Positions 1-64,000 are shown, numbered from the stretch's first letter. The stretch: DNA of 64,000 bases from Candidatus Eremiobacterota bacterium (GCA_031082125.1 JAVHLM010000017.1:1-64000); one strand, 5' to 3'. Made by a program: numbers and translations. Notes: generated by a model from the sequence alone, not told the origin.

Positions 1-2
1 GA

Positions 3-176
3 ATCAGTGATCGGCTTGCCCTGGAATTGGCGATCGATTATCTCTGGAATACGCACTCCGCTCTCAACTTTTTCTTTCCACGGGGAGACAATCCTGCAGG
101 GGTTCCTGCCGGATCTGCTCATCTGATTCTCAATGGTTTCAACTTTCAGCGGCATCTCCTCTCCTTCTGGTCATGA
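3..176 (+). CDS. 3' end of an unidentified protein (5' truncated by window edge)
   Basis: Frame 3 is open from the window edge to a TGA at 174-176 and gives 57 residues of ordinary, non-repetitive composition (contains NTHSALNFFFPRGD and ends FQRHLLSFWS). The other two forward frames give shorter or less protein-like translations. No family is recognisable from so short a tail, and no start is visible because the gene begins outside the window. It would be the upstream neighbour of the repeat protein, separated from it by about 245 bp that contain a promoter. It could also be chance coding. Confidence 0.4.
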   Translation: MSDRLALELAIDYLWNTHSALNFFFPRGDNPAGVPAGSAHLILNGFNFQRHLLSFWS

Positions 177-313
177 TCCCCATGAAAATTTTCAAAATTC
201 CCAGATTTTTTTCTCAACACGTACCGCCGGCCTGAAGATACAAATGCGGTCACACTTAACTGTGTAAATTTTTTTGTGCCTATTTTTTTCCCCAAGGTTT
301 AACAAAAATTTTA

Positions 314-342
314 TTGACGGCTTGTTAATATTACGCTATAAT
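314..342 (+). promoter_or_regulatory. sigma70-type promoter for the TPNQ-repeat gene
   Basis: TTGACG (314-319) and a perfect TATAAT (337-342) are separated by 17 bp, the optimal spacing. They lie in an A+T-rich stretch that contrasts with the G+C-rich genes on either side. Transcription would start near 349, leaving a leader of about 70 nt before the ATG at 422. A small inverted repeat (GCGC-TGAAA-GCGC, 392-404) lies just before the ribosome binding site. Confidence 0.75.
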
Positions 343-421
343 GAAGGTGTGACCTAAAAATGTGATCAGTTTTTACTGTGAAAATCGGCACGCGCTGAAA
401 GCGCAAGAAGGGGAGGTTTCA

Positions 422-3400
422 ATGAGTGGAGAGATTTCATCAATCAGAGGCACCGGTGCACTCCAGTATTCACCGGAGGTCTATGCAGAGCTTCAGGCGC
501 GGCAGATGGCCCGCGATGCCCAGCTCCAGCAGGCAGGTACACTGCCCATTGAGAGGCTCACGCCCCAGCAGGTCTCGGAATACCAGCAGTTTTACAACGG
601 CACGCTCGACAACATAGACCGGCTGAGATATCCCTGCAGCTTCCCCTCGCTCCAGCCTTCACAGGATGACGAAAGATCAACAGGAAACGAGGCACAGACT
701 GCGGCCAGAGAGCTCCACAGAGAGATCGTCGGCAACTCAGATGAGAGCAGCCTGAAAAGCATCCTCTCATCCCTCGACAAGGGAATGCTCGGCGAAATCA
801 AAAAAGAGTATCAGGAGCTTTACGGGATATCACTGGAAGAGGCTGTTTCAAATGCCGCCAGTGATGAAACCCGCGGGGAAATGCTGAGCCTCCTGGATGG
901 CGGCGGATCGGATGAGTCGAGGGCACCCCAGACAGCCAACCAGGCACCGAACCAGACACCGAATCAGAGACCGAATCAGACACCTAACCAGAGGCCGAAT
1001 CAGACGCCGAACCAGACACCGAATCAAACTCCGAATCAGACGCCCAATCAGACGCCTAATCAGACACCGAATCAGACACCGAACCAGACGCCTAATCAGA
1101 CGCCTAATCAGACGCCGAATCAAACACCTAATCAAACGCCGAACCAGACACCGAATCAAACACCGAATCAAACGCCCAATCAGATGCCGAACCAGACGCC
1201 TAATCAAACGCCCAATCAGACTCCGAACCAGACTCCGAATCAAAGGCCTCATATTCATCATATAGATCAGACTCCGAATCAGACACCCAATCAGCGTCCG
1301 AATCAGACGCCGAACCAGACGCCTAATCAGACACCGAACCAGACGCCTAATCAAACTCCGAACCAGACGCCGAATCAGACACCGAATCAGACACCGAATC
1401 AAACTCCGAATCAGACGCCCAATCAGACGCCTAACCAGACGCCTAATCAGACACCGAACCAGACACCGAACCAGACGCCTAATCAGACACCGAATCAGAC
1501 GCCGAACCAGACACCGAATCAAACTCCGAATCAGACGCCCAATCAGACGCCTAATCAGACACCGAATCAGACACCGAACCAGACGCCTAATCAGACGCCT
1601 AATCAGACACCGAACCAGACGCCGAATCAGACGCCTAATCAGACACCCAATCAGACGCCTAATCAAACTCCGAACCAGACGCCGAATCAGACACCGAATC
1701 AGACACCGAATCAAACGCCTAATCAGACGCCCAATCAGACGCCGAATCAGACACCTAATCAGACGCCGAATCAGACGCCGAATCAGACACCGAATCAGAC
1801 ACCGAACCAGACGCCTAATCAGACACCGAATCAGACACCGAATCAGACACCGAATCAAACTCCGAATCAGACGCCGAATCAGACACCCAATCAGACGCCT
1901 AATCAAACTCCGAACCAGACACCGAATCAGACACCGAATCAAACGCCGAATCAGACGCCCAATCAGACGCCTAACCAGACGCCTAATCAGACGCCGAACC
2001 AGACGCCTAACCAAACACCCAATCAGACACCGAATCAGACACCTAACCAGACGCCTAACCAGACGCCGAATCAGACACCTAATCAGACACCTAATCAGAC
2101 ACCCAATCAGACGCCGAACCAGTCACCCAATGCCAATAAATACACTGTGAAAGAGGGAGACTCTCTCTGGAAGATTGCTCATGAGAAAGGCGTTCCTTAT
2201 CAAGATGTGATCAAGGCAAATTCACAGCTCCCAAATCCAAACTTGATAAGGCCTGGTGATATCATCAATATCCCTTCCGTCTCAGGAACCACGGCCAATC
2301 AGAGACCTAACCAGACGCCTAACCAGGTGCCCAATCAGGTGCCTAACCAAACACCCAATCAGCGTCCGAATCAGACACCTAACCAGACGCCTAACCAGAC
2401 GCCTAATCAGACACCCAATCAGACGCCTAACCAGACACCCAATCAGACGCCTAACCAGACACCGAACCAGACGCCTAATCACACACCTAACCAGACACCG
2501 AACCAGACGCCTAATCACACACCTAACCAGACACCGAACCAGACGCCTAATCACACACCGAACCAGACGCCGAACCAGACGCCTAATCACACACCGAACC
2601 AGACACCGAACCAGACGCCTAATCACACACCTAACCAGACGCCGAATCACACGCCGAATCAGACACCGAACCAGACGCCTAATCACACACCGAATCAGAC
2701 GCCTAACCAGACGCCTAACCAGACGCCTAATCAAACACCGAACCAGACGCCGAATCACACACCCAACCAGACGCCGAACCAGACGCCTAATCACACACCG
2801 AACCAGACGCCTAATCACACACCGAACCAGCCCAGGCCTCAGCCTACACCTCAGCCTACACCGCAGCCTACGCCGCAGCCTACGCCTCAGCCCACGCCTC
2901 AGCCCAGGCCGCAGCCCACGCCTCAGCCCACGCCGCAGCCCACGCCGCAGCCTACGCCGCAGCCTACGCCTCAGCCCACACCTCAGCCCACACCTCAGCC
3001 CACGCCGGATCCTGCGCGCGAGGAGCCTCCTCGCATACAGCCGGGCGTTCCGACGGAGATTTCCAAGCAGCAGTTTGATGAGCTTGGCAAGCAGCAGCTC
3101 AAGACACAGGCCGACGACGATAAAAACAAGAACAAGGTTGATGACAGGGTGGAAGCCCTCCAGTATATGCAGCAGATAGGTGGGAGCATCGGGCTCCCGG
3201 CGGGTGTGAAACCGTCGGATATAAAGATATCCGACGTCAACAAGGACGGAAATTTCAACGTCGGCGACACCCTCTATTACAAGCAGGGCGACAAGTATAT
3301 GAAAGTGGTGCTTTCCGAGCAGAACGTGACTGACATGAACCGGGTGAAGAACGGCATCACGGCATCAGGAGCCCTCGGGCAGGCTGTCGAGAACGGAGAT

Positions 3401-4117
3401 GTGCGCTTCAACGGCTCCATGAACGGCCAGAAATACGATCCGCGCTACTGGAAAGAAATTGATCATCCCCTGAACCCGGGGAAAAAGATGTATGCGGTGA
3501 GAACTGAGGGGGCCGACGGGAAAGCGGGCACGGCCGACGATGTGACGCCCTTCAAGGCAGTCCAGACTATGTTCGACGGCACAGGGAAATACGCAACGGA
3601 CTGCGCAGCCCCGGTGCATATGGCAGGGCTCTACGAGGAGGCCCTCACCCTCGGCCCGGACAAGTTCAACGAGAAATACAAGAACCTTGCCATCAATGGA
3701 TGGTTCAAGGTCTCCGAGAGCTCGACACAGGTTGACACCTCGGGAAGCTCCGTCGCCAAGCCTCTCCCCGGCGTTGAGGTCAAACTCGACAACGGCGTGG
3801 TGCGCAATTACGTTGACGCCGACAAGACCACGGAGCTGGGAGCGGTGCTGAGGCCCAACGATTTCGTGTACTTCCAGAATCCTGATCCCTCCAAGGTGGG
3901 CCAGGCCACCCAGGGAGAAAACACCAGGTTTGCAGGATTCGACTCCCAGGGCAGGCCGCAGTTCTCCTGCAACCCCAGCGGCGTGGTTACCGCAGAGCGC
4001 GTGCAGATTCCGGGAACGGATCCCCCCAAGTTTGGTTGGGGAGTGAAGCTCGGCGCTTTTGACAGCAAACCCTGGTTGATGCAGACAGGAGGAGTAGGGC
4101 ACACTGCCGGCACCTAG
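422..4117 (+). CDS. TPNQ-repeat protein with central LysM and C-terminal Tgl-like transglutaminase domain
   Basis: A 1231-residue protein. The ATG at 422 is preferred over an in-frame GTG at 362 because GGGGAGG sits 5 nt upstream of it. Order: a non-repetitive N-terminus (1-174) without a signal peptide; about 96 TPNQ-type tetrapeptides (175-567) interrupted once by a His-rich RPHIHHIDQ; one LysM domain (about 572-619, YTVKEGDSLWKIA...IRPGDIINIP); 44 more tetrapeptides (628-803); a PQPT stretch (to about 862); a Lys-rich linker; an EF-hand-like loop DVNKDGNFNVGD (about 938-949); and a C-terminal domain. That last domain resembles Bacillus Tgl transglutaminase: YATDCAAP with candidate nucleophile Cys1061, then LGPDKFNEKY, then YFQNPDP and GEN with Glu1166, in the same order as Tgl's Cys116 and Glu187 segments as I recall them. 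Inference: a peptidoglycan-associated protein that crosslinks glutamines, possibly its own. The gene is monocistronic, with its own promoter and terminator. Confidence 0.8.
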   Translation: MSGEISSIRGTGALQYSPEVYAELQARQMARDAQLQQAGTLPIERLTPQQVSEYQQFYNGTLDNIDRLRYPCSFPSLQPSQDDERSTGNEAQTAARELHREIVGNSDESSLKSILSSLDKGMLGEIKKEYQELYGISLEEAVSNAASDETRGEMLSLLDGGGSDESRAPQTANQAPNQTPNQRPNQTPNQRPNQTPNQTPNQTPNQTPNQTPNQTPNQTPNQTPNQTPNQTPNQTPNQTPNQTPNQTPNQTPNQMPNQTPNQTPNQTPNQTPNQRPHIHHIDQTPNQTPNQRPNQTPNQTPNQTPNQTPNQTPNQTPNQTPNQTPNQTPNQTPNQTPNQTPNQTPNQTPNQTPNQTPNQTPNQTPNQTPNQTPNQTPNQTPNQTPNQTPNQTPNQTPNQTPNQTPNQTPNQTPNQTPNQTPNQTPNQTPNQTPNQTPNQTPNQTPNQTPNQTPNQTPNQTPNQTPNQTPNQTPNQTPNQTPNQTPNQTPNQTPNQTPNQTPNQTPNQTPNQTPNQTPNQTPNQTPNQTPNQTPNQTPNQTPNQTPNQTPNQTPNQTPNQTPNQTPNQSPNANKYTVKEGDSLWKIAHEKGVPYQDVIKANSQLPNPNLIRPGDIINIPSVSGTTANQRPNQTPNQVPNQVPNQTPNQRPNQTPNQTPNQTPNQTPNQTPNQTPNQTPNQTPNQTPNHTPNQTPNQTPNHTPNQTPNQTPNHTPNQTPNQTPNHTPNQTPNQTPNHTPNQTPNHTPNQTPNQTPNHTPNQTPNQTPNQTPNQTPNQTPNHTPNQTPNQTPNHTPNQTPNHTPNQPRPQPTPQPTPQPTPQPTPQPTPQPRPQPTPQPTPQPTPQPTPQPTPQPTPQPTPQPTPDPAREEPPRIQPGVPTEISKQQFDELGKQQLKTQADDDKNKNKVDDRVEALQYMQQIGGSIGLPAGVKPSDIKISDVNKDGNFNVGDTLYYKQGDKYMKVVLSEQNVTDMNRVKNGITASGALGQAVENGDVRFNGSMNGQKYDPRYWKEIDHPLNPGKKMYAVRTEGADGKAGTADDVTPFKAVQTMFDGTGKYATDCAAPVHMAGLYEEALTLGPDKFNEKYKNLAINGWFKVSESSTQVDTSGSSVAKPLPGVEVKLDNGVVRNYVDADKTTELGAVLRPNDFVYFQNPDPSKVGQATQGENTRFAGFDSQGRPQFSCNPSGVVTAERVQIPGTDPPKFGWGVKLGAFDSKPWLMQTGGVGHTAGT
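944..2122 (+). repeat. 12-bp coding minisatellite, block 1 (TPNQ, about 96 units)
   Basis: Tandem 12-bp units of the form ACN-CCN-AAY-CAR encode TPNQ, with rare R, M or A variants at the first position. Thr, Pro, Asn and Gln codons vary freely at third positions (ACG/ACA/ACT, CCG/CCT/CCC, AAT/AAC, CAG/CAA) while the peptide is almost invariant. Longer identical stretches recur, suggesting segmental duplication as well as slippage. One 27-bp interruption encoding RPHIHHIDQ lies near 1243-1269. Confidence 0.97.
2303..2830 (+). repeat. 12-bp coding minisatellite, block 2 (44 units with periodic TPNH)
   Basis: The same 12-bp unit continues after the LysM domain. It begins with RPNQ, TPNQ and VPNQ variants. 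From about 2477 on, every second or third unit is CAC instead of CAG/CAA (TPNH), giving a higher-order 24-36 bp period (for example TPNHTPNQTPNQ). Block 1 has no such histidines, so the two blocks expanded independently. Confidence 0.95.
2831..3007 (+). repeat. PQPT proline-rich coding repeat
   Basis: CCN-CAG-CCN-ACN units (PQPT, two PQPR variants) run for about 59 residues between the TPNQ block and the C-terminal globular part. They probably form a stiff polyproline-like spacer. The unit is again 12 bp and may derive from the TPNQ unit, but Asn is absent. Confidence 0.93.
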
Positions 4118-4140
4118 ATCCCGGCCCGCCTCACGTTGAA

Positions 4141-4175
4141 AAAAAAGAGAGCCCCGCGCGGGGCTCTCTTTTTTT
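4141..4175. terminator. bidirectional intrinsic terminator
   Basis: A 12-bp perfect inverted repeat (AGAGAGCCCCGC / GCGGGGCTCTCT, 4146-4169) is flanked by six As on the left and a run of Ts on the right. It can therefore stop transcription from the repeat-protein gene on the + strand and from the convergent gene ending at 4196 on the - strand. Confidence 0.9.
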
Positions 4176-4195
4176 CCGCAGAAACAGGGCGGGGC

Positions 4196-4756
4196 TTACA
4201 TGAAGGTAACGGCAGTCTTTGCCGTGAGGGCCCCATCCCACACCTTGGTGAAATCCACTGACAGGCCTGGCGAGCGCTCAATGTCCTTGGGCACTTCCTT
4301 GATCACCATGTGGAAGGCATACTGGCCCTCCTCTGCGATGGAACAGCCCAGCTTGGGCCCCAGGTGAACGCAGAAGGTGTAGGTTCCCGGGGGGAAGCCC
4401 GCAAGGGCCATGTTCTCATCCACGACAGGAGGGGCCGAGCCGGCATAGAGAAAGCGATAATGGCTCCCGCTGCCAAAAGTGAGAGGCACGGAGAAAATCC
4501 CGTCAGGCGGCAGTTCCATGAAATCGCTCTCGGAGAGCGGGGGCGTGATTGTGGGTCCGAAGGGCACCACCTCGTAATCTCCTGCGAAAAGCCCTGTCAT
4601 GAGGCGGTGCGTTGCCATATAAGTGCAGAAAATGATTGACCCGAAAGAGATATTGGTCATCTTTGCGTCAAACTCTGGAAGCTCCCCGCCCCGGTAAGCA
4701 TTTTTCCGGGGCACAAGCTCCAGCTTGAGTCCCATGCATATGGAATTATCGGTCAT
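4196..4756 (-). CDS. hypothetical protein, possible Ig-like/BsuPI-like fold
   Basis: A 186-residue protein starting MTDNSICMGLKLELVP. The ATG at 4756 is chosen over an ATG 13 codons upstream because AGGGAG lies 8 nt before it. It has no signal peptide or membrane segment. The N-terminal part (LKLELVPRKNAYRGGELPEF followed by MTNIS) has the feel of beta-sandwich proteins such as the BsuPI intracellular proteinase inhibitor, and the end includes a strand-rich GTYTFCVHLGP segment. That similarity is weak and no function is assigned. It converges on the TPNQ gene through a shared terminator, so there is no operon partner on its side. Confidence 0.65.
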   Translation of the reverse strand: MTDNSICMGLKLELVPRKNAYRGGELPEFDAKMTNISFGSIIFCTYMATHRLMTGLFAGDYEVVPFGPTITPPLSESDFMELPPDGIFSVPLTFGSGSHYRFLYAGSAPPVVDENMALAGFPPGTYTFCVHLGPKLGCSIAEEGQYAFHMVIKEVPKDIERSPGLSVDFTKVWDGALTAKTAVTFM

Positions 4757-5053
4757 ATTGTCCACTCCCTTCACTAAAGCCTGGGGATGTCCCACTTCTC
4801 CAGAGAGAAGGCTTTTCCTTCTCAGCTTACCCTCTTCATATGGAAAAGCCCTTCCCCCGACAGGCCTTGTGGTGATTATTTCCCCAAAACGCGTCTTACA
4901 CAGAAAGTTGGCCGATTTTTCAACGCTTTCGCAAAGAAAAGTTCATTTATTACCCTTTTATGCTACAATCCAAAAAAAGATACTTTTTGCAGCATTGCGC
5001 ATTTCAAGCCGGGAAATTGGGCCTCATGGCCTATACCAAAAGACCAGTTTATA

Positions 5054-5062
5054 TGCTATAAT
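5054..5062 (+). promoter_or_regulatory. extended -10 promoter for the pseudopilin genes
   Basis: TGC-TATAAT (5054-5062) is a perfect extended -10 element, with no convincing -35. A start near 5069 would leave about 50 nt before the ATG at 5120. A second, weaker extended -10 (TGC-TACAAT, 4961-4969) lies 93 bp upstream. The roughly 360-bp gap between 4757 and 5119 otherwise shows no gene: the upstream in-frame extension of the pilin reading frame (from 4787) is low-quality coding. Confidence 0.6.
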
Positions 5063-5119
5063 AAAACCGTGAAAATATCCGCTCCAACATTTATAAGAAG
5101 CGTAAAGACACAGAAACTG

Positions 5120-5629
5120 ATGCAGCAAAGGGCTCGAAGAGGTTTTCTCCTCATCGAGCTTGGCATTGCCATCTCCATCCTCGCCGTAGGGATGCTCGCC
5201 CTGGTGGGGACTATTTATAAGAGCGTGGAGTGCATAGACAAGGGGAAAGACACTTTTTATATGACGGAGATTGCCAAACAGAAGCTTGATCTCGTGAGAG
5301 GCAAGGCCTTCAACTATATCCCAAGCGATGGATTCGTCTCCCTCTCTACCCTTTACAACGGCAAATACATCACTTCATACTATAAATATCAATATCTCAT
5401 TTACTATTACACCAGGAACGGCACCCTGGTGAGCAACCCGACAGCCCTCCAGATAAGCCAGCAGGTGGCAAAAAAGGTAGTGGTGGTCACCGTCACCATG
5501 CCGTCAAACAACGAATCTTTCACCATAAACAGCACCAATGTCACCTATTCCAGGAACAGGAAGAATCTCAATGTCACGCGGTATGTCAAAATGGAAACTT
5601 CCATCACCAGGCAGACCCATTCAATATAA
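5120..5629 (+). CDS. PilV-type pseudopilin (prepilin-like protein)
   Basis: A 169-residue protein with a short basic leader (MQQRARRG) followed by FLLIELGIAISILAVGMLAL. This is a prepilin peptidase site with Gly before the cut, Phe at +1 and the conserved Glu at +5 of the hydrophobic helix. The remainder is a Ser/Thr/Tyr-rich exported domain. The ATG at 5120 is chosen; a GTG at 5069 is in frame but coincides with the predicted transcription start. It is 11 bp upstream of a PilW-like gene and would be a minor pilin that primes type IV pilus or type II-secretion-like fibres. PilA, PilB, PilQ and the peptidase are not in the window. Confidence 0.82.
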   Translation: MQQRARRGFLLIELGIAISILAVGMLALVGTIYKSVECIDKGKDTFYMTEIAKQKLDLVRGKAFNYIPSDGFVSLSTLYNGKYITSYYKYQYLIYYYTRNGTLVSNPTALQISQQVAKKVVVVTVTMPSNNESFTINSTNVTYSRNRKNLNVTRYVKMETSITRQTHSI

Positions 5630-5640
5630 GGAACAAATAA

Positions 5641-6459
5641 ATGAAAGAGTATAAGAGATCTCCTGGCGTCACACTCATAGAGATGGTTCTTTACTCGGCC
5701 CTCATGCTCACCGTCTTTTCCACCGTCTTCGGTATCTTTGTGATGGCCATAAGATCTTATCAGCTCTGTGACGCAAAGATCAACGTGCAGCGCGCGGCCC
5801 TCACCACGTCGCTGAGACTTGCAAAGGAACTTGAGGAGGCTAGCATTTATTCCGTCGCCATCTACCGGCCGGAAGACCTCACACCCGGCGCACCCCTGCG
5901 CCCTCATTATCCCCATGGTTACTACGACAGCTCAAGTGTAAATAATCTTGCAGGCATATCCTTTCTCTCGCCGAGGAAAGCAGCCTCCACCGGGGCTGCC
6001 AATCCCGACAAGGCTGAATTTGACTCATCGGGAAGCCTCCAGTTCTGGTCATGTGTGTGCTACTATCTTGTTTCTCAGGGAGGAAATCCTCCCCTTTATA
6101 CTCTTAAAAGAAAGATGAAAACTTTCACCGCGGCACAGACTGTCACCACACAGGCCATGTATTCACCGGAGTACTTTTACAACGGCGCCGGGAAAACCAC
6201 TCTGAAAGAAGATATTATCGCACGAAATATCTACAGCCTTGATATCTACTGGTGGAACGAATCCGGCACGGGCACCAATCATGACAGCTACGGATATTCG
6301 GCCCTCACGCCGACCTCCAAAATCCAGTACGGCCTTTATAACCCAGGCGCCTATGATTCGTCACTCTACGTAAACATCGCCTCTTATGACAAGAACATCA
6401 ACGGCCAGGAAGTCATGGTGACGGCGAAAGAGAATGTCACTTTCTATAATAATAAATAA
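5641..6459 (+). CDS. PilW-type pseudopilin
   Basis: A 272-residue protein with leader MKEYKRSPG followed by VTLIEMVLYSALMLTVFSTVFG, a classic class III prepilin signal with Glu at +5. The long C-terminal part is rich in Tyr, Ser and Thr and includes a possible disulphide pair (WSCVCYYL). PilW-like minor pilins are typically this size, larger than PilV-like ones. AGGAAC lies 7 nt before the ATG, and the gene follows the PilV-like gene by 11 bp, so the two are almost certainly cotranscribed. The neighbour at 6494 completes a PilV-PilW-PilX order common in bacterial minor-pilin operons. Confidence 0.85.
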   Translation: MKEYKRSPGVTLIEMVLYSALMLTVFSTVFGIFVMAIRSYQLCDAKINVQRAALTTSLRLAKELEEASIYSVAIYRPEDLTPGAPLRPHYPHGYYDSSSVNNLAGISFLSPRKAASTGAANPDKAEFDSSGSLQFWSCVCYYLVSQGGNPPLYTLKRKMKTFTAAQTVTTQAMYSPEYFYNGAGKTTLKEDIIARNIYSLDIYWWNESGTGTNHDSYGYSALTPTSKIQYGLYNPGAYDSSLYVNIASYDKNINGQEVMVTAKENVTFYNNK

Positions 6460-6493
6460 TAATATCATGATAATCTGACGGGAGGGGAATTCT

Positions 6494-7837
6494 ATGAGAA
6501 AGGCTCACAGAAAAGAGGAGGGAATAGGAACGGCAGTAGCGCTCCTCTTGCTCTCGGTGCTCTCTGTCGTGTGTCTCACATTGGGAACGCTGGGAATCTT
6601 CAACCTGCGCTATACAAATGATTACTCCTATAAGACGGCGGCTCGTTTTGCAGCCATCGAAGGCCTCAATGAAGCCGCGGCAGCTATCTATGGCAGCTCC
6701 TCCTGGACCACAGGATTCAGCAATACTTCGCAGATAAGCGCCCCTGGCAAGTATTATGTCACCTTCAGCACAAGCACCCCCTATTACTCAACAAATAACG
6801 CCAACGGCTCAAGCGCTGTCACGGGTTATAAAAATGTCTCCGTGCCGCCAGGGTATGTGTACTTGATTTCCCAGGGCAATGTGAACGGCGCTTGGAACTC
6901 CACTTCCAAAAAATACGACGGCGGCCAGACAGTAAAGGTTGCCACCATGATCAAGGCGCCGGTGCCCAATAATGACTCGGCATGGAACTACGCGGTGTTC
7001 TGCAACGGATTTTTTAATGTGAGCGGAGGTGGTAAATTTGAGACGGGAAGCTATAATTCTATAACAGGGAGCCCTTCCTACTCGACGCCCAATGATACAT
7101 CAGGCGGGGATGTCGGTACGAACTCAATTGCAGCCGCTATCATTGCTCTTGGCAGCAGCAATTTTTTCAGCATCGGCGGCAATGTATCCCTTCCTCCTGG
7201 CGCTGACTCTTCAACCGCAGTGACAAACAGCAGCAAGATTGACGGCACAATAATAATCCGAACCTCAGTAATCTCTATTCCCATAGTGGCAGATTTTGTC
7301 ACCGCCATATCACCTGTAAGCGATGTGTCTGGAGGCTCCAAGAAAAGCTATATGACCATTACCCCCGGATACTATGGCTCTCTTGAGAACGGCTACTATA
7401 CCCTCTCACCAGGCGATTACTCTTTTTCGAATATCAACCTGGGAAATGGAGCAATCGCCCTCAGCAGCACCACGAACAGGGTCCGGATCTATGTGCGCGG
7501 CACAGCCTCTACAAGCGATATCGATATTGATTTCGGCAACGGAGAAATCAATAACAGCTCTTTTAAGTCGGGCCTTCTGCTCATATACGGCGGCACAAAT
7601 GTGACAAAAGTGAATATCCAGGGGAATGCCGAAGCCGCCCTGGGCCTCTATACCCCCAACGCGACAATTGATTACCAAGGAACCGGCGAACTCTATGGAA
7701 GTTTTATCTGCAATAATTTTACCCTTTCAGGCGGAGGCCACGGTAATATTTTCCACGACGCCGCCCTCAACCAGACCTCCGTGCCCAATCCCGACGACGA
7801 GTACTCCAAGATCAAGTCATTCACTTACATAGAATAG
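6494..7837 (+). CDS. PilX-like protein with C-terminal DUF7305-like domain
   Basis: A 447-residue protein. The N-terminus (EEGIGTAVALLLLSVLSVVC, then a long helix with AARFAAIEGLNEAAAAIY) matches PilX-type N-terminal regions, which lack the standard prepilin Glu motif but are inserted in the same way. The middle is Ser/Gly/Asn-rich. The C-terminal part (YVRGTASTSDIDI...AALGLYTPNATI...GSFICNNFTLSGGG...DAAL) has the repeated short strands of the DUF7305 domain often attached to PilX, probably a beta-helix. A strong GGAGGGG lies 6 nt upstream of the start. It is the third gene of the pseudopilin operon. Confidence 0.78.
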   Translation: MRKAHRKEEGIGTAVALLLLSVLSVVCLTLGTLGIFNLRYTNDYSYKTAARFAAIEGLNEAAAAIYGSSSWTTGFSNTSQISAPGKYYVTFSTSTPYYSTNNANGSSAVTGYKNVSVPPGYVYLISQGNVNGAWNSTSKKYDGGQTVKVATMIKAPVPNNDSAWNYAVFCNGFFNVSGGGKFETGSYNSITGSPSYSTPNDTSGGDVGTNSIAAAIIALGSSNFFSIGGNVSLPPGADSSTAVTNSSKIDGTIIIRTSVISIPIVADFVTAISPVSDVSGGSKKSYMTITPGYYGSLENGYYTLSPGDYSFSNINLGNGAIALSSTTNRVRIYVRGTASTSDIDIDFGNGEINNSSFKSGLLLIYGGTNVTKVNIQGNAEAALGLYTPNATIDYQGTGELYGSFICNNFTLSGGGHGNIFHDAALNQTSVPNPDDEYSKIKSFTYIE

Positions 7838-7964
7838 GGGACCCTCCCTCAAGCCTTCCTGAGAGCCCAGCCCCCGGGAAGGTTCTTCCAGGACGCGCCT
7901 TTCACCGAGAGAGGATTGTCTCCCCTTTAAAGAGAATTGTTGATGTAAAGGTGGGTGGGGAATC

Positions 7965-9941
7965 TTGGAAATCTCCTCATGTGCTTCTGCTTCTTTTACC
8001 ATACTTCTTGTTGATGACTATGAAGATTACCTCGTACTCCTCAGGACACGGCTCCAGAAGCAGGAAAAACGTTTCACCTTTCTCACCGCCTCTTCGGCAG
8101 ATCAGGCGATGGCCCTCACAAGAGCCCACCATGTGGACTGTATCATCTCCGACTACGAAATGCCGGGGAAAAACGGCCTGGAGCTCCTCTCTGAGCTCCG
8201 CGCCTCCGGAGACATGACCCCCTTTATCTTCATCACCGGCCAGGGCAGCGAGCAGTTGGCCGCCGAGGCTCTGAGGCATGGCGCCGCTGATTACTACGCC
8301 AAAGATGAAGACTTTGCCCTCTATTCCCGCATTGCCAACTCGGTTCATCAGGCGGTAAAGGCTCACCGGGAGAAGCTCCTCCTCTATGAAGCTCAGGCAA
8401 GGCTGAAGCGCGAACTGGATCTCTCCAGGTCGCTTGCGAATCTCTCTTCAAAGCTCATCACCAGGGCCTCTCTTGAGGACATTTCCTTCATAGTGCTTTA
8501 TTACGCGAAGCAGCTCACAGGGAGCCGCTTCGGCTACGTGGGTCATATTGATCCCGCCACAGGCTTCCTTGTCTGCACCTCCATGACAAGAGATATCTGG
8601 GATGTCTGCGGCATTGAGGGAAAGGCCGTGGTCTTTGAGAAGTTCAACGGCCTCTGGGGATGGGTCCTCACCCACAGGAAGCCCCTGATCTGCAACGACC
8701 CCTCGAAGGATCAGCGCGCTGCGGGCACGCCGAAAGGCCATATCCCCATTGAGCGCTTCCTCTCGGCGCCTGCCCTCATAGGCGAATCGCTTGTGGGGCA
8801 GATTGCCCTCGCCAATGCCGAGAGTGACTACACAAGCGAAGACCTCATGGTGGCCGAGCAGCTTGCGGCCCTCTATGCCCTTGCCGTGCAGCGCTTTTTC
8901 ACCGTCGAGGAGCTCTGGAAAAGCCGTGAGCGCTACCGCACCCTGGCCGAGGCCACTCAGGATATGATCTATATCATTGATGCAAAGGGCACCATCACTT
9001 ACGTGAACAGGGCCGCCGCGGTATTCCTCGGGAAGACGGAGGAGGAAATCATTGGAAAGAAACGCTCTTTCTTTTTCCCCCCCGGGCCCGGCACCACCCA
9101 GAAGGCGAGCCTGGAGAAAGTCTTTCACACCGGCACCCCGCTCCATCTGGAAAACCATCTTCCCTACCGCGACAAAGAGCTCATGGTCCACACGAGCCTT
9201 GTTCCCCTCAAGGATGAAAAGGGCACCGTGGTAAGCATCCTGGGGATCACAAGGGACCTCACGGCTTTCCTGGAGGCCAGAAAGCTCAAGGAAGAGTCAC
9301 ATGCCCTCATGAACATGGCCCGTACTGCCGTTGATACAGTCGAAGCCATCGGAGAGGCCCTCATCATCATGGACAGGGAGGGAAAAGTCGTCATGGTGAA
9401 CGCCGCCTTTGAGAGGCTCACCGGATACGGGAAAAGCGAGATCATGGGAAAGATGCTCACCCGCCTTGCCAAAAGGATGATCCCCGCCCAGGACATGAAG
9501 CACTTTCTCAAGGTCATCAGGGAAGCCCTCGAGGGGAGGGCACCCTCGCCGGTCCCCGTCATGATTCTCCAGAACGACGAGGGGGAAAAGCGCTCCACCC
9601 AGCTTGGCATCTCCTTCATAAGAGACGGGGCAGGAGAGGTAGCCCATGTCATCTTCATCATGAAAGACATCACAGAATTGAAGAGAGCGGCGGAAGAGCG
9701 AGAGAAGCTCATAGCGGAGCTCCAGGAAGCCCTTGCTCGCGTGAAGACCCTCAGCGGTATCCTTCCCATCTGCTCATCATGCAAAAAGATCCGGAACGCC
9801 AGAGGCTCATGGGAAAGGCTCGAGGCCTACATGGGCAAGCACTCTGATGCCGAGTTCACCCATGGTCTCTGCCCGGAATGCGCAGAAATGCTCATCATGG
9901 CATCGGAAAACCACCGGCCCTCCGCCCCCTCCTCACCATGA
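7965..9941 (+). CDS. REC-GAF-PAS-PAS signalling protein with C-terminal CxxC zinc-like motif, no kinase
   Basis: A 658-residue cytosolic protein with a TTG start (GGTGGGG 5 nt upstream; no ATG nearby). Domains: receiver (about 12-125) with acidic pair D17/D18, phosphoacceptor D63 in SDYEMPGKNG, T91 and K113; a GAF domain (about 165-312); PAS 1 (about 322-440); PAS 2 (about 455-580); then a coiled linker and a terminal module with CSSCKKIR...W..LEAYMGKHS...FTHGLCPEC. That terminal Cys4 module is a known tail of many PAS/response-regulator proteins and may bind zinc. There is no HisKA/HATPase, GGDEF, EAL or DNA-binding output. It probably relays a signal by protein contact within a phosphorelay. 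No cognate kinase is in the window. Confidence 0.85.
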   Translation: MEISSCASASFTILLVDDYEDYLVLLRTRLQKQEKRFTFLTASSADQAMALTRAHHVDCIISDYEMPGKNGLELLSELRASGDMTPFIFITGQGSEQLAAEALRHGAADYYAKDEDFALYSRIANSVHQAVKAHREKLLLYEAQARLKRELDLSRSLANLSSKLITRASLEDISFIVLYYAKQLTGSRFGYVGHIDPATGFLVCTSMTRDIWDVCGIEGKAVVFEKFNGLWGWVLTHRKPLICNDPSKDQRAAGTPKGHIPIERFLSAPALIGESLVGQIALANAESDYTSEDLMVAEQLAALYALAVQRFFTVEELWKSRERYRTLAEATQDMIYIIDAKGTITYVNRAAAVFLGKTEEEIIGKKRSFFFPPGPGTTQKASLEKVFHTGTPLHLENHLPYRDKELMVHTSLVPLKDEKGTVVSILGITRDLTAFLEARKLKEESHALMNMARTAVDTVEAIGEALIIMDREGKVVMVNAAFERLTGYGKSEIMGKMLTRLAKRMIPAQDMKHFLKVIREALEGRAPSPVPVMILQNDEGEKRSTQLGISFIRDGAGEVAHVIFIMKDITELKRAAEEREKLIAELQEALARVKTLSGILPICSSCKKIRNARGSWERLEAYMGKHSDAEFTHGLCPECAEMLIMASENHRPSAPSSP

Positions 9942-10145
9942 AGCACTCTGCCGGGATGCTGCCTCCAATGAGAGAAACTCCTGGGATATTCTGCCCCCTC
10001 CCAGGGAGGATAAACGAGACTTCCCTCGAACCATGGAGGTGCGGAGAGACGGTCCATGAGAGGAGTGGTGGATTGTGTCTCTTTGTTGTTTTCAGATGAC
10101 CGCGCGGGGAACAGGCGAAAAGCGGCGCCGGGGAGGCGAGCACTC

Positions 10146-10463
10146 ATGAAGACCGGAAGCACAAGGAAAAAAGGGGTGCTCCTTCTTATCACGGGGAGTG
10201 CCATCATCTTTATCGCATCGGCGCTCAATTCCCTCCATGGGATGGCTTTTGACGGGTCAACATCCCTTTCAAGGGGAATCTACCTTTTTGACGTCCTCTC
10301 CACCTTCGGCGTGGTGATTATTCCCTGGGGCCTCACCCTCGTCCTGAGGAAAGAGGGGGTTCCCCCCCATTTCAGGCCTGAGTGCCTTCCCCACAGGAGT
10401 GACCATGAGGTGAGGGGGGCTCCCGCCGCCAGGCCGAGCATAGTGCGGAGGTTCCTTACCTAG
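10146..10463 (+). CDS. small two-helix membrane protein, unknown
   Basis: A 105-residue protein starting MKTGSTRKKGVLLLITG. The ATG at 10146 has GGGAGG 9 nt upstream, better than an in-frame start at 10056. Two hydrophobic segments are visible (GVLLLITGSAIIFIASALNS and YLFDVLSTFGVVIIPWGLTL), joined by a short loop, followed by a basic Pro/Arg-rich tail (RPECLPHRS...RPSIVRRFL). No family is recognised. It lies between a signalling protein and an exported propeller protein, 27 bp before the latter. The roughly 200 bp upstream (9942-10145) show nothing else. Confidence 0.5.
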   Translation: MKTGSTRKKGVLLLITGSAIIFIASALNSLHGMAFDGSTSLSRGIYLFDVLSTFGVVIIPWGLTLVLRKEGVPPHFRPECLPHRSDHEVRGAPAARPSIVRRFLT

Positions 10464-10490
10464 GCGGGCATAATCTTCAGGAGCATCACT

Positions 10491-12092
10491 ATGAGCATGC
10501 TGCAAAAAACAGGCTTTAAAAAAGATGCCATAATGGCTTTCCAGGCTTTTGCGTGGGCCTTCGCCCTTTTCCTGATGGTCCTCTTCACCTCCCGGGCCCT
10601 GTCGGCAAAACCCCTTGTAAAAAAAATAGGGGGGAGGACCTGGATTGCCAATACCACTATCAAGGTGGCCCCCCAGGAGAGCGCCATATACCATGCCAGT
10701 CCCCTCGTCTACCTGGCCCTCACGGGAGGGCTTGGTGAATACCACCTCCAGAACGGCACCTTTACCCTTTATTACCTGGGCGATGATGACCTCGGAAGCG
10801 ACATCACCTCGCTCGCCATGGTGAATGATACCCTCTGGGTCGCCACGCGGAAGGGCATACGCCTCTTCAACACCAGGGAACGCTCCTTCACCGGTTCTTT
10901 GACGCCGGAAAACAGCCCTCTCGGTGCCGAGAACAACATCTCCCTCGTAAAGTCTTCCGACGGGTCATCGCTTTATGTGACGAGCTTCGAACACATCCAG
11001 CGCTATGATCTCCTCACCAGGAAGTGGGAAGATCTCAACTACGCCTATGAGGATCTCGCCATCGGCGAGCCTTCAGGCAACCCTTACTGCCTGGCGGGAG
11101 ATGGCACCCTCTGGGTCGCCTCAAGCGCCCATGCTGCAAGCCGCGGGGGGCTCATGAGATACTCCGAGCCCGAAAGGCAGTGGACCCTCTACAGAGGGGA
11201 GCTCACCGGCGTAAAAAACCCGAAACGCATTGACATCAGTGATATGCTCCTTCTCCCCGACAGCCTCATGGTGCTTTCCAATGACAGACTGTCACGGCTT
11301 GACATCCACCAGAACAAATGGAGCGTCTTCCCCGCAGGCAATCTCCCCAGCCTCGCCGCATCACTTACCAGTGCCTACCCGAACATCCAGGGATATTACG
11401 GCCGGAATATGCATGGCATCCTTGAGTATTTTGAGAAATCCCTTGAAGATATGATCAGGCTCAGGGACTACCATGACATATACTTCAGGGACGGCGTCAT
11501 AATGGGGCTCAATGCCGAATCCTTCTCCCTTTTCGAAGGGAACCATGCCATCCAGAATGTCCGCTACGCAAGCGAGCCCCTTCTTTTCAGAAAACCCCTG
11601 GGAAATGACGGCCAGATGAAAGCCCTGTTCCTTTCCAACAGGGGGCTCGAGCTCCTTGACGTGCCGGGGCTCAAGCTTTCAGTGATAAAAAACTCCGAGT
11701 ATTTCATCGACAAGTATGACTTTTATGATTACACGGCCCTCTGGCGCGAGGGATTCGTGATGCTCTCGATCTCGAGGACTCCGGCTCCCGGCGAGGGGGC
11801 TTCGGTGCGCTTCTCAAGGCTCTTCTACCTTGATCTTAAGAAGGAGACCATCGAGGACAAGACTCCCCGCGAGGTAAAGAGTGCCGAAGAGCTTTTCATG
11901 GCAAAGAACATCCTTTACTGCTACACCGACAGGGGGCTCATGCGCTGGAAAGACACGCTCTGGGTAGCTTCGAAGGACAAGGTGAATCCTCCAGCCATTG
12001 CCCCGCAGCCTCCCACACGGAGAGCGGTCGCCACCTTCAAGGGAGGAAGGAAAGTGGAATTTACCCCCCGGGGGCTCTTTATCTCACCCTGA
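10491..12092 (+). CDS. exported beta-propeller-like protein, unknown
   Basis: A 533-residue protein with a basic start and one hydrophobic segment (AFAWAFALFLMVLFTSRALS), so it is secreted or membrane-anchored. The rest consists of repeated short strand patterns (DTLWVATRKGIRLFNT, GTLWVASSAHAASRGGLMRY, DSLMVLSNDRLSRLDI, DTLWVASKDKV) like those in two-component-type propeller sensors and Kelch/NHL propellers. LWVA repeats at blade spacing support a propeller. AGGAG lies 7 nt before the ATG. No transmembrane helix or kinase follows the propeller, so it is not a complete hybrid sensor. Its ligand is unknown. Confidence 0.65.
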   Translation: MSMLQKTGFKKDAIMAFQAFAWAFALFLMVLFTSRALSAKPLVKKIGGRTWIANTTIKVAPQESAIYHASPLVYLALTGGLGEYHLQNGTFTLYYLGDDDLGSDITSLAMVNDTLWVATRKGIRLFNTRERSFTGSLTPENSPLGAENNISLVKSSDGSSLYVTSFEHIQRYDLLTRKWEDLNYAYEDLAIGEPSGNPYCLAGDGTLWVASSAHAASRGGLMRYSEPERQWTLYRGELTGVKNPKRIDISDMLLLPDSLMVLSNDRLSRLDIHQNKWSVFPAGNLPSLAASLTSAYPNIQGYYGRNMHGILEYFEKSLEDMIRLRDYHDIYFRDGVIMGLNAESFSLFEGNHAIQNVRYASEPLLFRKPLGNDGQMKALFLSNRGLELLDVPGLKLSVIKNSEYFIDKYDFYDYTALWREGFVMLSISRTPAPGEGASVRFSRLFYLDLKKETIEDKTPREVKSAEELFMAKNILYCYTDRGLMRWKDTLWVASKDKVNPPAIAPQPPTRRAVATFKGGRKVEFTPRGLFISP

Positions 12093-12193
12093 AGCCACTT
12101 TATCAAATGCCTCCATAATGGCCGGCCTCAGAGGAATGGCGCACCGCGGTGTAGAACTGAAATCTTCCAAGAGTGCTCAAGGATGGTGACGCC

Positions 12194-13453
12194 ATGAAAG
12201 AAAATACCTCCTTTCCGCCAGCCACCAAGCTTACCCTGGGAGTGAGGGCCGATGACATCCCGTTCCTCAAGGAGCATCGGAGCAAGATAGCCCCTGCCCT
12301 GGCAAACCAGATTATCGCCCGGGATGCCGTCGTCTTCTTCGAGGAGGTGCCCCTCAAGATCAAGGAGGTCCTCCCCTCATCACCGGCCATTATCACGCGC
12401 CTTACGACCCTCTCCTTTGCTGAAGATGACTTCGTGCCCCCGGAAGGGGGAAACTACCAGATCATGGGGGAAGCCGCCCCTGTAGTCACGCCCTTGGGGA
12501 CCGCCGCGCAAGACCCCTCCCAGGGACCGCCGCCGGTGGCCTATGCAAAAATGGTGACCCTTGGCGTGCGCCCCGACGAAACCAAGGCCCTCGAGGAGAA
12601 ATCCGATCTCATCATGGAAACCCTCGATGGAGAGAAAGTCTATGTGACCAAGACGATTTTTGTAGATACCATCCCGCTCCTGGTCATGGAAGTGGACCCC
12701 CACTCTCCCGCTATGATCACAAAGCGCACAAGGATCTCCCTCACCGAGCATGAGTTTCTCCCCGAAGGAGAGCCTCCCCCGAAGAACCAGGATACGCAGA
12801 AAACCATCTACATGGTGGTCTTTTTTGTCCTGGCCATCGCCATATTCTTTCTGGGGTCTTACCTCTTTAAATATGCCACGGGGAAAACCACTTTCACGAT
12901 AAAGTGCGCGGTGAAAATACCGCCCACGGTGGCTATCCGCAGGGAGGCCGTCGATGTGCAGGCCGAAACAGTTCAGAGAAGGCTCACCGACAGCGGCATC
13001 GATGCCAGGGCCCAGTCCAAGCCTGATGAGACCATAGAGCTCCGCGTGGCGAACTATGGCCGCTCCATGAACAAGCTCATTACCACCACGGGAAACATCT
13101 CATACCGCGCTTATGAGAGCGATGACATTAGCAGCAAGTGGGTCGATTACGTGCCTCAGGTCTTCATCGAGAAGGCCGAGGTGAAAAAGGGGGCCCAGGG
13201 ACCCGAAATCCACTATACCCTGGCCGAGGCATCAAGGACAAAGTTTGTGGAAGCCATGCTCCCCAGGCCTAATGTAACGGTGTGCCTTTTCATGGATGAC
13301 GAGAAGATCTCTTCACCGGTCAACAAGGAGCAGGTTCGCACGGGAAATGCCGTGCTCAAGGACAAGGGCCTCACCGAGGAGCGGGCGCAGTTCCTCGCCG
13401 CCATCATGAGAAACGGCGCCTACCAGTATCCCATGGAAATCCTGAACAAGTAA
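12194..13453 (+). CDS. single-pass protein: duplicated cytosolic domain plus SecD-P1-like domain
   Basis: A 419-residue protein. The ATG at 12194 is preferred over an upstream GTG because AAGGATGG precedes it by about 7 nt. Residues about 11-80 and 120-195 are two copies of one domain (TLGVRADD...PLKIKEVLPSSPAIITRLT and TLGVRPDE...PLLVMEVDPHSPAMITKRT). Its second half recalls the CDC48-type N-domain barrel. One membrane helix follows (about 205-229, YMVVFFVLAIAIFFLGSYLF). The C-terminal part (about 240-419) resembles the first periplasmic domain of SecD: AETVQRRLTDSGIDARAQ, then FVEAMLPRPNVTVCLFMDDE and AAIMRNGAYQYPMEIL, matching the 'VIRRRVDALG ... LLLRAGALPAPLEI' pattern. It is not SecD, since the export helices are missing. 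Function unknown. Confidence 0.7.
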   Translation: MKENTSFPPATKLTLGVRADDIPFLKEHRSKIAPALANQIIARDAVVFFEEVPLKIKEVLPSSPAIITRLTTLSFAEDDFVPPEGGNYQIMGEAAPVVTPLGTAAQDPSQGPPPVAYAKMVTLGVRPDETKALEEKSDLIMETLDGEKVYVTKTIFVDTIPLLVMEVDPHSPAMITKRTRISLTEHEFLPEGEPPPKNQDTQKTIYMVVFFVLAIAIFFLGSYLFKYATGKTTFTIKCAVKIPPTVAIRREAVDVQAETVQRRLTDSGIDARAQSKPDETIELRVANYGRSMNKLITTTGNISYRAYESDDISSKWVDYVPQVFIEKAEVKKGAQGPEIHYTLAEASRTKFVEAMLPRPNVTVCLFMDDEKISSPVNKEQVRTGNAVLKDKGLTEERAQFLAAIMRNGAYQYPMEILNK

Positions 13454-13465
13454 CAGGGCGCCTGC

Positions 13466-13912
13466 TTATTTCCCCTCTCCCAGGCGCTTCAGGATGTCCT
13501 CAAAGTCCTCGGGGGGGACAAGGGTGAAGCCGCAACCCTCCTTCACGTCGGCTCCGCATGAGAGAAGGGCCGCCTGAGGATACTCGACGCAGATGTCGGG
13601 GCGCTCGGGGTAGATGGTGCACCTGTTTTCACCGTCAATCTTCGTGCATGAAAAGACCAGGATGCCGCTCTCGGTGACTGTCTTGGGCTGAAAGACGGCA
13701 TAGCGGGGATTTTCCCTCACAAACTGCTCAAACTCTTCCACGGTGGCGATCTTTTTCCCCTCATCGGTGAGAGCCATATCGCGGCAGCAGGCGCCGCAGC
13801 AGCGGCAGCGGCCGATACGGAATGATCCGGGCCTTTCCCCCCTGAGCCTTCTCGCCATTCGCGCAAGGGCAATCCTCATTGCATGAAAAAATCTGCGGAG
13901 GCGATCCTTCAT
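13466..13912 (-). CDS. YkgJ-type cysteine-cluster protein
   Basis: A 148-residue protein with the CRCCGACC cluster near residue 36, then CTKIDGENRCTIYPERPDIC and a later CG...CGF pair. This is the pattern of the YkgJ/Fe-S or zinc-chelating cysteine-cluster family. It is preceded by a basic, Arg-rich N-terminal helix (MKDRLRRFFHAMRIALARMA). The start lies 1 bp after the HAD stop (TGATATG), so the two genes are likely translationally coupled. The family's biochemical role is not established; metal binding is inferred from the cysteines. A second YkgJ module is fused to TPRs at 33841-34992. Confidence 0.8.
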   Translation of the reverse strand: MKDRLRRFFHAMRIALARMARRLRGERPGSFRIGRCRCCGACCRDMALTDEGKKIATVEEFEQFVRENPRYAVFQPKTVTESGILVFSCTKIDGENRCTIYPERPDICVEYPQAALLSCGADVKEGCGFTLVPPEDFEDILKRLGEGK

Positions 13913-13913
13913 A

Positions 13914-14594
13914 TCATCTTATGGCCCTCGCCAGGGCAAGGGCCTCGGCGAGGGTGCCAATCTCAAAATCGCAGTGGCTGCTTTTCCCGAAAAGTGACGA
14001 CTGGGGCTCCTGGACGATCCGGGCCGTGTAGATCCCGAGGCGGTGGGCTCCATCAAGCTCCTCACAGGCGCCGTCGCCGATGAAGAGCGCCTCGTCAGGG
14101 CCGATCCGGAGGCGGGAGAGGGCTTCCCGGTAGATGGCGGGATCGGGCTTGGAGACTCCCAGTTCACAGGAGATCACAAGGGTATCAAAGCAGGGGACAA
14201 GCCCCAGGTGCTCGGCGATGAAGAGGGAGTTATTCGAGGCATTGCTCACCAGGGCCGTTTTGAAGCCTTCACTCCTGATGGCCCCAAGAGCTTCCATGAC
14301 ACCTGGATACAGGTGGGAATAGGAGAGGAGCCTTTCCCTCTCTTCAAGAACCAAGCGCTCTTTTATGCCGTCAGCAACAGAAACTCCGAAGTGTGCGCCT
14401 ACCATGGCAAGCATCTCGCCTGTATCCCTGATTTTTCCCAGGAACCGGTCGGGCGTGCGGGCACGCCACACCTTCCTGAACTCGCCGCACTCGATGCCCA
14501 GGGCACGTGCCATCTCGTCCCGGAAGGCCAGGTAAGGCTCCTCGTCAATATAGACAAGGGTGTCGAAGAGGTCGATGAGAAAAGCCTTAATCAT
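13914..14594 (-). CDS. HAD-superfamily hydrolase
   Basis: A 226-residue HAD-like phosphatase. Motif I is LIDLFDTL, with nucleophile Asp8 and Phe rather than Asp at +2, so the usual general acid is shifted or absent. Motif II is ALVSNAS, motif III the Lys in GVSKPDP, and motif IV LFIGDGACEE. The helical cap between motifs I and II places it in subfamily IA (phosphoglycolate phosphatase/haloacid dehalogenase-like). The substrate cannot be told. It forms a pair with the YkgJ gene. The first 25 codons are duplicated 2 kb away (16558-16631, see that entry). Confidence 0.85.
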   Translation of the reverse strand: MIKAFLIDLFDTLVYIDEEPYLAFRDEMARALGIECGEFRKVWRARTPDRFLGKIRDTGEMLAMVGAHFGVSVADGIKERLVLEERERLLSYSHLYPGVMEALGAIRSEGFKTALVSNASNNSLFIAEHLGLVPCFDTLVISCELGVSKPDPAIYREALSRLRIGPDEALFIGDGACEELDGAHRLGIYTARIVQEPQSSLFGKSSHCDFEIGTLAEALALARAIR

Positions 14595-14697
14595 AAGTCA
14601 TTGAGTCCATCTTGCCTTACTTTCATTCTCAGCCAGCGCAGAAAGAGTGCTTTCACGATGGCTGGACAACTATTAAATCCACAGAGGAAAGAGTCCT

Positions 14698-16437
14698 TCA
14701 ACGGCCATTTATTGCACCCGGCTCTCTCCCTGTGAGCATATGAACCACCATGAGCTCATCAAGGGAATTATTCCCTTTTTTCCATGATGCGCAGAAGTAA
14801 TTCTGCGCCATAGCATCGACGCTCTTTTTCCCCCGATTTCCTTTTTCTGCCTCCTGGTATTCCTCGTAGAATACCCTTCCCTGGGGAGTGGTGAAAAGCT
14901 CCCTCAGCTTCTGATGGAAGAGGGGCCCGGAGAGGCCGGGGAACATTATGCGCCGCAAATCGTCGGCAACCAGAAGTCCCGTGGTGAGCCTTTTCGCTTT
15001 CAGCCTCGCAGCTTTCTGGCGGATGGCACCTTCCAGCCTTTTCAATTGGACTTTCCGCAAGGGCGAGCAGAGTGTATTTCCCATACACCAGGAATCCTGC
15101 TCCAGGGTGAGGGGGAAGAGGTACTGGGCATCGTCACGGAAAAAGTAGTAAGCCTGCGGCTTCTGGTTGGAGAAAAGAATGAAGCCACTCTCGAGTTGAA
15201 CCCTGTCAAGGAAATAGAGCTCGCCCCCCCCATTGAAAAGAGAGCTCGCTGGATAAGGCGTATTGAGAACCGGAAGCGACTCACTGCGGTATGCAGGGTG
15301 CAGTTGTGCGTAGCCAAGGAGAAAGTCCTGTCCCAGGATTGATACCCTTGGGCCCTTTTCCCAGATATACTTTTCCCATCCCGCTCCCAGACGCTCTGTC
15401 GTGAGCCTTTCCTCCCTGGTATAAGCCCATTCTTTCGCATTGCAGGCATATACCCTATCTATGGTGAGATTTTTCCTGTCTCCGCAAAGCAGCCTATTCT
15501 GAAAGGCAGAGGCAACAACAAGCTCTTCTTCATTCACAATGGCGGTATAAGGCATATTGAGAAACCGGTAAGTGGGCCCGTTGCCGCCAAAATAAGTGCT
15601 CACCTTCAGCATTGTGGCATCGATGAAGTAAATAAAGCCTGTATGGGCATCGCTCACTATGAGCTGATCTTCTGACAAGGGCTGTACTGACGTGGGCCAG
15701 AGAAACTCCATCTCCCCGGGCCGCCAGCCCGCTCTCCCCGCCTGTCTCATTATCCTGCCGGTGCTGCGGTCCAGTTCAAAGAGACATTTGTCCATCAACC
15801 CGGTGGCATACACTTTCCCCCTGCTCATGCATACTCCATGGGCAAGCTTTATTGGGGTGTTCCAGAGCTCCCGGGCCGGGTAGGACGAGATGTCAAAGGC
15901 GGTTACCGAGCTTCCGTCATAATTGGCACAGACGCATAGGTCACCTTTTTCACTTACCCAGACGTTTTCAGGCGAGATGGTGTGAGCTGATGTAATGACA
16001 CGCAGGAAACGGAGCGTCCCGGCCTTTTCGTCAACCTTATATACCACGAGATTATTTGCCGTGTAATTGGCAACAAAGAGACCATCAACGGCAGGCGAGA
16101 AAAAAAGGCCCGCGGGATTGTGGATCCATCCCTCCCCCCTGGCGGGGAGAGACTCCTTGTCAATCTGCATTGTTTTCGCCGAGCCGCTCCTGCTGTCAAA
16201 GAGGATGACCTTATTGTAGTTTGCCATAAGGTATTGGTGCTTTCCCAGAGGGGTCAGCGACACAGGGCACCAGGGCCTGGCATCATCTGAAGATGAAGAT
16301 GGGCTGAATTCTCTCACATTGTCAGGCCAGAGATTGACCGCAACCTCTCGGGCAGCCTGCCGGCTGCATGAAGCAAGGGTTGCAAGAAAAACAAGAAGCG
16401 CCACTGCTGTCAGGACCTGCAGTCGCTTTCTTATCAT
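14698..16437 (-). CDS. propeller-type lipoprotein, unknown
   Basis: A 579-residue protein starting MIRKRLQVLTAVALLVFLA with lipobox LASC, so an exported lipoprotein. The ATG at 16437 is chosen because the signal peptide begins there and AAGGGGG lies upstream. Residues about 60-330 carry repeating NHL/YVTN-like blades (GLFVANYTANNLVVYKV, DLCVCANYDGSSVTAFDI, GKVYATGLMDKCLFELD, DQLIVSDAHTGFIYFID). The C-terminal third is helical and charged, with no recognised domain. It is flanked on both sides by copies of the HAD 5' end, suggesting that it sits inside an old duplication or insertion. Confidence 0.75.
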   Translation of the reverse strand: MIRKRLQVLTAVALLVFLATLASCSRQAAREVAVNLWPDNVREFSPSSSSDDARPWCPVSLTPLGKHQYLMANYNKVILFDSRSGSAKTMQIDKESLPARGEGWIHNPAGLFFSPAVDGLFVANYTANNLVVYKVDEKAGTLRFLRVITSAHTISPENVWVSEKGDLCVCANYDGSSVTAFDISSYPARELWNTPIKLAHGVCMSRGKVYATGLMDKCLFELDRSTGRIMRQAGRAGWRPGEMEFLWPTSVQPLSEDQLIVSDAHTGFIYFIDATMLKVSTYFGGNGPTYRFLNMPYTAIVNEEELVVASAFQNRLLCGDRKNLTIDRVYACNAKEWAYTREERLTTERLGAGWEKYIWEKGPRVSILGQDFLLGYAQLHPAYRSESLPVLNTPYPASSLFNGGGELYFLDRVQLESGFILFSNQKPQAYYFFRDDAQYLFPLTLEQDSWCMGNTLCSPLRKVQLKRLEGAIRQKAARLKAKRLTTGLLVADDLRRIMFPGLSGPLFHQKLRELFTTPQGRVFYEEYQEAEKGNRGKKSVDAMAQNYFCASWKKGNNSLDELMVVHMLTGREPGAINGR

Positions 16438-16557
16438 ATGGGATAGCCCCCTTTCCACTGGTAGCCCGCAGCAGGTTGTACATGCCGCCATCTAAGCGGG
16501 GAACCCAATTTTTGGGGTCGGCAGGAGCCCTTCATGCCGGGCGGGGCCTTCTCATCC

Positions 16558-16631
16558 CGGAAGGCCAGGTAAGGCTCCTCGTCAATAGAGACAAGGGTGA
16601 TGAAAAGGTCGATGAGAAAAGCTTTAATCAT
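16558..16631 (-). pseudogene. truncated copy of the HAD hydrolase 5' end
   Basis: These 74 bp match 14521-14594 (the first 25 codons of the HAD gene) with 5 mismatches, same orientation; weaker similarity continues about 18 bp further. The translation begins MIKAFLIDLFITLVSIDEEP: the motif I DTL has become ITL. The frame then runs into unrelated sequence (KAPPGMKGSC) and stops around 16434. There is no HAD core, so it is a remnant. The two copies are direct repeats bracketing the lipoprotein gene. The 320-bp interval 16438-16758 holds this remnant and the ribosome binding site of the next gene, nothing else seen. Confidence 0.8.
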
Positions 16632-16758
16632 GAGCCTGCCTGAGAGATTCGCCGATCCTGTGAGAATCCCTACCTTCATTTTCTCACCGCCTGTGAAGGT
16701 ATTTGGGAGTTTCTGTGGTATTCTCCTGGAAATAATTACTTATCCCCAGGAGGTACTA

Positions 16759-17745
16759 ATGATTGATATATCCGGAAGCCGTATTCTCGTCATTGGCGGC
16801 GGCGGCTTTATAGGATCCCACGTGGTTGACCAGCTCTGCGCCGAACCGGTGAAAGAGATCATAGTCTATGACAACTTTGCCAGGGGAAAGCGTGAGAACC
16901 TTCATAAGGCCTTGAAAGATGAGCGGGTGTCAATATTCCCTGCCGGAGGAGACATAAGGGAGGTCGATGTCCTCAACAATGCAATGAAAGGCATTGATTA
17001 CGTGATCCATCTTGCAGCCCTGTGGCTTCTCCAGTGCGTGGAATACCCGCGGGCAGCCTTCGATGTCAATATCCAGGGAACCTTCAACGTGCTTGAAGGA
17101 TGCGTGAAACACGGTGTGAAGAAGCTTGTCTATTCCTCTTCCGCCTCGGTATATGGAAATGCTCTCAGAACCCCCATGGAGGAAGACCATCCCTATAACA
17201 ACAGGACATTTTACGGGGCCACTAAAATAGCAGGCGAACAGATGGCAAGAGCCTTCAATGACCGTTACGGCCTCAATTATGTGGGCTTGCGCTACATGAA
17301 TGTCTATGGCCCCCGCCAGGACTATAAAGGGGCCTACGTGGCAGTTATCATGAAAATGCTTGACAGGATTGACGAGAATCTTCCTCCTGTCATCTTCGGC
17401 GATGGCTCACAGACCTACGATTTCATAAGCGTGGAGGATACGGCGCGGGCAAATATCTGCGCATTGAAAGCAGAAACGAGTGACACTTTTTATAATGTGG
17501 GGAGCGGAACAGGAACCACGGTAAAAGAGATTGCAGAACTCCTCATTGAGCTTACCGGGTCAAAACTCTCCATCCAGTATGAACCCCAGGGCCAGACCTT
17601 CGTGACTCACCGCATTGGGGGCACCTCAAAAGCGGCAAAGGAAATCGGCTTCACCGCAAAAGTTGCGCTGAAGGAAGGGCTCATAAAGCTCATCGAATGG
17701 AGAAAAACCGACAAAGAGCGCCAGAAAGTCTTTTCAACGGTGTGA
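16759..17745 (+). CDS. NAD-dependent sugar epimerase/dehydratase (extended SDR)
   Basis: A 328-residue cytosolic enzyme. The Rossmann motif GGGGFIGSH is near the start, followed by DNFARGKREN, the SSSASVYG segment and the catalytic YGATK (Tyr-x-x-x-Lys). DGSQTYDFISVED and the closing NVGSGTGTTVKEIA complete the UDP-glucose 4-epimerase-like signature. The ATG at 16759 follows a perfect CAGGAGGT at ideal spacing; upstream in-frame codons are rejected. It opens the polysaccharide locus and probably supplies an epimerised nucleotide sugar to the glycosyltransferases downstream. The exact sugar is not determinable. Confidence 0.88.
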   Translation: MIDISGSRILVIGGGGFIGSHVVDQLCAEPVKEIIVYDNFARGKRENLHKALKDERVSIFPAGGDIREVDVLNNAMKGIDYVIHLAALWLLQCVEYPRAAFDVNIQGTFNVLEGCVKHGVKKLVYSSSASVYGNALRTPMEEDHPYNNRTFYGATKIAGEQMARAFNDRYGLNYVGLRYMNVYGPRQDYKGAYVAVIMKMLDRIDENLPPVIFGDGSQTYDFISVEDTARANICALKAETSDTFYNVGSGTGTTVKEIAELLIELTGSKLSIQYEPQGQTFVTHRIGGTSKAAKEIGFTAKVALKEGLIKLIEWRKTDKERQKVFSTV

Positions 17746-17794
17746 CATCGGGCATGTGTCTCCTCTGTGAGCTTCCCGGAGCAAAGGAGCTTCC

Positions 17795-18841
17795 ATGCTG
17801 AAGATTCTTCATGCCCCTCACGGGGTGGCAGGAAACGCCTATACTCTCTCAAAGGCTGAAAGAGCCCTGGGATGCCTCAGTGATACGATGGTATTTGCCG
17901 GAAGCGCCCTGAAGTTTCCGGTAAACAATAACCTGGAACTGGAAAAAGTACCACGCTGGCCGGGCAGGTGGCGCACCCTGTCGTTTTTTCTGAAAGCCTG
18001 CCTTCGTTATGAGGTCTTTCATTTCAACTTTGGAGGCTCGCTCTTCTCCTGGTATCCTTCCCTCGCCCTGCGTGATCTTCCTTTGCTGAAAGCCATGGGC
18101 AAGAAAATCTTTCACACATTCCAGGGATGTGATGTGAGGAGCAGAGCCCTTTCACTTGCAAAATACCAGACTTCCGCATGCCATTATTGTGATTTCGAGA
18201 GCTGCAATGACAAAGCGGCTAAGAGGAAAGCCGAGGCAGTGAGGATAATTGCACGCTATGCAGACAAAATATATGTGGTAAACCCTGATCTTCTCCCCTT
18301 CGTGCCAGGGGCAGAATTTCTCCCCTATGCGAGTGTTGACCCCAGGGAATGGACGCCCAGCCCAAGACCCCCTCAAAGCACCCTCACCATCCTTCATGCC
18401 CCGACTTCCCGCACGATCAAAGGAACTCACTTTATCATCGAGGCCATTGAGGCATTAAAGAAAAAGGGCATTCCCCTAAGGCTTCTGCTGGTAGAGAATG
18501 TCCCCTACGGGGAAGCGAGAGAGCTTTACCGCCAGGCTCACCTCGCTGTTGACCAGCTTCATGCGGGATGGTACGGCGCCTTCGCCGTGGAAACCATGGC
18601 AATGGGCATCCCTACGCTTTGCTACCTCCGAGATGAAGACATGGCGCACCTTCCTTTCAGGGAAAGGATTCCTATTGTGCGCACCTCGAAAGAGACTCTT
18701 GCAGATGACCTGCTGGCCCTTGTGGAGAGCGAGCCCCTCCGGAGGGAGATCGGAGAAAAGTCCCGCGCCTTCGTGGAAGATATCCATGATCCTTATAAAA
18801 TCGCAGAAAGGCTCATCAATGACTATATGACTTCCCGGTAA
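17795..18841 (+). CDS. GT4-like glycosyltransferase with cysteine cluster
   Basis: A 348-residue GT-B-type glycosyltransferase. The C-terminal donor-binding part carries HAPTSRTIKGTHFIIEAIE and the acidic E-x7-E-like segment GWYGAFAVETMAMGIPTLCY. The N-terminal half includes FNFGGSLFSWYP and GCDVRSR, followed by CHYCDFESCND, a CxxC-x4-C cluster. The same architecture, including the Cys cluster, appears in the glycosyltransferase at 26566-27750. It follows the epimerase by 49 bp with AAGGAG before the ATG. Its last 19 bp overlap the convergent gene at 18823. Confidence 0.8.
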   Translation: MLKILHAPHGVAGNAYTLSKAERALGCLSDTMVFAGSALKFPVNNNLELEKVPRWPGRWRTLSFFLKACLRYEVFHFNFGGSLFSWYPSLALRDLPLLKAMGKKIFHTFQGCDVRSRALSLAKYQTSACHYCDFESCNDKAAKRKAEAVRIIARYADKIYVVNPDLLPFVPGAEFLPYASVDPREWTPSPRPPQSTLTILHAPTSRTIKGTHFIIEAIEALKKKGIPLRLLLVENVPYGEARELYRQAHLAVDQLHAGWYGAFAVETMAMGIPTLCYLRDEDMAHLPFRERIPIVRTSKETLADDLLALVESEPLRREIGEKSRAFVEDIHDPYKIAERLINDYMTSR

Positions 18842-20493
18842 ATTTCCGTAAGTGTCGTGACTATTACTTTCTCCGAGTGATACCGGGCATACCACCCAAG
18901 GCCTTTTTCAATGATCCCTGCTGTCCATTCCTTGTCCTGATAGAGTCTCCTGAGGCCCTCGAAGACTTCCTGGGGGGTCCATGCGTTCACCACTGGAGGC
19001 ATCTCGCTGAAGCACCACCGGTGCAGGTCTTCATTAAGTGCCAGGAGGGCTGGCCTCCCGCAGGCAAGAGCCTTGGGCATGGTGCTTCCGAAAGCACCCA
19101 GGAAAAACTGGTCGGCAAGCGCATCAGTGGCTTTTATATGGCGCACCATGCTTCTATTGGGAAGGGGCTCAATCCATGTCACCCTCGAGGTGATCCCAAG
19201 GCTTTCTATGAGCCTTTTGCTCTCTTCTATCATTTTTCCCCAGTTCACCAACAGTGTCGATGCCCTGGGATTCACTTCCTTCACAAACCTCGCAAAGCCT
19301 TCAATGAAGATGTCATTCCCTTTCTCCCAGCTTGGATGGCGCTCGCTGCTCCAATGCTGCCGCGAAGGGTGGAATACCACGAAATCGCTCTCCCGGTGAA
19401 GCATATCACGCAACCTGGATGTTTCGGCGTCTTCCTCAAGAAAATCCTCATTCACCGGGTGGGGTATGAACCGGTAGCTGGCAAGGGCGAGCTTTTTTGC
19501 CGCTTCTATGTTATCGGCGTTGGTGATGCACACTTTATTCGCAATGCGGTAAGTGAGGGCACAGAGGCGGCCCTGGGTATCATTCTGGAAAGGGATATGC
19601 CTGATAGTGCCATGTTCATATGCAATATATGCATTCCCCGTGAGAAGAGGGTAGATGCCGTCAGTGGCATAGCCTTGAATAAGGTCATAATGCTTAAAGA
19701 GCTCCTTCCAGAGAGGCAGCAGATTCCAATAACCCTCAAGATCAGAATTTGAAAGCCTGTCCTGGCGCCCGGGGAAACAGGAGCTGAAAGCATTGATAAG
19801 CTCTTCCATCCGTTCGTCGCTGGGATGCTTCCGTACTTCCTGAACGGAAGCATTGCGAGGCCGGAAGAGTTTCCGGTAGCATTTGAGCGGAATAACCACG
19901 AGAGAGAGCAGTGCATAGTAAACGAAAAAAAATGGCGATATGACCGCAGCAAGCAGGTAGAACAGGCAGGCTCCCAGGGGGAAATACCTGCTTCTGAGCC
20001 CTCCATTGAGGGCGCGTGCCTTTCGAAGAGCACCCAGGAAACCGAAAAAGAGGGTAAAAAGAGAGGTCACGGCACCTTTATGGCGGGTATGAGCCCCCAG
20101 GACATGCCACCAGAACTGGGCCTTCAGCTTATTCTTTCTCCTTCTTGCAAGAAGGTAGTTTATTGCATAGCGAAGAGGCCCCTGGGCAAACCAGCGGGGC
20201 CTCTCATAGCCGCGGAGATCGATTGATCCCCAGTCGGGGTTGAACTGATTTGCCACTTTGCCGGTAAAATCGGCATCCTCCCACTCAGGGCAGCCCATGA
20301 TATGGTAGTAGTCATAACAGAGCACATCGCAGTCCAATCCCGCCTTGTTGAGCATCTTTGAATTTATATAGGCATTGTTGGCTATATTGCCGATATGGAG
20401 TATCGCGGGCTTCCTCCCGTGACGCTTCTCAAAATCATGAGCCCACTCCGGGATGTCTTTTCCTGCCTGAGAGGGCTTTTTAAAGGTTTCCAT
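18823..20493 (-). CDS. glycosyltransferase with internal hydrophobic region
   Basis: A 556-residue protein. The N-terminal part begins the acceptor fold (ILHIGNIANNAYINSKMLNK, DVLCYDYYHIMG). A hydrophobic pair of segments around residues 175-215 (LGACLFYLLAAVISPFFFVY, ALLSLVVIPL) probably anchors it in the membrane. The C-terminal half is a GT4-like donor domain with HPSRQHW, LLVNWGKM and FLGAFGSTMPKALACGRPAL. The start overlaps the methyltransferase stop by 14 bp and has AAGGAG inside that gene. It is the last gene of a four-gene coupled unit with the ABC exporter, so it probably builds the exported glycan. Confidence 0.75.
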   Translation of the reverse strand: METFKKPSQAGKDIPEWAHDFEKRHGRKPAILHIGNIANNAYINSKMLNKAGLDCDVLCYDYYHIMGCPEWEDADFTGKVANQFNPDWGSIDLRGYERPRWFAQGPLRYAINYLLARRRKNKLKAQFWWHVLGAHTRHKGAVTSLFTLFFGFLGALRKARALNGGLRSRYFPLGACLFYLLAAVISPFFFVYYALLSLVVIPLKCYRKLFRPRNASVQEVRKHPSDERMEELINAFSSCFPGRQDRLSNSDLEGYWNLLPLWKELFKHYDLIQGYATDGIYPLLTGNAYIAYEHGTIRHIPFQNDTQGRLCALTYRIANKVCITNADNIEAAKKLALASYRFIPHPVNEDFLEEDAETSRLRDMLHRESDFVVFHPSRQHWSSERHPSWEKGNDIFIEGFARFVKEVNPRASTLLVNWGKMIEESKRLIESLGITSRVTWIEPLPNRSMVRHIKATDALADQFFLGAFGSTMPKALACGRPALLALNEDLHRWCFSEMPPVVNAWTPQEVFEGLRRLYQDKEWTAGIIEKGLGWYARYHSEKVIVTTLTEIYREVI

Positions 20494-21427
20494 GAGATGC
20501 TCCTTCTTTTAAGGGGACAAGACTGTAAAAGCTTGACAGGGAAGGCCTCTCAAGATGAAAAGATTCCTCCACCTCGAAGAAGCGGCTCATCAATTCCTCA
20601 AACCAGTCTCTGGAAAAATGAAAGAGGTGGTAGCGGTCCACTGGCACGATGGCCTTATCGAAAGGATCATACTTTGCCGCCCCCTCGACAAAACCGACCC
20701 ATACAAGAAAATGCCCTCCAGGGCAGAGGACTCTTCTTACCTCTTCCAGGCTTCTCTCAAGAAGCAGCACATGGTCAAGCGAGGTGGCATTGATCACTGT
20801 CTCAAAGCTTCCCTCATTCCAGGGGAGCCATTCGGCAAAACAACGGACAAAAGTAAAGGGGTGGGCCGTGGCGGCAGGGATTGGATCAATACCGGCAATG
20901 TTCGAGAGGGGATATCCCTCCAGGTAGGAAGGAAGCGGCTGAGGCCCGCAGCCGATATCGAGCACCCTTCCTCTCAGATAGGGAGCGATGAAATCTTGAA
21001 AATATCCTGCCATGCCATGGCCTTCCACGCTGCAGCTCTCCACAGGGAAGCCCTCATAATCCTTCGAGTTTACCTCAAGGAGCTTTCTCCACTCACGGTA
21101 TGCGGCAGGGGCTTCCTTCTCCAGTAAGGCGGCGTAACTCTCAAAATCCTTTACCGGCCTTTGAGGCGCTAACGAGGCAGCAGAAGGCCTTTCCCTCTCA
21201 TTGCCCCTTTCAATGAAAAATGAGCGGCTTTTAAGAATCAACCCTATGAGCTCATTGTTCTTCTCCTTAAACTCGCCTTGTAATCGAACCAAATCCTGCC
21301 GGAGGCTTTCACTTTCCTCACGGAGCATTGCATTTTCCCTCTTCACAAACTCAAGCTCTTCCCTTACAGGGCTTGCGATGATGTTTTTCAGCGCCTGTTT
21401 CATTTTCTGCTTAAATGAGCTGCTCAT
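20480..21427 (-). CDS. coiled-coil SAM-dependent methyltransferase in the ABC export operon
   Basis: A 315-residue protein. Residues about 20-60 form a heptad-rich coiled coil ([20 protein letters not shown] and onward). The class I methyltransferase core follows, with motif [23 protein letters not shown], the [10 protein letters not shown] motif and post-motif [13 protein letters not shown]. It overlaps the Wzt stop by 4 bp (ATGA), with AAGGAG 6 nt before the ATG. A coiled-coil methyltransferase beside a Wzt that has a C-terminal sugar-binding domain recalls the WbdD chain-terminating system of E. coli O9a. Here there is no kinase domain, so the parallel is partial. Confidence 0.8.
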
Positions 21428-22668
21428 ACCCGCTCCTTCTTTACTGATACAACTTTCATCGGCTGGTCAAAAATGGTGGAGAGAGGTCTTGTTTTTCTCT
21501 TTACTTCCATCTGCACGACCCTTTCCCAGATGCAGAAAGGGTCCATGTAATGAGACGAGTCGCCTCCCTTCTTCTCCGGGAAGAATGCCACAGTAAGATA
21601 AAAGAGCCCATCGCCAAGCATGAGATCGTCAATTCCGACCTCTATCTCATGGCTTCCTCTGTCAAAGGCGCCTATGTCAGTGAATTCCGGTTCATGGCTC
21701 ATCCAGCTTGTGGCGGTCACCCCGTCACTCCGCATGAATCGCACCCATACGGCAGGATTTTTAAAGGGAGCATATGCCGTGAATGATATCTTTATTGCCA
21801 TTGGCGAGTGCTGGAAAAAAGCATATTGAGAAGATCCCTCGCCATTCTCAAGCGTCACCGAAGTAATTTCTGCCACCTCACTCTTGATCTTTATCCCCTG
21901 CCCTGATGAAGAGCGCTCATCAAGGGCCGATGAAGAGATTTCAAGAAGAAGTGATTCATAATGGCTGCAGATTTCCTGGGCTTCGCCAATCATGGCAATC
22001 CGGCCTTTTTCGATATAAAGGGCCCTGCTGCAAAGGCGCTTCACAAGGTCCGTTGAATGCGATACAAAGAGCACCGTGGCCCCTGAGCGGCAGATTTCCT
22101 TGATGCGTGCAAGGCATTTCGATATAAAAAAGGCATCGCCCGCAGCAAGGGCCTCATCCACGATGAAGATGTCGGGCTCGACGCTTATGGCGACAGAAAA
22201 GGTAAGGCGGGCCTGCATGCCGCTTGAATAAGTCTTAAAAGGCTGATCAATCACGCTCTGAAGTTCGCTGAAATCAATGATGCTTTCAAGCTTCCTGTCT
22301 ATCTCATCGCGGCTCATCCCCAGGCAGAGCCCTCCCATGTAAATGTTCTCGTGTCCTGTGCATTCAGGGTGGAAACCCGTGCCCAGCTCCAGGATGGCCG
22401 AAATTTTCCCTGCTATCTCTATTTCTCCTGCAGTCTTGTCGAGAGTGCCTGCAAGTATTTTCAAAAGAGTGCTCTTCCCTGCGCCGTTTCTTCCTATAAC
22501 TCCTACCACTTCCCCCCGCTCAACCTCAAAACTCACGTCTCTGAGAGCCCAGAACTCACTATAGCGGTGCTTTCCCGTAACAAGCTCCCTGAGCATGTCA
22601 GAAGGCTTGCGGTAAATCTTGTACATCTTTGAAAGGTTACAGACTTTAATCGCTTTGTGATCGCTCAT
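21424..22668 (-). CDS. wzt: ABC transporter ATPase, polysaccharide export (Wzt-like, with Wzt-C domain)
   Basis: A 414-residue ATPase. The Walker A is [12 protein letters not shown], the signature YSSGMQARL, the Walker [14 protein letters not shown], and the switch histidine lies in LFVSHS. Residues about 250-400 form a C-terminal extension with the strand pattern of the Wzt carbohydrate-binding domain ([42 protein letters not shown]). The ATG at 22668 overlaps the permease stop as ATGA, fixing the start and excluding upstream codons. It powers export of an undecaprenyl-linked glycan across the inner membrane and may recognise a modified chain end. Confidence 0.9.
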
Positions 22669-23519
22669 AGCACGTTTCCGAACATGATTTTCAATTTTCT
22701 GAACACGCGGTAGCCCCCGTAGAAGCTCAGCAGCGCAAGGAAGGGAAAGACAACCCATGCGAAGGAATGGTCAATTCTCCCGAAATAGAGCACATCCTGG
22801 TAGCACCAGATCAAATAGCTGAATGGATTGAGGTAGAGAAGTGGCCGAAAGAGCTCCGGCACAAACTCGGGAAGATAAAAAGCAGGGACCAGATAGACTC
22901 CGATAACGACGAAGACCTGCACAAAGTCCTTCAGGTCGCGGAAATAGGGGCTTATGGACGAGAGAAAATAGTTGATCCCTATCATCCCGAGGGCCTGGAA
23001 AAAGAGGAGCAGGGGAAGGAGCGCGTAAGTCCAGGGGAGTAACCGGTAGGAAATGAGCACATACCCGATAAGAAACACCAGGAATACGACCTGGGTGAAA
23101 AGGGAGGCAATCACTCCCTTCACCGGCAGGATCTCAATGGGAAATACCACCTGCTTCACAAGGTTGGCATTGGCGGTGATGGCCGTCGTTCCCTTGGACA
23201 TGGATTCCTGCACACCAAGCCATGGGATAAGGCCCGAGAGAAGATAGATGGTGTAGTTCAAGGGAAGGTCATAGGTGCCCCCGATTTTCACCTTGAAGAC
23301 AAAGGCAAAAATAAAAATATAGACTCCCATGAGGACCAGGGGATGGGCAAAGACCCAGAAAGCGCCGAAAACCTGCCCAAGGTAACGTTCCGTCACCTCG
23401 CGGCGTGCCATCTCAAAGGTAAGCTGCCGGTGCCTGGTGAGAAGAAGGGTGACCTCTCTGAAAGCCTGGAAATGACCATGTAAAGCGCGCTTCTTCATGA
23501 TAAGACAGTGGGAATCCAT
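22665..23519 (-). CDS. wzm: ABC-2 type polysaccharide export permease (Wzm-like)
   Basis: An inner-membrane permease of 284 residues with about six hydrophobic segments ([86 protein letters not shown]). It carries typical ABC-2 landmarks [16 protein letters not shown] and [15 protein letters not shown]. The start is uncertain: the ATG at 23519 gives the usual family length, while a TTG at 23591 would add 24 basic residues and an ATG at 23498 would remove 7. It is first in the coupled order permease-ATPase-methyltransferase-glycosyltransferase. Confidence 0.88.
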
Positions 23520-23692
23520 CGCCTGCCGGGTGGTTCTTTCACGGGCGCGATGGAGTATCCTCTCCTTGAAAATTCTCTCTTCTTTCAACAAGAGTAAAAG
23601 TAATCCTCTCGCACCGGGCGGGGACGGAATTTCAGCCAGAAAGGACTTTTTCAGTGCCTCCTCGAACGGTGAAATGACTGCAGGGAGGGATG

Positions 23693-24574
23693 ATGAAAAA
23701 AAGGGCAGTGGTGACAGGAGCGACAGGCTTTATCGGGAGCCATCTCATCAGGCGGCTTTCACCGTCATATGACCTTTTCTGCACTGCTGAGAAGATCCCG
23801 GAGCACTCAGGCTCTGAGGGAGTAACCTGGATCGAGCATGACTTTTCATCGCCTTTTGACAGAGCTCTCTTCCCCGCCAGGGTCGATCATATCATTCACC
23901 TCACGCAGTTCCCGGGGCACCGCCTCTTTCCAGAAAAGGCTCTCACCCTCTTCCAGGTGAACACGGAAAGCACCCTTGCCCTTCTCGACTACGGGCGCCA
24001 GGCAGGGATTTCCTCCTTTGTCTTCGCCTCTTCAGGCAACGTGTACGGACCGCGGTACTCGCCCGAGCCTCTCATGGAAGAGGGGCCTTGCGCCCCCGCC
24101 GACTTTTACGGCCACACCAAATACGCCTCGGAACAACTTCTCCCCTTTTACCGGGAGTTTTTTCCCTCGGTGGCATTCAGAATCTTCTTCTGCTACGGGG
24201 AAGGGCAGCAGGGGCGCCTGATTCCCGGCATCGTGGAGCGCGTAAAAGAGGGCCGGGAAGTGACGGTGGTGGGTTCGGAAGGGATGTCGTTCACTCCTGT
24301 CCACGTGAATGATGCGGTGCACTGCATGGAAAAGGCGCTCTCCCTTAAGGAAAGCGCCACTCTGAACCTTGCGGGGAATGAAGTGACGACCCTGAAAGGT
24401 CTCGCGCTTCTCGCAGGCTCCCTCTGCGGCAGAGAGCCTCTTTTCGCCTTCAGGACCGGCGAGAGCCAGCCTTGCTACGTGGCTTCCATAGAGAAACTCA
24501 AGAAAACACTTGACTATGTCCCCTCCATGCCGCTTGCAGAGGGTGTGGCACCCCTCTGCACTCCGTCGGAGTAA
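23693..24574 (+). CDS. NAD-dependent epimerase/dehydratase
   Basis: A 293-residue extended SDR starting MKKRAVVTGATGFIGSHLIR. The tandem ATG at 23690 is only 1 nt from GGGAGG, so the second is preferred. The catalytic segment shows ASSGNVYGP and FYGHTKYASEQ (Tyr-x-x-x-Lys). The rest (FFCYGEGQQGRLIPGI, SFTPVHVNDAVHCM, LNLAGNEVTTLKGLA) follows the nucleotide-sugar epimerase/reductase plan. It is shorter at the C-terminus than the enzyme at 16759. It is divergent from the ABC operon and converges on asnB with a 6-bp gap. The substrate is unknown; a nucleotide sugar is likely given the neighbourhood. Confidence 0.85.
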   Translation: MKKRAVVTGATGFIGSHLIRRLSPSYDLFCTAEKIPEHSGSEGVTWIEHDFSSPFDRALFPARVDHIIHLTQFPGHRLFPEKALTLFQVNTESTLALLDYGRQAGISSFVFASSGNVYGPRYSPEPLMEEGPCAPADFYGHTKYASEQLLPFYREFFPSVAFRIFFCYGEGQQGRLIPGIVERVKEGREVTVVGSEGMSFTPVHVNDAVHCMEKALSLKESATLNLAGNEVTTLKGLALLAGSLCGREPLFAFRTGESQPCYVASIEKLKKTLDYVPSMPLAEGVAPLCTPSE

Positions 24575-24580
24575 GACCTT

Positions 24581-26509
24581 TTACGACGATTTCCTCCCCG
24601 ATTTGATATCCTCGCGGTCTCCGTCCATGAAGAGCCTGTTCCACCATTCGAAACTGAGAAGGCTCCATATGATGAGCCGGTGATTGTGGAGGCCCCGCGT
24701 GTGCTCATCAACAATCCGCTCGATGGAGGAAGGCTCGAAGAATCCCCTGGTGAGGGTCCTCCTGTCGAGAAGGATCTGCCTGACGTAATTCATGCTCTCG
24801 CCGCGGTACCAGGAGCCGTCGGGGGGGCTGAAGCCCTGCTTTTTCAGGTTCAGGATCGAGACGGGGGTGAGCTTCCTCATGGCCTCCCTCAGGATGTATT
24901 TCCCCTTGTTTGACTGGAGAATAACCTCATTGCCGGTGTCACGGACCACTTCGTCACCCTTTGAAGAGGTCATCAGGAGCTTATGGCGCGAGGGCATCGA
25001 GAGGGCGAAGTCCACAAGGTCATTATCCAGGAAAGGCACCCTCGTCTCAAGAGAATGGGCCATGCTCACCTTGTCCTCAATGACAAAAAGGCCGTGCAAA
25101 AAGGTTTTTGCATCAAAGTAGAGGGCGCGGTTAAGGTTGTGCTCTCTCCTCTCCCCGCCCCCGGGCGCCTCACCGGCTCCCTTGAGAACCTGCCGGTAGG
25201 CATCGAAGGATGAGTAATCCCCTATGCGCTTTCTTGCGCTCTCCGTGAAGAAGGCATCATGTTCCGCTTCAGGTATGAGCCTCTGCCAGTACTCATAGTA
25301 AATCCTGTCAAAATGATCGTCACTCTCGCATTCCAGAATTTTTTCATAGCGCCAGGGATAGCCGGCGAAGAGCTCATCGCCCCCGGCGCCTGAGAGGACC
25401 ACTTTGACAAACTTTGAGGCAAGCCTTGCTATGTAATAATTCTGGTAGCACATGCCCACGCGGAGGTCCTCTATATGCCAGATAAGCCTGGGAAGGGCCC
25501 ATGCCATGTCGCCGGCATGGAGCACCATCTCATAGTGCTCCGTGAGGAACGTCGAGGAGAGAAGCTCGGCATGCTCCCGCTCGTCAAAAACAAGCTCGAT
25601 GCCGCTCACCGACGAGAGATCATAGCCGCCGGTAAAAGTCATCAGACGCGGAAGGTTCTTGCTTGCCACGGCGACGATGGACCCCGAGTCCATGCCTCCT
25701 GACAGGTAGCTTCCCAGGGGCACGTCGCTCATGAGCTGACGGATCACGGACTGCTCGAAGAGAAACTGGAGCTTTTCGATGTACTCTCTCTCGTCCATGA
25801 TGAGGGGATTCGGGGCAAAAAGGCGCTCGTAGCCCCAGTATGAGTGCATGGAAAAGCTCTCCGCCCCCCCTTTCTCGTCAAGGGTGATATAATGGCCGGC
25901 GGGGAGCAGTCTTATTCCACCAAAGAGTGTCCGGTCAGAATAGACGTTCTGAAAGGTGAAATATTCCTTGAGAGCCTGGTAATCAACATCCTTGGCATAC
26001 TCGGGATGGAGCAGGATTGCCTTGATTTCGGAAGAGAAGACAAACTTGTTCTTCACGAAGGCATAGTAGAGGGGCTTGATGCCGTAGCGGTCGCGGGCAA
26101 GAATGATCCGGCGGCGCGCTTTGTCCCAGAGAGCGAAGGCGAACATGCCGTTGAATTTTTTCAGCGCCTCGAGGCCCCACTCCTCATAGCTGTGGATCAC
26201 CGTCTCCGAATCAGTGTGGGAGTGAAAGCGGTGGCCCCTTGAGGTAAGCTCCGTGCGAAGCTCCTGGTAGTTGTAGATCTCTCCGTTATAGACCATCACC
26301 ACCGTGGCATCCTCATTGGCCATGGGCTGATGGGCCGCAGGAGAGAGGTCTATGATGGAGAGACGCCTGTGGGCAAAGGCAAGGTTTTCATCGATGTAAT
26401 ATCCCTGGTCATCGGGCCCGCGGTGGGTGATGACTCCCGACATCTCCTTGATGAGAGCCGACGATACGGGATCCTTGTTGAGACTGAGCACACCTGCTAT
26501 TCCGCACAT
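24581..26509 (-). CDS. asnB: glutamine-hydrolysing asparagine synthetase-like amidotransferase (copy 1)
   Basis: A 642-residue class-B asparagine synthetase-type enzyme. The mature N-terminal nucleophile is Cys2 (MCGIAGVLSL), with HRGPDDQGYY and VYNGEIYNYQELR for the glutaminase domain. The C-terminal ATP-pyrophosphatase domain has SYLSGGMDSGSIVA and GAGGDELFAGYPWR. All key motifs are intact. It lies 56 bp downstream of a glycosyltransferase on the same strand. In polysaccharide loci such enzymes can amidate uronic-acid residues (known example: WbpS of Pseudomonas aeruginosa O-antigen), so the true substrate may be a sugar acid rather than aspartate. Confidence 0.9.
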   Translation of the reverse strand: MCGIAGVLSLNKDPVSSALIKEMSGVITHRGPDDQGYYIDENLAFAHRRLSIIDLSPAAHQPMANEDATVVMVYNGEIYNYQELRTELTSRGHRFHSHTDSETVIHSYEEWGLEALKKFNGMFAFALWDKARRRIILARDRYGIKPLYYAFVKNKFVFSSEIKAILLHPEYAKDVDYQALKEYFTFQNVYSDRTLFGGIRLLPAGHYITLDEKGGAESFSMHSYWGYERLFAPNPLIMDEREYIEKLQFLFEQSVIRQLMSDVPLGSYLSGGMDSGSIVAVASKNLPRLMTFTGGYDLSSVSGIELVFDEREHAELLSSTFLTEHYEMVLHAGDMAWALPRLIWHIEDLRVGMCYQNYYIARLASKFVKVVLSGAGGDELFAGYPWRYEKILECESDDHFDRIYYEYWQRLIPEAEHDAFFTESARKRIGDYSSFDAYRQVLKGAGEAPGGGERREHNLNRALYFDAKTFLHGLFVIEDKVSMAHSLETRVPFLDNDLVDFALSMPSRHKLLMTSSKGDEVVRDTGNEVILQSNKGKYILREAMRKLTPVSILNLKKQGFSPPDGSWYRGESMNYVRQILLDRRTLTRGFFEPSSIERIVDEHTRGLHNHRLIIWSLLSFEWWNRLFMDGDREDIKSGRKSS

Positions 26510-26565
26510 AACATATCACGCTTTCTTTTATTTTCTGTGAATGCCCTGAGTATCACCCGGGGGCC

Positions 26566-27750
26566 TCAATAGCGGTAGCCGGAAAGCTCCCGGTAAAGAC
26601 AGTCCATTTTCGCTCCCACTGCCTTCAGTGAATGGACTTTCTCCACATAGGAGCGTCCCTTCTCACCGAGTTCCTCTCTCAGGAGAGGATTCTCGATAAG
26701 GACACGAAGTGCCTCCTTGAGCGAATCAGGATTTGCACTCACGATGGGGCACTCCGCTTCTCCGGGGAGATAGAGGGAGGGCTTCCTGATGAAGGCGATC
26801 ACCGGCTTCCCCAGCGCCATTGACTCAACGGCGAAATACCCGTACCACCCGATGAGAAACTGTTCAGCGACGATATGGGCCTTTTTGTAGAGCTCCAGGG
26901 CTTCCCTGTTGCTCACCTTCTGCACCAGCAGAAGCTCAATCGGCGCGCCCTCCCTCTTCAGCTCTTCAATCACCTTGAGAAGGTGCTCAGTGCCTTTATA
27001 CTCTGGATGATTCGGCGCGTGAAGCACCAGGAGAGGCCCTTCACTCGCGGGCTGCCCGACATAAGGGACCTTCTCAGTATCTATGGCCCAGAAGTATATG
27101 CCGGTGACCGTGGCAGGCACATATTCCCTCATGTCTCCCATGGCAAGCATTGCGTGGGCATAGCGCCTCACGTGGGCAATATTCCGGGATGCTTTCTCAT
27201 CGTCGCAGATACAGGCCTTTCCCGGCGCCTTGCAGTGCATACAGCCGTTATAAGGTCCCAATGCAAGGGTACGCGATCTCACCCGCACGTCAGAGCCGTA
27301 AGTGGAGACTATGACAATCTTTCCTGCGGCGCAAAGAAGGGGCAGCTCCCAGCACCTGAGCCATGTTCTTCCCAGGAATCCCCCGTCAAAATAGAACTGA
27401 AAGATATCATAGGAAAGACACGCCCAGAGAAATACCGCCAGAGGCACCACGAGGGGCCCCATACGGCGGCCGATAGAGCGCTCCATGCTCCAGGTGAAGT
27501 CGCTGGTAATATAGTAAGTCTCATAGACAAGAGTATCGCTCTTATAGCCAAAAAGTCTGTCAGCTGCGGCGTTTGTGGCGATATTGATGATGGGCGTGGG
27601 GCCCCAGAGTATCCGGGGACGTCTCCTGAAAAGCCTCCTCAAGAGGCGGGAAAGATGGAACAAGGGGAGACCCAGCAGAAAAAGAGCAAAAAAAAGCCCA
27701 TGAACGGCCCCATGAAAGATGAGCTTCACCATCTGCCTCAGACTCTTCAT
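26566..27750 (-). CDS. GT4-like glycosyltransferase with N-terminal membrane segment and cysteine cluster
   Basis: A 394-residue protein. An N-terminal hydrophobic stretch (AVHGLFFALFLLGLPLFHLS) probably tethers it to the membrane, followed by a basic RLLRRLFRRRPR. The domain order then matches the glycosyltransferase at 17795: FYFDGGFLGR, GSDVRVRSRT, CMHCKAPGKACICDDEKA (CxxC...CxC cluster), LHAPNHPEYKGTEHLLK, then GWYGYFAVESMALGKPVIAF. The two are clear paralogues. It is transcribed with asnB copy 1 and has AGGAAG just before the ATG. The acceptor and donor sugars are unknown. Confidence 0.8.
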   Translation of the reverse strand: MKSLRQMVKLIFHGAVHGLFFALFLLGLPLFHLSRLLRRLFRRRPRILWGPTPIINIATNAAADRLFGYKSDTLVYETYYITSDFTWSMERSIGRRMGPLVVPLAVFLWACLSYDIFQFYFDGGFLGRTWLRCWELPLLCAAGKIVIVSTYGSDVRVRSRTLALGPYNGCMHCKAPGKACICDDEKASRNIAHVRRYAHAMLAMGDMREYVPATVTGIYFWAIDTEKVPYVGQPASEGPLLVLHAPNHPEYKGTEHLLKVIEELKREGAPIELLLVQKVSNREALELYKKAHIVAEQFLIGWYGYFAVESMALGKPVIAFIRKPSLYLPGEAECPIVSANPDSLKEALRVLIENPLLREELGEKGRSYVEKVHSLKAVGAKMDCLYRELSGYRY

Positions 27751-27932
27751 CGCTTCCTGCCACGTGAAATGAAAGAGCAGTGTATTCGAGAGTTCACTGC
27801 CGATTACCTCTTCCGGGAGAGAAAGGCCGCAGGGGGAGAGAGCTTCAGGGCAGGGGATGCCGCTCTTGCAGGAAGTTAAGGAAGAGGGTGGTATTTATGA
27901 CAGGTATATCTCAGTGAATAGCAAGGATTATT

Positions 27933-29825
27933 ATGTGCGGAATCGTGGGAATCGTGGGGCCATCGAAAGAGGAAGAGCGGCAGAAAGCCCTCTCGCTCAT
28001 TGCCCACCGGGGACCCGACGGCGAAGGGGAGTGGCAGTCCAGTGAATCCCCCGTCTGGCTTGGCCACCGGCGGCTTGCCATCATTGATCCCGAGCGGGGT
28101 GCCCAGCCCCTCTCAAATGAGGACGAGACGGTGTGGATCACCTTCAACGGCTGTGTCTATAACTATCTCGAGCTTGCCCAGGCGCTCCGGAAAAAGGGGC
28201 ACCGCTTCAAGACATACTCCGACACGGAGGTCATTGTCCACGCCTACGAGGAATACGGCGAAGGATGTCTCCAGAAATTCATCGGGATGTTCTCCTTTGC
28301 CATCTGGGACGAAAAGAAAAGGCGCCTCTTCTGCGCCCGGGATCGCATCGGCGTGAAGCCCTTCTACTATGTTGCCCGGAAAGGGCTTTTCGCCTTCGCC
28401 TCGGAGATCAAGGCCCTCCTCGCCCTGGGCACGGAAGCATCTGTCTTAATGGCAGGCCTCAGGGAATACCTCATATTCCAGACGACCCTGGCGGACAGGA
28501 CCCTCTTCGAGGGAGTATACCGCCTTCTCCCCGGCCACTCCATGACCATCGACGGCGAGGGCAGGATCCTGGAGACGAAAAGATTCTGGGACCTCGGCTT
28601 TGCCGCCGATGACGACCACACGGAGGAATATTTTATCGACCATCTCCGCCTTCTGCTCCGGGATGCGGTAAAAATAAGGCTCCGCTCTGACGTGGCCCTC
28701 GGCGCCCATCTCTCGGGAGGCCTTGACTCGAGCACCGTGGTCTGCCTTGCAGGGGACATGAACGGCGGAAGCGAGTCGCTCTCCACGTTCACCGGCGCCT
28801 TCTCTGAAGGCGAAGACTTCGACGAGACTTATTATGCTCACCTGGTTGCTGAGCGCACAGGGGCTACTTACCATGAGATCAGGCCAGTTCCGGCAGACTT
28901 CATCGAGCACCTCCCTAAAATCATCTATTACATGGACGAGCCCGCCGCAGGGCCGGGCGTTTTCCCCCAGTATATGGTATCACAGCTCGCCTCTCAGCAT
29001 GTAAAGGTCGTTCTCGGCGGCCAGGGCGGCGACGAGATTTTTGCAGGCTACGCGCGCTATCTCCTGGGCTACCTTGAGGAGTGCCTGAAGGGCGCCATCG
29101 AGGAGACAGAGAGAACATCCCAGTATGCCGCCACCCTGGCCACCATTATTCCCAACCTGCCGATGCTCCGCCAGTACATCCCTATGATGCGCTACTTCTG
29201 GAAGGACGGGCTCTTCGAGGCTCCGGAAAAACGCTATTTCCGCCTCATGGACCGCTCATCGGGAATAAGGGATATATATGACGCCGGGATTTTCTCCGCC
29301 GATACCTCGCTTGATGACGAGTTTTCCCGCATATTCAACGGTTCTGATGCCCGGTCGTTTCTCAACAGGATGCTTTACTTTGACCTCAAGGTCCATCTGC
29401 CGGCGCTACTGCACGTGGAAGACCGCACGAGCATGGCCTGGGGCCTCGAATCACGCGTTCCCCTTCTGGACCACAGGATTGCCGATCTTATCGCAAGCAT
29501 TCCCCCCGTCATCAAGTTCAAAGGGGGACAGCCCAAATATCTCTTCAGGAAATCGGTGAAAAACATCGTGCCCGACGAGGTCCTCGACAGGAAGGACAAG
29601 AAAGGCTTCCCCGTGCCTCTCCACATCTGGCAGCGGGGCCCCCTGCGCGAATTCATCAGGGACATTCTTCTCTCGCCGAAGGCCCGCACCAGGGGGGTTT
29701 TCAACTCGCAGGCCCTGGAGCGTGCCTTAGACAGGGAAATGGATTTCGGAAGGGTCATCTGGGGTGCCCTCTGCATGGAACTATGGTTCACCACCTTCAT
29801 AGATGGCCATGGAGCAAGAGATTGA
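27933..29825 (+). CDS. asnB: glutamine-hydrolysing asparagine synthetase-like amidotransferase (copy 2)
   Basis: A 630-residue paralogue of copy 1. Glutaminase motifs are MCGIVGIVGP, HRGPDGEGEW and FNGCVYNYLELA (Cys in place of the usual Glu of NGE). The synthetase part has GAHLSGGLDSSTVV, GGQGGDEIFAGYARY and LLHVEDRTSMAWGLESR. It is divergent from the copy 1 operon across a 182-bp gap that holds only ribosome-binding and promoter space. Two copies around one glycosyltransferase suggest two amidation reactions, or one amidation and true asparagine synthesis. A promoter for the next gene overlaps its stop codon. Confidence 0.9.
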   Translation: MCGIVGIVGPSKEEERQKALSLIAHRGPDGEGEWQSSESPVWLGHRRLAIIDPERGAQPLSNEDETVWITFNGCVYNYLELAQALRKKGHRFKTYSDTEVIVHAYEEYGEGCLQKFIGMFSFAIWDEKKRRLFCARDRIGVKPFYYVARKGLFAFASEIKALLALGTEASVLMAGLREYLIFQTTLADRTLFEGVYRLLPGHSMTIDGEGRILETKRFWDLGFAADDDHTEEYFIDHLRLLLRDAVKIRLRSDVALGAHLSGGLDSSTVVCLAGDMNGGSESLSTFTGAFSEGEDFDETYYAHLVAERTGATYHEIRPVPADFIEHLPKIIYYMDEPAAGPGVFPQYMVSQLASQHVKVVLGGQGGDEIFAGYARYLLGYLEECLKGAIEETERTSQYAATLATIIPNLPMLRQYIPMMRYFWKDGLFEAPEKRYFRLMDRSSGIRDIYDAGIFSADTSLDDEFSRIFNGSDARSFLNRMLYFDLKVHLPALLHVEDRTSMAWGLESRVPLLDHRIADLIASIPPVIKFKGGQPKYLFRKSVKNIVPDEVLDRKDKKGFPVPLHIWQRGPLREFIRDILLSPKARTRGVFNSQALERALDREMDFGRVIWGALCMELWFTTFIDGHGARD

Positions 29826-29850
29826 AAAGCCCTTAAAAGTATGATAAGAT
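29822..29850 (+). promoter_or_regulatory. promoter for the small lipoprotein gene
   Basis: TTGAAA (29822-29827) and TAAGAT (29845-29850) are 17 bp apart, and a TGA precedes the -10 (extended -10). The TTGAAA overlaps the end of asnB copy 2. Transcription would start near 29857, about 57 nt before the lipoprotein ATG. Confidence 0.5.
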
Positions 29851-29913
29851 CATGGTGGGGGGATGACAGTCCTCATACCGTCACCCATTGATGAGACGAG
29901 GAGGATACGGCTC

Positions 29914-30351
29914 ATGATGAAAAAGGCAGGCTTACTGGCAGTCGTGCTGCTTATCGCATGCCTGGCATGCTCTTGCGGAGGGGGGGGCAAGAACAGGCCG
30001 GCAGTTCCCGGCAAGGTCCTCAACAACCCCGAGGTCAAGCTCAACTACTATGGAAATCCCATGCAGGTTCAGCTCCCCGACGTCCCTGAGCTCAGGTGGG
30101 ATTTTTTCCAGGAGGCCGACAAGAAAGAGCTCACCTGCCGTTATAAGCTCAAGGTGATCTTCAAGGAGAACGGGAAATTCAATGCAATCGTGCAGTTTCT
30201 TGACCTGAACAAGTTTCCCGTCACCACGTCGTCCGTCAAGTTCATCGGCTCAAAGGGTGAAAGCACCACCTATGAGAATACCCTTTACATTGATCCAAAG
30301 ATTTCAGGGAGGATCACCAAGGCGCAGGTGCTCCTCACCCCCCTGAAATAG
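29914..30351 (+). CDS. small lipoprotein, unknown
   Basis: A 145-residue protein starting MMKKAGLLAVVLLIACLACS with a Cys followed by a Gly stretch (SCGGGG), a typical lipoprotein signal. The ATG at 29914 has GAGGAGG about 9 nt upstream and is chosen over an in-frame ATG at 29863 that would put a charged tail before the signal. The mature part ends in an Ig-like strand pattern (YKLKVIFKENGKFNAIVQFL, SSVKFIGSKGESTTYEN). No family is recognised. It has its own promoter and a terminator-like hairpin 25 bp after the stop. Confidence 0.7.
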   Translation: MMKKAGLLAVVLLIACLACSCGGGGKNRPAVPGKVLNNPEVKLNYYGNPMQVQLPDVPELRWDFFQEADKKELTCRYKLKVIFKENGKFNAIVQFLDLNKFPVTTSSVKFIGSKGESTTYENTLYIDPKISGRITKAQVLLTPLK

Positions 30352-30374
30352 GCATCTTCCTTTCCTGAGTGCAC

Positions 30375-30400
30375 AGGAGAGTCCCCGGTGGGCTCTCTCT
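30375..30400 (+). terminator. terminator-like hairpin
   Basis: GAGAGTCCC and GGGCTCTC form a stem with one bulged T around a CGGT loop, followed by TTGTTTCTT. The T tract is imperfect, so termination may be partial. Confidence 0.5.
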
Positions 30401-30473
30401 TGTTTCTTCGCCCCTGATGAGAGGAATTACGGCAAAAAAAAAGAATTAGGGGAGAAAAACCAGGAGGCTCCCC

Positions 30474-31454
30474 ATGGATTTCTGCGACGGGCCCGAGGAA
30501 GAGGGCGGCTTTCTTTCCACGTTGAGAAAAACCTGGATTGATGACTCCACAGAAGATACCCCCGGCTCGGGCTCGACCCCTCCTCCCACCAGGTCTTCCG
30601 CCCTGAACGAGCTTTATGCCCTGGGCATGAAGTGCTTTGAGGAGAGGGGTAACCTGAAACTTTTCAAGCTGAGGCTTGATTCAGAGATGCTGCGCTTTTA
30701 CGGGATTTACAAGAATTTCCTGGAGACCTACTATCAGGCCGAGCTCCCCCAGGACGTGGACACGCAGGCTAAAATCGTCCTTCTCTCCCTCCAGGAGTAT
30801 GAAAAGGCCCTTGAGGAGATCAAGACTTATTTCGACTCCGGCGAGCTTTCGATAATAGGATCGGGACTGAAAAAAGCTGTCAATGCCATCAACACCCTCA
30901 CTTTTTCCTACGATGCCTTTGTAAAGCACCAGTCAGACGCCCTTACGAAGAAATGCATCCTCTGCGGCCACCCCAACTCTCTGGGAAGCATCCAGTGCAG
31001 CGCCTGCGAGTCGCCTTTCACCTTGAGCGGCGAGGAGATTCCGCTGGAGTTCACATCCCTGCGGGTCATAGGGGAAAAATCGTCCCTTTCCTTCGGCGCC
31101 GCCTCATTCCCGGGGAGCATCATAGAAGTGTACGACAACTTCCTGAAGTACACCGCAAATCGCATGAAAAAGGAAAAATACCTGGAAGAGGTAGACTGGG
31201 CCATCACCCAGTTCGAGATTTCCCGCCAGCACCTTGAGAGGTCCCAGGCCACTATGGAAAGCGAGTCCTTTGAGACCATGGAGGGATTGCTGGAGGGAAC
31301 GGACAGGATCAAGAAATCACTTGAGAAAATAAGGGATGCCATCGTCATGGAGCGGCTGGACAGGCTCGGCATCCAGTGGAACAACCTCATATCGGCCATT
31401 CATCTCATTTACAGGGCACAATCAGTCCGGGAGGGTCCCCATGACGCTCAGTGA
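30474..31454 (+). CDS. helical protein with central zinc ribbon, unknown
   Basis: A 326-residue soluble protein, almost entirely charged helices, with a CxxC-x10-CxxC zinc ribbon in the middle (CILCGHPNSLGSIQCSAC). Helical repeats flank the ribbon (about 45-155 and 205-320). The protein at 43785-45065 has the same arrangement (long helices, then CIQCGGENEVTAKFCVHC, then helices), so the two look like distant paralogues. AGGAGG lies 7 nt before the ATG. The stop overlaps the next gene, a Trm112-like protein, by 14 bp, implying coupling. Function unknown. Confidence 0.7.
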   Translation: MDFCDGPEEEGGFLSTLRKTWIDDSTEDTPGSGSTPPPTRSSALNELYALGMKCFEERGNLKLFKLRLDSEMLRFYGIYKNFLETYYQAELPQDVDTQAKIVLLSLQEYEKALEEIKTYFDSGELSIIGSGLKKAVNAINTLTFSYDAFVKHQSDALTKKCILCGHPNSLGSIQCSACESPFTLSGEEIPLEFTSLRVIGEKSSLSFGAASFPGSIIEVYDNFLKYTANRMKKEKYLEEVDWAITQFEISRQHLERSQATMESESFETMEGLLEGTDRIKKSLEKIRDAIVMERLDRLGIQWNNLISAIHLIYRAQSVREGPHDAQ

Positions 31455-31641
31455 GGAGTTAAAGAGGATTCTGGCCTGCCCGCTCTGCAAAAAGCCTGTC
31501 ACCGCCATCGTTCATAAAGAACAGGAAGGGCTTCTCTGCCCTTCCTGCAGGCTCTTGTACCCTGTCACCGATGATATCCCCGTAATGCTCGCCGCCTTTG
31601 CAGTTCCCTTCGAGGGGCCTCTTCAGGAGCCGGGAGACTAG
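31441..31641 (+). CDS. Trm112-like zinc-binding protein
   Basis: A 66-residue protein matching the bacterial Trm112/YcaR (UPF0434) pattern: ILACPLCKKPVTAI, then GLLCPSCRLLYPVTDDIPVM. The four cysteines form a zinc site, and the size is the family norm. The ATG at 31441 has GGGAGGG 5 nt upstream inside the preceding gene. Eukaryotic and archaeal Trm112 activate methyltransferases; the bacterial role is less certain. It converges on the - strand gene at 31638 with a 4-bp overlap of the stops. Confidence 0.85.
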   Translation: MTLSEELKRILACPLCKKPVTAIVHKEQEGLLCPSCRLLYPVTDDIPVMLAAFAVPFEGPLQEPGD

Positions 31642-32573
31642 AACTCCATCCTGGGCGATGAATTCAGCTTCATTTCAGTGATAACGGCCTCAAAAACCAG
31701 CTGGTCCCCTTTAATTCTTTTTGCGTAGGCAGGCCAGAATGTCTCGGCATCAATGGCAATGGTGTCGGTAAATTCGTCCTTCCGGATCTCCACGAGATAG
31801 CATTTTTTCGCAATGGTCTTCCCGCCGCCGGCCGACGGTGTGGGCGCGGGTGTCGGCGAGGCCGGGGAGGCATCAGAGGGAGAGGCCGTGGGGGAAGGCG
31901 GGTTCTCCAGAGGAGATGGCTCAGGGGAAGGCGTCAGTGATGGCGCAAGCGACGGGGAAGGCTCAGGAGTCGGTGTTCCGGCCGCCACGGGAGTCCCGGC
32001 TCCCTGCCCGTTGAGGGATACCGCAATGCTCCCGTCCACCTGGGCAAAAAGGTCCACAGCCCCCTTGAAGGCCACATCTTTTCCCGAGCGCATCATATTC
32101 AGGATCATGTCCACCAGCGACTCCACAATGGGAGTGTTCTGAAGCTTGAGGCGCTCAATGGAGCGCCATACGCGAAATCCTCCCATCTTCACCTTGACCT
32201 CTCCCTTTTTCTGTTCGGGCAGGTAGAGTATGACGGCACCCTTCCCGTTCCCCTCCAGGACTTCGGCCCTTATCGTAGAGGGTCTCACGCACCGGTAGTC
32301 CGCCACAAGGGTCCCCTTGTCAAGCCTTATGTATCCGATGAAGGAATAATCGGCCACCGAGGCAACCGTTTTTTCCATAGCCGACAAAAGCCCCTTCGTA
32401 TCTGTCACCTCACCCTGGGGCGTCGCTGACGGTGGTGCAGACGGGAGAGCCGAGGGAGAGGGAGAAGGGCTTTCCTGTTCCATCCCTGACGAAGCGGGCG
32501 GCGAAAAGAAAAGAACAAGCCCCAGAGCCAGGAAAATGAGCGCAACCAGTGTACTTTTTGAGATGATACGCAT
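31638..32573 (-). CDS. exported LolA/DUF1571-like protein with Pro/Ser-rich linker
   Basis: A 311-residue protein with an N-terminal signal or anchor (MRIISKSTLVALIFLALGL). The ATG at 32573 is chosen because AAGGAGGAGG lies about 8 nt upstream. After a PSPSPS stretch comes a domain (LLSAMEKTVASVADYSFIGY, YRCVRPSTIRAEVLEGNGKG, VILYLPEQKKG) like the lipoprotein-carrier/DUF1571 fold that reads out lipid or lipoprotein. A long Pro/Thr/Ser/Glu linker (about 195-255) separates it from a final strand-rich segment. The split of this fold by a low-complexity linker is unusual. Lipoprotein handling at the envelope is an inference. Confidence 0.65.
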   Translation of the reverse strand: MRIISKSTLVALIFLALGLVLFFSPPASSGMEQESPSPSPSALPSAPPSATPQGEVTDTKGLLSAMEKTVASVADYSFIGYIRLDKGTLVADYRCVRPSTIRAEVLEGNGKGAVILYLPEQKKGEVKVKMGGFRVWRSIERLKLQNTPIVESLVDMILNMMRSGKDVAFKGAVDLFAQVDGSIAVSLNGQGAGTPVAAGTPTPEPSPSLAPSLTPSPEPSPLENPPSPTASPSDASPASPTPAPTPSAGGGKTIAKKCYLVEIRKDEFTDTIAIDAETFWPAYAKRIKGDQLVFEAVITEMKLNSSPRMEF

Positions 32574-32788
32574 AGGTGATTCCTCCTCCTTCATAATTGT
32601 ATAATATAGTTCTCCTTCTCTTTTTATATTCCTTGAGATCCCTTTTCCCGATAATCGCTCTCATGTGAACCATTACAGGGCCCTTTTGAAACCATCCGGA
32701 GTACCGCAAAATACCGTGACAAAGGAGAAGGAGATTTCACGGCAGTGCATAAGAAATAAGAAGGCTTACTCCACCCCGGGAGAGATAC

Positions 32789-33217
32789 ATGCCAGGAAAG
32801 ATAAAAATGGAAGCCCTCATGGCTGCATTAAGTGATACCCAGAAGGATATATACTATTTCTTTGACAAGCAGACAAAAGAAGTGATAAAGCTTTCACTTG
32901 ACAATCCTGATGTCTCGGCACTCAAGTCTCTCAAGGAGAAGATTGCCAAGGAAAAAGGCCGCTTTCCCCAGATCCCGAGACGGACTCCCCATGATACCTA
33001 CAAGGACATGGAAGCCTTTATTAAAACCCTCAAGGATGTCAAGCTCCAGAAAAGGCTTCTTGAGGCCATCGAGGGCCAGGGGGCCTTCCGGGGATTCAGG
33101 GACGTCCTCGAGGCATACCCGAGGGAAAAACAGCGATGGAACACTTTCAGAGACGATATACTCAAGAAAAGCGTCCTTGCCTTCCTCAGGGAGGCTGGCA
33201 TTTCAGCACAGGAATAA
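32789..33217 (+). CDS. UPF0158-family protein
   Basis: A 142-residue soluble, helical protein with a pattern I recognise from UPF0158: IYYFFDKQTKEVIKL, then FPQIPRRTPHDTYKDMEAFI, then GQGAFRGFRDVLEAYPREKQ and RWNTFRDDILKK. The family has no assigned function. GGGAGAG precedes the ATG. It is 24 bp upstream of the SPFH gene and probably cotranscribed. The roughly 215-bp gap to the divergent gene at 32573 is A+T-rich at its left end but shows no clear promoter pair. Confidence 0.75.
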   Translation: MPGKIKMEALMAALSDTQKDIYYFFDKQTKEVIKLSLDNPDVSALKSLKEKIAKEKGRFPQIPRRTPHDTYKDMEAFIKTLKDVKLQKRLLEAIEGQGAFRGFRDVLEAYPREKQRWNTFRDDILKKSVLAFLREAGISAQE

Positions 33218-33241
33218 AAGCCACGAGGGGAGAGAGAAACC

Positions 33242-33820
33242 ATGTCCGGTCCCATGATCTTTGCAATAATCCTGACCACCCTGCTCTTAGCCCTGACAGC
33301 CCAAAGGATTTACCAGTCTTGCAAGAGAACGGCAAAGCCCGATGAAGTGACCATTGTGGAAGATGGCTCGGGGAGGAAGTATTACCGTGAAGGGAAATTC
33401 TTCGTGGTCCCCTTTTTCCAGAAAGAGTACAAACTGAGCCTTGCACCCTTCCCGGTGGACCGGATGGCAAGGAACATCCGGAACAGAGAGGGCAATATCT
33501 TTGATATCCATGTCGTCATGGAGGTAAGGATAGATGACTCGCCCAATGGTCTTGAGCTTGCGGCGGGGAGGTTCATGAACAAGGACACCGACCAGATCAG
33601 CGACTTTGTCGAGGAAATCATCAAGCGGAACGTGACGATCTATCTCCAGGAGCTTGACATCCGCTCCCTTGTGAACAACATAGAGCCTTTCTGCAAAAAC
33701 GTCGAGGAGTCCATGAAGGAAGACCTCCTCAAAATGGGTATCCTGGTGAACAGCTTCAGCATCACGTCGCTTGAGGACAGCCAGGGTCTCATGAAAAGGC
33801 TCGCCGAGCAGAAGCGTTAA
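33242..33820 (+). CDS. short SPFH/band-7 membrane protein
   Basis: A 192-residue protein with one N-terminal membrane helix (MIFAIILTTLLLALTAQRIY) followed by an SPFH-type domain: GRKYYREGKFFVVPFFQKEY, FPVDRMARNIRNREGN, FDIHVVMEVRIDD, then EIIKRNVTIYLQELDIRSLV and LLKMGILVNSFSITSLED. It ends right after the SPFH core, without the long coiled coil that flotillins and prohibitins use to oligomerise. It is probably a small membrane-microdomain or scaffold protein. The function of the pair with UPF0158 is unknown. Confidence 0.75.
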   Translation: MSGPMIFAIILTTLLLALTAQRIYQSCKRTAKPDEVTIVEDGSGRKYYREGKFFVVPFFQKEYKLSLAPFPVDRMARNIRNREGNIFDIHVVMEVRIDDSPNGLELAAGRFMNKDTDQISDFVEEIIKRNVTIYLQELDIRSLVNNIEPFCKNVEESMKEDLLKMGILVNSFSITSLEDSQGLMKRLAEQKR

Positions 33821-33840
33821 GAGAACCGCCCGCCGATCTC

Positions 33841-34992
33841 TCAGCAGGGAAGGGCAAGGGTGGCAAGCTCGCCTTCCATCATCTTTTTCACCCCTTCGTC
33901 AACGGCAAGCGCCATCGCCTTCTCATAATGAAAACGGGCCTTTTCGGGAAAAGAAAGCTTTCTGTGAATCTTCCCCAGGCACATGTGGGCAAGAAGGTCC
34001 TCGCCGTCAAGGGCGAGCGCACCCTGATAGGCCTCGAGAGCCTCTTCGGATCGGGCAAGACAATCCAGAATATTTCCCTTCATGATGAGAAGCGTGGGTG
34101 AAGGCTCAAGTGCGAGGGCGTGTTCATAAGCATCAAGGGCATGCTCATATTCATTGAGGGAGAGGAAGGCGAGCCCCATGTTGGCCCAGGCCATGTGGTT
34201 TGACCCGTCCCTCCTGATGGCCTCGCGGTAGAGCACCACTGCCCCCTGGAAATCACTCATCCCGTATTTCACAAAACCAAGTTTCACAAGGAGCACCGGT
34301 TCCTCGGGGTCCAGGGCGATGGCGGCGCGGTATTCCCGCTCTGCTTCGGGAAGGTGCTCCATGAGCTCGTACTTCCTGGCCTGGTATGACCTCACAAGAG
34401 CGCTGTCGGGGAAACGCTGAAGGGCTTCGTCATAAAGAAGAAATGCTTTCCTGGGATCCCCCTCGTCGAGGGAGACATTGCCCATGATAAGAAAATCCAT
34501 CGCCGTCAGGGGGGTAAGGGAATCACGGCATGCGCGGTAATACTGAAGGCGGAGCGCTGAAAAAGCCTGCACGAGGGCTTCAACCCTCTTCCAGGTTCCC
34601 TGGCGTGCCGGCGAGGCGCCATAGGGGCAGCCCTTGCCGACTGAGCGGAAGGGAACATGGCCGAACATGCGGCAGCAGAGGGGACGCCACAGGTATATCA
34701 GGCACTTCATGCCTTCACAATCATAGTGAGGGCACACCTTGGCAGGGCTTCCCGACTCCCCGGCTGCCCTGTTGATGAAGGCGATGAATGCCTCCTCGCG
34801 GCAGGTGCCGGGCGGTGCCTGCTCTTTGATGAAGTCACGCTCAAGGGCGCTCACCTGGAGATGGATGGGATAGGAGCAGCAGTTCCGGCAGGTCTCACAG
34901 GGATTTTCCGGCGCACCGGGAAGGGTAGTGGAGAGCACCTCGTCAAACTGTGAATAGAGCCCTGCAAGCTCAGCCGCCCATGCTTTGACCAA
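33841..34992 (-). CDS. YkgJ cysteine-cluster domain fused to TPR repeats
   Basis: A 383-residue protein with a TTG start (GAGGTG about 8 nt upstream; no ATG for 100+ codons). Residues about 25-125 hold the YkgJ cluster: CETCRNCCSYP, then CPHYDCEGMKC and LWRPLCCRMFGH and GCPYG. From about residue 165, at least five TPRs follow (AFLLYDEALQRFPDSALV, AEREYRAAIALDPEEPVL, AVVLYREAIRRDGSN, ALDAYEHALALEPSPT, ALEAYQGALALDGEDL). The fusion suggests a metal-cluster protein that docks on partners by the TPR face. No partner is visible. Confidence 0.8.
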   Translation of the reverse strand: MVKAWAAELAGLYSQFDEVLSTTLPGAPENPCETCRNCCSYPIHLQVSALERDFIKEQAPPGTCREEAFIAFINRAAGESGSPAKVCPHYDCEGMKCLIYLWRPLCCRMFGHVPFRSVGKGCPYGASPARQGTWKRVEALVQAFSALRLQYYRACRDSLTPLTAMDFLIMGNVSLDEGDPRKAFLLYDEALQRFPDSALVRSYQARKYELMEHLPEAEREYRAAIALDPEEPVLLVKLGFVKYGMSDFQGAVVLYREAIRRDGSNHMAWANMGLAFLSLNEYEHALDAYEHALALEPSPTLLIMKGNILDCLARSEEALEAYQGALALDGEDLLAHMCLGKIHRKLSFPEKARFHYEKAMALAVDEGVKKMMEGELATLALPC

Positions 34993-35039
34993 GACCCTTC
35001 ACCTCTTTCTTCCGGTCCTGCCTGATTCAGGAACCTCTC

Positions 35040-35705
35040 TCAGTCGCCCAGGCTGCTCATCAGAGTCCTTATGGGGATGAGGTTGTAAGGGGTCTTGTCA
35101 AGCTCGGGGATCTTTTTTGAAAGGGTGGCAATGACGCCGATCCCGTTGACTCTCCCGCCGGCCTTGTAGATCTCGTCGATAATGATGCGGAGCGTGTAGC
35201 CCGAACCGATAAACTCATCGAGTATATAGACATTTTTCCCGGCAATCTCAATATTGGGCGGGAGGACCACACGGGAAACCTCCTCGCTTCCATCGGCATG
35301 GCAGACCTTTTCCCTTCTCACCTCTGCCGAGGGGAGTTCCCTCAGTATTCCCACATAACGGCTGATAAGCTCTCCCGCGTGATCGACGAGGAGCACCACG
35401 TCAGTATTGGGCCAGGGCATCATGGCAAGAGATGCGCATATACCGGCGTACTCATGAGATTTCTGCCTGAAGTCATCGCGCTCATGCGGGGAAATATGAG
35501 CAAAGCTCTTGATGTCAATCTTGGGGTGAAGGAGTACGGTGGCGGAATACCCGTTGAACTTAGAGATGTCCTCGAGTTCAGTGGGATGGACCGTCACCAG
35601 GGAGAGGCGCACGTCAAAGGTGCTGGCATCCCTCGTGAACACCATGCCCCCCTCGACGACACCGGGCTCATACTGGGAGATTTCGGGAATATAGATTGAT
35701 TCCAT
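35040..35705 (-). CDS. phosphoribosyltransferase-fold protein
   Basis: A 221-residue protein. The segment NVYILDEFIGSGYTLRIII reads as the type I PRTase PRPP loop (hydrophobic strand, acidic pair replaced by DE, then GSGYT), followed by AGGRVNGIGVIATLSKK as in that fold. The N-terminal half (VRLSLVTVHPTEL, MPWPNTDVVLLVDHAG) would be the hood. The usual second Asp of the PRPP loop is Glu, so the enzyme may be altered. GGAAGG precedes the ATG. The base substrate cannot be named. Confidence 0.6.
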   Translation of the reverse strand: MESIYIPEISQYEPGVVEGGMVFTRDASTFDVRLSLVTVHPTELEDISKFNGYSATVLLHPKIDIKSFAHISPHERDDFRQKSHEYAGICASLAMMPWPNTDVVLLVDHAGELISRYVGILRELPSAEVRREKVCHADGSEEVSRVVLPPNIEIAGKNVYILDEFIGSGYTLRIIIDEIYKAGGRVNGIGVIATLSKKIPELDKTPYNLIPIRTLMSSLGD

Positions 35706-35740
35706 GGGGTGCCTTCCTTTCTCTCTGGGACCCTGGGGGC

Positions 35741-36202
35741 TCAGATGACCATGGTGCTGTAGTCATCCTTTTCCTTTGCCTTGTCTATCACTTTGATCAT
35801 GAGATCGTACTCGGGGAAAAAGAGGTTGTCTATCGTGCCGAAATTCCTGCCGTCGCTTATGATGGCAGTCCGGTAAAGGGAGCGCTCTCCTCCCGATATC
35901 TTGAAGGTGAGATCCCTCCAGAGTACGGAGAATTCCTTGTTCCCGTGCTTATACTCGATATTCTTAGGAGTAAAGACCACTACTTTCTTCATATTCAGAA
36001 AAAGGGCCGAGAGAGAGCCTATGAGGAGGAGCGCACCCGCACCGGCCAGGGCGAAAAGCAAAGGAGTCTTGAAGGGGTCAATCCTGGGAAGCTTGTGATA
36101 GACCTTGAGGCCATAGAGCAGGCCCAGGGTATAGAGGACGTAAAGGATGACCATAAAGACGATATATCTTTTCGGGCTTGCGAAAAATTTCTTTTCCTTC
36201 AA
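35741..36202 (-). CDS. two-helix membrane protein with PH-like domain
   Basis: A 153-residue protein with a TTG start (AAGGGGGG upstream). It has two hydrophobic helices (IVFMVILYVLYTLGLLYG and LLFALAGAGALLLIGSLSAL) followed by a cytosolic strand-rich domain (KVVVFTPKNIEYKHGNKEFS, VLWRDLTFKISGG). This topology is that of small bacterial PH-domain (YcxB/bPH-like) membrane proteins. No specific function can be given. It is followed on the same strand by the PRTase-like gene at 35040, 35 bp away. Confidence 0.6.
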   Translation of the reverse strand: MKEKKFFASPKRYIVFMVILYVLYTLGLLYGLKVYHKLPRIDPFKTPLLFALAGAGALLLIGSLSALFLNMKKVVVFTPKNIEYKHGNKEFSVLWRDLTFKISGGERSLYRTAIISDGRNFGTIDNLFFPEYDLMIKVIDKAKEKDDYSTMVI

Positions 36203-36239
36203 GGCGCCCCCCTTATTTTACTATTTCCCTGTGAGTTCC

Positions 36240-36722
36240 CTAATTCCTCTCAGGCAAGACACAATCCTTCGCAGAGGGGGAAGCGGTGAGAGCCGTCACG
36301 GCGAAATCAAAGAACTCGGCCGTCTCCCTGCCTGGCTCCCCCACCCCGTTGAGGCGTCGGAGCACCTTCACCGGGAGGTTCTTGTCATCAATCTCCACGA
36401 CGCCGAGGAAGGGGAGATCCTCGTCATGAATCTCAAATTTCTCTTCGCAGACCTGTTTTTCATCGGCTTTGTCAAAATGATAGGACACCACAGAGAGATC
36501 CTGGGGAAGAATATTTTTCCGGGCTCTCTGGTCCTGAAAATAGCTCTGGAGCTTCTTCTCAAAGGCCATGGTATCAGATTTGGTGTCTTTCCCCACAAAA
36601 AGAATGGCAATATGAGCGAGCACGGGGTATTCCCTGGACGAAATGAAGCTCACCGTGAGCCCTGCAAGAACGGCAATGGCACAGATTGCCATCATGAAGC
36701 CCAGGAGCTTTTTATTTTCCAT
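36240..36722 (-). CDS. membrane-anchored protein, possible thioredoxin-like fold
   Basis: A 160-residue protein starting MENKKLLGFMMAICAIAVLA, with GGAGGTG about 9 nt upstream. Residues 7-28 form one membrane anchor. The exported part (IAILFVGKDTKSDTMAFEKK, NILPQDLSVVSYHFDK, LPFLGVVEIDDKNLPVKV) alternates strands and helices in a thioredoxin-like order, but there is no CxxC. No family is firmly recognised. It is divergent from the Spy/CpxP-like gene across 138 bp, which contain an 11-bp hairpin near 36792-36820. Confidence 0.5.
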   Translation of the reverse strand: MENKKLLGFMMAICAIAVLAGLTVSFISSREYPVLAHIAILFVGKDTKSDTMAFEKKLQSYFQDQRARKNILPQDLSVVSYHFDKADEKQVCEEKFEIHDEDLPFLGVVEIDDKNLPVKVLRRLNGVGEPGRETAEFFDFAVTALTASPSAKDCVLPERN

Positions 36723-36860
36723 GGAGAAAGCACCTCCACCTTTACATTCAAGGAGAGAGGCACCTCCTCCTCCAGGCGGAAATTTCCTTGGGGGGGTGAG
36801 AAACTTTTTTCTCTCCCCATGGTCAAACTTCACAGCATCACCAGAAAGGAGCATAAGATT

Positions 36861-37418
36861 ATGAAAAAGATTGCGGTGTTTCTGCTGATAGCCTTACTCT
36901 CGATCCAGGCGCCCTCATGGGCCGCCGAGGGAAAAGGCGAAGGAAGGCGGGACGGGGGCGGCCATTTCCCCAAGAAAACCCTGATGAAGTACTACATGAA
37001 GGTCCAGGAAGCCCTGAAGCTCACGGACAAGCAGATCGAGTCGCTCCGAGCCCTCTGCTTCACCAGCCAGAAGGAAGCGGTAAAGGAGCGGGCTGCTATC
37101 CAGATTGCCCACATTGAGTTCCGCGAACTGCGGTCCGGTGATTCTCTCGACATGAAGAAAGCCGAGGCCAAGATAAGGGAAATTGCCAGTCTCGAAGCTG
37201 CCATGAAGATACAGCGCCTCAAGAATATCGAGGCGGGGAAGGCCATGCTCACCGAGGAGCAGAGAAACACTCTCAAGAAGATGAAAACAAACCCCGCTCT
37301 CCTCAAGACGCTCGCCATGGGCTCGGAGTCTTATGATGAATGGGCCGCATCGGAGGAGGAAATCGAGGAGATGACCTTCGTGGACCAGGTGATGGGCTTT
37401 GAGGTCCTTTCGGAATAA
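36861..37418 (+). CDS. Spy/CpxP-like (LTXXQ) periplasmic protein
   Basis: A 185-residue exported protein with signal peptide MKKIAVFLLIALLSIQAPSWA (cleavage after SWA). The mature chain is helical, with LKLTDKQIESLRAL fitting the LTxxQ motif of the Spy/CpxP chaperone/repressor family and a second MLTEEQRNTLKKM. Met- and Lys-rich helices are typical of this group. AAAGGAG precedes the ATG at 36861; the longer upstream frame is non-coding. An envelope-stress or metal-stress role is inferred from the family. A strong hairpin follows the stop. Confidence 0.75.
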   Translation: MKKIAVFLLIALLSIQAPSWAAEGKGEGRRDGGGHFPKKTLMKYYMKVQEALKLTDKQIESLRALCFTSQKEAVKERAAIQIAHIEFRELRSGDSLDMKKAEAKIREIASLEAAMKIQRLKNIEAGKAMLTEEQRNTLKKMKTNPALLKTLAMGSESYDEWAASEEEIEEMTFVDQVMGFEVLSE

Positions 37419-37427
37419 GCCTTGCTC

Positions 37428-37466
37428 CAGTAAGAGAGATGCCCTTCCCGGGCACCTCTCTTACTG
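37428..37466. terminator. long hairpin between convergent genes
   Basis: CAGTAAGAGAG...TGCCC and GGGCA...CTCTCTTACTG pair over 16 bp with one A/C mismatch and a TTCCC loop. The right arm includes the stop codon of the - strand gene (37461). The T tract on the + side (TGTTTCATT) is weak. It probably terminates the Spy-like transcript and also folds the 3' end of the convergent message. Confidence 0.55.
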
Positions 37467-38630
37467 TTTCATTACTTTCCTTACTTTCTTGATGATGGCC
37501 GTCGCCCCGAGAGACTGGAGATGGCGCTTCAGCTTCTGAGCCTCCTGGGGGGACTGGGTGGTGAGGATGGCTTTCTTGAGGGCCGACACATCGCTTATCA
37601 CCCCGCCGGAAAGCCGCCGGAGCTCCTTGACGACATCATCATTGAAGAGGCCCAGATCCTCAAGCCATACTTCAAACCGCTCGGCAGCCTGCTCCGCCTC
37701 TTTTGAAGAGGGGGCCGCCTGGGAGGCTGGGCCGGAAGGGAGCTGTTCCTGGCCGGTGGCGGTATTCACAAATTGCACGAACTGGTTGAGGGGCTCCATG
37801 GCCTTCTGGATCTTCTGCTCCTTGCCTTGAAGCAACCCCTTCACCTTCTCGTTCACCTGGTCCTTCACGGTCTGCTTTGGCTTCGGCGTGGATGGCTGCT
37901 CCACCTCGAGCGGCGTGAGAATGGGGATCTCGGCAGTCTTGAAGGCATCGATGCTGTCAAGAGAGGTCTGCCATTCAAGAGCCTGCGGCTCATTGAAGCT
38001 CCTGTCCTCCTCCGGCTTGTGTTCCTTTTCCCTGAGCCATTCCAAAGGCTTTTGAAAGAGTGGCTCAGCCTTCTTTTCCGGAGGCTTTCCCTCCGCCGGC
38101 AGAGTTTCTGTTTTTCTGGGCTCACCCTTTACCACCGCCTCAAGGCTCCCATTGGCGGTGTTGATAAGAAACCCATGGATCAGGACTTCACGGGGAATGA
38201 GCGGTGATTTTCTCAGGGCATCCACCGATTCCCTCACACGCTCGCGCTCAGACCCCGTGGCACCGGCCCAGGCCCTGAGATCGCTTGCAGGGATGGCGTC
38301 ACGTGCCACCCCCTTTTTCTTCATATTCTCCGTGAAGTCATAGGCCTGGAATTTCGCCAGGGCGCAGTCGGTGTGATTCACCACAAATATCTCCTGCACA
38401 TTAAAGGTGTAGAGCGTCACGGCAATTGACCTTATGACATCATCAGTCACGAGCACACCGGCATTCCTTATGACCGCCGCATCGCCGGGGGCGAACCCCA
38501 TGGCTTTTTCCACAAGCTCTGAAAGCCTTGAGTCCACGCAGGTAAAAAGTATCACGCCCTTCCGGGGCCCTGCAGGCGGGCCATGGAAACCTGAAAAGAT
38601 CTTGTTGAATGAGAGCACATGGTCTAGCAT
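37461..38630 (-). CDS. beta-carbonic anhydrase-like domain with long C-terminal extension
   Basis: A 389-residue protein. The ATG at 38630 is chosen for its GGGGGGT; an ATG 5 codons earlier lacks one. Residues 1-160 carry the beta-carbonic anhydrase zinc site: Cys31 in CVDSR, His86 and Cys89 in HTDC, with the conserved IRNAG. The Gly normally after HTDC is Ala. The extension (about 165-389) is Lys/Glu/Pro-rich, then has two small helical modules (AERFEVWLEDLGLFND and LKKAILTTQSPQEAQKLKRH LQSLGATAIIK, the latter like an L7/L12 C-terminal helix-strand unit). It could be a CO2/bicarbonate enzyme recruited to a complex by its tail. Activity is not proven. Confidence 0.72.
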   Translation of the reverse strand: MLDHVLSFNKIFSGFHGPPAGPRKGVILFTCVDSRLSELVEKAMGFAPGDAAVIRNAGVLVTDDVIRSIAVTLYTFNVQEIFVVNHTDCALAKFQAYDFTENMKKKGVARDAIPASDLRAWAGATGSERERVRESVDALRKSPLIPREVLIHGFLINTANGSLEAVVKGEPRKTETLPAEGKPPEKKAEPLFQKPLEWLREKEHKPEEDRSFNEPQALEWQTSLDSIDAFKTAEIPILTPLEVEQPSTPKPKQTVKDQVNEKVKGLLQGKEQKIQKAMEPLNQFVQFVNTATGQEQLPSGPASQAAPSSKEAEQAAERFEVWLEDLGLFNDDVVKELRRLSGGVISDVSALKKAILTTQSPQEAQKLKRHLQSLGATAIIKKVRKVMKQ

Positions 38631-38668
38631 GGCACTACCCCCCATGGTGATTTAATAACAGTGTTCTC

Positions 38669-40177
38669 TTATTTTTCCCTAATATCCTTCACCGCCATGC
38701 CTTTTCTATAGACCACTATGGCAGGATCTGGTCCCGTGGGGCAGCGGTGTTCGCACTGTCCGCACCCCACGCAGAGCGCGGGGTCCACGAAAGGCCGGGG
38801 CTTTCCCTCAAGCTCTTTCTGGAACACGGCGTCATAGGAGCAGTATTCATCGCAGACAAGGCACTTGGCGTCCTGGTTCCAGGCGATGCACTTGCTCCTG
38901 TCTATCCGCGCCTGCCCCAGGATCTCCCTCTTCTTGTCTTTCACGTCCACAGGGCGGAGCGCTCCTACAGGGCAGAGCGAAGTGCAGAGGTTGCAGTTCT
39001 CCTCACAGAATCCACGAAGGGGGACGAGGCGGGGCGACCACAACCCGGCAAGTCCCCCCTCAAACAAGGAGGGCTGAAGCCCGTTGGTGACGCATACCTT
39101 CAGGCATGCCCCGCAGCGGATGCACCGTGCCACGAATTCCGCCTCGGGAAGAGCGCCTGGTGGCCTTATCAATCGTGAGCTGGCCATGGCATACCCGTAC
39201 TCGGTTTTTCCCATAAGGGCAAAAGCGCAGCCCCCCGCGAGGGAGAGAAAAAAATCCCTCCTGGAAAGAGCCATGAGGGCCCCAGGTTCATGGGGCCTGT
39301 CCTTTCTCAGAATCCACTTCACAACGGGCCCGAAGAGGGGCTGAGGCTTTCCCATCCTGAACGAGATGGCCTTTGAGGGGCAGAGGGCCTCACAGTCCAT
39401 GCATTCTATGCATTCCGAAGGCATAATGTCCCTGTTTGCGGGAAATATGGCACCGGTGCGGCACTTCCTGGCGCAAAGACCGCAGTCGGTGCAGGAATCG
39501 CTCACGTGCTTCCTGAGAAGGGCGACTCTTGAAAAAACCCCCAGGAGGGCGCCCATGGGGCAGAGCACACGGCACCACTTCCGCCTGGTGAATGCCTCAA
39601 GGGCCATGATGGCGACAAAAATGAGAAAAAAGAGAAAAGTCCCCTCGAAAAACACCTTGGGCGCCGGCGAGAGCAGCGACTGGGAAATCCAGGGGAGCTT
39701 CTGGGAAAGGGGTGCCACAAGGGAAAAAAGCACCGGGAAGAGGCAGAAGGTCAGGGTGCGGAAGACTATGGAAAAGGGCTCAAAGAAATAGACCGGCGAA
39801 AGCCCGAGAAGGACTGCTGCCGTAAGGGCTGCCAGAAGGTAATACTTGACATGCTGCCCCCTTGTATGGCTTTCACCCCGGCCATTGTCAATGCGGCGGA
39901 AGAGAAGGCGGTGGGTTCCGTCAAGGAGAGTGCCCATGGGACAGATCCATCCGCAGAAGAACCTGCCGAGAATGAGTGTCAGGGCCAGCACAAGGAGGCC
40001 CGGATAGACAGAATGGGCAGTGGGCTTCTGGATGAAAGTGACAAAAGCCGCAAGAGGAGAAATATGGAAGAAAAGCTCGGCGGAAACGGCATTTTTCACC
40101 GGGTATGTCGTGGCAAAGAAAAGATAAAGAAAAAGGACAAGAAAGAATGCCTGGAAAAGCCGCCGCAGGAGCACCAT
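38669..40177 (-). CDS. NapH/NapG-like membrane ferredoxin with internal Tat-type signal
   Basis: A 502-residue fusion. The first half is NapH/CcoG-like: several membrane helices, the CGWICPMGTLLD motif and a second CRVLCPMGALLG, then two 4Fe-4S motifs (CTDCGLCARKC and CIECMDCEALC). The second half begins with LSRRDFFLSLAGGCAFAL, a twin-arginine-type signal, followed by further ferredoxin motifs (CIRCGACLKVC, CNLCTSLC, CLVCDEYC, CVGCGQCEHRC) as in NapG. It would pass electrons from the quinone pool to an exported partner. The partner may be the Tat-exported DUF362 protein encoded 4 bp upstream on the same strand. Confidence 0.85.
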   Translation of the reverse strand: MVLLRRLFQAFFLVLFLYLFFATTYPVKNAVSAELFFHISPLAAFVTFIQKPTAHSVYPGLLVLALTLILGRFFCGWICPMGTLLDGTHRLLFRRIDNGRGESHTRGQHVKYYLLAALTAAVLLGLSPVYFFEPFSIVFRTLTFCLFPVLFSLVAPLSQKLPWISQSLLSPAPKVFFEGTFLFFLIFVAIMALEAFTRRKWCRVLCPMGALLGVFSRVALLRKHVSDSCTDCGLCARKCRTGAIFPANRDIMPSECIECMDCEALCPSKAISFRMGKPQPLFGPVVKWILRKDRPHEPGALMALSRRDFFLSLAGGCAFALMGKTEYGYAMASSRLIRPPGALPEAEFVARCIRCGACLKVCVTNGLQPSLFEGGLAGLWSPRLVPLRGFCEENCNLCTSLCPVGALRPVDVKDKKREILGQARIDRSKCIAWNQDAKCLVCDEYCSYDAVFQKELEGKPRPFVDPALCVGCGQCEHRCPTGPDPAIVVYRKGMAVKDIREK

Positions 40178-40181
40178 GAAA

Positions 40182-41096
40182 TTACACTTTCTGGATCACC
40201 ATCTTGCCTTGATCTGCCTGCCCGAGGCCCATCTTGCCGGCAAGCTGAATATGACGGATATCGCTGCCCTTCTTTCCGAAGAGCGAGACTGCGTATGAGT
40301 CACAGGCAACAAAATCAGTGCCGGCAATGAGGGTCTTCGGCTCCTTAACCTCCCCGGGGCCCTTGGGGCCGTGGGTCAGAAGAATTCTCGTGGCATCAAC
40401 AATGGTGAGGTGAGGCTTCACGATGGTCATGAAGTCGGCGATGCACTGATCCAGGTCGTTCCCGTGCCAGTAGCCCCTGTCCCATATAAGGCCCATCATG
40501 TTCTTCATGCCCAGCGTGACCTTTGTCGCGCTGTGGTCCTTGGCAATGGGCATGTTGATAAAGCAGTCCGCCTCGCGGATATATTTCACAATACTGACTT
40601 GCTTGAGGCTTTTCCCCCGGGGAACGCTCTCGGGAGTATAGAAGTTCTCCGTGACGGCGGCGAAAATCTTTCCTCCCTCGCGCTCCACGGCATCCTTGAT
40701 GCCGCTTTTCTGGAAGGTATAGACATAGCTGTCGCAAGGGTTCTCGTACACACAGACCTCCTTGGCTCCGGCCTTGTAACAGAGCTTCACCAGGTGGCCC
40801 ACGAGATCGGGGTTGGTGTTGCCGGCCTGCCGGGGCTCACGGGCCCACCCGATATTGGGCTTGAGGAGCACCTTGCTTCCTTTCCTCACAAACCTCTCGA
40901 TCCCGCCGAAGGGCTTCAGCGCATTGATGAGCCTCCCGTAAAGGTTACCGTCCTTGGCCACCACTATCTTCGAAGCGGCAGGCTGAGCCTGGGAGATGCC
41001 CCCTGGAAGAGCCGAGAGCACGGCCGTTCCGGCAGCGGCAAGGCCCAGTCGGGCAAGTTTCTCAAGAGCTTCTCTTCTGGTGAGTTCGTTTTTCAT
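40182..41096 (-). CDS. Tat-exported DUF362 protein
   Basis: A 304-residue protein with a twin-arginine signal (TRREALEKLARLGLAAAG) cleaved near SQAQP. The core shows the DUF362 signature LLKPNIGWAREPRQAGNTNP, ENPCDSYVY, INMPIAKDHSATKVTLGMKN and GTDFVACDSYAV. The family is often found beside multi-cluster ferredoxins and is thought to act in redox chemistry; its reaction is unknown. GGAGGAG precedes the ATG. It is the first gene of a two-gene unit with the NapH/NapG-like protein, 4 bp apart. Confidence 0.85.
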   Translation of the reverse strand: MKNELTRREALEKLARLGLAAAGTAVLSALPGGISQAQPAASKIVVAKDGNLYGRLINALKPFGGIERFVRKGSKVLLKPNIGWAREPRQAGNTNPDLVGHLVKLCYKAGAKEVCVYENPCDSYVYTFQKSGIKDAVEREGGKIFAAVTENFYTPESVPRGKSLKQVSIVKYIREADCFINMPIAKDHSATKVTLGMKNMMGLIWDRGYWHGNDLDQCIADFMTIVKPHLTIVDATRILLTHGPKGPGEVKEPKTLIAGTDFVACDSYAVSLFGKKGSDIRHIQLAGKMGLGQADQGKMVIQKV

Positions 41097-41327
41097 GGAG
41101 CTCCTCCTTGATTTCTCTGCAGGATGGCAGGGCCTGGTATTCCGTGACTATAAAATTCACTCAGAAGAAGGAGCCTTCCTTCTTTCCTCAAAGAGTGCCG
41201 CCCCATGCCCCAGGGAGGGCAAAAGGAATCCCCGGCCCTTCCGGAGAATCCTGTGAGGGGTGGCAGAGTCCCGGGAGCCTGCCGGAGCGCCCCGCACCCA
41301 CCAAATCGTACCGGAAAAGAGGTCCCG

Positions 41328-41906
41328 ATGGAAAGCGAACTCTCACTAGCGCTTGAGGAAAGCATCAAGGCAAAGGAGCACCTCAGGGAAATGATCCCCT
41401 CCCTGGCGCATGCGGCGGGGATGATGGTAGAGGCCTTCCGAAGGGGGAACAAGATCCTGGTGTGCGGAAACGGCGGCAGCGCCGCCGATGCCCAGCACCT
41501 TGCCGCCGAGCTTGTGGGGCGCTTCGAAATGGAGCGAAGCCCCCTGCCCTGTCTGGCCCTCACGACCAATACGTCCAACCTCACCGCCATTGCCAATGAC
41601 TACCAGTTTTCCAGGATCTTCGAAAAACAGGTCGAGGCTTTTGCCGCACCCGGCGATATCGTCATAGGGATAAGCACCTCCGGCACCTCGGAGAACATCG
41701 TGAGAGCCCTTCAGGCAGGAAAGGAAAAAGGAGCCCTGGCCATAGGCTTCACGGGAAAATCTGGAAGAACCATCAAGAAAATTGCCCATCTGTGCCTTAC
41801 GGCGCCCTCGGAAAGGACATGCAGGATACAGGAATGCCATGTGACCATGATCCATCTCCTCTGCGAGCAGGTAGAAAAAGCCATGGCTTCTTCGGCAGCA
41901 CACTGA
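41328..41906 (+). CDS. gmhA: phosphoheptose isomerase-like SIS protein
   Basis: A 192-residue SIS-domain isomerase. GNGGSAADAQHLAAELVGRF is the GmhA/DiaA signature, with GISTSGTSENIVRAL binding the phosphate. It is the size of GmhA, which makes D-glycero-D-manno-heptose 7-phosphate from sedoheptulose 7-phosphate. DiaA is the alternative, but the adjoining glycosyltransferase favours sugar synthesis. The ATG at 41328 has AGAGG 7 nt upstream; the longer frame from 41205 is Pro-rich and non-coding. No GmhB, HldE or other heptose genes are in the window. Confidence 0.85.
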   Translation: MESELSLALEESIKAKEHLREMIPSLAHAAGMMVEAFRRGNKILVCGNGGSAADAQHLAAELVGRFEMERSPLPCLALTTNTSNLTAIANDYQFSRIFEKQVEAFAAPGDIVIGISTSGTSENIVRALQAGKEKGALAIGFTGKSGRTIKKIAHLCLTAPSERTCRIQECHVTMIHLLCEQVEKAMASSAAH

Positions 41907-41930
41907 GTGTCATCAGCAAAGGACGGTTCC

Positions 41931-43109
41931 ATGAGAGTAGGAGTATTCACCAATGCCTACAAGCCCATCATCAGCGGTGTGGTGAACTGCATTGACCTCA
42001 TCAGGCAGTCTCTGATAAAAAAAGGCCATGAGGTCATCATCTTTGCACCGCGCTTCCCGGGGTACCAGGAGGAGGACAGCCCCGTCTACCGCTACCGCTC
42101 CCTCAATCTCACGAAAAAAATGAAATTCCCCGTCCCTATCCCCTTCTCCCGCCGCATCAGCGCCCTTATCCCCACTTTTGGCCTTGATATCATCCACTCC
42201 CACCACCCTTTCGTCATGGGCGATGAAGGGGCCCGCTGGGCGGCCCGCCTTGGGGTGCCCCTGGTGTTCACCTTCCATACCCAGTACGAGCAGTATGCCC
42301 ACTATATTCCCCTTCCCGCGGCCCTCGTGAGAGCTGTCTCAAGAATGCGCGTAAAAGCCTATGCAAAGAAGTGCTCTGTCATCATCACGCCGGGGACCTC
42401 CATCGTGGAGCTCCTCCATGAATACGGCATCAGGGACAATGTCATCTACATGCCCAACGCCATAGATCTCTCCTCCTTTGAAAATCCTGACGGGAGCCGG
42501 GTGCGGGCGCGCCACCAGATAGGCGAAAAGGAGCGCCTCCTGGTGTACGTAGGGCGCATGGCCCTCGAGAAAAACCTGCCCTTCATGCTTGACGCTTTCA
42601 AGCTCATCGCGGGAACCATCCAGGTGAGGCTCATGATTATCGGCGAAGGGCCGGAGCTTGAAAGCCTGAGACGCTATGCGGCGGCGCTTAACCTCGGGGA
42701 TAAGGTCATATTTCCCGGGAGAGTCGAGTACCGGGAGATTCCCGCCTATTACGGCGCCGCCGATCTTTTCGTGATGACCTCCACCACTGAGGTGAAGCCC
42801 CTCGCCCTCATTGAGGCCATGGCTTCAGGCCTTCCCGTCGTTGCCGTATCGGCCCATGGCTCCTCGGACACAATACAGGACGGAAAAAACGGCCTTCTCA
42901 CCGCTGAAGACCGCGGTGTCTTCGCAGAGGCCGTGGAGACGCTCCTTCGTGACGGCAAAAGGCTGGCTATGATGAAAAAAGAGAGCATTGAGACGGCAAA
43001 GGGCTACTCCATTGACCAGGTCACCGATCGCCTCCTTGGGCTCTATACCGACGCAATAGAACGGGAAAAAAACCGGCGCGGTGATTCTCCCCTAAGCACC
43101 TGCAGGTAA
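41931..43109 (+). CDS. GT4 glycosyltransferase (glycolipid-type)
   Basis: A 392-residue GT-B glycosyltransferase starting MRVGVFTNAYKPIISGVVNC. It has the DIIHSHHPFVMGDEG and FTFHTQYEQYAHY segments of the subgroup that glycosylates diacylglycerol or phosphatidylinositol lipids. The donor domain includes VYVGRMALEKNLPFMLDAF, IIGEGPELESL, the EVKPLALIEAMASGLPVVAV signature and DTIQDGKNGLL. The ATG at 41931 (AAAGGACGG upstream) is preferred over a GTG at 41907. It is 24 bp after gmhA and probably cotranscribed. The lipid substrate is an inference from subgroup resemblance. Confidence 0.85.
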   Translation: MRVGVFTNAYKPIISGVVNCIDLIRQSLIKKGHEVIIFAPRFPGYQEEDSPVYRYRSLNLTKKMKFPVPIPFSRRISALIPTFGLDIIHSHHPFVMGDEGARWAARLGVPLVFTFHTQYEQYAHYIPLPAALVRAVSRMRVKAYAKKCSVIITPGTSIVELLHEYGIRDNVIYMPNAIDLSSFENPDGSRVRARHQIGEKERLLVYVGRMALEKNLPFMLDAFKLIAGTIQVRLMIIGEGPELESLRRYAAALNLGDKVIFPGRVEYREIPAYYGAADLFVMTSTTEVKPLALIEAMASGLPVVAVSAHGSSDTIQDGKNGLLTAEDRGVFAEAVETLLRDGKRLAMMKKESIETAKGYSIDQVTDRLLGLYTDAIEREKNRRGDSPLSTCR

Positions 43110-43241
43110 AACTCCTACGCCCTCGAACTATATTCCCGGTAAATATTGAGCCATCTTTCTTCTTCTGAGTTCCCGGCCCTCGGGATTCCCCTGAAAAGAC
43201 TCAATAGTTGCCCAAGCTCACATTAAAAAGGAGGAATGGAT

Positions 43242-43712
43242 ATGAAAAAGACTGGTATCTTTATGGCCATCGCGGCTTTCCTGGCCATGGTCTGCCTGGG
43301 CGTGGCATGGGCAGACTGGCCCGATTACTGCATGGGAAGGCCACAGTTCACCCCGGGGAAGAGCTACGGCTATTTCATATGGAAAGTTGACTGCTGGCAC
43401 CTCAGGACAAGCACCAAAGAGGAGAGAAAGGTATTTGAAGGCACCATCTCGTCAGACCAGGACATCACCATTGTCCACCGTGACAATATGGAGCCCGACA
43501 ATGGAGATTTCGTGACCCGCGTAAGCAACAACCAGATCATGTTCCGCCTCACCACAGAAGGTGATGAGGACGGCTTCGGCTTCAACACCAACGGGAAATA
43601 CCTCATCTTCGATCTCAAGAGAGACGGCGTGCATGTCTGGACCGAGCACATCACTGTCGGTGATGATAACTGGCATCCCTCCTCCAATCCTTTCGTAACG
43701 ACCCAGCAATAG
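43242..43712 (+). CDS. small secreted protein, unknown
   Basis: A 156-residue protein with signal peptide MKKTGIFMAIAAFLAMVCLG ending near AWADW. The ATG at 43242 is chosen because AAGGAGG lies 8 nt upstream, too close to the ATG at 43236. The mature part has two cysteines (DYCMGRP and KVDCWHL) that may pair, and a strand-rich body (KVFEGTISSDQDITIVHRDN, NNQIMFRLTTEGDEDGFG). No family recognised. It is monocistronic, ending at a strong terminator. Confidence 0.7.
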   Translation: MKKTGIFMAIAAFLAMVCLGVAWADWPDYCMGRPQFTPGKSYGYFIWKVDCWHLRTSTKEERKVFEGTISSDQDITIVHRDNMEPDNGDFVTRVSNNQIMFRLTTEGDEDGFGFNTNGKYLIFDLKRDGVHVWTEHITVGDDNWHPSSNPFVTTQQ

Positions 43713-43721
43713 CGCACTAAG

Positions 43722-43760
43722 AAAAAGACCGGGGTGAGCTTTCACCCCGGTCTTTTTTTT
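43722..43760. terminator. bidirectional intrinsic terminator
   Basis: AAAAAGACCGGGGTGA (43722-43737) and its exact complement (43742-43757) enclose a GCTT loop and continue into a run of Ts. It ends the secreted-protein transcript on the + strand and, by symmetry (A tract on the left), the gene at 43785 on the - strand. Confidence 0.92.
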
Positions 43761-43784
43761 CCCGGGAAACGTGCCAGGCTCCTT

Positions 43785-45065
43785 TCAGGAAGGCTGCGCC
43801 TTTTTCATCGATTCCGAGAGAAACTGTACCTGGAAGAGCCTGTCTGCCCCAGAAAGGGCCTCTTCCAGCCCGAATATGAGGGCGCTTTCATCGCCCGCCT
43901 GGGCAAAAAGCTTCATACGCCCAATCCCCGAAAGAAGCTCCCCAATTCCTTCTTCCATGGCGGAGTTCACCTCTTCAAGCACCAGTGATTCCGGTGAGTC
44001 ACCCTTGAGATCGCCAGGAAGGGTGAGCCTGGCTTTCTCCTTCCTGGCATGGAGCACCTTCGCCTCAAGCCTGGAGAGTTCTGCAAGAAATCCTTCGGAG
44101 GAAAGTGAGCCATCCCTTGCCCTCAAGACGGTATTCTGAAGATCTCTGGTGAACTCCGTATCTGCATGGGCGGAAGCCTTTACCATCCCCTCCTGGTCCA
44201 TGCGGAACTCCATGCTTGAGGACTGTCCCGTAGCGAAGTCGGCAAGCCTGGCATTGCAGTGCACACAGAACTTTGCCGTCACCTCGTTCTCACCACCGCA
44301 CTGAATGCAGGGCCGGGTACGGGGACCCGCACCGGACTCCGTAAGGCCGCGGTGGAGAAGGACAAGCATCTCAGAGGCTTCCTTCGACCTTTCAAGGCCC
44401 CTGGCTATGTGCTCCGTGCTGTGGTCAGCGAAATAAAGGGCTGCCTCCTCGAGGCCCCTGAAATATTCCTTGAGAGCCTTCTTTATCTCAGAGCGCTTCT
44501 CGTGGAAAAAGGCCTCCTCATGGGGCGCCGGGGACATCTTATCAAATCCTTCATAGAATGCCTTTATTGACTGCCGCACGGCCGCAAGACGCTCTTTAAA
44601 GGCTTCAGGCTTTATGGTACCCCTCATCACGCCGTATCCCACCCGCATGAGCTCATTCTGCAGCGGCGACTCAGCATAGCGGGGAATATTCCGCTCCTCT
44701 TCCTTGAGCGAGTCGATGGAGGCGAAAAGCTCTGCAAAGCTCTCCCTCATGATGGCTATGCCCTTGACAAGAGCCTCCCTGTCGTGAGAGGAAAAATAGC
44801 GGTATGCCTCTTCAAGCCCTGTCCGGAGCTTTTCAAGGGCCTTCTCAATAAGGGGAGCCTGGGTCATGAGGGTAGGGGTGTTCTCCTGGAACTTGAGCTG
44901 GTGGCGGAAAAAGCTCCTCATCTCGCGGCGGAAGGTGTTGAGGGTCTTGATGCTCTTCTTGAGATCGTCTTCGATGCCCTCACCTTCATAGACAGCCCGC
45001 GCAAGGGTGATTACCTCGTTGAGCTGGGGAGCTCTTGTGAGTTCAAAGAGGGCTTCTTCTCCCAT
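43785..45065 (-). CDS. long helical protein with zinc ribbon, unknown
   Basis: A 426-residue protein of charged helices with a zinc ribbon about two-thirds along (CIQCGGENEVTAKFCVHC). The ATG at 45065 has AAGGAG 6 nt before it; an upstream in-frame start adds a Ser/Gly-rich piece that looks non-coding. Repeated helical blocks (FAELFASIDSLKEEERNI, YFRGLEEAALYFADHSTEHI, MEEGIGELLSGIGRMKLFAQ) suggest a spectrin-like or solenoid body. It matches the arrangement of the protein at 30474, so a shared role is likely. Function unknown. Confidence 0.7.
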   Translation of the reverse strand: MGEEALFELTRAPQLNEVITLARAVYEGEGIEDDLKKSIKTLNTFRREMRSFFRHQLKFQENTPTLMTQAPLIEKALEKLRTGLEEAYRYFSSHDREALVKGIAIMRESFAELFASIDSLKEEERNIPRYAESPLQNELMRVGYGVMRGTIKPEAFKERLAAVRQSIKAFYEGFDKMSPAPHEEAFFHEKRSEIKKALKEYFRGLEEAALYFADHSTEHIARGLERSKEASEMLVLLHRGLTESGAGPRTRPCIQCGGENEVTAKFCVHCNARLADFATGQSSSMEFRMDQEGMVKASAHADTEFTRDLQNTVLRARDGSLSSEGFLAELSRLEAKVLHARKEKARLTLPGDLKGDSPESLVLEEVNSAMEEGIGELLSGIGRMKLFAQAGDESALIFGLEEALSGADRLFQVQFLSESMKKAQPS

Positions 45066-45139
45066 GGCGTGCTCCTTTTCCTCACAGTTCTCTCCACTTT
45101 CACCGTTATCCTTCCCCGGCCCGCAGGCTGCCCGGGGAG

Positions 45140-45170
45140 AAAAATAAAAAGACGCCAGAAGCGCCTTTTT
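45140..45170 (-). terminator. terminator of the Gly/Met-rich gene (- strand)
   Basis: On the - strand, AAAAAGGCGC-TTCT-GGCGTCTTTTT forms a stem with one G-U pair, followed by TATTTTT. It lies 22 bp past the stop of the gene at 45192. Confidence 0.7.
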
Positions 45171-45191
45171 CAACTCTGCACAAGAAGAATG

Positions 45192-45521
45192 CTACCAGCA
45201 GATATACGGATTGTGCATACCATGGTGCCATCCCGCAGCACCGCCGAAAAGGCTGCCAAGGGTGCCCCCGGCAAACATTCCAAGCGATGAGCCCAGGAAC
45301 ATGCCGGGATAGCCCCCCGCCCCGAGCCCCAGCAACGCGCCAAGACCGCCTCCTATTGTTGAGCCGAAACTTCCGCCGTAAAAAGACCCCATGTTATAAC
45401 CGAGAAGAGCGCTGCTGATGTTACCACACCCTCCCATAAAAGGCATCCCCATTCCCATGGTGAGGGGATTCATACCCAGTCCGAAACCGCCGCCGCACAT
45501 AAACGGTGATATACCCCACAT
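45192..45521 (-). CDS. Gly/Met-rich glycine-zipper protein, unknown
   Basis: A 109-residue protein of strongly biased composition: Met/Gly-rich N-terminus (FGLGMNPLTMGMGMPFMGG) and a glycine-zipper middle (STIGGGLGALLGLGAGGYPG, GMFAGGTLGSLFGG) that would form hydrophobic helices or pack in a membrane. It ends WHHGMHNPYICW. GGGAG lies 8 nt before the ATG. No family is recognised; glycine-zipper proteins can be small membrane or amyloid-like proteins. It has its own promoter and terminator. Confidence 0.6.
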   Translation of the reverse strand: MWGISPFMCGGGFGLGMNPLTMGMGMPFMGGCGNISSALLGYNMGSFYGGSFGSTIGGGLGALLGLGAGGYPGMFLGSSLGMFAGGTLGSLFGGAAGWHHGMHNPYICW

Positions 45522-45558
45522 ACTCTCACTCCCTTTAAAGGAAATAGCTCTTTTATTT

Positions 45559-45588
45559 ACTATACCATGGAATATGGGGGAAAAGCAA
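45559..45588 (-). promoter_or_regulatory. promoter of the Gly/Met-rich gene
   Basis: On the - strand TTGCTT (complement of 45583-45588) and TATAGT (complement of 45559-45564) are 18 bp apart. A start near 45552 gives a short leader before the ATG at 45521. The rest of the 250-bp gap 45522-45772 shows no gene and no clear + strand promoter. Confidence 0.5.
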
Positions 45589-45772
45589 TATTCATGATAT
45601 TACAGAATTGTAAACATAAGGACAGCTTGCCACCGGAGCGTGAACAGAGCGGAGTCCATTCCTCTGAAAAAGCTCCCATTGAAGGCATATCAGCACCTCT
45701 TTGAAGGATATCCCTCTCCAATAATAGAATCATGCCCTGCTCGGGGTGCCGCAGTGAGGAGAGAAACCTGGT

Positions 45773-46960
45773 ATGGGTAAAGAGGTAATGAAGAAGCTCT
45801 GCATGGTGGTCTTCAATTATTACGACATTGACTCCCGGGTAAAGCGGCAGGCCGAATACGCCGCAAGCCGCGGGTGGCACGTGGACGTCATCGCCCTCAA
45901 GTCCAGGTTCACTGGCAAAGCAAAGCACCATGAGCACATCAGGGTCTTCGAGATTTCCGTCGAGAAGCAGCGGGCGGGCTTTTTCAGGTATCTTTACCAG
46001 TACTCCCTCTTTTCCTTTCTCTCCTTTTTCCTGGTCACCTCCCTCCATGCAAAGAACCGCTATTCTCTTATCCAGGTCCACACGCTCCCGGACTTTCTCA
46101 TCTTTTCAGCCATAATTCCCAAACTGATGGGATGTCCACTTCTCCTGGACATGCACGAAATCACCCCCGAATTCTTTATCTACAAGTACGGAGTATCGAC
46201 GGACCATCCCTTCATCAAGCTCACCTACTTCATTGAAAAGCTTGCCATGCGCTTTGCCGACCATGTCCTCACGGTGAACGAGGCCATCAGGGAGCTCCTC
46301 ATCTCGCGGGGGATCCCCTCGTCAAAAATCTCGACAGTTCTCGATTCCACCGACGAAAGCATCTTTGTGCCCCGCAAAAACGAAGCCCAGAACGGCACCT
46401 TTGTGCTCATGTATCATGGAACCCTCACGCCCCTCTATGGCCTTGATCTCGTGATCCGCTCGATGCAGCACCTTCCCGAGTGCCAGCGCGGGAATATTGA
46501 AGTGCGCATAGCCGGTGAAGGGCCCGAAGAGGCCTCGCTGAAATCGCTGGTGAACGAAATGGGACTTGGTGATTCCGTGAAATTCATCGGCACGTACCCT
46601 GTTGACGATATGCCGCAGCTCATCAACGCCTGCAATGCCGGTATATGCCCCACGACCAGTAACGTGCTTACCGAGTACTCCCTCTCAACAAAGCTCCTGG
46701 AATATGTCTCCATGGGCAAACCCATAATCGCTTCCCGCCTGAAGACTTACCTGAAATACTTTGACGAGTCCTGCATCGCTTATTTCTCACCGGGAGATGA
46801 AAAGGAGCTTCTCGAAAAGATACTGGCCCTCAAGAAAGACGAGGCCCTGAGGGATACCCTGGTGAAAAACGCGAAGGAACGCTACAGGGCCCTGAGCTGG
46901 ACCCTCGTGCGGGAGAAATATTACGAGGTCCTCACGAGGCTCTCCGGCAAAGAGACATAA
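45773..46960 (+). CDS. GT4 glycosyltransferase
   Basis: A 395-residue GT-B glycosyltransferase. The N-terminal part has MVVFNYYDIDSRVKRQAEYA, VHTLPDFLIFSAIIPKLMG and DMHEITPEFFIYKYG. The donor domain has MYHGTLTPLYGLDLVIRSM, RIAGEGPEEASLKSL, then CPTTSNVLTEYSLSTKLLEY and VSMGKPIIAS. The start may instead be the ATG at 45788, preceded by AGAGG. The last 40 bp overlap the convergent glycosyltransferase gene at 46921. Donor sugar unknown. Confidence 0.85.
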   Translation: MGKEVMKKLCMVVFNYYDIDSRVKRQAEYAASRGWHVDVIALKSRFTGKAKHHEHIRVFEISVEKQRAGFFRYLYQYSLFSFLSFFLVTSLHAKNRYSLIQVHTLPDFLIFSAIIPKLMGCPLLLDMHEITPEFFIYKYGVSTDHPFIKLTYFIEKLAMRFADHVLTVNEAIRELLISRGIPSSKISTVLDSTDESIFVPRKNEAQNGTFVLMYHGTLTPLYGLDLVIRSMQHLPECQRGNIEVRIAGEGPEEASLKSLVNEMGLGDSVKFIGTYPVDDMPQLINACNAGICPTTSNVLTEYSLSTKLLEYVSMGKPIIASRLKTYLKYFDESCIAYFSPGDEKELLEKILALKKDEALRDTLVKNAKERYRALSWTLVREKYYEVLTRLSGKET

Positions 46961-48165
46961 TTCCCCGCCACAAGCCCCTGGTAGATTGAATCGATCTCCG
47001 CCACCATGCGCTCCTTTGACCAGAGATGACGCGGGAACTCCTTTTCCCTGAGGCGCATGGCATCCCTGACCTGGGGACTTCCGATAAGGGAGGAGAGCTT
47101 CTCGACAAAGAGGGGCAGGTTATGCTCCTCTATGATATAACCGTTCTCGCCATCCCTCACGACCTCGCGGATGCCCCCCACCTCAAAGGTGACGATGGGC
47201 TTCTCCATCATTGCATACTGCACGACAGTACGCGGAAGGCCTTCAAGGAGCGAGGTGAAGATGGCTATGTCAAAGGAGGCGATGACTTTCGCCACATCAT
47301 CTCTGAAACCGGCGAAGTGGACATATTCTTCCATGCGTCTCGCCTTCACCTCGGCGAGAAGGCGTGCCTTCAGGGAGCCGTCGCCGACAACAACAAACTT
47401 TACCTTCCCGGTGCGGGAGACAACGGCCTCAACGAGCTCGGCAAAAAAATTGAAGCCCTTTCCCGGCTCAAGCCTTGAAACAATCCCCACGCATTGCTCG
47501 CCGTTTCTGATGCCGAATTCACGGCGCAGCGCCGCGATCTCCTCCCTGTCCATTTTCGCAGCCCTTTCGAAAAGCTCAAGGTCCATACCGCTGTATACGG
47601 TGCGGTAACACTCGGGACGCCCGATGCCATGGGAGAGATAGCGCTCCTTGAGATCGTTGCCCACGGAAATGAATATGCGGGTATACCGGGCCGCCCATCT
47701 CTCCAGGAGGAGGAAAAAGCCATTATAGCGTGGTTGAAGCACATCGGTGAAGGGTATGGTGTGCACACCGTGGACAATGCAGGGGGTTCCGGCCATTTTT
47801 GCCGCCAGGCGGCCGATAAAACCGGCCTTTGATGTGTGAGTATGGACAATATCATATTTTTCCTTCGCTATCAATGAGTATATTTTAAAGAGGGCCTGAA
47901 GGTCTTTGAATGGAGCCACTTCACGCCCCATTTCTCTGATGGTGAGGAGCTTCACATCCTCATCAAGCCGGTTCACCATAAGGTCTTCAAAGATGCTTCC
48001 TATCATGAGATGGACCTCATAACGGGCCTTATCCAGGCCGTTCACGGTGAACAGCGTGTTTTCATCAGCGCCGCCGCAAATAAAGCGCGTGATGATGTGA
48101 AGGACTTTCAGTTTCCTTCCCTGATTTTCCAATGGGAATGCTCCTTCTGACATGCTGCTATTCAT
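46921..48165 (-). CDS. GT4 glycosyltransferase
   Basis: A 414-residue GT-B glycosyltransferase starting MNSSMSEGAFPLENQ. Early motifs VLHIITRFICGGADENTLFT and VHTHTSKAGFIGRLAAKMAG are typical of GT4 enzymes that build capsule and O-antigen. The donor domain has GIVSRLEPGKGFNFFAELV, VVGDGSLKARL, then FTSLLEGLPRTVVQYAMMEK and GENGYIIEE. It converges on the other GT4 gene, with the 3' ends of both coding regions overlapping by 40 bp. The start is not supported by a strong ribosome binding site. Confidence 0.85.
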   Translation of the reverse strand: MNSSMSEGAFPLENQGRKLKVLHIITRFICGGADENTLFTVNGLDKARYEVHLMIGSIFEDLMVNRLDEDVKLLTIREMGREVAPFKDLQALFKIYSLIAKEKYDIVHTHTSKAGFIGRLAAKMAGTPCIVHGVHTIPFTDVLQPRYNGFFLLLERWAARYTRIFISVGNDLKERYLSHGIGRPECYRTVYSGMDLELFERAAKMDREEIAALRREFGIRNGEQCVGIVSRLEPGKGFNFFAELVEAVVSRTGKVKFVVVGDGSLKARLLAEVKARRMEEYVHFAGFRDDVAKVIASFDIAIFTSLLEGLPRTVVQYAMMEKPIVTFEVGGIREVVRDGENGYIIEEHNLPLFVEKLSSLIGSPQVRDAMRLREKEFPRHLWSKERMVAEIDSIYQGLVAGNYVSLPESLVRTS

Positions 48166-48235
48166 TTATACTTGGAAAAGCACGAAATACCTTTTTATAC
48201 CTCTAAAGAACTATTCATTTTAGTTCTTAAGGTTC

Positions 48236-48263
48236 TTGAATAATAATTCTTTCGGTGTATAAT
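48236..48263 (+). promoter_or_regulatory. promoter of the signal-peptidase-like gene
   Basis: TTGAAT (48236-48241) and TATAAT (48258-48263) are 16 bp apart in an A+T-rich divergent gap. A start near 48270 leaves a leader of about 55 nt that includes a run of nine Gs (48271-48279). Confidence 0.6.
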
Positions 48264-48326
48264 TAATGTAGGGGGGGGAGTGGGTGAACTAAGTCTCTCG
48301 GTCGTCGGCATATTCAAGGATTGGTG

Positions 48327-48791
48327 GTGGTAGCATTGTCTGAAGCCATTTCAAAGCACTCCCTTAAGGGCTTCGACAGCGTCAAGAAAGCAGCGGAACT
48401 CCAGGAAACCATCAAAAAGAAAGGTGAGATAAAGTTCCGTATCTCAAGTGATGACATGGCTCCCACTATCAAGTCGGGAGACAGGGTGCGCGCGGTGAAG
48501 ACCTGCGAGGGGGGTGTGAAAAGGGGAACCATTGTCGTGATTGTCAAGGACGGCGATATCGTGGTGAAAAGGGTCCAGAAGATTATCAATGACGCCACCA
48601 CCCCCAAGGTGAGCCTCACAAATGGCACCTCTTCAAAGGAAATAATCGTGACATTCAGCCAGATCATAGGGAAAGTGACTGATATCAAGCGGGGAGAGCA
48701 AAAGATCATCATTGACGCCGATATATCCGGCGGTGATCTCCTCAAGGCGGACCTGGGAACCATCATCAAGAGACTCTTCAAGATAAAATAA
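48327..48791 (+). CDS. S24/S26-like protein with catalytic Ser replaced by Asp
   Basis: A 154-residue protein. The segment ISSDDMAPTIKSGDRVRAVK aligns with the signal peptidase I/LexA-type motif G-x-S-M-x-P-T-I-x-x-G-D, but the nucleophilic Ser before Met is Asp. The downstream VKRV that supplies the catalytic Lys in active S26 enzymes is present (DIVVKRVQKII). So the fold is kept and cleavage probably lost. No membrane helix is seen. The start is ambiguous (GTG 48324 or 48327, TTG 48336); GTG 48327 is 6 nt after AAGGA. It has its own promoter and terminator. Function unknown; it may bind rather than cut a peptide. Confidence 0.7.
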   Translation: MVALSEAISKHSLKGFDSVKKAAELQETIKKKGEIKFRISSDDMAPTIKSGDRVRAVKTCEGGVKRGTIVVIVKDGDIVVKRVQKIINDATTPKVSLTNGTSSKEIIVTFSQIIGKVTDIKRGEQKIIIDADISGGDLLKADLGTIIKRLFKIK

Positions 48792-48792
48792 T

Positions 48793-48818
48793 AAAGGCCC
48801 CCCTCGGGGGGCCTTTTT
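48793..48818. terminator. bidirectional intrinsic terminator
   Basis: AAAGGCCCCCC-TC-GGGGGGCCTTT is perfectly symmetrical and ends in a T run. It follows the stop of the S26-like gene by 1 bp and also faces the convergent gene ending at 48839. Confidence 0.9.
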
Positions 48819-48838
48819 CTTATCTTTCCTGCAGTCCT

Positions 48839-49384
48839 CTAGACTATCTTGAACTCGCAGAGCGCCTCGCTCCACGAGGTGCTCTCCAGGGAATCCAGCT
48901 TTTTCTGCAGCTTCGTTATCCTGGAGTCAAGCTCTGATTCTGCAATGGTATATGAGATGGCCCTTGCGTCCCTCAGATCGATATCAAAAAGATTGATGGG
49001 ATCAAGGGTGACAATCGCCTTGATGCGCTCCGTGCCGGTAGGTCCCTGGATCATTGCCGCCACATCCCATGAGCCCTCAGGATAGAGGAGCTCCCTGCCG
49101 CCTTTCACAAAATTGTCCACATTGAAAGCACTCGGTATGATCACATGGACCCTTCCGCTTGTCCCGATATCCACAAGGGTGAGGTAGCAGTCTTTTTCCG
49201 ACTCGAACTGAATCTTTACTGCCTCGCCGATTTTAAAGCGGCTGCGCGGCTTCTTCCCTTTTCCCTCTTCTTCGTCAAGCTTTGGAATGATACCAAGCAG
49301 AATCCTGAAGGACTTCCTGGCATTCTTCAGATTGATTAGGCGTTCTACGGGGTTTTTACTTGAGGTGTTATATCCTGGTGTCAT
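48839..49384 (-). CDS. DUF4384-like protein
   Basis: A 181-residue protein with the strand pattern of DUF4384: FKIGEAVKIQFESEKDCYLT, LVDIGTSGRVHVIIPSAFNV, ELLYPEGSWDVAAM and TERIKAIVTLDPIN. This domain usually occurs in exported or surface proteins, often with caspase-like or kinase domains, but here it stands alone and lacks a signal peptide. A C-terminal coiled coil (ESELDSRITKLQKKLDSLES) follows. GGAGGG lies 9 nt before the ATG. Role unknown. Confidence 0.75.
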   Translation of the reverse strand: MTPGYNTSSKNPVERLINLKNARKSFRILLGIIPKLDEEEGKGKKPRSRFKIGEAVKIQFESEKDCYLTLVDIGTSGRVHVIIPSAFNVDNFVKGGRELLYPEGSWDVAAMIQGPTGTERIKAIVTLDPINLFDIDLRDARAISYTIAESELDSRITKLQKKLDSLESTSWSEALCEFKIV

Positions 49385-49481
49385 GACAGTAACCCTCCTC
49401 TCATATACTCATAGAATTTTACATGAATCCGAATTCACCTTTTTTCACTCGATAATATTGCAGGTGATTTTTCCAGCCATC

Positions 49482-49510
49482 TTGACCTTTGCTCCTTTTT
49501 AGTTTATAAT
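49482..49510 (+). promoter_or_regulatory. tRNA operon promoter
   Basis: TTGACC (49482-49487) and TATAAT (49505-49510), 17 bp apart, lie about 19 bp before the first tRNA. Confidence 0.8.
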
Positions 49511-49528
49511 ATCTCACGCAAGATATGA

Positions 49529-49600
<72 letters not shown>

Positions 49601-49620
49601 TGGAAAGATTTTCGCAGAAC

Positions 49621-49693
49621 GGCCCCGTCGTCTAGCGGTTAGGACATCACTCTTTCAAGGTGGAGATCACGGGTTCGAATCCCGTCGGGGTCA
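49621..49693 (+). tRNA. tRNA-Glu (TTC)
   Basis: A 73-nt cloverleaf with acceptor GGCCCCG/CGGGGTC (one G-U), anticodon loop CTTTCAA with TTC at 49654-49656, and T arm GGGTTCGAATCCC. No encoded CCA. The anticodon stem has two G-U pairs. Part of the three-tRNA operon. Confidence 0.95.
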
Positions 49694-49706
49694 TTTTCAA
49701 TTTCAG

Positions 49707-49779
49707 GGGCGGATAGCTCAGCTGGCAGAGCATCTGACTTACATTCAGGAGGTCGGGGGTTCGAGCCCCTCTCCGCCCA
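49707..49779 (+). tRNA. tRNA-Val (TAC)
   Basis: A 73-nt cloverleaf with acceptor GGGCGGA/TCCGCCC, D arm AGCTCAGCTGGCAGAGC, anticodon TAC at 49740-49742 in loop CTTACAT closed by TCTGA/TCAGG, and T arm GGGGGTTCGAGCCCCT. No encoded CCA. Confidence 0.95.
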
Positions 49780-49785
49780 CTCAAG

Positions 49786-49827
49786 AAAAACCCACTGTTG
49801 ACAAGCCTGCAGCGGGTTTTAATTTTT
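49786..49827 (+). terminator. tRNA operon terminator
   Basis: AAAACCCACTG pairs with CAGCGGGTTTT (one mismatch) around a 12-nt loop, then AATTTTT. It starts 7 bp after tRNA-Val. Confidence 0.75.
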
Positions 49828-50182
49828 CTCAAGGGAGGCTTGGGCTAAGGACTCTCACTGTGCGGTACCTCACCATCAGGAGCATAATCTGCTTGAGAAC
49901 AGCTCCTCGGTCCCCTGTTCACCGAATCTTCACGCTTCATTCACCTTGCTTTCACCCCCAGGCATTACCATATACCTGAAAAATGAAGCAAGAGATTGGG
50001 AGGCGATTACAATGGGATGAAGATGGACCTCCGGCATCAGAAGTTCCTGAAGAGGCCAAGAATGAGCTCAATAAAGATGAGCACCACTAATTCTTGCCAA
50101 GAGGGCTCTTTTCTGCTACCATTGCAGGATAGAGAAAAGAATACTTCTTTCTTGTAAAATTCACTCCCCAAGGAGGATACCC
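49828..50182. other. intergenic stretch without a recognised gene
   Basis: About 355 bp between the tRNA terminator and the arylsulfatase. No ORF on either strand has a ribosome binding site and protein-like composition. The last 15 bp contain the sulfatase ribosome binding site (AAGGAGG). No convincing promoter pair is seen, though one must lie here or be non-standard. Confidence 0.6.
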
Positions 50183-52537
50183 ATGGCACTTGTCGAGTAC
50201 ACACCCGGAACGACCTTTCCCGGTACCATCGGCCGCACCGTTGACCAGTCAAGCCAGGCCTGGCCCCGGCCGCTGCGGGCGAAGGAGGGAGCGCCCAACG
50301 TGCTCTTCGTCATCCTTGATGATACCGGCTTCGGCCAGCTCGGCTGCTACGGCAGCCCTATCGCCACCCCGCACCTGGATGCACTTGCCGCGGGAGGCCT
50401 TCTTTTCAGCAACATGCATACCACCGCCCTCTGCTCGCCTACGAGATCGTGTATCCTCACGGGGCGCAACCATCACTCCAACGCCATGGCCTGCATCACT
50501 GAAGGCTCAACGGGGTTCCCCGGGGGAAATGGCAATATCCCCTTCGAGAATGGCTTCCTTTCTGAGATTCTGCTGGAGCATGGCTACAGCACCTACGCCA
50601 TAGGGAAATGGCACCTTACCCCCGCCGATCAGATCTCGGCGGCAGGCCCTTACAACCGTTGGCCCCTCGGGCGGGGCTTTGAGCGGTTCTACGGGTTTCT
50701 CGGCGGCGACACCCATCAGTATTACCCCGAGCTGGTCTATGACAACCACCAGGTGGAGCCCCCGAGGACTCCCGAGGAGGGCTACCTTCTCACGGAAGAC
50801 CTCGTGGACAAAGCGATAAGCTTCATCGCCGACTCAAAGCAGGTGGCGCCCGACAAGCCCTTCTTCGTATATTTCTGCCCCGGCGCCATGCATGCCCCCC
50901 ACCATGCGCCCAAGGAATGGATCGACAACTACAAGGGAAAATTCGATGAGGGGTGGGAGGTATACCGCAAGAAAGTCTTCGCCAGGCAGAAAGAGCTTGG
51001 CATCATCCCGCAGGACTCCCAGCTCTCCCGCCATGATCCCGACGTGCAGCAGTGGGATTCCCTCACCGCTGATGAAAAGAAGCTCTATGCGAGGATGATG
51101 GAGGTTTTCGCAGGCTTCCTCTCCCATACGGACCATCACATCGGGCGGCTCGTCGAACACCTGAAGAAAACAGGGGAGTTCGAGAACACCCTCATCATGG
51201 TCCTGTCGGACAACGGGGCCTCTTCAGAAGGGGGTCCCACGGGATCGGTCAATGAAAATCTCTTCTTCAACAGGGTGCCCGAATCTCTTGAAGAGAATCT
51301 CAAGGCAATTGATGAGCTTGGAGGGCCGAAATATTTCAATCATTACCCCTGGGGGTGGACCTGGGCAGGGAACACTCCTTTCCGCCGCTGGAAGCGCGAG
51401 ACCTACCGGGGAGGCGTGAGCGATCCTTTCATCGTCCACTGGCCGAAAGGTATCAAGGCAAAAGGAGAGGTCAGGACTCAGTATGCGCATGCCATCGACA
51501 TGGTGCCCACGGTGCTTCAAGCGCTGGGGATAGAAGCGCCTCTCCAGGTCCGGGGAGTCACCCAGTCACCGGTCCAGGGGGTGAGCTTCTTCCATGCGCT
51601 CGATAATGCCGAAGCTGAAACAAGACACCGCACCCAGTATTTTGAGATGATGGGGCACCGCGCAATATATCATGACGGGTGGCGCGCCGTGTGCCCATGG
51701 CCAGGCCCCTCCTTCGCCGAAGCGGGCATGCCCTTCGGCATGCCAATCTCCGCTGAAAAGCTCACCGAGCTTGACGGGAAGCACTGGGAGCTCTACCACA
51801 TAGAGAAGGACTTCGCCGAGAACTTCAACATAGCCGCAGAGCACAGGGACAAGTTAATCGAGATGATCTCCCAGTGGTATGTCGAGGCCGGCAAGTATAA
51901 TGTCCTGCCCATTGACGGCAGGGGTCAGCAGCGGATAGCCGACGAGCGCCCCTCCATCGCCGCTGACATGAAGAGCTACCTTTACTATCCAGGCACTCAG
52001 ATGGTGCCGCCTGCTGTCGCCGTCAGCCTTATCAACCGGCCGCACTGCATCACCGCTGATGTGGAGATACCGGAAGGAGGTGCCGGGGGAGTGCTCCTTT
52101 CCGCCGGCGGAATAGACGGGGGCTTCAGCCTCTATATGAAGGATGGAAAGCTTCATTACGGGTATAATTACGTGGGAAGATATTACTATCATATGGAGTC
52201 AGAAGAGAGCGTGCCCAAGGGCCGCCACTTGCTCAGCTTCGAGTTCAAGGTGACGGGGAGCCCCGAGATCATGAAGGGAAAGGGCGCTCCAGGAATCGGG
52301 CAGCTTTATATTGACGGGAAGCTTGCCGGGGAGGGGGAGATCCCCTTTACCATGCCAATATGCCTGGGCCTGGCGGGAGGGATCATGTGCGGCACCGACT
52401 CCGGCGCCCCCGCCGTACCGGGGTATGAGGTTCCGTTCACCTTTACCGGGGTGCTGCACCATGTGACAATCGATGTGAGCGGAGAACCGACAGAGGACCA
52501 TGAAGCGAAGCTGGCCATGGTGATGGCGCGGCAATAG
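50183..52537 (+). CDS. arylsulfatase (formylglycine-dependent sulfatase)
   Basis: A 784-residue sulfatase. The metal site begins with NVLFVILDDTGFGQLGCYGS (Asp46, Asp47), and the formylglycine precursor is Cys84 in LCSPTRSCILTGRN. GKWHL, a SDNGA segment and TPFRRWKRETYRGGVSDPFI complete the family features. The length and the extra C-terminal strand domain (about 600-780, with GYNYVGRYYYHMES and GQLYIDGKLAGEGEI) fit the larger bacterial arylsulfatases. There is no signal peptide, so it acts in the cytosol unless exported otherwise. A maturation enzyme is required but not found here. AAGGAGG lies 6 nt before the ATG. Confidence 0.92.
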   Translation: MALVEYTPGTTFPGTIGRTVDQSSQAWPRPLRAKEGAPNVLFVILDDTGFGQLGCYGSPIATPHLDALAAGGLLFSNMHTTALCSPTRSCILTGRNHHSNAMACITEGSTGFPGGNGNIPFENGFLSEILLEHGYSTYAIGKWHLTPADQISAAGPYNRWPLGRGFERFYGFLGGDTHQYYPELVYDNHQVEPPRTPEEGYLLTEDLVDKAISFIADSKQVAPDKPFFVYFCPGAMHAPHHAPKEWIDNYKGKFDEGWEVYRKKVFARQKELGIIPQDSQLSRHDPDVQQWDSLTADEKKLYARMMEVFAGFLSHTDHHIGRLVEHLKKTGEFENTLIMVLSDNGASSEGGPTGSVNENLFFNRVPESLEENLKAIDELGGPKYFNHYPWGWTWAGNTPFRRWKRETYRGGVSDPFIVHWPKGIKAKGEVRTQYAHAIDMVPTVLQALGIEAPLQVRGVTQSPVQGVSFFHALDNAEAETRHRTQYFEMMGHRAIYHDGWRAVCPWPGPSFAEAGMPFGMPISAEKLTELDGKHWELYHIEKDFAENFNIAAEHRDKLIEMISQWYVEAGKYNVLPIDGRGQQRIADERPSIAADMKSYLYYPGTQMVPPAVAVSLINRPHCITADVEIPEGGAGGVLLSAGGIDGGFSLYMKDGKLHYGYNYVGRYYYHMESEESVPKGRHLLSFEFKVTGSPEIMKGKGAPGIGQLYIDGKLAGEGEIPFTMPICLGLAGGIMCGTDSGAPAVPGYEVPFTFTGVLHHVTIDVSGEPTEDHEAKLAMVMARQ

Positions 52538-52542
52538 AGCGT

Positions 52543-54732
52543 TTACTCATCGGTCATGCGGAACGCGCTTCCTCCCAGTGTCGCCGCGTAGATTACCCTG
52601 GCATCATGGGGGTCAATCAGGAGCTCATCGATGAACTTGTTGGGAAGGTCGCCGGTAATGTCCTGCCAGCTCTCTCCCCGGTCATCGCTTCTGAAAATGC
52701 CCTGCGCGCTGAGCCCTGCATAAAAACGGGGCTGTTTCCCTTCGGTGCACTTTATGTCAACGCAGCGCGGGGAAGAAGGAAGGCCCCTGGAGCTTTTTCC
52801 CCAGGTGCGGCCTCCATCCCTGCTGAGATAAGGCCCCGTCGATGTGGCGCACAGGATGGTATCTCCGCATGCCGCAATGGAAAAAACCGCTTTCCTGAGG
52901 ATTGAGGGGGTCCACTGGCCTCTCTTTTCGTCGAGAATATAAAGGTTCCCCTTCTCACCGGGAACTGGATGCCATGAATGCTTCTCCAGGGGATTGCCGT
53001 CACTCTCCCTTGTGCCTGCGAGAAGAGTCTTGCCCTGCCGAGCGGCCCAGAGGGCACAGACGCTCTTTTCCGAGAGCCCCCGGCTCATCTGCCTGAAGCT
53101 TTTCCCCCCGTCATCGCTTATCATGACTCCCTTATCCTGCGTGCCGGCGATAATGAGGCCGGGCTTTTCTTTGAAGGTGAGCAGCTTCCATATCCCCGTA
53201 TTGCCGAGAACCTGCTGAAAGGAGCTTCTCTTTTCTGACTGCGCAAGCTGTGAGAGCGGCTTCATCCAGGAAAGCTCCAGCCTGTAGATTCCGCGCGATT
53301 CAGGCCACGACCACGCGGGGTAGCCGGTTCCATAGTAGAAGGCACCGTCCCTGGAGTAATCCCTCGCGAAGCACCAGGTGTAAAGAAGGGTTTTTGCCGG
53401 TTTCACGTAAAGGAATTCATCATCGCCGGCTCTTTTCGCCAGGATACCCTCTTCCCCTGCCGCGAAGAAAGTCCCCCTCTCATCGATAAAGAGCGCATTG
53501 GTATAGACGCCATTAATGCCGTTTATGGCAAGAGAAGATCCTTTGTCGGTGAGCTTTATCACGCATGCAAGGCCGCCGCCGGTGCGGTAATATACCTTTG
53601 TCCTTTTTCCCGCAAGGGGATCGTCGTATAACCCGCTCGCCCGGTCGGGAGTGTTCCTGAAACCGCCGTAATAGACACCTCTCCTGAAATTGAGAGGCCT
53701 GTAAGTGCTGCTGCCTGCATAGTAGATAATGGTGCCCGCTGGCGCCTTCTGGGAGGGAAGCGGGTTGAAAAAGGGCTGCTCTGTCGAGCCGCCTGCGGCA
53801 TTGCACCCTATCACGATAAGGTCGGCATTGTTGGGATCGACTGCAAGGTTGTAGACGAGGGGAAGAACAGCGCTCTGCCGGAGTTCCGCGGGAAGGGGGA
53901 GGCGCTCCCAGTTCTTCCCGCCGTTTTTTGTGCGGTACACCCAGTCATCCTGCGTTCCGATATATGCCTCGTCCGCGCGGGCAGGGCTGGGATTGAGGAA
54001 GGTGACCTTTGATCGCGGGGGGCCCGCTTCGCACCATGTCCCCTTTTCAAGGAGAAAGCAGCCCTTCCCGTAAAGAGAGAGCCAGATCTTACCGTCTGCC
54101 CCGCGAGCCACCAGAGCCCGCGGCTTTTCTTCCGCCGCGGGAAGGCCTTTCCCCAGGGGCGTCCATCTTTTGCTGCCAGAATCATAGCGGAGCACGGGAG
54201 CCACGGTTCCTTTCACTCTGGCCTGTTCACCCATGCAGAGCGCGGCGTAGAGGTTCTTTTCGCCGTCAAAGGCAAGGCTGCTCACAGGGGGACAGATCTT
54301 TTCCCCGCCACCAGAGAGATTACCCGGGAAGCCTTCATTCATCTTCCGCCAGTGTTCTCCGCCGTCCAGGCTCTCAAAGATGCCAAGCCGGTTTGATGCC
54401 GTGAACAGGTGCTCACCATCATCGGGATGGAAGGCAAAGGAGAAAAATGAGCCCTGCATCTCCTGCGAGTGGATGGCCTTCCAGTGGGCGGCACCATCGA
54501 CAGATTTATGGACTCCGCCATGGCCCACGCAGTAAAGAATTTGATTGTCCCGGGGGTGAACACTCACAAGGAACCGGTCGCCTCCGGGCGGCCCCACGGG
54601 CTCCCAGTGGCGGGTAACGCCGGAACCCCGGCATATTGAGCAGGACAAGAGAAGAATAAGGCAGCACAGGGGGATAGATATACCCCAGAGGTATAAAGCC
54701 CTTTTTTCACAGGTGATCTCTTGCACTTTCAT
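52543..54732 (-). CDS. BNR/Asp-box-type beta-propeller lipoprotein
   Basis: A 729-residue protein with a hydrophobic signal (LWGISIPLCCLILLLSCS, probable lipobox LLSC). The body is a set of Asp-box blades (HKSVDGAAHWKAIHS, FESLDGGEHWRKMNEGFPG, YRTKNGGKNWERLPLP, MISDDGGKSFRQMSRGLSEK, YLSRDGGRTWGKSSRGLPS, FRSDDRGESWQDITGDLPN). These S-x-D-x-G-x-x-W repeats define sortilin/sialidase-like propellers used for glycan or peptide binding. No catalytic residues of sialidases are evident. It converges on the sulfatase with a 5-bp gap. The ATG at 54732 is preferred over a TTG one codon earlier. Confidence 0.82.
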   Translation of the reverse strand: MKVQEITCEKRALYLWGISIPLCCLILLLSCSICRGSGVTRHWEPVGPPGGDRFLVSVHPRDNQILYCVGHGGVHKSVDGAAHWKAIHSQEMQGSFFSFAFHPDDGEHLFTASNRLGIFESLDGGEHWRKMNEGFPGNLSGGGEKICPPVSSLAFDGEKNLYAALCMGEQARVKGTVAPVLRYDSGSKRWTPLGKGLPAAEEKPRALVARGADGKIWLSLYGKGCFLLEKGTWCEAGPPRSKVTFLNPSPARADEAYIGTQDDWVYRTKNGGKNWERLPLPAELRQSAVLPLVYNLAVDPNNADLIVIGCNAAGGSTEQPFFNPLPSQKAPAGTIIYYAGSSTYRPLNFRRGVYYGGFRNTPDRASGLYDDPLAGKRTKVYYRTGGGLACVIKLTDKGSSLAINGINGVYTNALFIDERGTFFAAGEEGILAKRAGDDEFLYVKPAKTLLYTWCFARDYSRDGAFYYGTGYPAWSWPESRGIYRLELSWMKPLSQLAQSEKRSSFQQVLGNTGIWKLLTFKEKPGLIIAGTQDKGVMISDDGGKSFRQMSRGLSEKSVCALWAARQGKTLLAGTRESDGNPLEKHSWHPVPGEKGNLYILDEKRGQWTPSILRKAVFSIAACGDTILCATSTGPYLSRDGGRTWGKSSRGLPSSPRCVDIKCTEGKQPRFYAGLSAQGIFRSDDRGESWQDITGDLPNKFIDELLIDPHDARVIYAATLGGSAFRMTDE

Positions 54733-54783
54733 CAATGAAATGGAACAGCCTCTCTCGCAGATGCCGCCCCGCCTTCCCGTATC

Positions 54784-56019
54784 CTATCTCTTTGCCGTGG
54801 GGTTCTTCACCGTGCCCATGAAGAGAATGCTCCCTGTAGCGTTCTCCCTGATGAGGAAAAGGAAAGGATGATCGACGGTGAACTTGATGATCCGGGGAGG
54901 CTCGGTAGGCATGGCTCCTCCTGCCATCACCACGGCTGTGGCGGCAGCTGCCTCCGTTCCCTCCTCGTTGACGTCAACAAAGGCCTTGTGAATCACTTCC
55001 GAAATGAAGAGAAGCTTGGTCCCGTCTATCCCCGAGAAGTCGGCGGGGCCGAACTGAAAGGGGGTTTTCATCCCCAGGGCCTTGAGAAGCTTCCCCAGGA
55101 AAAATGACGACGTGGTCGTAAACTTTGGGAGCGCGAGGTCCACCGTGGCGGCCGAGAGTGAGCGGATATCCTTTGCGCAGGCTTTTTCATCGTACCGGGA
55201 AAGGAATGCTTCCAGCCCGTCCCGGGCATCGGGGAGCACCACGATCATGGAGAGCTCTGATCTTTTATAGGGGATAGCAAGAACCTGGTAGCCTTTCCCT
55301 TTCAGATAGCTCATCCTGTACTGGGCATGCATCATGGCCACCTTGATCTCATTTTTCCCTCCTGCCCAGAACCGTTCTTTTTTTGTGAGGCGCTTTTCAA
55401 ACTGCTCTCCCCATTCACTTTTGAAATATATGGCATTGGTGAGCACGAGCCTGCTGTCGGCATCAAGCGCGCCGGGAGGGATGAGGTCCCTGATTCTTTT
55501 TTTCGTGGCATCCTCAATCCACTTGTTGATTACCTGCCGCGCTTCCTCGGTGCGCTTCTTGAAGTCCACTTCGCCAAGGCCTGACTGGTAGAATTTCTTT
55601 TCATCGTCAAGAAAGCTCGGCAGAAACTTGTAACCCTTCTGCCCCCACAGCCTGTTGGCCACTACAAGCTCGTAACACTCCCTGTCTTCCCTGTTATTGA
55701 ATCGGTCCAGGAGCTCCTGGAAGGCAGGGTGCAGTTTCGCGGGGGGAAGGGTGAAGTGAAGCGTCTTTGCCATCTCATCGGCAGTGGCTCCCCTGGCGCC
55801 GAGGTAAGTCATCGCGAGCGCCGTTGAGATGCTGTAGGGGGAAAAGAAGAGATTCTCGCCCTTTTTATCGAGCTTGCTGAGCACCGAAAAAGCAAAGGCA
55901 TTGTTGCTCCCCACGAGGGCTTCTGTATCACCGGAAGGAGCATTTTCTGCATAGAGAGGCAAAGTGCTGGAAAATGCGAAGAATATCAGAAAGTAAAGCA
56001 CAAGAGAGTTTTTTTTCAC
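54784..56019 (-). CDS. secreted serpin (serine protease inhibitor)
   Basis: A 411-residue serpin with a GTG start (GAGGAGCG 8 nt upstream) and signal peptide ending near LYAEN. Canonical landmarks: NLFFSPYSISTALAMTYLGA, LTNAIYFKSEWGEQF, then the hinge NEEGTEAAAATAVVM, HPFLFLIRE and SILFMGTVKNP. The Ala-rich hinge (E-E-G-T-E-A-A-A-A-T) is the inhibitory type, so it should trap proteases. The reactive-site P1 residue cannot be fixed because loop length is ambiguous; candidates are small or Met residues, implying elastase- or subtilisin-like targets. Bacterial serpins are uncommon. It is near a sulfatase and a propeller lipoprotein, all envelope-facing. Confidence 0.93.
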   Translation of the reverse strand: MKKNSLVLYFLIFFAFSSTLPLYAENAPSGDTEALVGSNNAFAFSVLSKLDKKGENLFFSPYSISTALAMTYLGARGATADEMAKTLHFTLPPAKLHPAFQELLDRFNNREDRECYELVVANRLWGQKGYKFLPSFLDDEKKFYQSGLGEVDFKKRTEEARQVINKWIEDATKKRIRDLIPPGALDADSRLVLTNAIYFKSEWGEQFEKRLTKKERFWAGGKNEIKVAMMHAQYRMSYLKGKGYQVLAIPYKRSELSMIVVLPDARDGLEAFLSRYDEKACAKDIRSLSAATVDLALPKFTTTSSFFLGKLLKALGMKTPFQFGPADFSGIDGTKLLFISEVIHKAFVDVNEEGTEAAAATAVVMAGGAMPTEPPRIIKFTVDHPFLFLIRENATGSILFMGTVKNPTAKR

Positions 56020-56082
56020 GATAATCGCTCCTCATTTGATATGCCCTCTCCCCGCTGGCACCCTGGGCCGGCAGCGCCGTGC

Positions 56083-56892
56083 TCAGGCATTCACAAAGGG
56101 ACTCTCAGAGAATATCCTCATGAGGGCGCTGAACTCGCCCTTGTCAAACCAGAGCCCCATGCAGGTCGGGCAGAAATCGATATAGAGGTCCTTGAGAGCC
56201 GGCGGAAGATTCTTCCAGCGCTCAAGGGGAACCTTGCAACGGGGGCATCCTCCCACGGCAGGGGTGGAGGCGCTCTTTTCCAGCAGGGCAAGCTTCTCGC
56301 CGGGCTCAACGGCTTCATGGCTTATATCGCCCATGAGCTCCTCCATTTCTCCGGAGGCAAGCCACAATCCCCGGCATTCCTTGCACCTGTGCACCTTGAT
56401 GCCAAGAAGCTCTCCCTCGGAGAAATCGGTCTCTTTGACGCACCGGGGGCAGGAGAGCTTTGTAAGGGACTTCGAGAGGCTCTCGTCAAGATTCTCATCA
56501 AGATCGCCCACGGCGATGGCCTCTTTCATGGCAAACTGAAATATCTGGGAGAGCTCGCCCTTGTCAAACCATATTCCCTGGCATTTCCCGCACTGATCGA
56601 TAAATAGGGTGCTCTTGGAAAGCTCGAACTTGAGGGGTGAGGGGATAAAGGCTCCCCCGCAGAAAGGGCATGAGCCGCCGAGAGGCTCTTTCGCCTCGCG
56701 GGACAGCTCCTCGCTTTTCACCGGGGTGCCCGGTGCCGCCACGGCCTTCCCCAGGACCTCCTCGGCTTCGCTGTAATCAATCAGGAAGCCCCCGCACTTT
56801 GAGCAGCCCTTCACCGACATTCCCATCACCACATTGCTTGCCTGCTGCTTTTCTCCCATGGAAGCTCCACACCGCGGGCATGTACTGTCCAT
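56083..56892 (-). CDS. protein with four zf-TFIIB-like zinc ribbons
   Basis: A 269-residue protein starting MDSTCPRCGASMGEK. Four CxxC...CxxC ribbons of the zf-TFIIB type repeat: CPRCG/CSKCGG, CPFCGG/CGKCQGIWFDKGEL, CPRC/CKECRGLWLASGEM and CPRC/CPTCMGLWFDKGEF. The last three end in the family hallmark C-x-G-x-W/L-D-x-G-E. Single-ribbon forms are common in bacteria; four in tandem are less so. AAAGGAGG precedes the ATG at 56892. Metal binding is likely; the partner is unknown. Confidence 0.8.
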   Translation of the reverse strand: MDSTCPRCGASMGEKQQASNVVMGMSVKGCSKCGGFLIDYSEAEEVLGKAVAAPGTPVKSEELSREAKEPLGGSCPFCGGAFIPSPLKFELSKSTLFIDQCGKCQGIWFDKGELSQIFQFAMKEAIAVGDLDENLDESLSKSLTKLSCPRCVKETDFSEGELLGIKVHRCKECRGLWLASGEMEELMGDISHEAVEPGEKLALLEKSASTPAVGGCPRCKVPLERWKNLPPALKDLYIDFCPTCMGLWFDKGEFSALMRIFSESPFVNA

Positions 56893-57012
56893 AACCTTTC
56901 CTCCTTTTATGGATATTGCTGATATCACTCTTACCTTTTCAGGGTGCTGCCTCGCAGCCCCCTTGACAGCTCTTTTCTTTCCCTGCCTTCCCTGAGTTTG
57001 GATACCCCGTGA

Positions 57013-58491
57013 TCAGGGCCCCGCATGAACGCCTTTCTTCAGGAATGTGACGGCCTCTTCAAGCTGGCTGTCCTTGTCCTTGCCGACCAGGTTGGGTTTC
57101 ATCGGGGAATAGATATGGGGCTTGAGGCCCTTCTTGTTGATTATTTTCCCGCCGGGGGTGGTAAAATAGCTTACCGTGAGCTTGAGGGCCGAGTTTTCCG
57201 CCAGGGAATAAATCTGCTGCACCGAGCCCTTGCCAAAGGTCCTGTCTCCGATAAGGGTCCCTGCATGGTTGTCCTTTATCGCCCCCGCCACAATCTCCGA
57301 GGAACTGGCGGAGAACCTGTTCACCAGCACCACGAGGGGCAGCGATACCCTGTCGCGCCTCTTGGCGCCAAAATCCTCCACTCTGCCGTTCCTGTCAATT
57401 CTCTTGAACACCGTCCTGTCAGGCGACAGGAACTTGCTGGAGATCTCCACTGCGGCATTCAGGTAGCCGCCGCCGTTGTTCCTGAGATCCATCACCAGGT
57501 ACTTCACGTTCTGCTTGGAAAAGGAATCCAGGGCTTCGTCAAACTCCCGTTCCGTCTCTGTGCCAAAGGATCTGAGCCTCACATACCCCACGTCGTCGTG
57601 AATCACTTTCCATGAGACAGAGGGGCTGTTGATATTGTCGCGGCTGATGACAAAGGAGAGAGGCTTTGCCACGCCTTTTCTCCTCACCGAGAGCTTTACC
57701 GTGGTCCCCCTGGGTCCTCTGAGCTTCGCGACAGCCACGTAAATGGAGATGTCCTTGGTAGATTCGCCGTTTATCTCTTCAATGACATCGCCCGGCATGA
57801 GGCCTGCCTTATGGGCCGGCGTGCCCTCAATGGGTTCAAGCACCGTGAGTGAGTCGTGGTTTTCAGAATCAAGCTCTATATAAATCCCCACACCTCCAAA
57901 GCTTTTTTCCTGCAGGCGCTCCATGAGAGTCGAGTAGTCCTTGGGTACCAGGAGGTTGGAATAAGGATCGCCAAGGCCCCTGAGGATCCCCCTGATAGAG
58001 GCAAAGATAAGGATGTTCCCGTCCACCTGTGAGCCGTACTGCTTTACCACCTTGTCAATGAATTCCTTATCAAGGGAGTATCCCGCAAGAGATGGCTTCT
58101 CCTTGATGCCTGCCTCTTTGAAAAGCTTGGAGAGCTCCTTTTCACAGCCTTCCAGCAGTTCTTTTTCGCTGATCTCTTTCACATAACTGTCCTTCACATG
58201 AGAGAGGATGGTGTTGAAGTATGAGGCGTCAAGGGTGAGGCCTACGCTCTTCTTGTCATCGAGAAAAGGCTTGTAGAGGGGGAAGGCATCAAAGCTCTCG
58301 CCCAGCGATTTATATACCAGGGGTGAATCCCTGAGGGTGTCCCACTCGAGGGGATCCCAGGGGAAAACGACCTCACGGGCGCTCACCGATGCCATGACGC
58401 CATGCCGGTGCTTCAGCATGGAGAAAAGCACTGTGGTAAAAGCCATGCAGGCACAGAGAAATAATAAGAGCCCTATTGCTATTCTTCTCAT
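57013..58491 (-). CDS. S41-family C-terminal processing protease (CtpA-like)
   Basis: A 492-residue protease. One N-terminal membrane anchor (MRRIAIGLLLFLCACMAFTT) is followed by an N-terminal helical domain, a PDZ domain (GIYIELDSENHDSLTVLEPI, AHKAGLMPGDVIEEINGEST) and the S41 core with YLVMDLRNNGGGYLNAAVEI. The catalytic Ser is in SASSSEI and the Lys in GDRTFGKGSVQQI, so the Ser-Lys dyad is present. The ATG at 58491 gives a normal signal anchor; a GTG at 58689 would add 66 residues that overlap the divergent gene. It degrades or processes envelope proteins. Confidence 0.85.
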   Translation of the reverse strand: MRRIAIGLLLFLCACMAFTTVLFSMLKHRHGVMASVSAREVVFPWDPLEWDTLRDSPLVYKSLGESFDAFPLYKPFLDDKKSVGLTLDASYFNTILSHVKDSYVKEISEKELLEGCEKELSKLFKEAGIKEKPSLAGYSLDKEFIDKVVKQYGSQVDGNILIFASIRGILRGLGDPYSNLLVPKDYSTLMERLQEKSFGGVGIYIELDSENHDSLTVLEPIEGTPAHKAGLMPGDVIEEINGESTKDISIYVAVAKLRGPRGTTVKLSVRRKGVAKPLSFVISRDNINSPSVSWKVIHDDVGYVRLRSFGTETEREFDEALDSFSKQNVKYLVMDLRNNGGGYLNAAVEISSKFLSPDRTVFKRIDRNGRVEDFGAKRRDRVSLPLVVLVNRFSASSSEIVAGAIKDNHAGTLIGDRTFGKGSVQQIYSLAENSALKLTVSYFTTPGGKIINKKGLKPHIYSPMKPNLVGKDKDSQLEEAVTFLKKGVHAGP

Positions 58492-58680
58492 AAGGAGCAC
58501 GGTTCTTTTCAGTCTCAGGAATCGCGGGTGATGCCTGTTTAAGGTATATAGTTCGCCATAGAAAGAGAAACCCCTGTCATTTCGAATTAGTCCCGGCCCC
58601 CCGGCATTGAAAATATCTTTTCTGTCTATCCCTTCAGCAGAAGGGTAAGGAAAATCCTGTATTGAATCATATGGAATACC

Positions 58681-60171
58681 ATGAGGCACCTTGACCTGAT
58701 TTCATTGAACGCAAAGAGGCTCTTCATCATAGCCGCGGCACTCATAGCAGTGATGGCCCTGTCTCCCCCTTCACTGGCCTACTGGGAAGATGGCCCTGTC
58801 TACGGCGCCTGGATTTCACCCGACTGGTTTTTCCCGGGAACCCACCGCTACCACGAGTATGAAATCAGGGCCATCGTCAAGGAGCAGCTTGGTGCCATTG
58901 CACGGCAGGGAATCAACACCATCTTCGTTGAAACCTTTCTCCGCGGCTATTCTATTGCCGCCATCCCCGACAGCACCTCAGGGACGTTGAATGCGCCCTC
59001 CCTGGGGCCTCTGCCGCCCGGCCAGGTCCCCCTTTACAGCCACCTGAACTGGCCTTTCCGCATAGAAAACGGCACACCCATCGACACCCTGCAGATTTTC
59101 ATTGACGAGGCTGCACCGCTGGGGATCAAGGTCCATGCCTGGGTCCACAATTTCTACTGGAAAATGGACAACAGCGACATCGTGCTCCCCTGGCACACGG
59201 GGATGACTGCCTGGAACGGCCTCCTGGTGGAGTACCTGAAGTCGCAGAAAAAGCTGCTGGAGTCAAAGCCCTCCACGCCGAGGGCCACAGTGGCCCTTCT
59301 GGGAGAGTGCTGCGAGCTTTTCAGCAAGACCTACGATGACTTCCTTTTCATCGAGTTGTTGAAAAAATACCATGTGACCGACGGAGGGAAACCCCTCGGG
59401 AGCCTTATCAGGCACATTATCTCCCTGGGAGGGGCCACGCCGGACTTTCTGCTGCTGGGCACGCCTGACGATCCCTTCCCGTCGCCGAAAAACAGGCAGC
59501 TCTCGGCCATCTATCTGAATCCCGAGCATCCCAGAGTGCAGGAAATCATTATCTCGACGGTGGAAAAGATTGCCAAATCGCACCGGAACCTTGCGGGGAT
59601 TCATCTTGACCATATCAGGTACGCCGTGGACTACCAGGGCTTCCCCGTGGAACTCCAGAAGAGGGAATGGGACACCATTTATTTCAACCAGTATAATGAC
59701 GACTCGATGAAGCTCTGCGATCAATATGAGGCAATAGTTGACAAAAGGAGGAACGTCCTCACCGCTTTTGTGAACAGGATCGCCGACAAGCTCTCGAGCG
59801 ACATCGCCGTGTCGGCAGCCGTGCTACCGGCGAACCCTCCCACACCCGGGGAAAAGGTCTATTTCTTCACCAAGAACGACTTTGCCGGCCAGGACTGGTA
59901 CCGGTGGAAAGCCGATTTCGTGGTCCCCATGATGTACGGCTATATTCCGTGGAGGATCAGGTCAATGGTGGGGAAGTGGTACAATGACCTCACGGCCATA
60001 TACGGCACCAAAGTGCCGGTGAGAATCTTTCCCGGCGTGAGCCACCTTCAGAAGGCAAAACTCGGTCTCCTCGATCTCGATACATGGGTCTTTTTTGACC
60101 TCACTCTCGCGAGGGACATCCGTTTTGAGCGCAAGGTCTCGGAAGACTTCACCATTCCAAAAGAAAACTAG
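58681..60171 (+). CDS. GHL10/DUF187-type exported glycoside hydrolase-like protein
   Basis: A 496-residue protein with signal peptide (LFIIAAALIAVMALSPPSLA). The TIM-barrel motifs follow the GHL10 plan: GAWISPDWFFPG, GINTIFVETFLRGYSI, GIKVHAWVHNFYWKMDN, then GIHLDHIRYAVDYQGFP and ADFVVPMMYGYIPW. The H-x-D-x-I-R-Y segment and the VPMMY motif are conserved in the family, whose substrates are unproven carbohydrates. It is divergent from ctpA across about 190 bp. No ribosome binding site is evident at the ATG, so the start may be a few codons off. Confidence 0.78.
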   Translation: MRHLDLISLNAKRLFIIAAALIAVMALSPPSLAYWEDGPVYGAWISPDWFFPGTHRYHEYEIRAIVKEQLGAIARQGINTIFVETFLRGYSIAAIPDSTSGTLNAPSLGPLPPGQVPLYSHLNWPFRIENGTPIDTLQIFIDEAAPLGIKVHAWVHNFYWKMDNSDIVLPWHTGMTAWNGLLVEYLKSQKKLLESKPSTPRATVALLGECCELFSKTYDDFLFIELLKKYHVTDGGKPLGSLIRHIISLGGATPDFLLLGTPDDPFPSPKNRQLSAIYLNPEHPRVQEIIISTVEKIAKSHRNLAGIHLDHIRYAVDYQGFPVELQKREWDTIYFNQYNDDSMKLCDQYEAIVDKRRNVLTAFVNRIADKLSSDIAVSAAVLPANPPTPGEKVYFFTKNDFAGQDWYRWKADFVVPMMYGYIPWRIRSMVGKWYNDLTAIYGTKVPVRIFPGVSHLQKAKLGLLDLDTWVFFDLTLARDIRFERKVSEDFTIPKEN

Positions 60172-60175
60172 GGCT

Positions 60176-61027
60176 TCATCCTTCCATCTGCCTCAGGGCT
60201 TTTCTCACTGTCGGCACCCGCCGGTCATCAGGGGCCGCTTCCAGGAACTTTTTAAGGTACGGCGCCGCCTCTTTCCCTCTTTTCAGCTTGATGAGGCCGG
60301 CCCCCATAAGATAAAGGCCCTCGGGATCGGCAGGCTCCAGGGCAAGATACCTCGCAAGGGCTTCCACCATCGCCTGGTAGTCGCCTGTCTTGCTGAAAAC
60401 CAGGGAGAGGTTGAAAAGGGCTCCTTTGTCACGGGAATCGAGCTTCACGGCCTTGGCAAGGAGGCTGGCTGCCGCGCTATAGTCTCCCTTGCGGTAGGAA
60501 AGCCTGCCCAGCAGGAAGAAGGACTTTCCCTCGGAAGGGGCAAGCGCCATGGCCTTCCTGTAAAGGTTTTCCGCCTCAGCGATACCTCCCTTCTTCTCGG
60601 TAATCTCGCCGAGAAGGTCATAGGCGCTCGCATCGGCCTTATTAAGCTTCAAAGCCTTGCGGCACAGGTTCTCTGCCTCTTCCTCGTCGCCCTTCTCAAA
60701 GCTATAGAAGGCCAGGTTCAGGTAGGGCTGGTAAAGGGAGGCATCGCGGGAGATCGCCTCCCTGTAACAGGTGGCGGCCTTCTCCTTGTCGCCCTTTTTT
60801 TCAAGGATCATGCCGATGTTATTATAAGGGTTCGCATAGGTGGGATCGGCTTCTATGGCCTTCCGGTAGTACCTGAGGGCTTCTTCGGGGTTCCCTGCCT
60901 GAAGGGCGGCATTTCCCTTGTTCTTCAGGGCCACTGCCTTTTCGCGGGCAGTTTCCGCGAAGGCGGTGCCCGCACCAAGGGCCACCATGAGGAAAACAAT
61001 GATAATTCTCACCGAGAGGGACTTCAT
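60176..61027 (-). CDS. exported TPR protein
   Basis: A 283-residue protein with signal peptide MKSLSVRIIIVFLMVALGAG (cleavage after TAFA) and at least seven TPRs (ALRYYRKAIEADPTYAN, AATCYREAISRDASLYQ, AENLCRKALKLNKADAS, AENLYRKAMALAPSEGK, AASLLAKAVKLDSRDKG, VEALARYLALEPADPEG). The ATG at 61027 has AGAAAGGAG upstream. TPR solenoids of this kind scaffold envelope complexes. Its stop is 4 bp from that of the GHL10-like gene. A specific partner is not visible. Confidence 0.82.
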   Translation of the reverse strand: MKSLSVRIIIVFLMVALGAGTAFAETAREKAVALKNKGNAALQAGNPEEALRYYRKAIEADPTYANPYNNIGMILEKKGDKEKAATCYREAISRDASLYQPYLNLAFYSFEKGDEEEAENLCRKALKLNKADASAYDLLGEITEKKGGIAEAENLYRKAMALAPSEGKSFFLLGRLSYRKGDYSAAASLLAKAVKLDSRDKGALFNLSLVFSKTGDYQAMVEALARYLALEPADPEGLYLMGAGLIKLKRGKEAAPYLKKFLEAAPDDRRVPTVRKALRQMEG

Positions 61028-61168
61028 GGCTATCTCCTTTCTCTTCTGCCACGGTGCGGCACCCCCTTGCAGGAAATCCGGCCCCGCGGAGAGGCCTGCC
61101 CGTAAATGCACAAGGCCCCGGTGAAAGTTTTCCAGGGCCTCGTGGAAATTCCTCTCTCGTCTTTCCTG

Positions 61169-63559
61169 TTAGCCGCACTTGGAATAGCCGCAGGAACGGC
61201 AGCTGTAGCACCGTCCCACGAATTCTATAGGGCTTGAGCACTCGGGGCAGCACGTGGCAAACTGCGGGAGAGACGAGTCGTCATCAGGAGGGATCTCATC
61301 AATCAGCAATGAGCGGGGAGGGATGGCGCTCCCCTGGCCATGGTCCTTCACCGGTTCCTTGGGGCTTTCCTTGGCCCCCTTTTTAGCGCTTCCCTGCTGC
61401 AGCTGCATCACTTTCTCCATGACACGCGATATGGCATCGGGACAGGAGAGGACCTTGACGTTGCCCCTCCTTGTGCATGACACGCAGCGGATCCCCTTGA
61501 GCTGGTTGACGATGGAGGCCGGGTCTATATCGGAGCGCAGGGCAACGGAGACGAGCCTTCCCACGGCCTCTGACTGCGAGGGGCACCCTCCCCCCTTGCC
61601 GGTCTGCGTGAAGACCTCGCAGATGCTCAAGTCGTCCAGATTGACGGTGACATAGAGGTTGCCGCACCCTATGGCTATCTTCTCCGTCGTGCCCGTCGTA
61701 ATGGAAGGACGGGGCCTCGGCAGGATCTTCCTGTCCTCGGTAAGCATCGAGGCAATCTTCTTGACCGGCACCTGCTTTTTTGCATCGTCCTGGATGTTGA
61801 GGACCTGGCTCTCCCTGCTTCCATAGCGGTACACCGTGATGCCCTTGCATCCCTCCCGGTACGCCCTGATAAAGACCTCCTTGATCTGCTCCCGTGTCGC
61901 CTCTATGGGAAAATTCACTGTTTTCGAGACGGCGTTGTCGGTGTACTTCTGGAAAGCCGCCTGCATTCTCACGTGCCACTCGGGCGAGATGTCATGGGAG
62001 GTGACAAAAAGCTCGCGGACCTCCTTGGGAATTACCTCCATGTCCTTGATGGAGCCCTTTTTCGCAATGGCCGTCATGAGCTCCGGCGAATAGAATCCCT
62101 CGCCCTTGGCCCTTTCCTCGAAATGGGGGTGCACCTCGATGAGCTTTTCCCCGTCCAGGATTTCCCGCACGTATGAGAGGGCAAAGACGGGCTCAATGCC
62201 GCTTGAGCAGTTGGAAATTATGCTGATGCTCCCCGTGGGTGCTATGGTGGTGAGGGTGGCATTGCGGATCCTGCGCCCTCCCGCGGCATCAAAGAAACTC
62301 CCCTCCCAGTTGGCGAAGACGCCGCGCTCCCCGGCAAGCTTTTCTGATGCCTCCACTGCCTTGTCCTTGATGAACTTCATCACATTGTCTGCCATAGCGA
62401 GCGCCTCTTCGGAATTGTAGGATATCCCGAGGTGGATCAGAAGGTCGGCAAACCCCATGACTCCCAGGCCAATCTTCCTGTTGCCCCTGGTAAGCTCGGC
62501 TATTTTCTTTATGGGATAGCAGTTCGCATCAATGACATTGTCCAGGAACCTCACGGCATTGGTCACTGTCTCGCTGAGCTTCTCATAGTCTATTTCAGGC
62601 CTGCCTTTGCCCTCGCGCACCATCTTTACAAGGTTGATACTCCCGAGGTTGCATGACTCATAGGGAAGCAGGGGCTGCTCGCCGCAAGGATTGGTGCTCT
62701 CAATCCTCCCGATATGGGGCGTCGGGTTATCCCTGTTCATCCTGTCGATGAAGATGACGCCGGGCTCTCCGCTTCTCCAGGCCATCTCCACGATCAGGTC
62801 AAAGACATCCTTTGCCTTCAGCTTCCTCACCGTTTTCCCCGAGCGGGGGTTCACCAGAGGGTAGCTCTTGCCTTCTTCCACGGCCGTCATGAACTCCTCG
62901 GTGAGCGCCACAGAGAGGTTGAAGTTGGTAAGGGCACCGCGCTCGTCCTTTGCGGTGATAAACTCGAGAATATCAGGATGATCGATGTTCAGGATACCCA
63001 TGTTAGCGCCCCTGCGAGTGCCTCCCTGCTTGACCACGTCGGTGGTGGCATTGAAAACCTTCATGAAGGAGATAGGGCCGCTGGCCACGCCGCCCGTTGA
63101 GGCGACAGGGTCGCTGGCAGGGCGCAGCGCCGTGAAGGAGAAGCCTGTGCCGCCGCCGCTCTTGTGAATAAGGGCCGTCTGTTTTATGGCCTCAAAAATC
63201 GATTCCATGGAATCTTCTATGGGGAGCACAAAACAGGCTGAAAGCTGCTGGAGATCCCGCCCGGCATTCATCAGCGTCGGCGAGTTGGGGAGAAACTCGA
63301 AACGTACCATCATCCTGTAGAATTTTCCCGTGATATCATCAACTTCCTCATTGCTCTTCCCATAGTTCCTCTCAATGGAGGCAATGTTCTCGGCCACACG
63401 CCAGAACATGTCCTCGGGGGTCTCAACGACGAGACCTTTTTCATTTTTCTTGAGATACCTTTTTTCCAGCACTACACGGGCGCTGTGCGAGAGCTCGGCG
63501 GAAGCCTGCTCCTTTCCTACCGAAATGTTCCCGAAGGCTCCATCTTGCAGTTCCAACAT
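61169..63559 (-). CDS. nrdJ: class II (adenosylcobalamin-dependent) ribonucleotide reductase
   Basis: A 796-residue NrdJ-type enzyme. It makes deoxyribonucleotides using a B12-generated radical and needs no oxygen. Motifs: LPNSPTLMNAGRDLQQLSAC (substrate-site Cys), SGGGTGFSFTALRP, NPCGEQPLLPYESCNLGSIN (radical Cys and Glu), APTGSISIISNCSSGIEPVF and GCKGITVYRYGSR. The C-terminal end has a Lys/Pro linker and a zinc-type tail (CCPECSSP, CYSCRSCGYSKC) that carries the reducing cysteines. GGAGGAC lies just before the ATG. Two NrdR-like boxes lie 175-215 bp upstream. Confidence 0.95.
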   Translation of the reverse strand: MLELQDGAFGNISVGKEQASAELSHSARVVLEKRYLKKNEKGLVVETPEDMFWRVAENIASIERNYGKSNEEVDDITGKFYRMMVRFEFLPNSPTLMNAGRDLQQLSACFVLPIEDSMESIFEAIKQTALIHKSGGGTGFSFTALRPASDPVASTGGVASGPISFMKVFNATTDVVKQGGTRRGANMGILNIDHPDILEFITAKDERGALTNFNLSVALTEEFMTAVEEGKSYPLVNPRSGKTVRKLKAKDVFDLIVEMAWRSGEPGVIFIDRMNRDNPTPHIGRIESTNPCGEQPLLPYESCNLGSINLVKMVREGKGRPEIDYEKLSETVTNAVRFLDNVIDANCYPIKKIAELTRGNRKIGLGVMGFADLLIHLGISYNSEEALAMADNVMKFIKDKAVEASEKLAGERGVFANWEGSFFDAAGGRRIRNATLTTIAPTGSISIISNCSSGIEPVFALSYVREILDGEKLIEVHPHFEERAKGEGFYSPELMTAIAKKGSIKDMEVIPKEVRELFVTSHDISPEWHVRMQAAFQKYTDNAVSKTVNFPIEATREQIKEVFIRAYREGCKGITVYRYGSRESQVLNIQDDAKKQVPVKKIASMLTEDRKILPRPRPSITTGTTEKIAIGCGNLYVTVNLDDLSICEVFTQTGKGGGCPSQSEAVGRLVSVALRSDIDPASIVNQLKGIRCVSCTRRGNVKVLSCPDAISRVMEKVMQLQQGSAKKGAKESPKEPVKDHGQGSAIPPRSLLIDEIPPDDDSSLPQFATCCPECSSPIEFVGRCYSCRSCGYSKCG

Positions 63560-63734
63560 CTTGTCCTCCTGGTGGTGAAGTAAAAAAGTCCCTTCGTGTT
63601 CCTTGTGATGGCATAGAAAGACTCCATTAAATGAGAAAAATCCTCTTGATGGAAGGACTCTGTAGTTACTGAATCTCCGGGCGCGAGGCTTTGGGGGGCA
63701 CTCTTAAACCCGGGCAGAAATTTTCATTTTATTA

Positions 63735-63775
63735 CTATATATCGGCACCATCTGCCGTACACCTACAATATATTG
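63735..63775. promoter_or_regulatory. two NrdR-box-like palindromes upstream of nrdJ
   Basis: CAATATATTG (63766-63775) is a perfect match to the core of the NrdR consensus (C-W-A-T-A-T-A-T-W-G). CTATATATCG (63735-63744) matches it with one mismatch. The two cores are 31 bp apart centre to centre, the three-helical-turn spacing known for tandem NrdR boxes. The gene downstream on the - strand is nrdJ, the expected target. NrdR itself is not in the window. The palindromes are in an A+T-rich strip that probably contains the nrdJ promoter. Confidence 0.65.
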
Positions 63776-64000
63776 AACAGTCCCCGGAAAATTCCTCCAG
63801 ACTTTTCAAATTTTCTCCCCACCCACCGATGCAAGAATTATGGGGCACAAGGAAGGATTCTTCAGGGGAAGACTCAAATTTTATACTAAAGCATAAAATA
63901 ATCCGCGTCACCTGTGCCCATGGAATGGGAATCCCGGAAAGATGCGGAGCACCTGAGGGGCCCATGGCGGGCAGCAGCCCTTCGGTGATATTATACTAAG
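63776..64000. other. end-of-window stretch without a recognised gene
   Basis: No frame has a good ribosome binding site and protein-like composition. A TATACT element (63882-63887) might be a weak -10 for a + strand gene beyond the edge. Two copies of GCCCATGG (near 63917 and 63959) and several G/C-rich inverted repeats suggest a structured leader, but no known riboswitch consensus fits. Confidence 0.4.

What the first reader, a model, noticed from the sequence alone, without database searches (positions are those of the whole stretch)
422..4117. A glutamine-repeat array, a peptidoglycan-binding LysM and a Tgl-like transglutaminase in one protein
Seen: about 140 TPNQ-type tetrapeptides flank a LysM domain, and the C-terminus holds YATDCAAP (Cys1061), GPDKFNEKY, YFQNP and GEN (Glu1166) in the order seen in Bacillus Tgl around Cys116 and Glu187. 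Tgl crosslinks spore-coat proteins through glutamine and lysine side chains. Here more than 100 glutamines in a regular, unstructured array are covalently attached to the enzyme, and a Lys-rich linker (KQQLKTQ...DDDKNKNKVDD) precedes it. Inference: a self-crosslinking surface or coat fibre, with LysM as the wall anchor and a possible calcium loop as a switch. There is no Sec signal, so either export is unusual or it is released late, as in spore coats. I know of no described protein with this combination.
Basis: partly seen in the sequence, partly recalled or inferred. Interest (0 to 1): 0.93.

Follow-up and report, generated by a model that had tools for sequence, protein, structure and literature searches.

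The report
Annexin-LysM-transglutaminase repeat protein with partner
An unnamed bacterium encodes a long modular protein that ends in a distant relative of a protein-crosslinking enzyme, starts with a tag shared by a family of enzyme-carrying proteins, and in relatives always sits next to the same small gene, so it looks more like an exported enzyme with a keeper protein than a self-knitting fibre.

Summary
In detail: window 422-4117 (+) encodes 1231 aa with 141 xPNx tetrapeptides around a LysM, and a C-terminal PF20085 (Tgl) domain (E 7e-8, over cut-off), Cys1061 and Glu1166 as stated. (1) The first ~77 aa are a module, unknown to Pfam, shared with 12 other proteins of this genome that carry VanY, SLT, NlpC/P60, CHAP, HNH, calpain or annexin domains and no Sec signal; one degenerate annexin repeat follows it. 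(2) Genome-wide, PNQ arrays lie in only three genes: this one, a Tgl paralogue and a genuine four-repeat annexin. (3) Among 149 genomes of the phylum, the same six hold the Tgl domain and a small unnamed gene, always adjacent (window 4196-4758, -). The self-crosslinking idea is weakened: arrays in two of six genomes have no Gln, Pro-Asn is the unvarying core, Tgl's essential His200 is Asn or Ile here, and Spo0A is absent. Best reading: an exported, envelope-acting Tgl-type enzyme of an effector-like family with an adjacent inhibitor- or immunity-type partner. Catalysis, export route and partner role are inferred; structure models failed.

The parts
422..4117 (+). whole gene: N-module - annexin-like repeat - xPNx array - LysM - xPNx array - PQPT array - Ca-loop-like motifs - Tgl domain
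470..655 (+). N-terminal module (residues 17-78) shared with 12 other proteins of the genome
   Evidence: no Pfam family
704..874 (+). single degenerate annexin-like repeat (GxGT loop and GDTSG acid lost)
944..1243 (+). xPNx array run 1 (25 units)
1271..2134 (+). xPNx array run 2 (72 units)
2141..2275 (+). LysM domain
   Evidence: PF01476 E 1.1e-12
2303..2830 (+). xPNx array run 3 (44 units, with TPNH)
2828..3013 (+). Pro-Gln (TPQP) array
3119..3154 (+). possible calcium loop DKNKNKVDDRVE (kept in paralogue as DRNGNRVDDRVE)
   Evidence: motif by eye only
3233..3268 (+). possible EF-hand/dockerin-like loop DVNKDGNFNVGD
   Evidence: (Dockerin_1 E 0.06, below cut-off)
3530..3925 (+). Tgl (PF20085) catalytic region
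3599..3604 (+). Asp1060-Cys1061 (= Glu115-Cys116 of Tgl), invariant in 7 family members
3917..3922 (+). Glu1166-Asn1167 (= Glu187-Asn188 of Tgl); Glu is Thr in three relatives, Asn invariant
3971..3973 (+). Asn1184 at the place of Tgl His200
4140..4176 (.). hairpin with A and T runs, probable terminator for the two convergent genes
   Evidence: read by eye
4196..4758 (-). conserved partner gene (186 aa, no known family), candidate inhibitor/immunity protein

Best explanation
The protein is an exported, cell-envelope-acting enzyme of an effector-like family. Its N-terminal module works as a sorting tag that takes a set of signal-peptide-less enzymes (wall hydrolases, a nuclease, a calpain protease, annexins, this Tgl) out of the cytoplasm by a route not identified. 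The annexin-like repeat and LysM are targeting parts (membrane surface, peptidoglycan); the Pro-Asn array is a flexible hydrophilic stalk. The C-terminal Tgl-type papain-fold domain acts through Cys1061 on glutamine side chains (crosslinking, amine addition or deamidation). The small adjacent gene encodes a protein that holds the enzyme inactive in the producer, as an inhibitor or immunity protein. Shown: domains, shared module, selection on the array, partner linkage. Inferred: export, catalysis, partner role.
For: Tgl profile match in seven proteins of six genomes, all over cut-off; the family profile finds solved Tgl chains 7c9j (7e-19) and 4p8i (2.5e-10); Asp-Cys-Ala and Gln-Gly-x-Asn are invariant. 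N-module: pairwise E 2e-10 to the C10 annexin; a three-sequence profile finds eight more proteins at 5e-16 to 2e-6; the 13-sequence profile finds members in six further genomes; C-termini are VanY, SLT, NlpC/P60, CHAP, HNH, Peptidase_C2, and none of those checked has a hydrophobic N-terminus. Partner: found in the same 6 of 149 genomes as the Tgl domain and in no others, adjacent in all six, co-directional in one family and convergent in two others; no invariant Lys or Gln, so no conserved substrate site; the G026 copy has a Sec-type signal. Array: non-syn/syn ratio 0.015-0.21 in six arrays, Gln absent from two. Precedent: a single annexin domain followed by an enzymatic toxin domain (PMC3482391).
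Against: No contractile-sheath family PF04984 in this genome; other secretion systems were not tested. No recurrent immunity-like neighbour at the other N-module genes. Tgl relatives outside this genome have no recognised N-module, and the paralogue lacks both module and adjacent partner. His200 of Tgl is not conserved. Linkage of the partner is also what one would see for a substrate or chaperone.
Confidence: 0.42

Rival explanations
1. Self- or co-crosslinking envelope protein: the Tgl domain joins glutamines of PNQ arrays, its own and those of the TPNQ-bearing annexin, to lysines, making a covalent surface layer anchored by LysM.
For: The PNQ array occurs genome-wide only in the two Tgl proteins and one annexin; Gln kept in 130 of 141 units with synonymous drift; no Sec signal but LysM present.
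Against: Arrays without any Gln in G142 and G026; Pro and Asn, not Gln, are the unvarying positions; the array has no Lys; LysM is not kept in relatives; TPNQ sharing with the annexin may be common descent, since N-module and annexin repeat are shared too.
Confidence: 0.22
2. The Tgl domain is a non-catalytic or differently acting papain-fold domain (binding or hydrolysis) and does not crosslink; the partner is its ligand.
For: His200 to Asn/Ile, Glu115 to Asp, Glu187 to Thr in some; inactive transglutaminase domains are known in polymorphic toxins (PMC3482391).
Against: Asp-Cys-Ala and QGxN are invariant in seven divergent proteins, as for a kept active site; Tgl works through Cys plus an acid (PMC6490927).
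Confidence: 0.25
3. Spore- or cyst-coat protein like Bacillus Tgl.
For: Best LysM model is SafA-like (below cut-off); Tgl family.
Against: Spo0A absent from the 97.6% complete genome; neighbouring genes do not look like coat genes by eye.
Confidence: 0.04

Closest known systems
Tgl, Bacillus spore-coat protein-glutamine gamma-glutamyltransferase (PF20085; PDB 4p8i, 7c9j; PMC6490927)
   Same: profile match, YxxDCA around the nucleophile, FN, YFxNP, GEN in the same order
   Different: Glu115 is Asp, essential His200 is Asn; embedded in a 1231-aa modular protein with array, LysM and annexin parts; no Spo0A in the genome
PVC/eCIS-type polymorphic toxins with a single annexin domain before an enzymatic C-terminus (Zhang et al. 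2012, PMC3482391); bacterial annexins (PMC3894181)
   Same: one annexin repeat and a C-terminal enzyme; variable C-termini behind a shared N-terminus
   Different: no PVC metallopeptidase seen, no PF04984 sheath in the genome, different N-module, Tgl as C-terminus, LysM and PNQ array
Eukaryotic annexins (annexin A5, A6)
   Same: the C10 protein of the same genome matches annexin VI at 2e-90 over four repeats
   Different: the window repeat is single and lacks the calcium loop
SafA/LysM coat proteins
   Same: LysM closest to TIGR02899
   Different: below its cut-off; no Spo0A

Membership tests
Tgl (PF20085) | profile match over curated cut-off | tested here: met
   32.5 vs 23.7 bits; six genomes
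Tgl (PF20085) | catalytic Cys116 | tested here: met
   Cys1061, invariant in 7
Tgl (PF20085) | Glu115 (essential in Tgl) | tested here: inconclusive
   Asp1060, Asp in all 7
Tgl (PF20085) | Glu187 | tested here: met
   Glu1166 here; Thr in G144, G018, G026
Tgl (PF20085) | His200 (no activity when Ala) | tested here: not met
   Asn1184 here, Ile in three relatives
Tgl (PF20085) | Tgl fold | tested here: inconclusive
   AlphaFold2 model pLDDT 39.8, unusable
Tgl (PF20085) | crosslinking activity | not testable with these tools
   needs protein
Bacillus-type spore-coat Tgl | sporulating host | tested here: not met
   no Spo0A_C
Annexin | PF00191 match | tested here: inconclusive
   23.2 bits in protein scan (cut-off 25), 29.1 in genome search
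Annexin | four repeats | tested here: not met
   one repeat here; four in the C10 protein
Annexin | GxGT ... D/E calcium site | tested here: not met
   VGNSDE and NAASD in the window repeat
Polymorphic toxin / secreted effector | shared N-terminal module with varied C-terminal enzymes | tested here: met
   that the module traffics is inference
Polymorphic toxin / secreted effector | adjacent immunity gene | tested here: inconclusive
   partner linked to Tgl in 6 of 6 genomes, but nothing recurrent at other N-module genes
Polymorphic toxin / secreted effector | contractile injection system (sheath PF04984) | tested here: not met
   absent in own genome
Polymorphic toxin / secreted effector | other secretion systems (T3SS, T6SS TssC, T7SS) | not tested
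Polymorphic toxin / secreted effector | toxicity neutralised by partner | not testable with these tools
   needs experiment

The most novel reading that the evidence does not exclude
The N-module marks clients of an undescribed, Sec-independent and sheath-independent export route in this phylum, and the Tgl protein uses the Pro-Asn-Gln array as a shared substrate tag to crosslink itself to a bacterial four-repeat annexin on a membrane or wall, kept in check by the linked partner: a bacterial annexin-transglutaminase crosslinking system.
Probability: 0.12. Interest if true: 0.88.

Novelty: new variant of a known kind. Interest (0 to 1): 0.6.

Why it matters
It ties a Tgl-type enzyme, so far known mainly as a spore-coat crosslinker, to annexins, wall hydrolases and a conserved partner gene in a bacterium without Spo0A. 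It offers a testable enzyme-inhibitor pair and a new N-terminal module that may predict which proteins of a little-studied phylum leave the cytoplasm.

Tried and rejected
AlphaFold2 of the Tgl domain and of the partner on two-sequence alignments gave pLDDT 39.8 and 34.2, so no fold search was run. Relatives from whole-genome searches were not sent to the folding tool because its stated rule does not list them. Viral contigs and plasmids hold no relative of Tgl domain or partner. The genome-contig scan gave one relative, L007. Spore coat: rejected, no Spo0A. Contractile injection: no PF04984 in own genome. The PADLOC 'REase_II' match (6e-56, nine stretches) has its best stretch in the array (503-570) and is put down to the repeat. 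Partner against Pfam, NCBIfam and PDB: nothing significant. The co-occurrence figure 1/C(149,6) = 7e-11 ignores relatedness; the fair statement is three families (f1, f11, f12) with different gene orientation.

Full report
Observation. The gene at 422-4117 (+) starts with ATG behind AAGGGGAGG and encodes 1231 aa. The array is under selection for its peptide: 30 distinct DNA units, 207 synonymous and 27 non-synonymous differences, per-site ratio 0.037; all non-synonymous ones fall on the Thr and Gln positions, none on Pro or Asn. Units were picked by the PN pattern, but the runs are unbroken apart from one 9-aa insert and the LysM, so the invariance is not only an effect of the picking.

What was missed at the N-terminus. 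Residues 95-150 match annexin (23.2 bits in the protein scan, 29.1 in the genome search, cut-off 25). The repeat is degenerate: the calcium loop and the acid of GDTSG are lost. The same genome encodes true annexins; the C10 protein has four repeats (Pfam 7e-102, annexin VI 2e-90), split two and two by 13 TPNQ units. A pattern for three PNQ units matches 178 times in 7.43 Mb, and all matches fall in three genes: 107 in the window gene, 60 in a Tgl paralogue on C4, 11 in this annexin.

A shared N-terminal module. The first ~77 aa align with the annexins (E 2e-10 pairwise). A profile of the three finds eight other proteins of 265-392 aa at 5e-16 to 2e-6, and further ones weakly; 13 proteins in all with the window's. 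Their C-termini include VanY, SLT, NlpC/P60, CHAP, peptidoglycan-binding, HNH and calpain domains. None of those checked has a hydrophobic N-terminus, although several should act on peptidoglycan. A 13-sequence profile finds members in six more genomes of the phylum, some with calpain-like or other cysteine-enzyme-like C-termini by eye. The genes are scattered and have no common neighbour. The inference is that the module is a sorting or export tag. No Pfam family covers it.

The Tgl family in this phylum. Of 149 genomes only six carry PF20085. Their proteins have low-complexity repeat regions in front of the domain: TPNQ, GPNQTPNQ, GxEPNQ, GPNA, GANPNA, or a GGNAQPGVN repeat. Two of these arrays (G142, G026) have no Gln at all; LysM and annexin are not shared. 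This makes the array a stalk-like spacer built on Pro-Asn rather than a dedicated glutamine substrate, at least in general.

Active site. In Tgl of B. subtilis Cys116, Glu115 and His200 are needed, while Glu187Ala keeps about 60% (PMC6490927). A profile of seven family members aligns with solved Tgl chains (7c9j 7e-19, 4p8i 2.5e-10). Cys116 is invariant. Glu115 is Asp in all seven. Glu187 is kept in four and Thr in three. Asn188 is invariant. His200 is Asn in four and Ile in three. So the nucleophile and an acid beside it are kept, but a residue that Tgl needs is not; catalysis is likely but its kind is open.

The partner gene. Next to the Tgl gene lies a 186-aa gene of no known family (window 4196-4758, -), behind a hairpin that looks like a shared terminator. 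Its relatives occur in exactly the same six genomes and always beside the Tgl gene: convergent in families f1 and f11, co-directional and close in f12. The G026 copy has a Sec-type signal. Six sequences share ten invariant residues, none Lys or Gln, which speaks against a conserved crosslinking substrate and for an inhibitor or immunity protein. The paralogue on C4 has no partner beside it.

Reading. A single annexin domain followed by an enzymatic C-terminus is a described toxin architecture of contractile injection systems (PMC3482391), and enzyme-fused annexins are known (PMC3894181). In this phylum the annexin proteins of G026 and G144 are also very long, and in G144 a sheath gene lies about 23 kb from the annexin gene. 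But this genome has no PF04984 sheath, so the delivery route is unknown. I therefore place the protein as an exported, effector-like Tgl-type enzyme with a linked keeper protein, at confidence 0.42, with the self-crosslinking envelope protein (0.22) and a differently acting or inactive domain (0.25) as rivals.

Limits. Structure predictions failed on shallow alignments. The phylum is not named by the tools.

Noticed in passing
L045:7145-8950 (C10 of the same genome): A genuine four-repeat bacterial annexin with a 13-unit TPNQ linker and Met/Gln-rich N-terminus; matches annexin VI at 2e-90.
   Followed up: partly
L044:7127-9984 (C14): A second multi-repeat annexin gene or pair with proline-alanine linkers and a masked stretch.
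   Followed up: no
L085:5924-7072 and L085:7551-8744: Two N-module genes on opposite strands of one 3-kb stretch: a calpain-family protease and a protein of no known family.
   Followed up: partly
L046:5010-9437 (G026): Protein with five annexin repeats, hydrophobic middle and a C-terminus that looks calpain-like by eye (Pfam reports only annexin).
   Followed up: partly
L047:4091-12343 (G144): 2751-aa open frame with annexin repeats about 23 kb from contractile-sheath genes on the same contig.
   Followed up: no
L003:478-4937: Long cytosolic-looking protein with many repeats of the kind KTDEGKKAFTELYREAAKDPQVASQLISSQAAS, partly masked.
   Followed up: no
window 1928-2131 (residues 503-570 of the gene at 422-4117): PADLOC model REase_II matches the TPNQ array at 6e-56; a likely repeat artefact of that model.
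   Followed up: partly
window 54784-56019 (-): Reads like a serpin with a signal peptide, by eye only.
   Followed up: no
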